Assembly (NCBI GenBank): GCA_030693295.1
Contig: JAUYAT010000024.1
Span: 1 to 36,282, forward strand
Reading direction: 5' to 3'
Source: a bacterium
Lineage (GTDB): Bacteria; Patescibacteriota; Patescibacteriia; Patescibacteriales; VMTK01
Length of the DNA stretch: 36,282 bases
A program made the position numbers and the translations under genes. The notes under the pieces are model-generated. The model worked only from the letters and a program-made list of their open reading frames with translations. It was not told the DNA's origin and ran no database searches. This document shows, piece after piece, positions 1 through 36,282 of the stretch; position 1 is the first letter of the stretch; each line of letters begins with the position of its first letter.

Positions 1-2
1 AA

Positions 3-76
3 GCATCCGTAGCTCAACTGGATAGAGCGTCTGGCTTCGGACCAGAAGGTTGCGGGTTCAAGTCCTGCCGGGTGCA
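3..76 (+). tRNA. tRNA-Arg (anticodon TCG)
   Basis: A full cloverleaf can be folded. The acceptor arms are GCATCCG (3-9) and CGGGTGC (69-75), the D-stem is GCTC/GAGC, and the anticodon stem TCTGG/CCAGA encloses loop CTTCGGA with anticodon TCG at 37-39. The T-arm is GCGGG-TTCAAGT-CCTGC and the discriminator is A76. The 3' CCA is not encoded. It is the first of three tandem tRNA genes. Confidence 0.95.
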
Positions 77-83
77 CTGATAT

Positions 84-157
84 GGCTGGGTAGCTCAGCT
101 GGTTAGAGCGTGGCACTCATAACGCCAAGGTCGAGAGTTCAAGTCTCTCCCCAGCCA
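84..157 (+). tRNA. tRNA with CAT anticodon (Met elongator or Ile2)
   Basis: The acceptor stem is GGCTGGG/CCCAGCC, the D-stem GCTC/GAGC and the T-arm GAGAG-TTCAAGT-CTCTC. The anticodon loop is CTCATAA with CAT at 118-120. The paired G1-C72 end argues against initiator fMet. The anticodon stem TGGCA/CGCCA has an A-C mismatch next to the loop. Sequence alone does not separate elongator Met from a lysidine-modified Ile2. CCA is not encoded. Confidence 0.9.
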
Positions 158-163
158 CAAAAC

Positions 164-236
164 GCGCTGTTAGCTCAATCGGTAGAGCAGATCCCTCTTA
201 AGGATAAGGTTACAGGTTCGATTCCTGTACAGCGCA
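164..236 (+). tRNA. tRNA-Lys (anticodon CTT)
   Basis: The acceptor stem is GCGCTGT/ACAGCGC and the D-stem GCTC/GAGC. The anticodon loop CTCTTAA gives CTT at 197-199, with one mismatch at the base of the anticodon stem. The T-arm is ACAGG-TTCGATT-CCTGT and the discriminator is A236. It is the third gene of the tRNA cluster and lies directly before a strong terminator. Confidence 0.94.
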
Positions 237-241
237 CCGAG

Positions 242-274
242 AAACAAGACCGTGAAATTTCACGGTCTTGTTTT
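242..274 (+). terminator. Rho-independent terminator of the tRNA cluster
   Basis: This is a perfect inverted repeat of 16-nt arms (242-257 and 258-273) built around GACCGTGAAA/TTTCACGGTC, followed by a T-rich tail. Its A-rich and T-rich flanks would let it work in both directions. Confidence 0.9.
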
Positions 275-296
275 ATCAATATTTATATGATGTAAT
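268..296 (+). promoter_or_regulatory. Possible polA promoter, leaderless
   Basis: TTGTTT (268-273), a 17-nt spacer and TGTAAT (291-296) end six bases before the polA ATG at 303. Initiation would therefore fall at or next to the start codon. The -35 box overlaps the tail of the tRNA terminator. The match is moderate. Confidence 0.4.
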
Positions 297-302
297 ATTA
301 GT

Positions 303-3185
303 ATGAGCGATACAAAAAGAAAATTAATGGTTATTGACGGCAACGCCTTAATTCACAGGAGCTTCCACGCCCTGCCGCCGACTTTAACCACGAAAAAAGG
401 CGAGATGGTTAACGCTGTTTACGGCTTTACCGCGGTTCTGCTTAAAGCAATCCGCGAATTTAAACCGGATTATATTGCCTTGACATTAGATAGGGCGGCT
501 CCGACTTTCAGGCATAAAGAATATAAGGAATATAAGGCGAACAGGGTAAAGGCGCCTGACGAGCTTTATGGCCAGATCCCCCGCGTCAAAGAAATAGCCC
601 AAGCTTTCAACATTCCGATTTACGAGAAAGACGGCTTTGAGGCCGATGATCTGATAGGCACCATTTCCCGGACAGTTGACGGCAATGTTGAAAAAATAAT
701 CGTAACCGGAGATCTGGATACTTTGCAGTTAATTAATGAGCACACAAAAGTTTACACTATGAAACGCGGCTTAACCGACGCTGTGCTTTATGATGAAAAA
801 GCAGTCAAGCAAAGATACGGCCTTAAGCCGGAGCAGATGATTGACTTTAAGGCGTTGCGCGGCGACCCGTCCGACAACATTCCCGGAGTTCGCGGCATCG
901 GCGAAAAAACCGCTGTTGAACTGCTTAAAAATTTTAAAACCTTGGATAATGTTTATAAAAACATAGACTCCGAAAAAATAAAAAGCCGGGTCCGCGATTT
1001 GTTAAGGCAGCACAAAGAAGACGCTTTAATGAGCAAAAAACTTGCGGCTATTGATTGCGCCGTTAAAATAAGCTTCAAGCTTGAAGAGGCGCGATTTTCC
1101 GGTTTTGACCGGGAAAAAGCGGCCCGGCTGTTCAGCGAGTTGGAATTCAAATCGCTTCTGCCGCGCCTGCAAAGCATCTCAGCCAAACAGCGGGATAAAA
1201 TGCCCAAGGAGCAGCAAGAGGCGTCCGCCGCCGATAAATTTGAGCGCAATATAAAATTATTTAAATACTATCTAATTGATAATGCAAAAGATTTTAATAA
1301 ATTTTTAGAAAAATTAGAACAGCGCGCTGAATTCGCGTTTGACACCGAAACCGCCAGCATTGATTCAATCAGCGCGGAATTGCTGGGAATGAGCTTTTCC
1401 TGGAAAGCCGGGGAAGCGTATTATATAAAAATCAAAAATCAAAAATCCCCGGCCGCGCACCCCTGGGGGCAGGCAAAAATCAAAAATCAAGAAAAAAATT
1501 TGTTTAATTATAAATCGGGAATTGAGAATCCATCCAGTTCAGTAAGCAAGCAGGAATCGGAAAGTAGTAATTTGTGGCTGGAAAAACTGAAGCCGATATT
1601 GGAAAATCCTAAAATTAAAAAATTCGGCCATAACATAAAATATGACATTAAAGTTATGAAATGTTATGGGATTGATATAAATGGAGTGGAGGCCGACACG
1701 ATGATCGCTTCTTATCTGTTAAACCCGGGCACGCGCCAGCATAATTTAGACGCCCTTGCCTTTACTGAATTAGGCCACCAAAAAATTACCAAAGAAGATT
1801 TGCTCGGCAAGGGCCGCGAAAAACGGGAATTCAGGGAAATTCCGGTTGATAAGCTTTATAACTATTCCTGCGAGGACGCTGATTTTACTTACCGTTTGGC
1901 TAAAAAGCTCTTGCCCGAATTAAAAAAGCAAAAATTAGACAAGCTGTTTGAAAAAATTGAAATGCCCTTAATCCAAGTTCTGGTTGAAATGGAAAGGAAC
2001 GGCATAAAAATAGACGGCGATTTCTTGGAAAAAATGGGCGAAAAAGCGGAAAAGAAAATTAAACAGCTTGAAGAAAAAATTTGCAAAATGGCGGGCGTAA
2101 AATTTAACATCAGCTCAACTCAGCAGCTGAGGGAAATATTGTATGAAAAACTGGAAATTCCCGCGGACAATATCGCCAAGATAAAAACCGGCTTGTCCAC
2201 TTCCGCCGAAGAACTGGAAAAACTGAAAGATTTGCATCCGATAATCAGGCTGATTCGGGAATACCGCGAATTAACCAAACTGCTTACCACCTACATAGGC
2301 GCTTTGCCTAAATTAATCAACCTGAAAACAGGACGCTTGCATACCAGCTTTAACCAAACAGTTACCGCAACCGGCCGGCTTTCATCAAGCGATCCGAATC
2401 TGCAGAATATCCCGATACGCACCGAGCTTGGCAGGGAAATACGCCAAGCGTTTATCGCCGACGCGGGATATAAATTGCTTTCTTTGGATTATTCGCAGAT
2501 TGAGCTGCGGCTGGCGGCGCATATGTCAAACGACAAAAAGATGATTAAAGCTTTTAATAATGGAGCGGACATCCATAAAATGACAGCGGCGGAAATTAAC
2601 CGGGTATCGCCGGAAGCGGTAACCCGAGAAATGCGGCGGCAAGCCAAAGCGATTAATTTCGGAATTATTTACGGCCAGGGGCCGCGCGGGTTGGCGCAGG
2701 GAGCCGATATTCCTTACGCGCGGGCAAAAGAATTTATTGAGCAATATTTTAACGCGTACAAAGATGTAAAAAAATATATTGACGAAACAATTAAGAAAGC
2801 CAGGGATAAAGGCTATACGGAAACTTTATTCGGGCGCATCAGATATTTGCCGGAAATAAATTCTTCCGTCTTGCAGGTCAGCAAAGCGGCGGAACGGATG
2901 GCGATTAACACTCCGCTCCAAGGCACGGCGGCCGATATGATTAAAATAGCCATGATAAAAATTAATGCGGAGGTTAACGCGAATTCCGATAATGCGCGAA
3001 TTAAGATGTTGTTGCAGGTGCATGATGAATTATTGTTTGAGGTAAAAGAAAATATGGTTGATGAAGCGGTTGAAAAAATCAAAGATATTATGGAAAATGT
3101 GATAAAATTAAAAGTGCCTGTCATAGTTGACGCGAAAGTCGGTGATAATTGGGGAGAGATGCGTGAATTAAGAATTAAGAATTAA
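303..3185 (+). CDS. polA: DNA polymerase I, with active-looking proofreading domain
   Basis: This 960-residue protein has all three Pol I domains. The 5'-3' nuclease covers about 1-300, with metal-binding acidic motifs FEADD (112-116) and GDLDT (136-140). The 3'-5' exonuclease keeps DTET (347-350), HNIKYD (443-448) and the YSCED motif near 521-525, so proofreading should be functional. The polymerase domain has SLDYSQIE with its Asp at 729, the O-helix RRQAKAINFG (778-787) and QVHDEL (905-910). It fills gaps and removes primers during replication and repair. Residues about 376-396 are a repeat-derived insertion in the exonuclease domain, between the first two exo motifs. The last six residues are encoded by 7-nt tandem repeats. 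murD begins five bases after the stop. Confidence 0.97.
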   Translation: MSDTKRKLMVIDGNALIHRSFHALPPTLTTKKGEMVNAVYGFTAVLLKAIREFKPDYIALTLDRAAPTFRHKEYKEYKANRVKAPDELYGQIPRVKEIAQAFNIPIYEKDGFEADDLIGTISRTVDGNVEKIIVTGDLDTLQLINEHTKVYTMKRGLTDAVLYDEKAVKQRYGLKPEQMIDFKALRGDPSDNIPGVRGIGEKTAVELLKNFKTLDNVYKNIDSEKIKSRVRDLLRQHKEDALMSKKLAAIDCAVKISFKLEEARFSGFDREKAARLFSELEFKSLLPRLQSISAKQRDKMPKEQQEASAADKFERNIKLFKYYLIDNAKDFNKFLEKLEQRAEFAFDTETASIDSISAELLGMSFSWKAGEAYYIKIKNQKSPAAHPWGQAKIKNQEKNLFNYKSGIENPSSSVSKQESESSNLWLEKLKPILENPKIKKFGHNIKYDIKVMKCYGIDINGVEADTMIASYLLNPGTRQHNLDALAFTELGHQKITKEDLLGKGREKREFREIPVDKLYNYSCEDADFTYRLAKKLLPELKKQKLDKLFEKIEMPLIQVLVEMERNGIKIDGDFLEKMGEKAEKKIKQLEEKICKMAGVKFNISSTQQLREILYEKLEIPADNIAKIKTGLSTSAEELEKLKDLHPIIRLIREYRELTKLLTTYIGALPKLINLKTGRLHTSFNQTVTATGRLSSSDPNLQNIPIRTELGREIRQAFIADAGYKLLSLDYSQIELRLAAHMSNDKKMIKAFNNGADIHKMTAAEINRVSPEAVTREMRRQAKAINFGIIYGQGPRGLAQGADIPYARAKEFIEQYFNAYKDVKKYIDETIKKARDKGYTETLFGRIRYLPEINSSVLQVSKAAERMAINTPLQGTAADMIKIAMIKINAEVNANSDNARIKMLLQVHDELLFEVKENMVDEAVEKIKDIMENVIKLKVPVIVDAKVGDNWGEMRELRIKN
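1427..1488 (+). repeat. Heptamer array with embedded GC-rich element inside polA
   Basis: Three perfect copies of AAAAATC (1427-1447) are followed by a 27-bp GC-rich block (1448-1474) beginning CCCGGCCGCGCACC and ending GGGGCAGGC, then two more AAAAATC copies (1475-1488). The whole stretch is translated within PolA as a KIKNQK/SPAAHPWGQ/AKIKNQ segment. The GC block matches one inside lgt. Confidence 0.9.
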
Positions 3186-3186
3186 G
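3166..3186 (+). repeat. AATTAAG heptamer array across the polA stop codon
   Basis: Three perfect tandem AATTAAG units plus a partial fourth run over the end of polA and up to the murD ATG. They encode the last residues of PolA and its TAA stop. Confidence 0.9.
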
Positions 3187-3190
3187 AATT

Positions 3191-4594
3191 ATGGAAAATA
3201 TTTTAAAAAAATTGCAAGACAAAAAAATCGCCATTCTGGGATTGGGCATTGAAAATTATTGCTTGATTAAATATTTGCTGAAAAATAAAATAAACTGCGA
3301 AATCACGGTTTGCGATAAAAGAGAATTTGATAAATTGGCGGAGATTAAAAATTTTGCTTCTCTGCAAAAAATAAAAAAGGTAAAATGGCGGCTGGGCAAA
3401 AATTATGATAAAAATTTAGCTGAATTTGATATTCTTTTCCGTTCGCCCGGCTGGCCTTTATCCAAATTACCCCCTCTCCTTGCGAAGGAGAGGGCTGGGG
3501 TGAGGTTATCCAGCCCGATGAAATTATTTTTTAATCTCTGCCCGACCAGAAATATTATCGGCGTAACCGGCACCAAGGGCAAAGGCACAACCGCGTCTCT
3601 GATTTATCATATTCTTAAAAAAGCCGGCAAAAAAGCATGGCTGGGCGGAAATATCGGCGTGGCGCCGTTTGAATTTATTGATAAAATCAAAAAAAACGAC
3701 TGGGTGGTTTTAGAATTATCCAGCTTTCAATTGGAAGATATGGCGGCAAGCCCGCGCATTGCCGTGATAACCAATTTCCATAAAGAACACCTGGCTCCGA
3801 CCGACCCGAATAATCCGAATTACCACCGTACGCTTAAAGATTATTGGAAGGCGAAGAGTAATATATTTAAATGGCAAAATAAGAGGGATTACTTGGTGAT
3901 AAGTAAAAATTTTCAATTTTCAATTTTCAATTTTCAATCAATATCCAATTTTAAAATTTTCAATTTTCAAAATTTATATAAAAAGAATTATAAGGGTAAA
4001 ATTATTTTTTTTGATAAATCTGATTTGGCGTCTAAATTAATCGGCGAACATAATGAGGAAAATATCGCGGCGGCTGTTGAGGTTGCCAAAATTGTCGGCA
4101 TTAATAATGAGATTATTAAAAAAGCGGTTGTTAGTTTCAACGGCCTTGAGCACAGATTGGAATTTGTGAAAAAAATAAACGGAGTAAAATATTATAATGA
4201 CAGTTTCGCCACCACGCCGGAGTCGGCAATCACCGCCTTGAAATCATTCACGGAACCGATTGTTCTGCTGGCCGGCGGCGCGGAAAAGAAGTCTGATTTC
4301 AAACAATTGGCCAAAGAAATAAAAAAACGGGTTCAGTTTATGGTTTTGCTTGACGGCAAAGCCACGCCCCGGCTGAAAAAAGAATTAACAAAAGCAAATT
4401 TCCCGCGAAACAAAATGTTTTTGGCCAAAAACATTAAACAAGCGGTTAGAGAAGCGGGTAAAAACGCGGCCAAAGGCGGCATTGTCTTGCTTTCCCCGGC
4501 CTGCGCCAGCTTCGGCATGTTTAGGAACTACAAAGAAAGGGGAAAATTATTCAAAGAAGAAATCAAAAACAAAACCATTGCTGGCTTTGTTTAA
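3191..4594 (+). CDS. murD: UDP-N-acetylmuramoylalanine--D-glutamate ligase (MurD)
   Basis: This cytoplasmic ligase adds D-glutamate to UDP-MurNAc-L-Ala in peptidoglycan synthesis, using ATP. The 467 residues show an N-terminal Rossmann-like uridine-binding domain (ILGLGIENY, 15-23). The Mur ligase P-loop is GVTGTKGKGTTAS (124-136), and the C-terminal ligase domain carries NDSFATTPES and the late SPACASFGMF motif typical of MurD. Two segments look added: 94-106, encoded by a CCCTCTCC palindrome, and 241-261, a Phe/Asn/Gln-rich stretch encoded by TTTTCAA heptamers. Both keep the frame. It lies directly behind polA and is probably cotranscribed. Confidence 0.93.
   Translation: MENILKKLQDKKIAILGLGIENYCLIKYLLKNKINCEITVCDKREFDKLAEIKNFASLQKIKKVKWRLGKNYDKNLAEFDILFRSPGWPLSKLPPLLAKERAGVRLSSPMKLFFNLCPTRNIIGVTGTKGKGTTASLIYHILKKAGKKAWLGGNIGVAPFEFIDKIKKNDWVVLELSSFQLEDMAASPRIAVITNFHKEHLAPTDPNNPNYHRTLKDYWKAKSNIFKWQNKRDYLVISKNFQFSIFNFQSISNFKIFNFQNLYKKNYKGKIIFFDKSDLASKLIGEHNEENIAAAVEVAKIVGINNEIIKKAVVSFNGLEHRLEFVKKINGVKYYNDSFATTPESAITALKSFTEPIVLLAGGAEKKSDFKQLAKEIKKRVQFMVLLDGKATPRLKKELTKANFPRNKMFLAKNIKQAVREAGKNAAKGGIVLLSPACASFGMFRNYKERGKLFKEEIKNKTIAGFV
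3472..3494 (+). repeat. CCCTCTCC palindromic element, in frame in murD
   Basis: CCCTCTCCTT, a 3-nt loop GCG, then AAGGAGAGGG, followed by CTGGGGTGAGG. It is the exact reverse complement of the 23-mer at 17510-17532 and is translated as part of PLLAKERAGVRL. Confidence 0.88.
3910..3970 (+). repeat. TTTTCAA heptamer arrays, in frame in murD
   Basis: Four perfect TTTTCAA copies (3910-3937), a 19-nt gap, then two more copies (3957-3970). The array is read through as a low-complexity Phe/Asn/Gln segment of MurD. Confidence 0.9.
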
Positions 4595-4620
4595 TAAAAG
4601 CTTTTAAGTTGCCGTTTACA

Positions 4621-4815
4621 TTAAACTTCCTCTTCTTCTGTCCGGCCGGCAAGCTCTTCGTCCAAATCGCTTTCAACAATGGCAATCTGCAGGGGGTGTA
4701 AAAAAATAATTTCCAACTCCGCTCCGCAATTGGCGCATTCAGCCAAATCTCCTTCAAAGGCATCTTCTTCAATAATGATGTCACTGTTACAAACAGGGCA
4801 TTTTGCCGTTTGCAT
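4621..4815 (-). CDS. LysW-like zinc-ribbon carrier protein
   Basis: A 64-residue acidic protein with two Cys pairs (CPVC at 6-9 and CANC at 28-31) that should form one zinc ribbon. The arrangement CPxC-x18-CxxC, followed by GAELEI and LHPLQ and an acidic C-terminus (EEEEV), resembles LysW, the amino-group carrier of lysine/arginine biosynthesis by the alpha-aminoadipate route. LysW usually ends in EDWGE and its terminal Glu accepts the substrate; this one ends in Val. No other lysine or arginine genes are nearby, so a carrier role is not established. It is convergent with murD and divergent from holA, with its own promoter. Confidence 0.75.
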   Translation of the reverse strand: MQTAKCPVCNSDIIIEEDAFEGDLAECANCGAELEIIFLHPLQIAIVESDLDEELAGRTEEEEV

Positions 4816-4853
4816 AATAAATTTGTTATTTTTTTATTAATTACTGTACTTTC

Positions 4854-4882
4854 ATATTAGCAGATTAATTTATAAATTACAA
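4854..4882 (-). promoter_or_regulatory. Sigma70-type promoter for the LysW-like gene
   Basis: On the minus strand, TTGTAA (4882-4877), a 17-nt spacer and TAATAT (4859-4854). Transcription would start around 4847, giving a leader of about 30 nt. Confidence 0.55.
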
Positions 4883-4884
4883 AC

Positions 4885-5931
4885 ATGATTATTTTTCTTT
4901 ACGGCGATGATTCATTCAGAAGCCGGCAAAAATTAAACGAATTAAAAGAAAAATTTTTGCGCGAGGTTGACCCGAGCGGCAACAGTTTAACCGCGCTTGA
5001 CGGCGAAACCGCGCCAATGGAAAAAATTAACGAAGCAATCGGCTCGGGAACTTTATTGGCTAAAAAAAGAATGGTAATAATTGAAAACATATTTTCCAAC
5101 AAAAGCCAAGCTGTTTTCGGCCAAATTTTAAATTACTTAAAAAATAAAAAAACAACCGACAATATCATTATTTTTTGGGATTCCGCGGTTAAAGCGAAAA
5201 AAAGCAAAAACAGGGAAGAAGCGTTAAAAATAGATTCCGAAGGCAGGGAAAAAAAACTGCCGGCCGATCCGCTGAAGCTGTTTGAATTTTTAGCCAAGCA
5301 AAAATACGCCCAGCAATTCAACGCGCTTTCCAACACTGAAGCGGCCGGCTGGGCCAAAAAAGAAGTTGAGGCCCGAGGAGGCAAAATAACCGCCCGAGCG
5401 GCGCAAACATTAATCAGCTTAACCGGCGGCGACCTGTGGCAAGCGAGCAATGAAATTAATAAACTGCTGAATTATAAATTAGGCAAGGAGCCGAAGCTGG
5501 CTGAAGGCGGCGAACCGGCTATCATTGAAGCGGAAGACGTGGAACTCTTGACACGGGGTAATTTTGATGAAAATATTTTCGCCCTTACGGATGCCGTCAG
5601 CAGTAAAAATAAAGCGCTCGCAGCCAAATTATTGGAAGAACAAATTGAGGCCGGCTTAACCGACAGCCATTTAATCGTTATGATTATCAGGCAGTTTAGA
5701 ATTCTGCTGCAAATCAGGCAGGCGTTGGATTTGGGACATACTTCCCGCAAAATGATCAGCCAGTTGAAACTTCATCCTTTTATCGTTCAAAAAGGAATAA
5801 ACCAGGTGCGCAACTTCAGCTTGCCCGCTTTAAAAAATATATTAAATGAACTGGTTAAGATTGACTATCGGATGAAAACCGGACAAGCTGACGCGAAGAC
5901 TATGCTTAATTTGCTGATTGCGAAAATGTAG
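4885..5931 (+). CDS. holA: DNA polymerase III delta subunit (clamp loader)
   Basis: The 348-residue length fits HolA. The opening MIIFLYGDDSFRSRQKLNEL is the usual start of the delta subunit AAA+-like domain. Further on, ALTDAVSSKNKALAAKLLEE and the helical C-terminal collar region ending in DAKTMLNLLIAKM are also typical. Delta opens the beta sliding clamp within the clamp-loader complex. There is no clear ribosome binding site. The gene stands alone and is followed at once by a strong terminator. Confidence 0.9.
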   Translation: MIIFLYGDDSFRSRQKLNELKEKFLREVDPSGNSLTALDGETAPMEKINEAIGSGTLLAKKRMVIIENIFSNKSQAVFGQILNYLKNKKTTDNIIIFWDSAVKAKKSKNREEALKIDSEGREKKLPADPLKLFEFLAKQKYAQQFNALSNTEAAGWAKKEVEARGGKITARAAQTLISLTGGDLWQASNEINKLLNYKLGKEPKLAEGGEPAIIEAEDVELLTRGNFDENIFALTDAVSSKNKALAAKLLEEQIEAGLTDSHLIVMIIRQFRILLQIRQALDLGHTSRKMISQLKLHPFIVQKGINQVRNFSLPALKNILNELVKIDYRMKTGQADAKTMLNLLIAKM

Positions 5932-5940
5932 TTAAAGCAC

Positions 5941-5966
5941 AAAAACCCCCGCTCTCGGGGGTTTTT
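5941..5966 (+). terminator. Rho-independent terminator of holA
   Basis: A perfect 11-bp stem AAAAACCCCCG / CGGGGGTTTTT with a CTCT loop, lying ten bases after the holA stop codon. Confidence 0.93.
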
Positions 5967-6006
5967 GTTAACTGCAGTTACGATTATAAAGAACTATTAA
6001 AACAAA

Positions 6007-6043
6007 CAAAAACTGTAATCTTTATTAAATATTACAGTTTTTG
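6007..6043 (-). terminator. Terminator facing rpsT
   Basis: CAAAAACTGTAAT (6007-6019) pairs perfectly with ATTACAGTTTTTG (6031-6043). Read on the minus strand it is followed by a T-rich tail and lies just past the rpsT stop. A small extra hairpin TCCGTG/CACGGA (6049-6065) sits between them. Confidence 0.8.
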
Positions 6044-6072
6044 TTTACTCCGTGAATTACACGGAATAAATC

Positions 6073-6339
6073 TTAAACCTTTGAAGCTTGGTTAAGCTTT
6101 TTTTGCAATCTGGATTTTTTTCTGTCGCGCGTATTTTTCTTAATAATCCCTTTTTGCGCCGCCTTATCCAATGCTTTCATTGTTTTCATCACCAATTCTT
6201 TCGCCTGAATTTCTTTGGCTTCAATCGCCTTGCGGCTCTTTTTAATCGCTGATTTTAAGCCGTCTTTAATCTTTTTATTCGCGGCTTGCTTGATAAAACT
6301 TTTGCGCAATTCTTTTTTTGCTGATTTGGTATTCGGCAT
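6073..6339 (-). CDS. rpsT: 30S ribosomal protein S20
   Basis: An 88-residue, strongly basic helical protein. It begins MPNTKSAKKELRKS and continues with NKKIKDGLKSAIKKS and the KGIIKKNTRDRKKSRL segment, which is the classic bS20 pattern. It binds 16S rRNA in the body of the small subunit. It lies 23 bases downstream of lgt on the same strand, so cotranscription is likely. Confidence 0.95.
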   Translation of the reverse strand: MPNTKSAKKELRKSFIKQAANKKIKDGLKSAIKKSRKAIEAKEIQAKELVMKTMKALDKAAQKGIIKKNTRDRKKSRLQKKLNQASKV

Positions 6340-6362
6340 ATTTATTATTGAGAATAAGTTTA

Positions 6363-7241
6363 TTACTTTTGTATATTAACACGGCTTTTAATTTTTGGCA
6401 AGAGCAGTAACGCAACGGATAAAAATATAATTACAAGACTGGCAATTTGCGGAAAGCGCAGATTAAAAATAACGGGCGTTTTGTCAATTCTAATGAACTC
6501 TGTGGAAAAACGCAATATGGAATATAGAATCGTATAACTTAAAACATGAAACATAAAACATGCCTGCCCCGCTGCGCGGTGCGCGGCCGGGGAAACATAA
6601 AACATATTTTGTTCGGCTGGATTTATATTTTTTTTCTTTATAATTCTATTATGAATCGCGATCAGTATAAAAAATATTACAAAATTGCCGATGCTTTCGT
6701 ATAAAAAAGTCGGGTGGAAAAATTCATAACTGATGTATTCAATCGGGCGGTTCATTAAATCAATCGGTATGCCCCAAGGCAAACCGGTCGGCTTGCCAAA
6801 CAGCTCCTGGTTGAAATAATTGCCCCAGCGGCCGATCGCCTGCGCTAAAGCCATGCCCGGAACGATGATTGACGCCGCCAGCCAAGGGTTTAGCTCCCGC
6901 TTTTTGGCGAACAGCCAAATGGTGATTATTCCGGCTATAATCGCGCCGTGGATAGCCAGTCCGCCCTGCCAAATTTTAAAAATATCAAGCGGATGATTTA
7001 AGTAATACGGCAATTCAAGCAAGACATCATAAAGACGGGCGCCGATAATACCGAAGATTACCAAATAAAAAGCCAGGTCAATTATTACCTCTTTTTTTAT
7101 ATTATAATAACCGGCTAATTTTAACGCTGTAAAAATCGCCGCCAATATGCCAAAAACTACAAGCAAGCCGTACCAATAAATATTGATCGGGCCGAAAGAA
7201 ATTAAGATTGGATTTGGATGGAAAGCGTGGAGGAAAGACAT
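6363..7241 (-). CDS. lgt: Prolipoprotein diacylglyceryl transferase
   Basis: This polytopic membrane enzyme transfers diacylglycerol from phosphatidylglycerol to the lipobox cysteine of prelipoproteins. Taking the start as MSFLHAFHPN (ATG at 7241) gives 292 residues. An in-frame ATG at 7274 would add eleven residues encoded by heptamer repeats and is less likely. Visible hallmarks are GGLAIHGA with His98, the signature GRWGNYFNQELFG (137-149) and RFSTEFIR near 244-251. Residues about 213-232 (FYVSPAAHRAAGQA and flanks) are a repeat-derived insertion placed between transmembrane helices. Its natural substrate type occurs in the window: the lipoprotein at 25429. Confidence 0.94.
   Translation of the reverse strand: MSFLHAFHPNPILISFGPINIYWYGLLVVFGILAAIFTALKLAGYYNIKKEVIIDLAFYLVIFGIIGARLYDVLLELPYYLNHPLDIFKIWQGGLAIHGAIIAGIITIWLFAKKRELNPWLAASIIVPGMALAQAIGRWGNYFNQELFGKPTGLPWGIPIDLMNRPIEYISYEFFHPTFLYESIGNFVIFFILIAIHNRIIKKKNINPAEQNMFYVSPAAHRAAGQACFMFHVLSYTILYSILRFSTEFIRIDKTPVIFNLRFPQIASLVIIFLSVALLLLPKIKSRVNIQK
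6541..6605 (+). repeat. Heptamer array with embedded GC-rich element inside lgt
   Basis: Three RAAACAT units (6541-6561), a 30-bp GC-rich block (6562-6591), then two more units (6592-6605). The reverse complement of the block starts CCCGGCCGCGCACC and ends GGGGCAGGC, matching the block in polA at both ends. The arrangement (3 units, block, 2 units) is also the same. Confidence 0.9.
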
Positions 7242-7245
7242 AGTA

Positions 7246-7273
7246 TGGAACATGGAACATAAAACATGAAACA
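7246..7273 (+). repeat. TGGAACA-type heptamer array upstream of lgt
   Basis: Four tandem 7-nt units: TGGAACA twice, TAAAACA and TGAAACA. The array lies in the lgt leader and is related to the RAAACAT units inside lgt. Confidence 0.88.
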
Positions 7274-7289
7274 AAATGGCTATATTATT

Positions 7290-7318
7290 ATATTGCTATA
7301 TTGCTGTTTTAAAGTCAA
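7290..7318 (-). promoter_or_regulatory. Likely lgt-rpsT promoter
   Basis: On the minus strand, TTGACT (7318-7313), a 17-nt spacer and CAATAT (7295-7290). A TATAAT is also present at 7292-7287, but with a 20-nt spacer. Confidence 0.5.
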
Positions 7319-7323
7319 ATTTA

Positions 7324-7377
7324 AAAGCCGGACTGTAAAAGTTCCGGCTTTGTGTTGTTGTCCCGCACCCGCGGGAC
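7324..7377 (-). terminator. Double hairpin ending the 7.4-7.75 kb operon
   Basis: On the minus strand GTCCCGC-GGGT-GCGGGAC (7377-7360) comes first and overlaps the stop codon of the 54-residue gene. Then AAAGCCGGA/TCCGGCTTT (7351-7324) follows with a T/A-rich tail. The second is a good rho-independent terminator. The first resembles the GC palindromes scattered in the window. Confidence 0.75.
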
Positions 7378-7541
7378 TAAAGATAAAAAATGTTCACTAA
7401 AAGATTTAACACCCCCTCTTTTTCTTTGTCGTTTATGTTGGGGAGGATTTCCTCCCTAAAATACTCTGCCTCGTTTTTGGCTTGCCAGCCATGGGTTCTG
7501 ACAACCGCCTCCTCTGAAAAATCAGTCTCCGGGGTTGCCAT
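7377..7541 (-). CDS. Small 54-residue protein overlapping its upstream gene
   Basis: The ORF starts at ATG 7541 and ends at TAG 7377. It begins MATPETDFSEEAVVRT and ends LLVNIFYL, with an acidic helical middle. A strong Shine-Dalgarno (GAGGAGGT) sits six bases upstream of the ATG. The start lies inside the last codons of the 76-residue membrane protein gene in another frame, so translation is probably coupled. No family is recognised. The good ribosome binding site and the operon position are the main support. Confidence 0.7.
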   Translation of the reverse strand: MATPETDFSEEAVVRTHGWQAKNEAEYFREEILPNINDKEKEGVLNLLVNIFYL

Positions 7542-7752
7542 AAGGCACCTCCTCGGTTGCGGCTACTTTTATGGCCGTAGTTATTTTTGAGTATATATAA
7601 AGCAATATACTCAAATATACTACACCGCGAAGCAAGTTATAAATAATTGTGCTTTTCAGCACATTGGCCTCTTGTACAAAACAAAACACCGCAAAGAGGC
7701 AAAAAGAAATAAACACCCAAACCCCATAATTTTTTAATATCTCTTTCAACAT
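7522..7752 (-). CDS. Small membrane protein of 76 residues, unknown function
   Basis: The protein has two predicted membrane helices (about 11-27 and 38-57: YGVWVFISFCLFAVFCFV and a YNLLRGVVYLSILLYIYS segment), then a short polar tail. A strong Shine-Dalgarno GGGAGG lies seven bases before the ATG. A consensus promoter is found about 65 bases further upstream. It overlaps the start of the 54-residue gene, and the two form one operon. The function is not recognised. A toxin/antitoxin or small regulatory membrane protein pair is possible but unsupported. Confidence 0.7.
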   Translation of the reverse strand: MLKEILKNYGVWVFISFCLFAVFCFVQEANVLKSTIIYNLLRGVVYLSILLYIYSKITTAIKVAATEEVPYGNPGD

Positions 7753-7814
7753 TTTTATTCCTCCCTGTTTATTTTATGTTTTTTGATTCTTAAATTTAAA
7801 ATGAGCGATATTAT

Positions 7815-7843
7815 ATAATAGCATTTTTATATTTTCTTGTCAA
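7815..7843 (-). promoter_or_regulatory. Consensus sigma70 promoter of the small operon
   Basis: On the minus strand, a perfect TTGACA (7843-7838), a 17-nt spacer and TATTAT (7820-7815). It is one of the best promoters in the window. Confidence 0.85.
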
Positions 7844-7846
7844 GCG

Positions 7847-7874
7847 TGATAGGTAATGTGTGATAGGTAATGTG
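7847..7874. repeat. Tandem 14-bp direct repeat abutting the -35 box
   Basis: Two perfect adjacent copies of TGATAGGTAATGTG (7847-7860 and 7861-7874). They end three bases from the -35 hexamer, a position suited to an activator or repressor. Fourteen is also twice the 7-nt period seen elsewhere. Confidence 0.85.
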
Positions 7875-7903
7875 CGCACACATATGGCGATTTTTTAACA
7901 TTT

Positions 7904-8000
7904 TGAGAGCGTTAAATAATTCTATTCTGTCATTCCCGCGAAAGCGGGAATCCAGGAGTTGGCGCATAGAATCTGGATTCCCGCTTTCGCGGGAATGACA
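7904..8000. repeat. Long inverted repeat (ATTCCCGC family), copy 1
   Basis: Perfect 28-bp arms (7928-7955 and 7973-8000) begin TGTCATTCCCGC and end GGGAATGACA, separated by a 17-nt loop. Each arm contains its own smaller palindrome ATTCCC-N8-GGGAAT, the pattern known from neisserial dRS3 repeats. The 24 bases before the arm, starting TGAGAGCGTT, recur in front of copy 3 at 16529. Confidence 0.92.
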
Positions 8001-8064
8001 AAAGAAAAGGCAAATTTAATTATTCAACAGTTTAATATTTTGGAAAAACCGCCTGTAAACAAAT

Positions 8065-8090
8065 GCCCGACTTTAAACTGAAAGTCGGGC
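8065..8090 (-). terminator. Terminator of ppsA
   Basis: GCCCGACTTT (8065-8074) pairs perfectly with AAAGTCGGGC (8081-8090). On the minus strand it lies about 20 bases past the ppsA stop and is followed by ATTTGTTT. Confidence 0.88.
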
Positions 8091-8110
8091 CCTTGTTTTA
8101 TTTTTAATAA

Positions 8111-10483
8111 TTATTTCCCCAATCTCTCCTCTGTTTTAAGTATGTCCAGGGTTGTCTTTATAACCGTGTCCGGATTCAAGGAAATGCTGTCTATGCCGCA
8201 TTCAACCAAAAATTCGGCAAAGTCAGGATAGTCGCTCGGAGCCTGGCCGCAAATGCCAATTTTGGTTTTTGTCCTGCGCGCCACTTCAATAACATATCTG
8301 ATTAAAATTTTTACGGCTTCATTGCGCTCGTCATAAACATGGCTTACCAATGAACTGTCGCGGTCAACGCCTAAAGTTAATTGCGTCAAGTCGTTTGAGC
8401 CGATGGAAAAGCCGTCAAACAGCTCGGCGAATTGTTCGGCCAAAATCACATTGGACGGTATTTCAACCATGCAATACAGTTCAAAACCGTTCACTCCGCG
8501 CTTTAAGCCGTGTTCTTCCAAAATTTTCGTCACTTTTTTCGCTTCGTCCAAAGTGCGGCAGAAAGGAATCATAATCTTTATATTTTTCAAACCCATTTCA
8601 TCGCGCGCTTTTTTCATCGCCTTGCATTCCAATTCAAAAGCCGGCAAAAACTTTTCCGAATAAAAGCGGCTCGCCCCGCGCCAGCCGATCATCGGGTTTG
8701 ACTCTTCCGGCTCATATATTTTTCCGCCGATGAGATTGGCGTATTCATTGGTTTTAAAATCGGACAGCCGGATTATAACATCTTTCGGATAAAACGCCGC
8801 GGCGATTGTCGCCACGCCTTCAGCCAGCTTGTCTATAAAAAATTGTTTTTTATCTTTGTAGCCGATTGTAAGGCCGTCTATTTGCTTTTTTAATTTCGCA
8901 TCCCTGATTTTTCCGTAATTCAGCAAAGCCAAGGGATGGATTTTTATGGAATTATTGATAATAAATTCCAAACGGGCAAGACCGACTCCGTCATTGGGGA
9001 TAAAAGATGTTGCGAAAGCGAAATCCGGCTCGCCGATATTCATCATAATCTTTGTTTTCGGCCGCTTTAAATTTTTAATATTGGTTTTATTTATTTTGAA
9101 CGGCAATTCTCCTTCGTAAACATACCCTTCTTCACCTTCGGCGCAGCTTGCCGTAATCTTTTGCCCGGATTTTATTTTTTGGCTGCCGCTATTGGTGCCG
9201 ACAACGCAGGGAATGCCGAGCTCGCGCGACACAATCGCCGCGTGGCAAGTCCGGCCGCCTTTGTCGGTTACAATCGCCGAGGCGATTTTCATAATCGGCT
9301 CCCAGTCCGGATCTGTCATGGTCGTCACTAAAACTTGCCCGGGCTTAAACTTGCTTATATCTTTAACTTCTATTATTTTATTAACGATTCCCGCGCCAAT
9401 CCTGCTACCTACGCTTTGGCCGATTGCGATTACCTTGCCTCTTTTTTCCAGCTTGTATTCTTCCAAGACATTATGGTCCCTGACGCTGTGGATTGTTTCC
9501 GGCCGGGCCTGAATTATGTAAAGCTCTTTTTCCTTTCCGTCCAATGCCCATTCAATATCCATCTGCCTGCCGTAATGCTTTTCTATTATCATCCCCCACT
9601 CGGCCAATTTCACGACTTGCTCGTCCGTGATTGATTGCTTTTGCTGGTCCGCCAAGCTTACATTTACGTCGCGCACCGGTTTTTGCGGATTACTGCTGTA
9701 AATCATTCTTAATTTCTTGCTGCCGAGCTTGCGCGAAATAATGGCTTTAGTCGGCTTGAATACTTTGAATTCATCAGGATTGACTTTGCCCTGCACTATG
9801 TTTTCCCCCAAGCCGTAAATGGAATTGATTAAAACCGAATTGGCAAAGCCGGATTCCGTGTCAATCGTGAACATCACGCCCGAGGCGGCCAAATCGCTCC
9901 TAATCATTTTTTGCACGCCAACCGATAAAGCGATTTTAAAATGGTCAAAGCCTTTATCCACTCTGTAAGAAATGGCGCGATTAGTGAAGAGCGAGGCCAC
10001 GCATTTTTTAACCGCGATTAAAAGCTCTTTCTCTCCCTTGATGTTTAAAAATGTTTCCTGCTGGCCGGCGAATGAAGCATCCGGCAAATCTTCGGCCGTG
10101 GCCGATGACCTTACCGCCACATCAACGGCGCTTGCCTTATACTCATTTGATAAAGTTTTGTAAGCTTTTCTTATTTCCTCGTTTAAATCTTCGGGAAATT
10201 CGGCTTTTAAAACTGCCTGCCTTGCCAAAGCGCCGCGCTTCATCAAGTCTTTCACATTATGAGTGTTCAGCCCTTCAAGAATTTTTCTTATTTTTTCTTT
10301 GGTTCCGGTCTTGTCCATAAAATAATCATAAGCTGACGCTGTTGTCGCAAAACCGTTAGGAACGCGCACATTTTCGCTTGCCAGATTGCGGTACATTTCG
10401 CCCAAAGAAGCGTTTTTCCCCCCTACGGTTGGAACATCTTTAATTCCAAGTTCATTGAAAAATTTAATAAAATTGTTAGACAT
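8111..10483 (-). CDS. ppsA: Phosphoenolpyruvate synthase (pyruvate, water dikinase)
   Basis: This cytoplasmic enzyme makes PEP from pyruvate with ATP, giving AMP and phosphate, and allows gluconeogenesis. The 790-residue length matches the family. The N-terminal ATP-grasp domain shows GGKNASLGEM (21-30) and DVAVRSSATAEDLPDASFAGQ (121-141). The swivelling domain has the catalytic His in GGRTCHAAIVSRELG (His414). The C-terminal barrel has the PEP-binding regions, with IMIPFCRTLDEAKK, GSNDLTQLTLGVDRD and CGQAPSDYP near the end. The gene has its own terminator. An unusual 9-nt inverted array lies upstream, between it and the membrane protein gene. Confidence 0.95.
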   Translation of the reverse strand: MSNNFIKFFNELGIKDVPTVGGKNASLGEMYRNLASENVRVPNGFATTASAYDYFMDKTGTKEKIRKILEGLNTHNVKDLMKRGALARQAVLKAEFPEDLNEEIRKAYKTLSNEYKASAVDVAVRSSATAEDLPDASFAGQQETFLNIKGEKELLIAVKKCVASLFTNRAISYRVDKGFDHFKIALSVGVQKMIRSDLAASGVMFTIDTESGFANSVLINSIYGLGENIVQGKVNPDEFKVFKPTKAIISRKLGSKKLRMIYSSNPQKPVRDVNVSLADQQKQSITDEQVVKLAEWGMIIEKHYGRQMDIEWALDGKEKELYIIQARPETIHSVRDHNVLEEYKLEKRGKVIAIGQSVGSRIGAGIVNKIIEVKDISKFKPGQVLVTTMTDPDWEPIMKIASAIVTDKGGRTCHAAIVSRELGIPCVVGTNSGSQKIKSGQKITASCAEGEEGYVYEGELPFKINKTNIKNLKRPKTKIMMNIGEPDFAFATSFIPNDGVGLARLEFIINNSIKIHPLALLNYGKIRDAKLKKQIDGLTIGYKDKKQFFIDKLAEGVATIAAAFYPKDVIIRLSDFKTNEYANLIGGKIYEPEESNPMIGWRGASRFYSEKFLPAFELECKAMKKARDEMGLKNIKIMIPFCRTLDEAKKVTKILEEHGLKRGVNGFELYCMVEIPSNVILAEQFAELFDGFSIGSNDLTQLTLGVDRDSSLVSHVYDERNEAVKILIRYVIEVARRTKTKIGICGQAPSDYPDFAEFLVECGIDSISLNPDTVIKTTLDILKTEERLGK

Positions 10484-10493
10484 AAATAATTTT

Positions 10494-10587
10494 AGGATTA
10501 TTAAGATTATTAGGATTCTTAAGATATTTAGGATGTGCTTTTTATTATCTTAAACATCTTAACGGTCCTAAACATCTTAAATATCCT
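10494..10587. repeat. Nonamer tandem arrays in inverted arrangement
   Basis: The left arm (10494-10534) is a run of 9-nt units such as AGGATTATT, AAGATTATT, AGGATTCTT and AAGATATTT. The right arm (10547-10587) is the complementary run ATCTTAAAC, ATCTTAACG, GTCCTAAAC, ATCTTAAAT and ATCCT. The arms are separated by 12 nt and form an imperfect 41-bp stem. It lies in the leader of ppsA. Confidence 0.85.
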
Positions 10588-10597
10588 ATATAATAAT

Positions 10598-10954
10598 TCA
10601 TAAATTTATCTTTTTGCTCCAATTATAAATATAAGGTATTTTCCACCACTCGCCGTTCAAGACCTTGATTATTCCCATAACCGCGATAACGATCAACGCG
10701 AGCATTAAAAGCTGTCCGATAATCGGGAACCACATCACCAAGCCAACGATTATTTCAATAATAAAAAGCACCAAACCCTGCTTGGCGTGGAATTGGGCGA
10801 ATTTTGAATCGCGCTTGCCCAATAAAGGCACTAAAAATAAAATCCAGACATAAGACAAAGCCGCGATTGTTTTATTGGCTTCAATGTCTTTATCCGCCGC
10901 AGCATTGGCGGAGGAGGAAGGGTCTTTTTGTGTTGTTGTTTTTTTGTCGGTCAT
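10598..10954 (-). CDS. DUF4870/Tic20-like small membrane protein
   Basis: A 118-residue protein with a polar, low-complexity N-terminus (about 1-26) and three or four hydrophobic segments. The segment KRDSKFAQFHAKQGLVLFIIE is the conserved core of the DUF4870/Tic20-like family, after the first helix TIAALSYVWILFLVPLLG. Two more helices follow (IVGLVMWFPIIGQL and LALIVIAVMGIIKVLNG). Function is unknown in bacteria. It is upstream of ppsA on the same strand, but the repeat array separates them. Confidence 0.8.
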   Translation of the reverse strand: MTDKKTTTQKDPSSSANAAADKDIEANKTIAALSYVWILFLVPLLGKRDSKFAQFHAKQGLVLFIIEIIVGLVMWFPIIGQLLMLALIVIAVMGIIKVLNGEWWKIPYIYNWSKKINL

Positions 10955-11021
10955 AAAATTGATTTTAAAAAATTATTATTATTGATTAATTAACTGGTTT
11001 TGGCGGCTGACATAGTGTTAT

Positions 11022-11042
11022 ATGTTTCATGTTTCATGTTTC
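11022..11042 (+). repeat. ATGTTTC heptamer array
   Basis: Three perfect ATGTTTC units lie between the DUF4870-like gene and tRNA-Leu. The unit is the reverse complement of GAAACAT found in lgt. Confidence 0.9.
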
Positions 11043-11069
11043 ATTTATATAATACCACATTTTTTGCTA

Positions 11070-11087
11070 TAATAAAAATAGTTGACA
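11070..11087 (+). promoter_or_regulatory. Promoter elements upstream of tRNA-Leu
   Basis: A perfect TATAAT is at 11070-11075 and a perfect TTGACA at 11082-11087, but they are not in the right order for one promoter. TTGACA would pair with a weak AAAGAT 17 nt later. TATAAT would pair with a weak TTATAT upstream. One of these probably serves tRNA-Leu. Confidence 0.35.
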
Positions 11088-11122
11088 GATTATTCAATTT
11101 AAGCAAAGATTTAAAAATAAAA

Positions 11123-11207
11123 GCGGGCGTGGTGAAATTGGCATACACGCATGCCTTAGGAGCATGTGGAGCAATCCGTGAGAGTTCGAGTCTCTCCGCC
11201 CGCACCA
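11123..11207 (+). tRNA. tRNA-Leu (anticodon TAG), CCA encoded
   Basis: The acceptor stem is GCGGGCG/CGCCCGC. The anticodon stem CATGC/GCATG encloses loop CTTAGGA with anticodon TAG. A long variable arm marks a class II tRNA, and the T-arm is GAGAG-TTCGAGT-CTCTC. Unlike the three tRNAs at the left end, the 3' CCA (11205-11207) is encoded. Confidence 0.95.
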
Positions 11208-11265
11208 GTAAGGAAAAGAAATTTTGATGTTCAGCATCGTTTTTGGCGGGAAATTGTTATTTTAT

Positions 11266-11736
11266 ATGCCATTAAAAGATAGATTTAAAAAATTGTTTTC
11301 TAAAAAGCGCCATATAGCGACTTTGCTTGCCGTGGCACATGCCAATCCAAAGCTGCGTTTTATATCAAAATTTATAAGAATAAAGTATATCGTAGTTGGA
11401 ATTATCGGCATTTTGGTTTTTGTTCCTGTTTCTTCTATGGTTTTTAACATCTATTATCAATACGGCTTGCGAATGAGCGAGAGGGGCTTGATACGGCGCT
11501 TTAACAACGGTGATCTTCCCATGCCCGCGCCAACTATTTTTTCATGGCAGGATGCGCTTGGAATTTTATACAGCGGCCAAGTAATAAAAGTTTCTCAGTC
11601 TCACAATCTTGATGTAGAATTCGTATTAAGAAACGGCAACATTATTAACACTAAAGAGCCGTACATAGATGAAATATTTAAAGAGATGAAAAAATGTGGG
11701 AGAATGTGTAATAACATAACCCCTGCGACGGAATAA
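11266..11736 (+). CDS. Membrane-anchored protein with extracytoplasmic C-terminal domain, unknown
   Basis: The start is taken as ATG 11266 (MPLKDRFKKLF); an in-frame ATG at 11227 is possible. The 156-residue product has a basic N-terminus, one membrane helix (about 40-58: IVVGIIGILVFVPVSSMVF), then about 95 residues that should lie outside. The outer part contains SGQVIKVSQSHNLDVEF, LRNGNIINTKEPYIDEIFKEM and a CGRMC pair near the end. I do not recognise a named family; it looks like a small beta-rich domain. The gene follows tRNA-Leu by about 60 bases. Confidence 0.75.
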   Translation: MPLKDRFKKLFSKKRHIATLLAVAHANPKLRFISKFIRIKYIVVGIIGILVFVPVSSMVFNIYYQYGLRMSERGLIRRFNNGDLPMPAPTIFSWQDALGILYSGQVIKVSQSHNLDVEFVLRNGNIINTKEPYIDEIFKEMKKCGRMCNNITPATE

Positions 11737-11963
11737 AATATAGCCATAACATTATAGCGAGGCGAGCACAAAAAAGAAAAAAATTAAATTCAATTGCCGC
11801 CAAAGAAAAATTGGAAATTATCAGCGGTGCGGCTCCGCAGAAAACCGTCAAAGATCCCGGAAAAACAATCGGCGCGAACCATATTTTAATTTTTGGGAAA
11901 ATTTTTTTTTCATAATGATTTAATGATAAGCATTTATAGAAATTTCTATTTTTAGTGTTGGGG
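11737..11963. other. Gap with an open frame but no start codon
   Basis: No complete gene is visible. One plus-strand frame from about 11760 to 11915 stays open and reads sensibly (for instance SIAAKEKLEIISGAAPQK), ending at a TAA. It lacks an ATG, GTG or TTG at its beginning. It may be a gene remnant or chance. Confidence 0.35.
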
Positions 11964-11992
11964 TTGACTTAGCTTTTCCGTACTGATAATAT
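11964..11992 (+). promoter_or_regulatory. Promoter of the 12072 gene
   Basis: TTGACT (11964-11969), a 17-nt spacer and TAATAT (11987-11992). This leaves a leader of about 70 nt before the ATG at 12072. Confidence 0.7.
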
Positions 11993-12071
11993 TGCAAATA
12001 GTACAAATTACTTGGTAATCCCTGCCGCGAGGGTGTCGTGGCGAACGCACATTGACAAAAGGAGGTCAGTC

Positions 12072-12710
12072 ATGAAAAAGAGCAGTGATGAGTACGAGAA
12101 TGTCCCGACCGCGATTGATGGGGTGGAGCTTCGGGTGGTAAGAGATACTCGCCCCGATATCCCGGTCGAGATCATCCAGTTGTTTCTTAATATCGCCCGA
12201 AGCTATGTGGGCAACAAAGAAGCGATTGACCTGAATACCGCGGAGAACAAGGGCCTTAAAGAGAGGATCCTCAAGTATGTGAAATCCATGCCTGGGTTCA
12301 GGGGAATCAGCTCAGTCTCTGATGATTTCATGCTCCTGGCGGTAAAGAAGGAAGATGTCACTTGGGATACGGATTTTCTCAAGGCTTCCCTCGGCACAGC
12401 CTATCAGGCGCTCGTGGCTGAAGAATTCGTGGCCACGGTCACTATTCCGCCGGGATTGATCTCGGAGGAAAAACTCTGCGAGGGCCTTGAACGGCTTTTG
12501 AAGGAGATTGGCGTCCCTCTTGCCGACATCCCGAAGCTCCTCGCAACCGAGACCACGCTCCGCATCGATACCGAGAAGCTCGATGAGCTCGTCGAGGCCA
12601 AGCGCGTGAAGCTTCTGCCGGGCACAAAGGATGTAGAGGAAAAGTGGGCGATCAATGTCGATCCACTCAAATTGCCTCAAAAGAGGAAAGTAGGAAAGAA
12701 GAAGGGGTGA
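12072..12710 (+). CDS. Hypothetical protein of 212 residues with foreign-looking composition
   Basis: The start at ATG 12072 is chosen because a full Shine-Dalgarno (AAAGGAGGT) lies six bases upstream. The frame stays open further upstream but with no such support. The product is soluble, starts MKKSSDEYENVPTAIDGVEL and ends in a Lys-rich tail (KRKVGKKKG). It is mixed alpha/beta and shows no motif I recognise. GC content and codon choice (many CTC, ATC, GAG, AAG) differ clearly from its neighbours. With its own promoter, strong ribosome site and terminator it forms a self-contained unit, suggesting recent transfer. Confidence 0.78.
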   Translation: MKKSSDEYENVPTAIDGVELRVVRDTRPDIPVEIIQLFLNIARSYVGNKEAIDLNTAENKGLKERILKYVKSMPGFRGISSVSDDFMLLAVKKEDVTWDTDFLKASLGTAYQALVAEEFVATVTIPPGLISEEKLCEGLERLLKEIGVPLADIPKLLATETTLRIDTEKLDELVEAKRVKLLPGTKDVEEKWAINVDPLKLPQKRKVGKKKG

Positions 12711-12754
12711 TCAGCGAGCGTGGCAAGCTAACCTCTGTGCTCACTTCTTATTTC

Positions 12755-12789
12755 GGGCCCTTGTGGGAAAACTCACTTGGGCCTTTTTT
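12755..12789 (+). terminator. Terminator of the 12072 gene
   Basis: GGCCC-TT-GTG pairs with CAC-TT-GGGCC across a small symmetric internal loop and is followed by TTTTTT. Confidence 0.8.
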
Positions 12790-12803
12790 AAAATAATTTG
12801 CCG

Positions 12804-12880
12804 CCCCCGTAAAAATTTGCTAAAGCAAATTCACGGGGCAGGCCCTCCAAGTGCGGGCAGGCCCTCCAAAGGCGGGCAAG
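12804..12880. repeat. GC hairpin plus tandem 19-bp repeat
   Basis: A hairpin CCCCGT...ACGGGG closes on AATTTGC/GCAAATT (12804-12838). It is followed by two 19-bp units beginning GCAGGCCCTCCAA (12838-12856 and 12857-12875, 17 of 19 identical) and a partial third. It is noncoding, and the GGGGCAGGC string matches the end of the GC element found in polA and lgt. Confidence 0.75.
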
Positions 12881-12938
12881 CAAACCACGGTAATAAAAAC
12901 TTTGTTTTAACTACGGGGTAGCTGATAACTCTTGCGAT

Positions 12939-12990
12939 AAACTTTATAAAGTTTCCTAATTTTGACAAACTTTATAAAGTTTGATAATAT
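12939..12990 (+). promoter_or_regulatory. Promoter with twin palindromic operators for the HTH-Fic gene
   Basis: TTGACA (12962-12967), a 17-nt spacer and TAATAT (12985-12990) form a near-consensus promoter. The perfect palindrome AAACTTTATAAAGTTT occurs twice, at 12939-12954 and 12967-12982. The second fills the spacer and extends to 18 bp. The centres are 28 bp apart. The layout predicts repression by a dimeric HTH protein, most simply the gene's own product. Confidence 0.85.
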
Positions 12991-12998
12991 GCCCGTAT

Positions 12999-13931
12999 AT
13001 GACTATTCAAGAAAAACTGCAAATTATCAAACAAACGACCGGCCTGACCCAGACTAAATTGGCCGAACGTTTAGGCGTGTCTTTTGCCGCTTTCAACAGT
13101 TGGTGGACCGGCAAATCCTCTCCTCGGCCGAAAATGCTCTCCGTTATTGACGAGCTGTTTTTAGAAGCGACCGGACAGAAAATAATTCCCGCTGAACAGC
13201 TTACCGCCAAAAAGCAGGCGCTGGCTAAAAAATCCCGAAAATATAAAAGCGTTATCGCTAAAATATTGAACAACCCGGACATCCGCGACACATTTCTGCT
13301 GAAGCTTACTTATCACAGCAATCGCATTGAAGGCAGCGCCTTGACTGAGCCGGACACAGCGGCTATTCTCTTTGATAACGCCGCTTTGCCGAATAAAAGT
13401 TTAACCGAGCATCTTGAAGCCAAAAACCACCAAACCGCCTTAAATTATCTTTTTAATCATATCGCCGGCAAAGGCGGTATTGACGAGGAATTAGTTTTAA
13501 AGCTTCATGGAATTTTAATGAACGGCATCAGATCCGATGCCGGAGCATACCGCAATCACGCTGTTAGAATTCTCGGCGTGAATTTGCCGACTGCCAATTT
13601 TATGAAGGTCCCGGATTTAATCCCCGCCATCATCAGCGAAGCGGCCCAAAAAACCGATGATATTATTGCCTTATCGGCTTCATTTCATAGCCGTTTTGAG
13701 CAAGTCCATCCATTTTCTGACGGCAACGGCCGCGTTGGCCGGATTTTAATGTGCGCTATGCTTTTAAAGGCCAACGTGGCGCCGGCTATCATAAGGCAGG
13801 AGGAGAAACGGCTCTATAATACCTATCTCTACAAGGCCCAGACTAAAAACGACCACAGCCAGCTTGAGGATCTCCTATGCGGCGCGGTGATGGACGGCTT
13901 CAAGGTTCTGGAGCGGGTTGATATTAAATAA
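12999..13931 (+). CDS. HTH-Fic fusion protein (AMPylation-type Fic domain)
   Basis: The 310-residue product starts MTIQEKLQII at ATG 12999. An N-terminal XRE-type helix-turn-helix (about 1-55, LTQTKLAERLGVSFAAFNSW) precedes a Fic domain. The Fic core HPFSDGNGRVGR (237-248) is a perfect match to HPFx[DE]GNGRxxR, so nucleotide transfer (usually AMP) to a protein hydroxyl is expected. The inhibitory helix motif SNRIEG (107-112) fits the [S/T]xxxE[G/N] rule, placing this in the class with an N-terminal autoinhibitory segment. The target is unknown. Only about eight bases separate the -10 box from the ATG, so the mRNA is probably leaderless. The operator pair suggests self-regulation. Confidence 0.9.
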   Translation: MTIQEKLQIIKQTTGLTQTKLAERLGVSFAAFNSWWTGKSSPRPKMLSVIDELFLEATGQKIIPAEQLTAKKQALAKKSRKYKSVIAKILNNPDIRDTFLLKLTYHSNRIEGSALTEPDTAAILFDNAALPNKSLTEHLEAKNHQTALNYLFNHIAGKGGIDEELVLKLHGILMNGIRSDAGAYRNHAVRILGVNLPTANFMKVPDLIPAIISEAAQKTDDIIALSASFHSRFEQVHPFSDGNGRVGRILMCAMLLKANVAPAIIRQEEKRLYNTYLYKAQTKNDHSQLEDLLCGAVMDGFKVLERVDIK

Positions 13932-13987
13932 AGTTGATACAATAAAATCAGCGAAAATTCGCGAGATAATTTTTTACGGCACTCATT

Positions 13988-14782
13988 ATGCGGAACAATA
14001 AAACATACATTATTTCCCTGGGCGGCTCATTGATCGCGCCGCCGGCCGGCATTGACCCCGTTAGAAACATAGCCCATCCCGCCTCGTTAAAGAAATTTTC
14101 TCTAACAAGGCCTGCACGGGTTTCTAACGGGGTTGACTGGAAATTTTTAAAAAAATTCAGGGAGGTTATAATCAATGAAATTAAAAATGGCAGGCGGTTT
14201 GTGATCGTGGCGGGCGGCGGGTGGACCTGCCGTCTTTATCAAAACGCCGCTAGTAAAGTCGTGAAACTTACCGACGATGATAAGGACTGGCTCGGCGTGC
14301 ACAGCACCCGCCTGAACGCGCATTTGATTAAAACAATTTTCCGCGACTGCGCCCATCCGCGCGTCAATAAAAACCCGATGACCAAAGCGGATTTAGAAAC
14401 GCATTTTGCCAAAGGCGAAAAAATCATGGTGGCGGCCGGCTGGCGGCCCGGCTGGTCAACCGATTATGTGGCGGTTATTTTGGCCGAACGGCTCGGCGCC
14501 AAAACGATTATCAATTTATCCAACATTGATTATGTTTATGATAAAGACCCAAAAAAATATAAAAACGGGAAAAAAATAAAAAATATAAATTGGAAAAATT
14601 TCAGGAAATTGGTTGGAAATAAATGGGATCCCGGGCTTAACGCGCCTTTTGATCCTGTCGCTTCGCGCAAAGCGGAAGAGGCGAAGCTTGAAGTAATGAT
14701 TATGAACGGCAAAAAATTAAATAATTTAAAAAATTATTTAGAAGGCAAAGATTGGAAAGGCACGATAATAAATACTGATTAA
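13988..14782 (+). CDS. pyrH: UMP kinase-like amino acid kinase family protein (archaeal style)
   Basis: The 264-residue protein has the amino acid kinase fold: IISLGGSLIAPPAGID at the start, FVIVAGGGWTCRLYQ, then STDYVAVILAERLGAKTIINLSNIDYVYDKDP, which matches archaeal-type UMP kinases. It would phosphorylate UMP to UDP in pyrimidine nucleotide synthesis. Residues 24-50 are an insertion encoded by an 81-bp inverted-repeat element. Without it GID would run straight into WKFLKKFREV, the usual family spacing. The frame is kept and the residues at the junction are doubled (GID/GVD). rlmN follows four bases downstream, so they probably share a transcript. Confidence 0.85.
   Translation: MRNNKTYIISLGGSLIAPPAGIDPVRNIAHPASLKKFSLTRPARVSNGVDWKFLKKFREVIINEIKNGRRFVIVAGGGWTCRLYQNAASKVVKLTDDDKDWLGVHSTRLNAHLIKTIFRDCAHPRVNKNPMTKADLETHFAKGEKIMVAAGWRPGWSTDYVAVILAERLGAKTIINLSNIDYVYDKDPKKYKNGKKIKNINWKNFRKLVGNKWDPGLNAPFDPVASRKAEEAKLEVMIMNGKKLNNLKNYLEGKDWKGTIINTD
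14051..14137. repeat. 81-bp inverted-repeat element in frame inside pyrH
   Basis: The outer arms ACCCCGTTAGAAAC (14055-14068) and GTTTCTAACGGGGT (14120-14133) are perfectly complementary. An inner hairpin, GCCT-CGTTAAAGAAA against TTTCTCTAAC-AAGGC (13 of 15), lies between them. ATTGAC at 14051 and GTTGAC at 14132 look like a short target duplication. The 81-bp spacing is exactly 27 codons. Confidence 0.88.
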
Positions 14783-14786
14783 TTTT

Positions 14787-15782
14787 ATGAATATAGAAAA
14801 ATTATACAAAACATTGGCTGATAAGCCGAAATTCAGATTAAAACAGGCGAAAGAGGCGATATTTAAAGACTTGATAGACGATTGGGCAAAAGCGACTGTT
14901 CTGCCGCTGGATTTAAGGCAAGAATTGAATAAAGAATGCCCGCTTAAAATAAACAGCGAATTTTTTGTTTCCAAGGCAAAAGATTCAACTAAAGCGCTGA
15001 TCCGGCTGGAAGACGGATTAAAAATAGAATCCGTTCTTCTGCGGCACAGTGATAACAGAAACACGGTTTGCGTTTCTTCTCAAGTCGGCTGTCCCTTAAA
15101 TTGTTCTTTTTGCGCCACCGGCAAGATGGGCTTTAAAAGAAACTTGGAGTATTTTGAAATTGTGGAACAAGTTATATTTTTCGCCCGCTTGTTAAAAAAG
15201 GAAAATAAAAGAGTGTCCAACATAGTTTTTATGGGCATGGGCGAGCCATTTTTGAATTATGACAATGTATTAAGAGCCATAAAAATTATCAACGCGGAAG
15301 ACGGACTTAATATCGGCGCCAGGCATATTTCAATCTCAACAGTTGGAATAATTGAGGGCATTAAAAAATTAGCCAAAGAAAATCTGCAAATAAATTTGGC
15401 AATATCTCTCCATTCACCCAATGATAAATTGCGCGAGCGGATAATGCCGATAAACAAAAAATATCCGATTGAACGCGTATTGCAAGCGGTGGACGATTAT
15501 ATGGCGAAAACCAAGCGCAAAGTTATGTTTGAATATTTGCTGATTAACAATGTCAACGACACCAAAGAATGCGCGATTGAGCTGGCAAAATTGATGAAGA
15601 GGCCTTTATATTTTTTAAATTTAATCTCATATAACCCGACAGGAGTTTTTGAATCTTCGCCGTTTAAAAAAATAAAAGAATTTAAAAACATTCTGGAAAA
15701 AAGCGGGGTGAATGTGGCGCAAAGATACCGCTTCGGGCAGGATATCAACGCGGCCTGCGGACAGTTGGCGGGGAAGAATTAA
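14787..15782 (+). CDS. rlmN: 23S rRNA (adenine-C2) methyltransferase RlmN
   Basis: This radical SAM enzyme methylates A2503 of 23S rRNA and A37 of some tRNAs. The 331 residues include the cluster motif CPLNCSFC (Cys102, 106, 109) and the SAM motif MGMGEPFLNYDNV. The C-terminal DINAACGQLAG contains Cys324, the expected methyl-carrying cysteine. The related Cfr resistance enzyme is less likely, because this copy sits in a housekeeping pair with pyrH. The start is ATG 14787. Confidence 0.93.
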   Translation: MNIEKLYKTLADKPKFRLKQAKEAIFKDLIDDWAKATVLPLDLRQELNKECPLKINSEFFVSKAKDSTKALIRLEDGLKIESVLLRHSDNRNTVCVSSQVGCPLNCSFCATGKMGFKRNLEYFEIVEQVIFFARLLKKENKRVSNIVFMGMGEPFLNYDNVLRAIKIINAEDGLNIGARHISISTVGIIEGIKKLAKENLQINLAISLHSPNDKLRERIMPINKKYPIERVLQAVDDYMAKTKRKVMFEYLLINNVNDTKECAIELAKLMKRPLYFLNLISYNPTGVFESSPFKKIKEFKNILEKSGVNVAQRYRFGQDINAACGQLAGKN

Positions 15783-15799
15783 TTAAGGTGTTATTTAGT

Positions 15800-15825
15800 C
15801 CCCTCCTCTAAGATTAGAGGAGGGG
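15800..15825. repeat. CCCCTCCTC palindrome between rlmN and the next gene
   Basis: CCCCTCCTCTAA (15800-15811) and TTAGAGGAGGGG (15814-15825) are perfectly complementary with a 2-nt loop, followed by CAGGGTGGAG. It is related in layout to the CCCTCTCC elements in murD and the LTD gene. It may end transcription, but no T run follows. Confidence 0.8.
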
Positions 15826-15851
15826 CAGGGTGGAGTAGACAGTCATTAAAA

Positions 15852-16292
15852 TTAAGCGCGCGGGCGCGGTTCATTGCCTCTGCTTTCCTTGAATTTTTCC
15901 AAGCCCGCTAAAAATTCAGGGTTTATTGAGTCTTTGATATCTTTTGGAATTTCAGTTTTAGGTTCATTTTCAGCGGCTCGGCGTTCGTTTTTTGCTCTTT
16001 TAAAATCAAATACTTCCGCGACATTTTTTTCACCTGCCGCCTTACTCAAGCCGCTTATTTTCTTTTTTTCGCGGTATTTATTTATTGCGCCAGGGCATTT
16101 GCTTATTTGCCGCTCAATATCTTCCAAGTCAAACTCTAAAATCGTCCGCTTATCAGTATCACTAGTCTCGCTTATTGTTTTTTCAATTGCTTTTTTTCTT
16201 TCTTTTAATTCATTTATTCTTTTTAACAACTTAACATCAACCGATTCCTCTGCCGGCTGTTGATCAAATTGATTTAAAGCAGATTCTCTCAT
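15852..16292 (-). CDS. Charged coiled-coil protein, unknown function
   Basis: A 146-residue, very charged protein. Residues about 18-70 have heptad-like Leu/Ile spacing with alternating Lys and Glu (LLKRINELKERKKAIEKTIS) and should form a coiled coil. There is no signal peptide or membrane helix. A long frame also exists on the other strand, but the charged helical composition favours this one. The family is not recognised. It faces rlmN convergently. Confidence 0.65.
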   Translation of the reverse strand: MRESALNQFDQQPAEESVDVKLLKRINELKERKKAIEKTISETSDTDKRTILEFDLEDIERQISKCPGAINKYREKKKISGLSKAAGEKNVAEVFDFKRAKNERRAAENEPKTEIPKDIKDSINPEFLAGLEKFKESRGNEPRPRA

Positions 16293-16340
16293 ATTATTTT
16301 TGGGTTATAAATTAACTTGAATTACGAAATACCGTTTTAC

Positions 16341-16415
16341 TGTCATTCCCGCGAAAGCGGGAATCCAGGGGTTAAGCGAGTAAAATCTGGATTCCCAATC
16401 AAGTTGGGAATGACA
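16341..16415. repeat. Long inverted repeat (ATTCCCGC family), copy 2
   Basis: It begins TGTCATTCCCGC and ends GGGAATGACA. Inner arms GAATCCAG/CTGGATTC surround an 18-nt loop. The right half has diverged: its inner palindrome is ATTCCCAATC-AAG-TTGGGAAT rather than the GCGAAAGC type. Confidence 0.88.
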
Positions 16416-16528
16416 AAAGAGTATTGTTAAAATGGTTTTGTAATTCACAAAAATTAAATATACTTTAATTTTATAACAAGCAAAACATAAGTCAAGTTTT
16501 TTGGAAAAAATATTGAAATGTGATAAAA

Positions 16529-16726
16529 TGAGAGCGTTGAACAATTCTATTCTGTCATTCCCGCCCGCTTCGCCGGAGCTTCAGCGAGGCGAGCGAAAGC
16601 GGGAATCCATGAGTAAACCGCAAAAACACGAAAATAAATAAAAAGTTAAAAAGCATCACAATACTCTTATCTATCTTCTTATTCATGCCGCTAACCCCTG
16701 GATTCCCAATCAATTTGGGAATGACA
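16529..16726. repeat. Long inverted repeat (ATTCCCGC family), copy 3, expanded
   Basis: The outer ends are TGTCATTCCC (from 16553) and GGGAATGACA (to 16726). The left palindrome is expanded by a GC-rich stretch (CCGCTTCGCCGGAGCTTCAG and beyond), and the central loop is about 90 bp. The 24 bases before it match those before copy 1 (22 of 24). Confidence 0.85.
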
Positions 16727-16810
16727 GTGGAGTAATTTTCGGACAATCTGAAAAAAATATTGTTAAAATAGTTTTGTAATTTAAAGCGTAAAGGAAATCT
16801 AATCTTATTT

Positions 16811-19800
16811 ATGATAAAACAAAGAGAATCGCTGTCGCTGGCAGAGAAAATTATTTTAATCCTGTTGTTTATCGGTTCAGGATTTTTTTATTTTGAAAAA
16901 GTTTGGGCCAGCCAAAATATTTTAATCAGCGAAATTTATGGCGGAGGAGGAAACTCTGGGTCTTATTGGAAAAATGATTTTATAGAAATTTATAATCCAA
17001 ATAATTTTTCAATTCCGCTTGACGGTTGGTCTGTCCAATACGCGTCAGCTACAGGCGATTTTAAAGGTATAACGAAGTTAAACAAAAATATTCCCGCTAA
17101 ATCCTATTATTTAATACAGGGGCAAGCCGAAGGCGGAGGTGAAATGAATATTCCTATGCCTGATGCTACCGGAGATATCTCAATGTCGGCTACTGCCGGC
17201 AAAGTGGCTTTAGTGAACAACGCTAACCCTATAATCAGTAAAGCAGACGAGAATGTAATTGATTTTATTGGTTATGGCTCAGCTAATGAGTTTGAAGGTC
17301 AGGCCACGTCTTCGCCTGGTGGTAATGTCAAAAGTTTAGCGCGAAAAATTGTTAACGGAATTATGCAGGATACGGACAATAATAATATTGATTTTGAAAT
17401 AAAGAATCCGCCTGAGCCGCAGAATTCAAGCTTGATAGCCGTTTCACCTCTACCGCCAGCAGACCAGCCAACAAATACCCAAGACCCCGCCCCGGCGACC
17501 TCGCCCCTGCCCTCTCCTTCGCAAGGAGAGGGAGCGACAACCTCGCCCCAATCCTTAGTTAAGTATAAACTCGGCGATGTTGTAATCAACGAATTCGTAA
17601 GCGACCCGGCAGACGAAGAGGTGGAGTGGATTGAGCTGTATAACACAATGAGCGTGGAAATTAATTTGACTGGCTGGACGATTGAAGAAGGAAGCGGAGC
17701 GAAAACAAGTTTGACAGGTATTATTGCCGCAAACGGCAACGGCAAGTTTACGGTTATTGAAAAGCCCAAAGGCAATTTAAATAATGGCGGAGATATTATT
17801 ATCTTGCGCGACGGGAAAAATAATTTGATAGACCAAGTCGCTTACGGAAACTGGAATGACGGAAATGCGGATAATAACGCGCCAGCAGCGAATGATCCGA
17901 ACAGCGTAGCGCGCAAATTTGACGGCCATAACAGCTTTAACAACGCCGAAGATTTCGCGGTTACCGCCGCGCCCACGAAAGGAAAAAGCAATATAATAAA
18001 AAACATCGCGGAAGACAGCGAAGAGAATAATCGAGATGAAAAAAATAATTACGATTATAGCGATAAAATTATTATTTCAGAAATTTTTCCCAATCCGGTT
18101 GGCAGTGATAATGAAAACGAATTTATTGAATTATATAATAAAGGAAACAGAGATGTTGATTTGACCGGATGGATGATAGGCGATGACAGCAAAAAAAAAT
18201 ATGAAATCGCCAATAGCGCGAAAAGCCAACCCCGAGTACTCGGGACAACGATAATAAAAACAAAAGGATATTTAACAATATACAGGAGCGAGAGCAAAAT
18301 CGCTTTGAATAATAACGGCGACAGCGTTAAATTATACCAGCCGCTGAAAGATGAGCCGTCGCAAACGGTGAAATACGAAAAAGCGGCTGAGGGATGGTCG
18401 TATAATTTTGATTACGCCAAACAAGACGCCAATCCGTCATCTGGCGGAAAATATGTCTGGAGCGAAGTTGTAACGCCCGGAAAAGAAAATATCATAAAAA
18501 CAATCAACCATAAGCCAACAGCTGATTTTGACTGCCCGCAAGAAATAACAGCCGGAGTTCCTGTTATTTTTGACAGCTCGGACACAATTGACGAAGACGG
18601 CGATGAACTGAAATATTTTTGGGATTTTGGCGACGGGATAACTAACAAATTGGCAAGCCCCGAACATACTTTTTTAAAGCAGGGCGCTTATACCGTAAAG
18701 CTAACAGTAAACGACGGCGAAAATGAAGCCGTAAAAGAAAAAATAATAAAAGCGGCTGAAAACAAACCTCACCCTAACCCTCTCCTTATTAAGGAGAGGG
18801 AAATAGCCGCGCGCCATGGCAATGGCGGCGCCGAAATAATTATCAATGAATTTTTGCCGAATACCGAAGGAGCTGACGCGGAAGAGGAATGGATTGAATT
18901 AAAAAACGCGGGTGGCGCGAAAATCAATTTGTTGAATTGGAAACTTGATGACAGCGAAGGTGGCAGCAAGCCATATGCTTTTAAAAACGATTTGTGGCTG
19001 AACGCCGGCAAATTTTTTACGGTTGAAAGAGTTGAAAGCGGACTGGCGTTAAACAATAACGCGGACGCGATTCGCTTGTTCAATGATTTAGACGAGCTTA
19101 TGGACGAAGTGGAATACGAAGCAACGGTTAAAGGCGCTTCTTACGCCCGCGGACAAAACAACAAATGGTTTTGGACAAATATTTTAACCCCGGGCGAAGA
19201 GAATATTATATCGGTCAGCGGGCTGGAAACGGTTGATTATGAAACAGCGGGCGGAAAAACCGGCGATAAAATTAAAAAAGTAGGGCAAATTATTGAAACG
19301 ACTTTGGAAAAAATAAAAGAATTTGAAGCCGGAGATTTAATCAAGGTAAAGGGCACAGTGGCGGTTGAGCCGGGGATTTTAGGCTCGCAATATTTTTACA
19401 TTGTCGGCTCGCCCGGAATCCAAATTTACAATTACAAAAAAGAATTTCCCGGCTTGCGCGTCGGCGATTATGTTGAAGTAAGCGGCGAGTTAAGCGCTGG
19501 CGCGGGCGAGCCCCGGCTTAAAACAAAACAAGCCGACGATATTAAAATACTCGCCCATCGCGAACCGCCCGCGGCCAATGAATTAACTTGCGAAAAAATA
19601 AATGATGATTATGTCGGCCAATTAGCGCGAGTTACGGGCGAAGTAACCGGGAGAAAAAGTTCAATTGTTTACTTGGACGACGGCACTGATGAAATAATAG
19701 TTTACATAAAAAAAGCCACCGGCATCAATCCCGCCAGCATAAAAGAAGGCGAAAAAATCGCCGTCACCGGCCTGGTCGGACGCACTTCGTCAGGCGTCAG

Positions 19801-20017
19801 GATTATGCCGCGCTCGTCTGATGACATTGTAAAAAAAGACGTTGAAAGCGCTGAAGCGGCCGGCCAAGTCTTGGGAGAAATAATGGCCGGCGACGAGTGG
19901 GAGGTCGCCAAGCGGGACAAAAAATTGGAATTATTCAAATATTTATTGCTGGTTGCCGGCGGCGCGATTATGGCGCTGGCCGGGCTGTTAATAAAAATAA
20001 GGCGCAAATTAGTCTAA
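16811..20017 (+). CDS. Large surface protein with lamin-tail, PKD and OB-fold domains
   Basis: The 1068-residue protein begins with a signal anchor (about 13-33). Lamin-tail-like domains follow at about 35-160 (ISEIYGGGGNSGS, FIEIYNP, LDGWSV), 254-385 (VVINEFVSDP, EWIELYN, LTGWTIE), 418-535 (IIISEIFPNP, FIELYN, LTGWMIGDD) and 674-800. A PKD domain lies at 567-645 (YFWDFGDG, GAYTVKLTVNDG). Two OB-fold-like domains occupy about 838-915 and 925-1005 (IKVKGTVA, ARVTGEV). A C-terminal helix with a basic end (1043-1068) should anchor it in the membrane. The role is probably surface attachment or binding; no enzyme motif is seen. Three palindromic repeats are read through in frame (about 230-247, 473-478, 653-673), mostly in linkers. 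Confidence 0.88.
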   Translation: MIKQRESLSLAEKIILILLFIGSGFFYFEKVWASQNILISEIYGGGGNSGSYWKNDFIEIYNPNNFSIPLDGWSVQYASATGDFKGITKLNKNIPAKSYYLIQGQAEGGGEMNIPMPDATGDISMSATAGKVALVNNANPIISKADENVIDFIGYGSANEFEGQATSSPGGNVKSLARKIVNGIMQDTDNNNIDFEIKNPPEPQNSSLIAVSPLPPADQPTNTQDPAPATSPLPSPSQGEGATTSPQSLVKYKLGDVVINEFVSDPADEEVEWIELYNTMSVEINLTGWTIEEGSGAKTSLTGIIAANGNGKFTVIEKPKGNLNNGGDIIILRDGKNNLIDQVAYGNWNDGNADNNAPAANDPNSVARKFDGHNSFNNAEDFAVTAAPTKGKSNIIKNIAEDSEENNRDEKNNYDYSDKIIISEIFPNPVGSDNENEFIELYNKGNRDVDLTGWMIGDDSKKKYEIANSAKSQPRVLGTTIIKTKGYLTIYRSESKIALNNNGDSVKLYQPLKDEPSQTVKYEKAAEGWSYNFDYAKQDANPSSGGKYVWSEVVTPGKENIIKTINHKPTADFDCPQEITAGVPVIFDSSDTIDEDGDELKYFWDFGDGITNKLASPEHTFLKQGAYTVKLTVNDGENEAVKEKIIKAAENKPHPNPLLIKEREIAARHGNGGAEIIINEFLPNTEGADAEEEWIELKNAGGAKINLLNWKLDDSEGGSKPYAFKNDLWLNAGKFFTVERVESGLALNNNADAIRLFNDLDELMDEVEYEATVKGASYARGQNNKWFWTNILTPGEENIISVSGLETVDYETAGGKTGDKIKKVGQIIETTLEKIKEFEAGDLIKVKGTVAVEPGILGSQYFYIVGSPGIQIYNYKKEFPGLRVGDYVEVSGELSAGAGEPRLKTKQADDIKILAHREPPAANELTCEKINDDYVGQLARVTGEVTGRKSSIVYLDDGTDEIIVYIKKATGINPASIKEGEKIAVTGLVGRTSSGVRIMPRSSDDIVKKDVESAEAAGQVLGEIMAGDEWEVAKRDKKLELFKYLLLVAGGAIMALAGLLIKIRRKLV
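17510..17532 (+). repeat. CCCTCTCC palindrome in frame in the LTD gene, copy 1
   Basis: CCCTCTCCTT-CGC-AAGGAGAGGG, preceded by CCTCGCCCCTG. It is the exact reverse complement of the murD copy at 3472-3494 and is translated as PSPSQGEG in a Pro/Thr/Ser-rich linker. Confidence 0.9.
18231..18244 (+). repeat. CCCGAGTACTCGGG palindrome in frame in the LTD gene
   Basis: A perfect 14-bp palindrome flanked by CAAC on both sides. It is translated as part of QPRVLGTT within the third LTD domain. Confidence 0.75.
18767..18800 (+). repeat. CCCTCTCC palindrome in frame in the LTD gene, copy 2
   Basis: CCTCACCCTAA is followed by CCCTCTCCTT-ATT-AAGGAGAGGG. It is translated as PHPNPLLIKERE between the PKD and fourth LTD domains. 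Confidence 0.88.
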
Positions 20018-20056
20018 TGGCTTTTTTTTATAGTTAAAATATGGTAAAATATTTTT

Positions 20057-22423
20057 ATGGCAAGAAAAAGAAAATTTAAAAGAAATCCGCTGGATTATAT
20101 CGCTTTACCCAGCATGAATTTAGACCCTGACATAAAAAGGGGTATTTTTATTGTGCTAATATTAGCTCTTGGCGCTATCAGCCTGCTTAGCTTGTTTGAT
20201 TTGGCGGGCGGTTTGGGAGTTTATTTAGAAAAAGGCATAATGCTTGCTTTCGGCTGGGGCAAATGGCTTTTCCCCTTTATCCTGCTGGCGCTCGGATTTG
20301 CTCTTTACAGCGAAGACAGGTTTGAAATCAGAGGCGCGAATTATTTGGGCTTATTTTTATTTATTTTATCTTTCCATTCCTTGTTGCAGTTATTTGTCGC
20401 GCAAGACCAATGGCAATTAAGCATTCACGCGGGCGCCGGCGGCGGCTATATCGGCTTATTTTTAGCTTCAGGACTGACAAAATTAATGGGATTTTGGGCA
20501 AGTTTGATTGTAGCGATTTGCTTAATGCTAATCTCTTTGATGCTAATGTTCAACGCGTCGCTGGCCAGATTAATAGGGCGTGAAAGCTTGTTTGCTAAAT
20601 TGCTGTACCCGATTAATTTTATTTTTAATAAAATTCTCCGAAGAGGCGAAGAGGAAGAAGATGAAGATGGAAATGAAGATGAGGAAGAAGATGAAGATGA
20701 TGAAACGGAAGAAGCGGGAGAAGAGGACGAAGAAGATGCCGGCTTTAGCAGGCGCAAAATTAAAGCCGAGCCGGTTGCGGCGGTGGAAGCTCGGGCCGAA
20801 ATCTCGGGCTGGAAGCCGACTCATATTAAAATTGATTTGCCGCTTGATTTATTAAACGGCAGAATCGGCAAACCAACCAGCGGAGACATAAAAACCAATT
20901 TATCAGTAATCCAAAAAACTTTGGAAAATTTCGGCATTCCGGTTGAAATGGGAGATGTGAGCGTCGGCCCCACTATCACCCAATATACTTTTAAGCCGGC
21001 GGAGGGAATAAAATTATCCCGCATCACGGGATTAAATAATGATTTGTCTTTGGCATTGGCGGCCCATCCTATCAGGATTGAGGCGCCCATACCCGGAAAA
21101 TCATTAGTCGGCATTGAAGTTCCCAATCAAGCGAAAGCCATTGTAAGCTTAAAAGAAGTTTTATCGGATAAAAGCTTTAAAGAAAGAAAAAATAATTTAA
21201 CCATTGCTTTGGGCAAGGATGTTTCCGGCAAGCCATGGTTTGACGACTTGGGCAAAATGCCGCATTTGCTGGTAGCGGGCGCGACCGGCTCAGGCAAATC
21301 GGTAATGCTTAATTCCGTTATCGTAAGCCTGCTTTACCAAAATAACCCTGATGATTTGCGCTTTATTATGGTTGACCCTAAAAGAGTTGAATTATTGGTT
21401 TATAACGGCATTCCTCATCTCTTAACTCCGGTTATAACCGATGTGGGGAAAACAATTAACGCTTTAAAATGGTGCTTGAATGAAATGGACCGCCGCTTTG
21501 AAATGCTGTCCAAATATGGCAAAAGAAATATTGAGGATTACAATAAAACCGTTGCGGGCAACGGCAACGGCGAAGCGGGAAAAATTCCTTGCATAGTTTT
21601 TGTTATTGATGAGCTGGCTGATTTAATGGTGGCGGCCGCCCGCGATATTGAAGCGGGCATTATCCGCTTGGCGCAAATGGCCAGAGCCGTTGGCATTCAT
21701 CTGGTCCTAGCTACCCAGCGCCCGAGCGTTGATGTCATCACCGGACTGATTAAAGCCAATATGCCGGCGCGCATCGCTTTTTCCGTCGCGTCAAGCGTTG
21801 ATTCACGGACAATTTTAGATACTATGGGCGCGGAAAAATTATTAGGCCGCGGCGATATGCTTTTTATTACCGCGGAATTGTCAAAGCCGAAGCGTCTGCA
21901 AGGCGCTTTTGTAAGCGACAACGAAATTAAAAAAGTCGTCCGCTATATTAAAGAAAAAAGCGGGGAAACCGATTATATCCAGGACATCGTGGAAAAACAG
22001 AGAGTCCGGGGCATTTCCGGCTTCGGCTTAAACAACGGCGGTGATGACAATGATGATGAGTTGCTTGAAGAGGCCAAAGAAATGGTAATTAATATGGACA
22101 GGGCATCCGCCTCGTTGCTGCAGCGCCGCCTGCGCATCGGTTACGCCAGAGCCGCCCGCCTGCTTGATTTACTGGAAGAAGCGGGAGTGGTCGGTCCCGG
22201 CCAAGGGGCTAAGCCCAGGGAAATCTTGATTACCAGAGAACAATATGATAATATGATTAACCAAGGCATTAGCGGCGTAAATTTGCATAAACAGGAAGAA
22301 TCGGAGGCCCCTGATGAATATTTAGATTCAGAAGATGAGGAAGAGGAAGATAATAAAGAAGAAGACGAAGAAAAAGATGAGGAAGAAAAAGAGGAAGAAG
22401 AAGGCAAATATTTTTCAAAATAA
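20057..22423 (+). CDS. ftsK: FtsK/SpoIIIE DNA translocase with acidic C-terminal tail
   Basis: This membrane-anchored hexameric ATPase pumps chromosomal DNA at the division septum. The 788 residues comprise about four membrane helices (28-50, 66-84, 94-115, 135-170) and a very acidic linker (198-228). The motor follows, with Walker A GATGSGKS (408-415), Walker B VFVIDEL (514-520) and LATQRPSVDVITGLIKANMP. The winged-helix gamma domain lies at about 665-735 (ASLLQRRLRIGYARAARLLD), which in known FtsK reads polar sequence motifs. A second acidic block (747-783) after gamma is not usual. The linker is short compared with E. coli FtsK and nearer SpoIIIE. Confidence 0.95.
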   Translation: MARKRKFKRNPLDYIALPSMNLDPDIKRGIFIVLILALGAISLLSLFDLAGGLGVYLEKGIMLAFGWGKWLFPFILLALGFALYSEDRFEIRGANYLGLFLFILSFHSLLQLFVAQDQWQLSIHAGAGGGYIGLFLASGLTKLMGFWASLIVAICLMLISLMLMFNASLARLIGRESLFAKLLYPINFIFNKILRRGEEEEDEDGNEDEEEDEDDETEEAGEEDEEDAGFSRRKIKAEPVAAVEARAEISGWKPTHIKIDLPLDLLNGRIGKPTSGDIKTNLSVIQKTLENFGIPVEMGDVSVGPTITQYTFKPAEGIKLSRITGLNNDLSLALAAHPIRIEAPIPGKSLVGIEVPNQAKAIVSLKEVLSDKSFKERKNNLTIALGKDVSGKPWFDDLGKMPHLLVAGATGSGKSVMLNSVIVSLLYQNNPDDLRFIMVDPKRVELLVYNGIPHLLTPVITDVGKTINALKWCLNEMDRRFEMLSKYGKRNIEDYNKTVAGNGNGEAGKIPCIVFVIDELADLMVAAARDIEAGIIRLAQMARAVGIHLVLATQRPSVDVITGLIKANMPARIAFSVASSVDSRTILDTMGAEKLLGRGDMLFITAELSKPKRLQGAFVSDNEIKKVVRYIKEKSGETDYIQDIVEKQRVRGISGFGLNNGGDDNDDELLEEAKEMVINMDRASASLLQRRLRIGYARAARLLDLLEEAGVVGPGQGAKPREILITREQYDNMINQGISGVNLHKQEESEAPDEYLDSEDEEEEDNKEEDEEKDEEEKEEEEGKYFSK

Positions 22424-22446
22424 CTTAAAAAGTTTTAAAAAATTAT

Positions 22447-22467
22447 TTCATAATTCATAATTCTAAA
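22447..22467 (+). repeat. TTCATAA heptamer array before the MBL-fold gene
   Basis: Two perfect TTCATAA units and a variant TTCTAAA, ending four bases before the ATG at 22471. Confidence 0.75.
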
Positions 22468-22470
22468 TTT

Positions 22471-23115
22471 ATGATAATCACTTGGCTTGGCCATTCATGC
22501 TTTAAAATTCAAGACAAAACCGGATCCGAAGCTATAACGGTTGTAACGGATCCTTTTGATAAATCCATCGGGCTTAAAGTCCCGAGCTTTGAAGCGGACA
22601 TAATAACAGTAAGCCACAATCACAATGACCATAACAACACCGGCGCTATCCGCGGCAACCCTTTTATTATAAAAAACGCCGGCGAATATGATGTCAAAGG
22701 CGTGTTTATTGAAGGCGCGGAAACTTATCACGACGAAAAAGAAGGCGCGGAAAGAGGCAAAAACATAATTTACCGCATTGATATTGATGATATATCCGTG
22801 GCGCATTTAGGCGATTTGGGGCACATTTTGGACGCGAAGCAACTGGGAAAATTGGAAGGAACGGATATCTTGCTGATTCCGGTTGGCGGAATTTTTACTC
22901 TTGATGCCAAAAAAGCCGTGGAAGTTGTGTCGCAAATTGAACCGCGCATTGTAATCCCGATGCATTACAAGACACCGGGATTAAAAATTGATCTTAAAGC
23001 AGTTGATGAATTTATTAAAGAATTGGGCCTTAAGCCGACTTACGAGGAAAAACTGAAAATCAGCAAGAAGGATTTGCCGGTTGAAGAAATGGAGCTGGTG
23101 ATATTGAAAATATAG
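22471..23115 (+). CDS. Metallo-beta-lactamase-fold hydrolase, UlaG-like
   Basis: This 214-residue, probably cytoplasmic, metal-dependent hydrolase opens MIITWLGHSCFKIQ, the usual start of the UlaG/UPF0173 branch. It carries the metal motif SHNHNDHN (HxHxDH), NAGEYDVKGVFIEG, HLGDLGH and a late IVIPMHYKTPG, which supplies another metal His. The substrate is not predictable. UlaG itself opens L-ascorbate-6-phosphate, but no such pathway is seen here. It follows ftsK by about 47 bases and may be cotranscribed. Confidence 0.87.
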   Translation: MIITWLGHSCFKIQDKTGSEAITVVTDPFDKSIGLKVPSFEADIITVSHNHNDHNNTGAIRGNPFIIKNAGEYDVKGVFIEGAETYHDEKEGAERGKNIIYRIDIDDISVAHLGDLGHILDAKQLGKLEGTDILLIPVGGIFTLDAKKAVEVVSQIEPRIVIPMHYKTPGLKIDLKAVDEFIKELGLKPTYEEKLKISKKDLPVEEMELVILKI

Positions 23116-23489
23116 GCGATAACTATAAATTATTCAATAGTCTATACGATAAAATTTGTATCGTTACTTATTTAATGAAGGGGTATAAAATATTTTTTTG
23201 CTTCTTAGGCCGCAGAAAAAATATATCAGTAATTAAATCTATTAAAAATAAATTTTTGTATACCTCAATAATATCTGCAGAGTTTTTAGTTATTATATGC
23301 AGCCGAATGTTTACACCGGGCATATCCAGAAGGATATTTAGCAATAAATCGGCATCGTCTTTTATTGATCTTATTCTCTTTTTAATTGTTCTTTTTTCAA
23401 CCTTTAAAATAGGAAGTTATTTTAAAAAAAATTTATAAACTTTTTTTATCGCCTTCGGAGATTTGGCGACGAAAAATTAAATTATTATT
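23116..23489. other. AT-rich gap at the left edge of the accessory island
   Basis: It contains a short hairpin ACGATA/TATCGT near 23148-23166, one doubtful small membrane ORF (listed separately), and a weak TCGCC/GGCGA inverted repeat near 23450-23471, just before the Nmad3 gene. No strong promoter is seen. Confidence 0.5.
23175..23438 (+). CDS. Doubtful small membrane protein
   Basis: An 87-residue ORF from ATG 23175 with two hydrophobic stretches (about 27-46 and 65-81) and basic ends. There is no ribosome binding site and no family match that I recognise. It sits between the MBL gene and the Nmad3 gene and has the right composition for a membrane protein, but AT-rich spacer can produce such frames by chance. 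Confidence 0.35.
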   Translation: MKGYKIFFCFLGRRKNISVIKSIKNKFLYTSIISAEFLVIICSRMFTPGISRRIFSNKSASSFIDLILFLIVLFSTFKIGSYFKKNL

Positions 23490-24059
23490 ATGAAAGTTAT
23501 ATTAAGTCGTAAAGGCTTTGATTCAGGTTGTGGTGGTTACCCTAGTCCGATTATTCCAGATGGCAGATTAATTTCTTTACCGATTCCATCAGATGATAAA
23601 GCTAAATATTCTGATTTACAATTTGATAAAAACCAAACATATTTTGATTTAATGGGTGAATTAAAATCAAAAATAAGATATAGAAAAAAATGGCATGAAT
23701 TGAAAAAAAACAACGAATGTCATCTTGATCCTGATTTATATAAAAATATTTTACAAAGAAATAAAGATTGGAAACCTTGTTTTGGTCAAATTAATCAATC
23801 ACAATCACATTTAGTTAATGAGGGTGTTAAAAAAAATGATTTATTTTTATTTTTCGGTTGGTTTAAAAAAACAATATTAAAAAATGGAAAATTTCAATTT
23901 GATATATCTGCGCCAGATTTACATATTATTTTTGGATATCTCCAAATCGGAGACATAATTCAAATTAATAATAATACTAAAATTCCTAATTGGATGAAAA
24001 ATCATCCTCACGCCAACAATGAAGACTATAAAAAAATCATAACAAATATAACTTGGATT

Positions 24060-25070
24060 CTAACTTCTAACGCAACAGCGTTGGTTAATTAGTTGATTAA
24101 AAACTTCATAAGGTTTTTGGAAGCCGAGAGTTTTTCTGGGTCGTCCGTTAAGCAAATTTTGCGCCTTTTTAACTTCATATCTGGACACTTTATTGAAATC
24201 CGTTCCTTTGGGGAAGAATTGCCTGATCAATCCGTTGGTATTCTCGTTAGTGCCTCGTTCCCACGGGCTTCTTGGATGGGCGAAATATACTTTGATGCCG
24301 GTGATATCGGTGAATAATTTATGTTTAGCCATTTCCCGCCCTTGGTCGTAGGTCATTGATAATTTCATCTGTTGAGGCAGTTTCTTTGCTTCTTTCGCGA
24401 ATGCCTTAGCCACTACTTCCGCTTCCTTGCTTTTAACAGGGATAAGAATAGTCGTGCGGGTCGTGCGCTCCACCAGAGTGCCAAGAGCCGAACGATTGTT
24501 CTTTCCCATAATGAGGTCGCCTTCCCAATGCCCGGGGATAATCCTGTCTTCAACTTCCTTAGGCCTCTCCTCAATTGAGAGCATATCCTCTATTTTTCGC
24601 TCCATTTTAACTCCGCGGGACCATTTATGCCTTCGTTTGCGGTTTTGCCGCAAACAAGCCAGCAGCTCTTTTTTAAGAGCTCCGCGAGGCAGGACGTAAA
24701 GATAGGTGTAAATTGTTTCCGGGGCGATGCGCATCTCCATATTTAGAGGATAATCTTTTTCCAATTCTTTTGCAATCTGAACAGGCGACCATTTGAGTCT
24801 TAATTTCTGATGGACATACTGTTTGAGCCGCCGGTCAAAATTCAATCTCCGTTTGTTTTTTTTCCGTTTCCGAAAGTTTCTTTCCGCCCGCCGTTGCGCT
24901 CTGCCGGCGCGGTAAATGTGCTTATTACAGCCGCCGGCATTGACTTCCCGGCTGACAGTGCTTGCATGACGGTTAAGAACATCGGCGATTTCATTTAAAG
25001 AGCGATTTTGAGCGAGCATCCTGCTGATTTCTTCCCGCTCATCTAAACTTAATCTTTTGTAATTTTTCAT
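24060..25070 (-). CDS. IS30-family transposase
   Basis: With the start at MKNYKRLSLDEREE (ATG 25070; an ATG at 25088 is also in frame) the protein has 336 residues. The N-terminal HTH (about 2-50, LNEIADVLNRHASTVSREV) is typical of IS30. The DDE catalytic triad is intact: Asp185 in GHWEGDLIMG, Asp242 in MTYDQGREM and Glu276 in RGTNENTNGLIRQFFPKGTD. The frame passes through the left terminal repeat, and its TAG stop (24062-24060) lies in host DNA, so the last residues depend on the insertion site. The element looks able to move. Confidence 0.93.
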   Translation of the reverse strand: MKNYKRLSLDEREEISRMLAQNRSLNEIADVLNRHASTVSREVNAGGCNKHIYRAGRAQRRAERNFRKRKKNKRRLNFDRRLKQYVHQKLRLKWSPVQIAKELEKDYPLNMEMRIAPETIYTYLYVLPRGALKKELLACLRQNRKRRHKWSRGVKMERKIEDMLSIEERPKEVEDRIIPGHWEGDLIMGKNNRSALGTLVERTTRTTILIPVKSKEAEVVAKAFAKEAKKLPQQMKLSMTYDQGREMAKHKLFTDITGIKVYFAHPRSPWERGTNENTNGLIRQFFPKGTDFNKVSRYEVKKAQNLLNGRPRKTLGFQKPYEVFNQLINQRCCVRS

Positions 25071-25122
25071 ATGAATCCAACTTAACATTTTTGGCGCTTC
25101 GCGCCAATATTGTTGCGTTAGA
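24066..25122 (-). mobile_element. IS30-family insertion sequence
   Basis: The terminal inverted repeats begin TCTAACGCAACA at both ends (16 of 19 bases match). TTCT occurs on both sides (24065-24068 and 25123-25126). The left copy overlaps the first bases of the repeat, so the target duplication is 1 to 4 bp. A perfect hairpin TTGGCGC-TTC-GCGCCAA (25091-25107) sits at the right end just upstream of the transposase and may block read-in transcription. The element is about 1.06 kb. Confidence 0.9.
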
Positions 25123-25428
25123 TTCTGGAATCAAACTAATATATGTGGCAAGAAATAAATTAACATGGGATAATAACATCTCAGGTGCAGGAGTTTTCAT
25201 TTTTGACAAAAAACTAGTTTTAACAAAAGAAAAATTTTCTCGTTCAAAATGGGATTTACCAAATTTTTTTAAGAATGCGCGAATAAGTAGACATTCAGAG
25301 AAATCATGGGAAGATGACGGCTATTTCAAATCAGTTAATATTGGTCAGGAGTTTGTGATAGAAGATAATATATATGTGGAAAATTGGGCTAAGTCTTTAA
25401 TTGAAAAATTAAAGATACATAATTAAAT

Positions 25429-26010
25429 ATGAAAAACTATTTAATTTTATCAATTTTACTCTTATTAATTACGGGGTGTTCTATTTCTAAGACATCAGAT
25501 TTTACTTTAAACGACAAAATAAATAATCAATCAACATCGACAAATAATGTGTCTGAAAATAAAGAGTTAACTTCTGCATCAACTTTAAGCTATACAGATG
25601 TTATTAATGAAGAACCTTTGCTTAATAAAAATGAAATTGGCGGCTCAACAAAAAATCCTTATGCCGGAGAAATAATACAGTGGCAAGCAAAAATTGCCAG
25701 TAGTTTAACTCAGCGTGATGGGATTAAATTTTGTATTATTGATGATGAACATCAGAATGTAGATTCTAATGGTAATTGTGATTGGTTTTGGTTGCTCGAT
25801 AAAAATTTAGGCACAAAAGACGGCCCTAATTTTTTTAATTCCGCTGATTGGTTTGATTATATTTTTAAAAATTACTCCGATATTAACCCGCAAAAAATAG
25901 ATTGGGGGAAAGATACTTTTTTAATAACTGGGGTGCTTGAAGATATTGATTTAGATGTAGCTGATAGACCAGTGCCAAACATTGAGGTGATAAAAATTGA
26001 GAAAAAATAA
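25429..26010 (+). CDS. Predicted lipoprotein, unknown function
   Basis: A 193-residue protein with a lipoprotein signal: MKNYLILSILLLLITGC, lipobox ITGC with Cys17. A Ser/Thr/Asn-rich linker (about 18-75) is followed by a globular part with Trp/Asp-rich motifs (NGNCDWFWLLDKN, SADWFDYIFKNY). It should be lipidated by Lgt, which is encoded in this window. It starts three bases after the Nmad3 fragment and runs straight into the next gene, so these AT-rich genes were probably one operon. No family is recognised. Confidence 0.75.
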   Translation: MKNYLILSILLLLITGCSISKTSDFTLNDKINNQSTSTNNVSENKELTSASTLSYTDVINEEPLLNKNEIGGSTKNPYAGEIIQWQAKIASSLTQRDGIKFCIIDDEHQNVDSNGNCDWFWLLDKNLGTKDGPNFFNSADWFDYIFKNYSDINPQKIDWGKDTFLITGVLEDIDLDVADRPVPNIEVIKIEKK

Positions 26011-26012
26011 AA

Positions 26013-26468
26013 TTGATAATTTTGTTAGGAATTATATTTTTTGCATTTTATTTTCTATACGATGAACAAAAAGCGACTAATCATGAACTATTTATTACTA
26101 AACAAGACATACAAAATATCGCCAACCAGTTAAATAAAAAAACAGACTATAGTTATATGGATAAGATGGGTAATATTGAAAAATACGGAGGGGAAGTATC
26201 GCAAATCGGGGGCGTAGGATCACGATTTAATCAGATTACAGCATACTTTTTAACTGAACATGGATATATAAAACCTGCCGAAGATTGGATAAAAATCGCT
26301 TTTAATGGTCCTGCTGATATTTTGTATGTCAATTGTAAAGAAGGTTATGTCACAACTTCCTGCGAGGTTAACGGAAAAATTGGAAACATTGATAAAGATT
26401 TAGGATGTATCTCTGTAATAGAAAATAAAATGCAAAATTTAGTTATCATAGAGTGCAAAAAAAATTAA
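26013..26468 (+). CDS. Membrane-anchored protein of 151 residues, TTG start
   Basis: No ATG is available. The first start-like codon in frame is TTG 26013, two bases after the lipoprotein stop, which suggests translational coupling. The N-terminal hydrophobic helix IILLGIIFFAFYFLY anchors it. The outer part has four Cys residues in the C-terminal half (VNCKEGYVTTSCEV, LGCIS, IIECKKN) that could form disulfides. The family is not recognised. It is AT-rich like its neighbours. Confidence 0.6.
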   Translation: MIILLGIIFFAFYFLYDEQKATNHELFITKQDIQNIANQLNKKTDYSYMDKMGNIEKYGGEVSQIGGVGSRFNQITAYFLTEHGYIKPAEDWIKIAFNGPADILYVNCKEGYVTTSCEVNGKIGNIDKDLGCISVIENKMQNLVIIECKKN

Positions 26469-26485
26469 TTTTATATTTTTTATTC

Positions 26486-26577
26486 GCCCAAATTTCATTT
26501 CCGCTTTTTGTTGGCGCATCCGCGCAATTATAACAAAAAGCTCCAACTAAACTTAAGATATGCAGGCATGTTAGGCG
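26486..26577. other. Imperfect inverted structure, weakly attC-like
   Basis: The outer ends are GCCCAAA and GTTAGGC. The latter fits the integron core GTTRRRY; the former misses RYYYAAC by one base. Inside, GCTTTTTGTT pairs with AACAAAAAGC around a small GCGC hairpin. No integrase or second site of this type is seen, so this is only a resemblance. Confidence 0.25.
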
Positions 26578-26627
26578 AAATAAATTTTTTATGTAAAGCG
26601 GTTAATAAATTTATTGAAAAAAGGAAT

Positions 26628-26655
26628 GCAGAAACGCAAAATTTTGCGTTCCTGC
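26628..26655. repeat. Hairpin before the DUF3024 gene
   Basis: GCAGAAACGCAAAA pairs with TTTTGCGTTCCTGC with one mismatch. No T run follows, so it is not a clear terminator. It lies about 17 bases before the ATG at 26672. Confidence 0.6.
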
Positions 26656-26671
26656 GGTTATTAAATAATCT

Positions 26672-26989
26672 ATGAACCAAGATCAAACTATTTCTAAAAT
26701 TGAAAAATTATTTAAAGCGCCGGAGCGGGTGGCGGATAAAATTCAGAATGAAGTTGAAAAAGTCAGAGGCGGCTATACGCTGATTGAAACTCGGCCGAGG
26801 TGGGACGGCTCGCCCGGACCGTGGACAAGAATACCGATTGCTAAAATTATTTTCCACAAGCCGTCCGGCATGTGGAAGGTTTATTGGCATCGCGCGTCAG
26901 GCGCTTGGAATTTATACAGCCAATTCAAAAGTTTGGACGGGGCGTTAAAATTAATTAGACAGGACAAGCACGGCTGTTTTTGGGGATAA
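26672..26989 (+). CDS. DUF3024-like protein
   Basis: A 105-residue protein with TRPRWDGSPGPWTRIPIAKI, then WKVYWHRASGAWNLY and a C-terminal GCFWG. This matches my recollection of DUF3024 proteins, which end in the same motif. No catalytic function is known for the family. GC content is higher than in the genes just upstream. Confidence 0.75.
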   Translation: MNQDQTISKIEKLFKAPERVADKIQNEVEKVRGGYTLIETRPRWDGSPGPWTRIPIAKIIFHKPSGMWKVYWHRASGAWNLYSQFKSLDGALKLIRQDKHGCFWG

Positions 26990-27006
26990 TTATTTTTTTC
27001 AATTTC

Positions 27007-27096
27007 GGCCGCAGTCTCCCGTTAGGAAACTATGGCGGGCAGTAAGTCGCCGTGATCCCTGCCGGAAACTGCGGCACGGCGGAAGCTAATGGCGAC
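27007..27096 (+). ncRNA. GC-rich structured patch, candidate noncoding RNA
   Basis: A GC-rich block in AT-rich surroundings has several exact pairings. GCCGCAGT (27008-27015) pairs with ACTGCGGC (27068-27075), GTCGCC (27046-27051) with GGCGAC (27091-27096), and GCCGTG (27049-27054) with CACGGC (27075-27080). GGCAG (27038-27042) also pairs with CTGCC (27059-27063). Some are nested and some cross, as in pseudoknots. All frames contain stops. I do not recognise an Rfam family, and a decayed repeat is an alternative. Confidence 0.4.
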
Positions 27097-27191
27097 AAAA
27101 ACGGATGGGGATATTGATGAGAGAATTTTTAAGGAAATGAAATAAATTTTGAATTATGGATAATTTTTCCAAAAAAAACGCCAACAGAGTT

Positions 27192-27227
27192 AAAAATGCT
27201 TAAAATTATATGTTTTAAGCATTTTTT
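27192..27227 (+). terminator. Terminator between the structured patch and the defence pair
   Basis: AAAAATGCTTAAAA (27192-27205) pairs with TTTTAAGCATTTTT, ending in a T run. It would end transcripts from the DUF3024 gene or from the structured patch. Confidence 0.85.
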
Positions 27228-27246
27228 AACAAAAATTTGTAGGTTC

Positions 27247-27275
27247 TTGACTTGTGTATAACTATTTGCTATACT
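27247..27275 (+). promoter_or_regulatory. Promoter of the AAA/RloB-like pair
   Basis: TTGACT (27247-27252), a 17-nt spacer and TATACT (27270-27275), leaving a leader of about 24 nt before the ATG at 27306. Confidence 0.8.
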
Positions 27276-27305
27276 ATTATTAAATAATAAATTAAGTATA
27301 AACAT

Positions 27306-28520
27306 ATGATTCATTCATTTTCATGTAAAAATTTTTATTCTTTTGCCGAAGATTGCTCGGTAAGTTTTGTTGTGAATGAGAAAGCGCCGGATAATTATGG
27401 TTACTTTTTGGCGCCCTCGGGGATTCGACTCTCTAAAGTTGAGGCCGTAATCGGTCCTAACGCCTCGGGTAAGACTAATTTGCTAAAAATTTTACCGTTT
27501 ATGAAGTGGCTCATAACAGATTCGTCTAATATTAATCCAACAGCGTCATTGCCGATGAAACCATTTATATTTGGCAGTCGGAAAAATGAACCAATTGAGT
27601 TGTCGGCCGATTTTGAAATTGACGGCAATATTTATACTTACAGTTTTATTTTGGAAGAAAAGAAAATTATTTTAGAGGAGTTGAGTGTCAAAAATAAAAC
27701 TAAACGGAAAACGACGAGTAAGAATATTTTTTCTCGCGAGTGGAACAGTAAAAGCGGACAATATGATTTGAACGATAAAATTTTTAATCTTCCAAGCGGA
27801 TTTGAGAATTCAATACGGCCTAACGCCAGTATTGTAAGCGTTGCTGTTCGATTGGGGCACAAAGAGAGTCTTAAATTTTTTAATTATTGGAAAAAAATGG
27901 AAACTAACGTTGTTGAAGCCGGCTGGATTGGTGATCATTTCTTGCCTAATGCGAGCCAACAATTGATTGAGGCGCTAAATTTTTATAGCGAGGTTGACAA
28001 CAAAACAATTAAAAAAGAAGCCGAAAAACTTTTGTCTCGTTTTGATCTTGGCTTAGAATCTTTTGAAATCAAAAAAGAAAAGAAAGAAAACGGTTTTTCA
28101 ATAGATGTAAAAGTTGCCCATTCTTTTAGCGGTCAAGCTGAATATCTCCCGATGCAATATGAATCTTCTGGCACGAAGCAGCTTTTTGTTTTGTTAAAAA
28201 CTATTCTTTTAGTGTTGGCTAATGGAGGCGTCGCGGCACTTGATGAATTTGATGTTAATCTGCATCCGGAAATAGTCTTATCTTTATATGAATTATTTAT
28301 TCATCCGGAAACAAATCCTAATAACGCTCAATTGATTTTTAGCAGCCATAGCCATTTAGTTTTAAATAAACTGGATAAATATCAAATCATTCTCACGGAA
28401 AAAAATAACAAAGGAGAAAGCGAACCATGGCGCTTGGACGATGTGTCCGGTGTTCGCGCTGATGATAATTATTACGCAAAATATATTGCTGGCGCGTATG
28501 GAGCCGTTCCTAAACTATAA
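27306..28520 (+). CDS. AAA15/ABC-type ATPase of a two-gene defence-like system
   Basis: The 404-residue ATPase opens MIHSFSCKNFYSFAED, typical of the AAA15/AAA21 group. Walker A is GPNASGKT (50-57), the ABC-like signature YESSGTKQL lies at 285-293, Walker B is GGVAALDEFD (307-316), and an H-loop-like IFSSHSH is near 344-350. Proteins like this act as sensors in AbiL, PARIS and related abortive infection systems, paired with a TOPRIM or RloB effector. The next gene, twelve bases downstream, is such a partner. Its own promoter and flanking terminators make the pair a separate module. Confidence 0.88.
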   Translation: MIHSFSCKNFYSFAEDCSVSFVVNEKAPDNYGYFLAPSGIRLSKVEAVIGPNASGKTNLLKILPFMKWLITDSSNINPTASLPMKPFIFGSRKNEPIELSADFEIDGNIYTYSFILEEKKIILEELSVKNKTKRKTTSKNIFSREWNSKSGQYDLNDKIFNLPSGFENSIRPNASIVSVAVRLGHKESLKFFNYWKKMETNVVEAGWIGDHFLPNASQQLIEALNFYSEVDNKTIKKEAEKLLSRFDLGLESFEIKKEKKENGFSIDVKVAHSFSGQAEYLPMQYESSGTKQLFVLLKTILLVLANGGVAALDEFDVNLHPEIVLSLYELFIHPETNPNNAQLIFSSHSHLVLNKLDKYQIILTEKNNKGESEPWRLDDVSGVRADDNYYAKYIAGAYGAVPKL

Positions 28521-28532
28521 GATAAAACAAAT

Positions 28533-29063
28533 ATGTCGCGAACTAACCCATACAAAAAGAAAAGACGGCAGGCAAGCAAAACTCTTCTTATGTTTGGAGA
28601 AGGCTTTAGCGACGGAATGTTTTTAAAGCACTTAAAAAAATTATATTCCTTTAATACGGGCGTTGCGATAACCGTCAAAAAGGGAAAAGGCGGCGATGCA
28701 AAAAGTATTATTATTGATGCGATAAAAACTCCCGGCGCTTTTGACAGAAAAATAGTTGTTCTTGATAATGACAAGCCTAAAAGTGAGATGGTCGGAGCAA
28801 GGAAAGAGGCAAAAAGTAAAGGCGTTGAATTATTAGAAAATACTCCATGTTTAGAATATTTGCTTATATCAATAATTGATAAAGAGCCGGGAGAAAAAAA
28901 TTCTATTTGGTGTAAAAGTGAATTTGAGTCTAAATATTTAAGTACAAATAAACGGGGTGAGCCAAGCGAATATGATAGATTATTCCCAAAAAATTTATTA
29001 AACTCTAAAAAATCAACTATACCTGAATTAGATAAATTAATTTCACTCATGAGAGGGAAATAA
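28533..29063 (+). CDS. RloB/TOPRIM-like partner of the AAA ATPase
   Basis: A 176-residue protein with a basic N-terminus (NPYKKKRRQASK). It has the TOPRIM-type motifs GEGFSDGMFLKHL (22-34, with conserved Glu) and VVLDNDKP (75-82, the DxD motif). The NTPCLEYLL segment (103-111) corresponds to the Pro-Cys-Phe-Glu region of RloB proteins. It may be the nuclease or effector arm of the system: AbiLii is RloB-like, and PARIS AriB is a DUF4435 TOPRIM protein. The assignment is from motifs only. It is translated from the same transcript as the ATPase. Confidence 0.8.
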   Translation: MSRTNPYKKKRRQASKTLLMFGEGFSDGMFLKHLKKLYSFNTGVAITVKKGKGGDAKSIIIDAIKTPGAFDRKIVVLDNDKPKSEMVGARKEAKSKGVELLENTPCLEYLLISIIDKEPGEKNSIWCKSEFESKYLSTNKRGEPSEYDRLFPKNLLNSKKSTIPELDKLISLMRGK

Positions 29064-29081
29064 TAATGTAAAACGAGTCAA

Positions 29082-29095
29082 ATTAACGCGTTAAT
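29082..29095. promoter_or_regulatory. Perfect palindrome after the defence pair
   Basis: ATTAACGCGTTAAT is a 14-bp perfect palindrome about 20 bases past the RloB-like stop codon. It could be a protein-binding site; nothing else supports a role. Confidence 0.35.
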
Positions 29096-29161
29096 ATTTA
29101 TCCGCGATTTCGCGTCTCGCCCGCTTATCAGGCAAATATTTTACACGATTACCCTCCTTTA

Positions 29162-29188
29162 CCCCCACGCCAAATTCTGGTGTGGGGG
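29162..29188 (+). terminator. Terminator of the defence pair
   Basis: CCCCCACGCC pairs with GGTGTGGGGG (one G-T pair) and is followed by TTTACTTT. The next promoter starts in its tail. Confidence 0.85.
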
Positions 29189-29217
29189 TTTACTTTCCCG
29201 CTTTTATCTGCTACAAT
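29189..29217 (+). promoter_or_regulatory. Promoter upstream of the 29276 gene and gyrA
   Basis: TTTACT (29189-29194), a 17-nt spacer and TACAAT (29212-29217). It probably drives the membrane protein gene and gyrA together. Confidence 0.65.
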
Positions 29218-29275
29218 CAAGGTATCCAACACGCTCAAAAAATGAGTGATTTTTGTTTGATTGCGAACGAAAAAT

Positions 29276-29860
29276 ATGCCGAAAAAAACAAAAAAAATTA
29301 TTTTACCGGTGAGGGTAAAAAGGCCGGCGGCAAACCCCATTAGATATAAAAAATTATCTAACGGGGCAAACCGAGCAGCGGAATTAACGGAAAAAAAAAC
29401 AGAAATTAATGCCGGCGGAAAAATCACCCTGATAGAAAAACAGAATGAACGGAAACAGCCGCCTATGGACAATGAAACAGTTGAACGGGAAAAAAAGCTC
29501 ATTATGTACACTGGCATCGCGTTTTTTATGATTTTAATAGTCAGCGTCTGGATTTTTAACATAAAAAATGTTTTTGAATCCACTAAAGCAAAGACGGGCG
29601 ATAATACGGCGCGAGTGCAATTAAACGAAATTACCGATGAATTCAGCAAGAATATGGAACAAATAAAAGAAGGGCTCAAGGAAATTAAATCGCTTGAAAA
29701 AAATTCATCGGCTCAAAATGAAACTTCATTAAAAGACAGCGCCGAAAAAATTAATCCGGATGAAATTGAAAAATTGAAGGAAAAATTGGAAGAACTGGGG
29801 AATGGCGCCGCAATGAATAAAGAACAAGCGTCAAGCACGGATAATATACAAAGTAATTAA
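29276..29860 (+). CDS. Single-span membrane protein with coiled coil
   Basis: The start is taken as ATG 29276 (MPKKTKKIILPVRV). An in-frame TTG at 29261 is less likely. The 194-residue product has a basic N-terminal half, one membrane helix (about 75-95: LIMYTGIAFFMILIVSVWIF) and a Glu/Lys-rich C-terminal half with coiled-coil character (IKEGLKEIKSLEKN). Residues about 20-31 (PIRYKKLSNG) come from an in-frame palindromic repeat related to that in pyrH. The function is unknown. gyrA starts 30 bases downstream. Confidence 0.72.
   Translation: MPKKTKKIILPVRVKRPAANPIRYKKLSNGANRAAELTEKKTEINAGGKITLIEKQNERKQPPMDNETVEREKKLIMYTGIAFFMILIVSVWIFNIKNVFESTKAKTGDNTARVQLNEITDEFSKNMEQIKEGLKEIKSLEKNSSAQNETSLKDSAEKINPDEIEKLKEKLEELGNGAAMNKEQASSTDNIQSN
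29335..29366. repeat. CCCCATTAGA inverted element, in frame
   Basis: CCCCATTAGATA (29335-29346) pairs with TATCTAACGGGG (29355-29366), one wobble. GGCAAAC occurs on both sides (29329-29335 and 29365-29371), exactly 36 bp or 12 codons apart. The arms match the outer arms of the pyrH element. Confidence 0.82.
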
Positions 29861-29890
29861 TAATTACAAATTTTTAATTTCCAATATACT

Positions 29891-32461
29891 ATGGCTAAAA
29901 AGAATGTTAAAAAAATAATCAAAAAAATAATCAAGCCGGCTAAAAGCGAGCCGGCAAAAGAAGCGGAAACACAGCCTGCCTTCAGCAAACAAACAGTAAA
30001 CGGCAAGCAAATGACCGCGTTCGGCTTGGTTGAGCCGCAGTCGATTGTTGACGAAATGCGCAAATCATATCTTGATTACGCCATGAGCGTTATCGTGTCC
30101 CGCGCCTTGCCTGATGTGCGCGACGGCCTAAAGCCGGTTCATAGAAGAATATTATACGCTATGTGGAGCATCGGCCTCCGTTCCGGAGCCAAATTCAGAA
30201 AATCAGCCACTGTTGTCGGAGAAGTCTTGGGCAAATACCATCCGCATAGCGATGCGGCGGTTTACGAATCCATGGTGCGCATGGCGCAAAATTTCGCTAT
30301 GCGCTATCCTTTGGTCAAGGGACAAGGCAACTTCGGTTCAATGGACGGGGACAACGCGGCCGCCATGCGATACACCGAAGCCAAACTCTCGGCTATTTCC
30401 GAAGAATTATTATTTGACATTGAAAAAAATACTGTTGACTTCACGCCTAATTTTGACGGCTCGCACAAAGAGCCGCGGGTTATGCCGGCCAAGCTGCCCA
30501 ATCTGCTTTTGAACGGAACCATGGGCATTGCCGTGGGCATGGCGACCAACATTCCTCCCCATAATTTAAGGGAGCTGGCGGACGGCATTAATCATTTAAT
30601 CAACCATCCGGAAGCGACAGTGGAAGATTTAATGCAGTTTGTTAAAGGCCCTGATTTCCCGACCGGAGGAATTATTTACGACAACAAAGAAATATTGGCG
30701 GCTTACGCCACGGGCAAAGGCGGGATAATGATGCGCGGACGCTCTGAAATTATTGAAGCTAAAAATGGAATTTTTCAAATAATTATCACTGAAATACCAT
30801 ACCAGGTTAACAAGGCGACAATGGTGGAAAAAATTGCCGACCTGGTAAAAACCAAAAAATTGGAAGGCATAAAAGATTTGCGCGACGAATCGGACAAAGA
30901 TGGCGTACGCGTAGTAATTGACTTGAAAAAAGACGCTTATCCGAAAAAGATTTTAAACAGCTTATATAAGCATACCCAGCTGCAGGAAACATTTCATGTC
31001 AACGCGCTGGCTTTGATTGACGGTATTCAGCCAAAGGTGCTTACCTTAAAAATGGTGCTGGAAGAATTTATTAAGCACCGCGAAGAAGTGGTTAGGCGCC
31101 GCACGCAGTATGATATGGACAAAGCCCGGGATCGCGCCCATATCTTGGAAGGCTTGATAATAGCTCTTAATAAAATTGACGCGGTGATAAAAACCATCAA
31201 AGCTTCGCGCGACAGGGAAGCGGCTAAAGCGAACTTAATCAAACAATTTAAATTAAGCGAGCGCCAAACCGACGCGATTCTTGACATGAAGCTGGCGACC
31301 CTTGCCAGTCTTGAAAGATTGAAGATTGAAACCGAGCTGAAGGAAAAACGCAAATTAATAGAAGAGCTGAGCGCGATATTAAAATCGCGGACTAAAATAT
31401 TAAATATAATTGAGAAAGAAACAAAAGAACTGGCTGACAAATACGGCGACGAACGCAGAACAAAAATCGTTGCCCAGGGCGTAAAGAATTTTCAGATGGA
31501 AGACTTGGTGCCTAACGAAGAAACAATGATAATGATGACCCGAGACGGCTATATTAAACGGCTCGCGCCGGATACGTTTAAAGTCCAGGGCAGGGGCGGC
31601 AAAGGCGTTATCGGACTGACAACCAAAGAAGAAGATATGGCTGAATTTATGTTTACCACCATGGCGCATAATGACATTTTATTTTTTACAACAAAAGGAC
31701 GCGTCTTCCAGCTTAAAGCGTATGAAATACCGCAGGCGGCCAGAACCGCCAAAGGGCAGGCCATAGTTAACTTTCTGCAGCTGTTAGGCGAAGAAAAAAT
31801 AACCTCAATTCTGCCACTGGACAAAATAGCCAATTACAAATATTTATTTTTCGCCACTGAAAAAGGATTGGTTAAAAAAGTAAAGCTTGAAGCTTTTGCC
31901 AATGTGCGCCACTCGGGGCTGATTGCCATAAAAATGAGAGGCGAAGATAAATTAATCTGGGCCAAGCCGACCGGCGGCTCCGACCATATCCAGCTGATTA
32001 CCGCCGGCGGCCAAGCGATTCGCTTTAAAGAAACAGATGTAAGGGATATGGGCAGGACCGCGGCCGGAGTCCACGGCATCCGCTTGAAGAAAGACGATTT
32101 AGTCATTGGCATGGGTATAATTAAAGCCGACAAAGAAAAATTAAAAAAATATCAAGTACTGTCCGTAATGGAAAACGGCTATGGCAAGCGCACTTCTTTA
32201 AATTTGTATAAAGTCCAAGGCCGCGGCGGCTCGGGAATCAGGACCGCCAAAGTTACCGCCAAGACCGGCAAATTAGTCAACGCTTATGTGGTTAACGCCG
32301 AAACCATGAAAGATAAGGATATGATTGTCATCTCGGAAAAGGGCCAGGTCATCCGCCTGCCGTTCAAAGCGGTCAACCAGCTTGGCAGAGACACGCAAGG
32401 CGTCAGATTAATGAGATTTAAAGATCCTGCCGACAGGGTGGCCTGCGTGACTTGGGTTTAA
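29891..32461 (+). CDS. gyrA: DNA gyrase subunit A
   Basis: The 856-residue protein is the DNA-breaking subunit of gyrase, which introduces negative supercoils together with GyrB. A Lys-rich extension of about 40 residues precedes the usual start. The catalytic Tyr is Tyr161 in [11 protein letters not shown]. The quinolone-pocket segment reads [13 protein letters not shown] (114-126). A GyrA-box-like [14 protein letters not shown] is at the start of the C-terminal beta-pinwheel, supporting gyrase rather than topoisomerase IV, and further GRGG-type repeats follow. Compared with the E. coli HPHGDSAVYD segment, the positions equal to Gly81, Ser83 and Asp87 are Ser, Ala and Glu. gyrB is not in the window. 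Confidence 0.96.
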
Positions 32462-32522
32462 ATTAACAAAATACTTAATAACAATTAAAAGCCCTTTTAA
32501 GGGGCTTAAGAAAGGAAAAAAT

Positions 32523-33311
32523 ATGAGCGAAAATACTTCTTTAAAAAAAGACGCTTGCTGTTGCGAGTGGCGAAGCCCGAGGATTATACTTGGCTTGATA
32601 GCGATGATTTTGCTGTCCGCCATAGTTATCGCCTCAATCTTGCGCGACCGCATTGTCAACCAGCAGCAATGGCAGATTTCCATTACCGGGCAGGGAAAAG
32701 TTGAGTATTTGCCCGACATTGCCAACATCAGCATGGGAGTCCAGGTTGACAAGGCGGAAAAAGCGGAAGACGGCTTAAAACAGCTTGACGAGAAGATTAA
32801 AAAAATCTTTGAAGCGGTTCAAAAAGCCGGAATCCCAAAAGAAGACATTGACACGCAAAACTATGTTTTAGCGCCCCATTATGACGCGGTAAACAATGTT
32901 TTAAAACTCGCCGGTTATGACGCCAACCAGATTATCGTTGTAAAAACGCGCGACATAGAAAAAAATTCCGAGGCGGTTGCCAAGGTGGTTTCAGCCGCGA
33001 GCGCGGCCGGAGTTAACCAGATTAACGGCATTTCATTTGAAGCTTCCGATTTCAACGAATTAAAGCAGGAAGCCCGGCTGAAAGCCATTGCCGATGCGCG
33101 GGGAAAAGCCGGCAAGACTGCCCGAGCGCTGGGTGTACGGCTTGGCAAAGTGGTCGGTATGTGGGAAAATTTTATTTCGCCTGAAAGCCAAATTTACTAT
33201 TCGGGCGATATGAGCGGCTTGGGCAAAGGCGGAGGCGGAGTCGAGCCGATCATTCCCGGCGGAACCAACGAGCTTATCGTAGAAGTGAATGTGAGCTATA
33301 AAATCAAATAA
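32523..33311 (+). CDS. SIMPL-domain (DUF541) membrane-anchored protein
   Basis: The 262-residue protein has an N-terminal CCC cluster (12-14), a membrane helix (about 21-40: IILGLIAMILLSAIVIASIL), then a SIMPL domain outside. The domain starts ISITGQGKVEYLPDIANISMGVQ and includes EDIDTQNYVLAPHYD, RDIEKNSEAVAKVV and ARGKAGKTARALGV. Family members include BP26/OMP28 and form channel-like or ring assemblies; the role here is unknown. A Shine-Dalgarno-like AAAGGA sits near the ATG. A weak hairpin AAGCCC/GGGCTT (32489-32507) lies between gyrA and this gene. Confidence 0.87.
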   Translation: MSENTSLKKDACCCEWRSPRIILGLIAMILLSAIVIASILRDRIVNQQQWQISITGQGKVEYLPDIANISMGVQVDKAEKAEDGLKQLDEKIKKIFEAVQKAGIPKEDIDTQNYVLAPHYDAVNNVLKLAGYDANQIIVVKTRDIEKNSEAVAKVVSAASAAGVNQINGISFEASDFNELKQEARLKAIADARGKAGKTARALGVRLGKVVGMWENFISPESQIYYSGDMSGLGKGGGGVEPIIPGGTNELIVEVNVSYKIK

Positions 33312-33335
33312 ACCCAATATAATTTAAACAGCTTG

Positions 33336-33372
33336 TCCCATCCCTCCCCCTTAGGAGGGGGTGGGAGTTTTA
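33336..33372. terminator. Bidirectional terminator between SIMPL and ATPase genes
   Basis: TCCCATCCCTCCCCC pairs imperfectly with GGAGGGGGTGGGA across a short loop, with AGTTTTATT after it on the plus strand. Two convergent genes meet here. The C/G-rich stem resembles the CCCTCTCC repeat family, which may have been recruited as a terminator. Confidence 0.7.
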
Positions 33373-35895
33373 TTGATTACGGTTAAATGATTTATAATAA
33401 AACAATTTAATTATTTCACTGCAAAACAGATAAGCCGCGGCAATTGATATAATTATCAACAAATGATTAATCGTCGGCTTGATAAATTTAAATAATTCCT
33501 GGCCAAAAGCCGTAAAAGGAATAATCGCGGCAACGATAAACGCAAGCGCCGTGAGCCATATCAGGGCCGCTGACGGGCGCTGGGCCCGCAGAAAGAAGCC
33601 TCTGCTCCTGATGGAAAAAAGCAGCAACAGCTCCGTAAAAATACTGGCCATAAACCAATTAGTCTGAAGAACTTGCGGAGAGATGCGGTAAAAAATGCCG
33701 AAAAAGATGAAATCAAAAACCATGCTGACTATGCCTAAAATAATCGCGACCAAGACGATATCTTTAACATTATATTTTTTAGGCGAAGCGGTTTCTTTTT
33801 TATCCACCGTATCGGTGGAAATCGCGATCATCGGGAAATCGGACAGCAAATTAAGAAGCAGTAATTGCACGGGCAGCATGGGCAGATAATCAATCAGAAG
33901 GGAGGCGATCGCGACCGCGAAAAAATTGCCGAAATTTGACGCGAGCGTCGCCTTGATGTATTTCGCGGTATTGGTAAAGACTTCCCTGCCTTCTTTAATG
34001 CCGTCCAAAATAACTTTTAAATTCTTCTGCAGGAGGACTATATCGGCCGCGTCCCGCGCGATATCGGAAGCGCTTTGCACAACCAATGAAACGCCGGCGA
34101 TTTTTAGCGCAGGAGCGTCATTAATCCCTTCGCCCAAAAAACCGACCTCGTATTTTTCCTGCAAAAGCCGGATAATGTTATATTTCTGTTCCGGAGAAAC
34201 GCGGGCAAAAACCTTGTATTTTTCCACCGCCATTAATTGCTCGGGCAATCGCATCGCCTCTAATTCCTCGGCCTTAATAACATCTTCAGGCGAGGCGACA
34301 AGGCCGATTTGGCGCGCTACCGCTCCGGCCGTTTCCTTGCTGTCGCCGGTAATAATAATTATCTTTACTCCCAATTCTTCCGCCTGCTTAACCGCTTCAA
34401 AAGCGCTCGGTTTGATAGGATCTAAAAACGCGATAACTCCCAGAAAAGTTAAGCCGGTTTCTTCTTCTTTGAGATTAATATTTTTTAATTCGGAAATGTC
34501 TTTGGTTATTTCCTTTTTTGCCACCGCCAATACTCTTCTGCCTTGGGCGCCTTGCCGGCTTATCCATTGGCTGATGGATTTTTTCTCCGCCGCGGAGATG
34601 TTTGAAGTTAATTTTAATATTTCTTCAGGCGCTCCTCTGGCGATTAATTCCAATTTATTTTCTTTCGCGACTAAAATTAAATTTCTTCTTCTTCCCGGAT
34701 CAAACGGCATATCCATAACTCTCTTATATTGCGAAATACCCCTGCACTGCTCCTCTGGCAGATGCTTCCACAGCGCGATATCAAACGGTTCAAGTTTATT
34801 TATTTCCAAAGAAGAAGCGGAAAGGTTCGCGTAAATCAATGTGTCCGGCGAAGAAGCGGGATATGTATCGGCAACAGTCAAACTGTTTTCGGTTAATGTC
34901 CCTGTTTTATCGGTGCATAAAATTTCAATCCCGCCCAAATCCTCTATTGCCGACAATCTTTTAACAACCACTTTTTTCTTCGCCAATCGCAAAGCCCCCC
35001 GCGAAAGCGAAAAAGTGGTAACTACCGGCAAAGCTTCCGGAATAACGCTCACGGCCAAAGCGATTGAAAAAATGGTTAGTGTGGCGAAATCCACGTCTTG
35101 TTTGAAAAAAATATGCGCCAAAAAAACAAGAGCCAGAGTCGCTAAAACCAGCTTAAGAATAAAACTGCTAAAACGGGCTATGCCTTTTTCAAAACTGCTT
35201 ACGCGCCTAGTCTCAACTTCCAGCCGGGTAATACGCCCTAAAACAGCGCGCTTCCCTGTGGCAAGCGCCACGGCTTTGGCCTTGCCGCTTACAACTATTG
35301 TTCCGGAAAAACCCAAATTAAGCGCCTGGTAATAGTCTTTGGCAATATCCGTTAAAATATTATTTGTTTTATTTACCGGCGCTGACTCGCCTGTTAAAAT
35401 AGATTCGTCTACGGTAGTGTTATAAACATCAAGAAAACGGACATCTGCCGGAATTTTATCGCCGGTTTCCAGCGTAATTATATCGCCCGGAACAATTTCT
35501 TCCGAACGGACGGCAATCTCTTCTCCGTTGCGCGTTACCTTTACATATGAAGCGGTATACTTTTTAAGCAGACGCAAAGTATGCTCTGAGCGGAATTCCT
35601 GGTAAAATCCCAAAGCCGCGTTGATGAATAAAAACAGCAGAATCATCACCGCGTCAATTATTTCACGCAGGGCGAAAGCTAAAATCGCCGCGCCGATCAG
35701 CAAATAAATGAACGGCGACTTAAATTGCCGCAATAAAATCTGCCGCCAATGGACGGCTTTAATCGTTATCTCGTTAAAGCCGTATTTTTCCAACCTCTGT
35801 TTTACTCCGGCCGATGACAGCCCTTTATTCGGGTCAGCGCCGTATTCCTTAAGAATTTCATCCGTATTTTTTATGGTATATTGAAATAGGTCCAT
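33370..35895 (-). CDS. P-type cation-transporting ATPase
   Basis: The 841-residue pump has an N-terminal cation-ATPase domain and about eight to ten membrane helices. It keeps LTGES (167-171), the membrane motif PEALP (286-290), the phosphorylated DKTGTLT (329-335, Asp329), ARGAPE (419-424) and TGDS (516-519). The hinge motif reads GEGINDAPAL (588-597), where nearly all P-type ATPases have GDGxND. The C-terminal region (SNFGNFFAVAIASL, LPMLPVQLLLLNLLSD) is close to the Mg2+ transporter group (P3B), while PEALP is more like Ca2+ or Na+ pumps. The ion is therefore uncertain: Mg2+ or Ca2+. A membrane location is certain. Confidence 0.9.
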   Translation of the reverse strand: MDLFQYTIKNTDEILKEYGADPNKGLSSAGVKQRLEKYGFNEITIKAVHWRQILLRQFKSPFIYLLIGAAILAFALREIIDAVMILLFLFINAALGFYQEFRSEHTLRLLKKYTASYVKVTRNGEEIAVRSEEIVPGDIITLETGDKIPADVRFLDVYNTTVDESILTGESAPVNKTNNILTDIAKDYYQALNLGFSGTIVVSGKAKAVALATGKRAVLGRITRLEVETRRVSSFEKGIARFSSFILKLVLATLALVFLAHIFFKQDVDFATLTIFSIALAVSVIPEALPVVTTFSLSRGALRLAKKKVVVKRLSAIEDLGGIEILCTDKTGTLTENSLTVADTYPASSPDTLIYANLSASSLEINKLEPFDIALWKHLPEEQCRGISQYKRVMDMPFDPGRRRNLILVAKENKLELIARGAPEEILKLTSNISAAEKKSISQWISRQGAQGRRVLAVAKKEITKDISELKNINLKEEETGLTFLGVIAFLDPIKPSAFEAVKQAEELGVKIIIITGDSKETAGAVARQIGLVASPEDVIKAEELEAMRLPEQLMAVEKYKVFARVSPEQKYNIIRLLQEKYEVGFLGEGINDAPALKIAGVSLVVQSASDIARDAADIVLLQKNLKVILDGIKEGREVFTNTAKYIKATLASNFGNFFAVAIASLLIDYLPMLPVQLLLLNLLSDFPMIAISTDTVDKKETASPKKYNVKDIVLVAIILGIVSMVFDFIFFGIFYRISPQVLQTNWFMASIFTELLLLFSIRSRGFFLRAQRPSAALIWLTALAFIVAAIIPFTAFGQELFKFIKPTINHLLIIISIAAAYLFCSEIIKLFYYKSFNRNQ

Positions 35896-35901
35896 AATTC
35901 T

Positions 35902-35910
35902 ATTTTATCA
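35902..35910 (-). promoter_or_regulatory. Extended -10 promoter of the ATPase gene, leaderless
   Basis: On the minus strand TGATAAAAT (35910-35902) is an extended -10 box ending six bases before the ATG at 35895. The -35 region (TGTTAA at 17 nt) is weak. Transcription should start at or next to the start codon. Confidence 0.45.
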
Positions 35911-35942
35911 GTTTTCCATCATTTTTAACAGCCGCCAAAGAA

Positions 35943-35972
35943 AAAGCCGTATGGTCTTGACCATGCGGCTTT
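35943..35972 (-). terminator. Terminator of the small zinc-ribbon gene
   Basis: AAAGCCGTATGG pairs with CCATGCGGCTTT (one G-T pair). On the minus strand it is followed by TTTTTC and lies about 20 bases past the stop codon. Confidence 0.85.
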
Positions 35973-35990
35973 AATTTTCTTCGGGTTGTC

Positions 35991-36170
35991 TTACTTTTTC
36001 CTTTTTTTGTGTTTGCGGCATTTGCACGGCAATACATTTTCCGATCTTACATAATTTGTGATGCCGTGACACTTCGGGCAAAACTCTGCTTTACAGTAAC
36101 CACATTTGCGATCATCCACCTCTCCAATACGACAAACGGGGCAACTGCCTTCACAACCGCAATCTGACAT
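35991..36170 (-). CDS. Small Cys-rich zinc-binding protein
   Basis: The start is taken as ATG 36170 (MSDCGCEGSCPVC), because the Shine-Dalgarno AAAGGAG is then eight bases away. The ATG at 36176 would be too close. The 59-residue product has ten Cys residues: CGCEGSCPVC (4-13), CGYC and CPKC in the middle, and CKC near the end, with a basic tail (KHKKRKK). It probably holds two or more zinc ions. The function is unknown; nucleic acid or protein binding is possible. Confidence 0.75.
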   Translation of the reverse strand: MSDCGCEGSCPVCRIGEVDDRKCGYCKAEFCPKCHGITNYVRSENVLPCKCRKHKKRKK

Positions 36171-36282
36171 AATCATCTCTCCTTTCCAATTTTATTTTTT
36201 CTGAAAAACATTTCTATAACCTCTCCCACATAAACTCCAAATACATTTTAATACTTTCAGCGATTGTCCGGTCTTCAATCAA
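36171..36282. other. Right end of the window
   Basis: Apart from the Shine-Dalgarno of the zinc-ribbon gene (near 36181-36187), I see no feature in this AT-rich end. A gene may begin or end beyond the window. Confidence 0.5.

Follow-up and report, generated by a model that had tools for sequence, protein, structure and literature searches.

Two unrelated conserved genes, polA and lgt, each carry a GC-rich block inside an array of heptamers within the window, by which we mean the whole 36,282-nucleotide stretch of DNA analysed. What is this block, and how did it come to sit in both genes? In polA (303–3185, forward strand), three AAAAATC units in frame (1427–1447) are followed by a 27-bp block (1448–1474), in frame within the PolA 3′-5′ exonuclease domain, and by two more units (1475–1488). 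The lgt gene (6366–7241, reverse strand) carries, in its own orientation, two heptamers (ATGTTTT and ATGTTTC, 6592–6605), a 30-bp block in frame (6562–6591) and three further heptamers (6541–6561), of RAAACAT type as read on the forward strand. Both genes are intact across their inserts, polA scoring 1091.9 bits with the NCBIfam DNA polymerase I model (cut-off 720) and lgt 176.9 bits with TIGR00544 (cut-off 118.9).

The first-pass annotation had pointed out the blocks at 1427–1488 and 6541–6605. Both are there as described, and the ends said to be common to them, CCCGGCCGCGCACC and GGGGCAGGC, agree exactly, while the family proves larger than it had noted. The identical 3+2 layout that it saw does not hold up: in the element orientation polA is 3+2 but lgt is 2+3, since the blocks lie on opposite strands, and the unit numbers vary at other copies. 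The translation SPAAH..GQA is indeed used at these two loci but represents just one of three sense frames found among the copies.

The genome to which the window belongs (62 contigs, 1,056,697 bp, 39.7% GC) was scanned in full and without gaps for the 30-bp consensus of the block, CCCGGCCGCGCACCGCGCAGCGGGGCAGGC, which we call family 1. There are 21 copies at three or fewer mismatches and none at four to six, and the reversed genome, serving as a chance control, gave no match below 10 mismatches. Given this gap in divergence and the empty control, the recurrence is not due to chance. The census rises to 24 with three more: the polA form of 27 bp, one diverged copy (C19:8227) and one nested copy of 60 bp (C3:3656), the sole nested one of this family.

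The lgt copy equals the consensus, and the polA variant has CCTG in place of the central GCGCAGC. The family-1 ends are CCCGG and CAGGC. The element is predicted to fold into a hairpin with a 5-nt tail, CAGGC, and the fold predicted for the polA variant differs from that of the other copies. Covariation in the family-1 hairpin was not above that in shuffles (93.0% against 92.9% paired). The unit has a length that is a multiple of three and contains no stop codon in any of the six frames.

Heptamer arrays house 18 of the 24 copies and a REPIN-like palindrome the other six. Read in the element orientation, the base on the 5′ side is C in every copy and the base on the 3′ side is A in 23. Under strict criteria, in-phase heptamers surround 13 copies, compared with 0.13% of random genomic C sites. 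The array units differ from locus to locus, AAATCCC, ATAATTC, AAATTAC, AATATCC, AAAGTTC, AATTTCC and others, and are mostly of the form A....YC.

Such arrays are a feature of the genome in themselves. Seven is its outstanding short period, with 114 runs against about 10 expected, and 126 heptamer arrays are present, about half of them within called ORFs. Arrays of at least 18 bp make up 0.29% of the sequence, and three quarters of the block's copies nevertheless lie in arrays; the insertion preference for them that was first suspected is borne out, and the block is not a sequence found mostly elsewhere. Across the order, AAAATTC arrays occur in 34 of 111 genomes and 27 of 59 genera, against three of the 111 genomes for family 1, so the arrays are independent of the element. 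They are also present in sampled stretches of relatives free of the block.

The palindromes allow empty and filled sites to be compared. About 100 copies of GGATTCCC..GGGAATGAC exist in the genome, and their loop is empty eight times as AATCAAGTT (AATC|AAG) and 15 times as AGTCAAGCT (AGTC|AAG). Three palindromes hold the family-1 block exactly between C and AAG, being 30 bp longer, and one AGTC|AAG site has a 19-bp block, CCTCCAAAGGCGGGCAGGC, inserted. The window itself shows an empty target in this REPIN palindrome, GGATTCCCAATC|AAGTTGGGAATGAC (16389–16414, forward strand), that is filled at C28:2399 and C38:1429. It also shows an empty REPIN-like pair (7929–7999, no strand assigned) with the site GGGAATCC|AGGAG, which is empty many times in the genome and filled three times, at C38:141, C45:868 and C59:2911.

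No target-site duplication separates the filled from the empty REPIN sites, apart from one ambiguous C. Comparison of the two states hence gives an insert of exactly 30 bp without such duplication, and family 1 lacks the target duplication by which TIR transposons and MITEs are recognised. With heptamers on both flanks of a copy and an insertion that duplicates nothing, the array must predate the element. We had considered that arrays arose by 7-base target duplication with excision footprints and dropped the idea, as the REPIN insertions duplicate nothing. Some REPIN copies probably share a single insertion event and were amplified together with the REPIN.

About two thirds of the family-1 copies lie within long ORFs, and most copies are in frame within conserved genes. 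Among the 17 intragenic copies, 14 are in sense orientation, using all three sense frames, and three are antisense. The curated models of PolA, Lgt, MnmA, Der, TsaD, ValS and PrmC match above cut-off through the block. The tsaD gene (C45:40612–41838) scores above the TsaD cut-off even with two family-1 copies, which are in different reading frames. The exception is recG (C3:2550–4800), which falls into two frames, the break coinciding exactly with heptamers and the nested 60-bp element, possibly by phase variation, as a pseudogene or through an assembly error.

Alignments place the PolA and Lgt inserts in loops of variable length, and the segment is absent from both proteins in at least 15 relatives, an outcome that the first-pass annotation had put forward for checking. 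With a length divisible by three, no stops and a place in arrays that loops already tolerate, the unit would leave the genes working, and many copies would for this reason survive in essential genes. The PolA exonuclease-domain loop appears as a hotspot of repeat growth: relatives have other 7-, 8- or 14-bp repeats there, another genus has a different hairpin, TCCGCCAGCTGGCGGA, and unrelated tandem repeats or hairpins occupy it in many genera. Elsewhere in the window, the final codons and stop of polA fall within a GAATTAA heptamer array (3165–3191), and murD holds in frame an array of AATTTTC units together with a REP-like palindrome, ccctctccttgcgaaggagaggg (3908–3970 and 3470–3510).

In a 381-genome sample of the class, to which genomes G046 and G105 do not belong, the element was found solely in the window's genome. 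Two patterns searched for exactly in the named genome collection and in viral contigs returned no match. A looser pattern returned, from the same collections, a G046 contig and five isolated matches, which lie in GC-rich sequence without heptamers and are apparently due to chance.

At least two further families, one of 19 bp and one of self-nesting 30-bp units, act like family 1 in this genome. Family-2-like 19-nt units (CCTCCAAAGGCGGGCARGC) stand head to tail at 12836–12881 (forward strand). A 30-bp family-3 element, CCGCTTCGCCGGAGCTTCAGCGAGGCGAGC, occupies a REPIN loop at 16565–16594 (forward strand); this family enlarges the loop from 8 to 38 nt and, by nesting in itself, to 68 and 98 nt, and at C27:4704 it lies within a heptamer array. 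It is present in 17 of the 111 genomes of the order, spanning 14 genera and with six head-to-tail copies in one genome, whereas its backward pattern, used as a control, is found in none of the 111. A loose search for further hairpins ending in CRRGC added few to those in arrays. Peptides such as VGTGQCPV recur in unrelated ORFs, for example on C19, C38 and C45, which suggests further palindromic families in coding sequence.

The closest known relatives in habit are the small dispersed repeats (SDRs) of cyanobacteria; we class family 1 as SDR-like rather than as an SDR, a match made with descriptions of SDRs rather than with their sequences. The Nostoc SDRs are said to be hairpin-forming dispersed units of tens of bases, 21–27 nt long, that insert precisely, sit in tandem heptamers and minitransposons and nest in themselves, their secondary structure reportedly being supported by compensatory changes. 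SDR1–8 of Nostoc punctiforme and relatives are reportedly the subject of Elhai et al. 2008, Genome Res 18:1484. Family 1 likewise is dispersed and a few tens of bases long (24 copies, 30 bp), embedded in arrays (18) or REPINs (six), and self-nesting recurs here in the family-3 loops of 8, 38, 68 and 98 nt and in one family-1 copy. The differences are that the host, whose genome size suggests a CPR-type bacterium, is, as far as can be told, not a cyanobacterium, that units of 19–30 bp lie mostly in frame within essential protein genes and that the hairpin of family 1 gives no clear sign of compensatory changes. PMC3116915 and PMC4390886 cite the Nostoc SDRs, and the latter describes SDR5 as inserted precisely in HIP1.

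Other systems share single traits. Rickettsia palindromic elements are palindromic selfish repeats that, like family 1, enter unrelated conserved genes without breaking the frame (PMC10969869), but they are about 150 bp long with a conserved peptide frame, whereas family 1, at 30 bp, is read in every frame and on both strands and goes into heptamer arrays. REP elements are palindromes of 20–40 bp with an unpaired end motif, some within replication and repair genes (PMC3733652). Family 1 is also a short palindrome with an unpaired end in such genes, but it has no GTAG or CGTC tag and no linked RAYT, occurs as single copies rather than inverted doublets and is largely intragenic. Heptamer arrays of variable unit are over-represented in Nostoc, Xanthomonas and Calothrix (PMC4692102) as they are here, where the units are AT-rich, about half lie in ORFs and they serve as targets of hairpin elements.

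We consider it likely that the GC block represents a tiny, non-autonomous mobile element, inserting precisely and without duplication into pre-existing arrays and REPIN sites. The element would always enter the same way round, directly 3′ of a C and nearly always before an A. Each unit of an AT-rich heptamer array would supply one YC|A junction, fixed sites in the REPIN-like palindrome would be a second type of target, and insertion into arrays within protein loops would leave the reading frames working. The empty paralogous sites and the insert-free relatives point, at the level of sequence, to recent mobility. The movement would need trans-acting machinery, working through single-stranded DNA in an HUH-like manner or through RNA, and a common one would move several hairpin families with similar ends.

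Two other accounts dispense with arrays as ready-made targets. The block and its heptamers may move as one composite element, as the first-pass annotation proposed from the likeness of the polA and lgt loci; yet the flanking heptamers vary by locus, the six REPIN copies are without them and arrays occur in genera free of the block, which leaves this account with almost no credit. Alternatively, the hairpin may come first, a GC hairpin stalling replication so that slippage builds the heptamers, or a 7-bp duplication made at insertion expanding later. The heptamers are in phase on both flanks at most array loci, and published work on heptamers in bacteria offers slippage as a guess (PMC4692102), but the REPIN sites are without duplication, arrays exist in genera without the element and the genome has 126 arrays against just 18 copies in arrays. 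A hairpin-first origin is thus quite improbable.

Within the preferred reading of a mobile element, the two routes of movement differ in their fit. An HUH single-strand route is plausible, as it accords with duplication-free insertion in a single orientation, and the element may then be a REP element moved by a RAYT (Y1 HUH) transposase, its reverse complement being a 5-nt tag, GCCTG, plus hairpin. A hairpin with a short unpaired tag agrees with this, a RAYT-like ORF (184 aa, C8:30188–31000) is present in the genome and Y1 genes occur in 15 of the 17 genomes with family 3 against 40 of the 94 others. But the tag is neither GTAG nor CGTC, the ORF is flanked by different hairpins, GGTCTCGGCACAGTC..GACTGTGCCG, with just two full copies, and beside it only GGTCTCGGCACAGTC hairpins and no family-1 element are found. 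The order-wide association with Y1 vanishes within families (p=0.21), for which reason we set aside a Y1 transposase as the mobiliser, and movement by a RAYT seems possible but doubtful. Spread through RNA, by insertion into transcripts and then reverse transcription, is less likely still; it has reportedly been proposed for the cyanobacterial SDRs. The sense orientation of most intragenic copies would suit it, but the heptamer arrays are equally biased (49:5) and the bias is accounted for by TCA junctions that read TGA on the other strand, so we do not take it as a sign of RNA mobility. The only reverse transcriptase found (413 aa) belongs to a diversity-generating retroelement (C56:487–3599) with a C-type-lectin-like target and a template repeat with adenine-type differences, and was rejected as the mobiliser.

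A wider proposal is that machinery of this order mobilises unrelated hairpins of up to 30 nt (ends 5′ CC and 3′ GGCRRGC) without duplication at C|R, with period-7 arrays preferred. We regard it as possible, though short of likely. Elements so short encode nothing, and their movement has called for an explanation ever since the description of SDRs. Here the clean empty and filled sites leave no more than one base of doubt about the insertion point and no room for a target duplication. The order includes genomes with and without each family, a setting for a search for the machinery.

In this reduced genome essential proteins retain the elements in frame. The insertions can supply new surface loops, and the 7-bp repeats can supply frameshifts, as in RecG. 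If the proposal is true, such hairpins would make up a class of minimal mobile elements that separate phyla have in common and that adds peptides to essential proteins.
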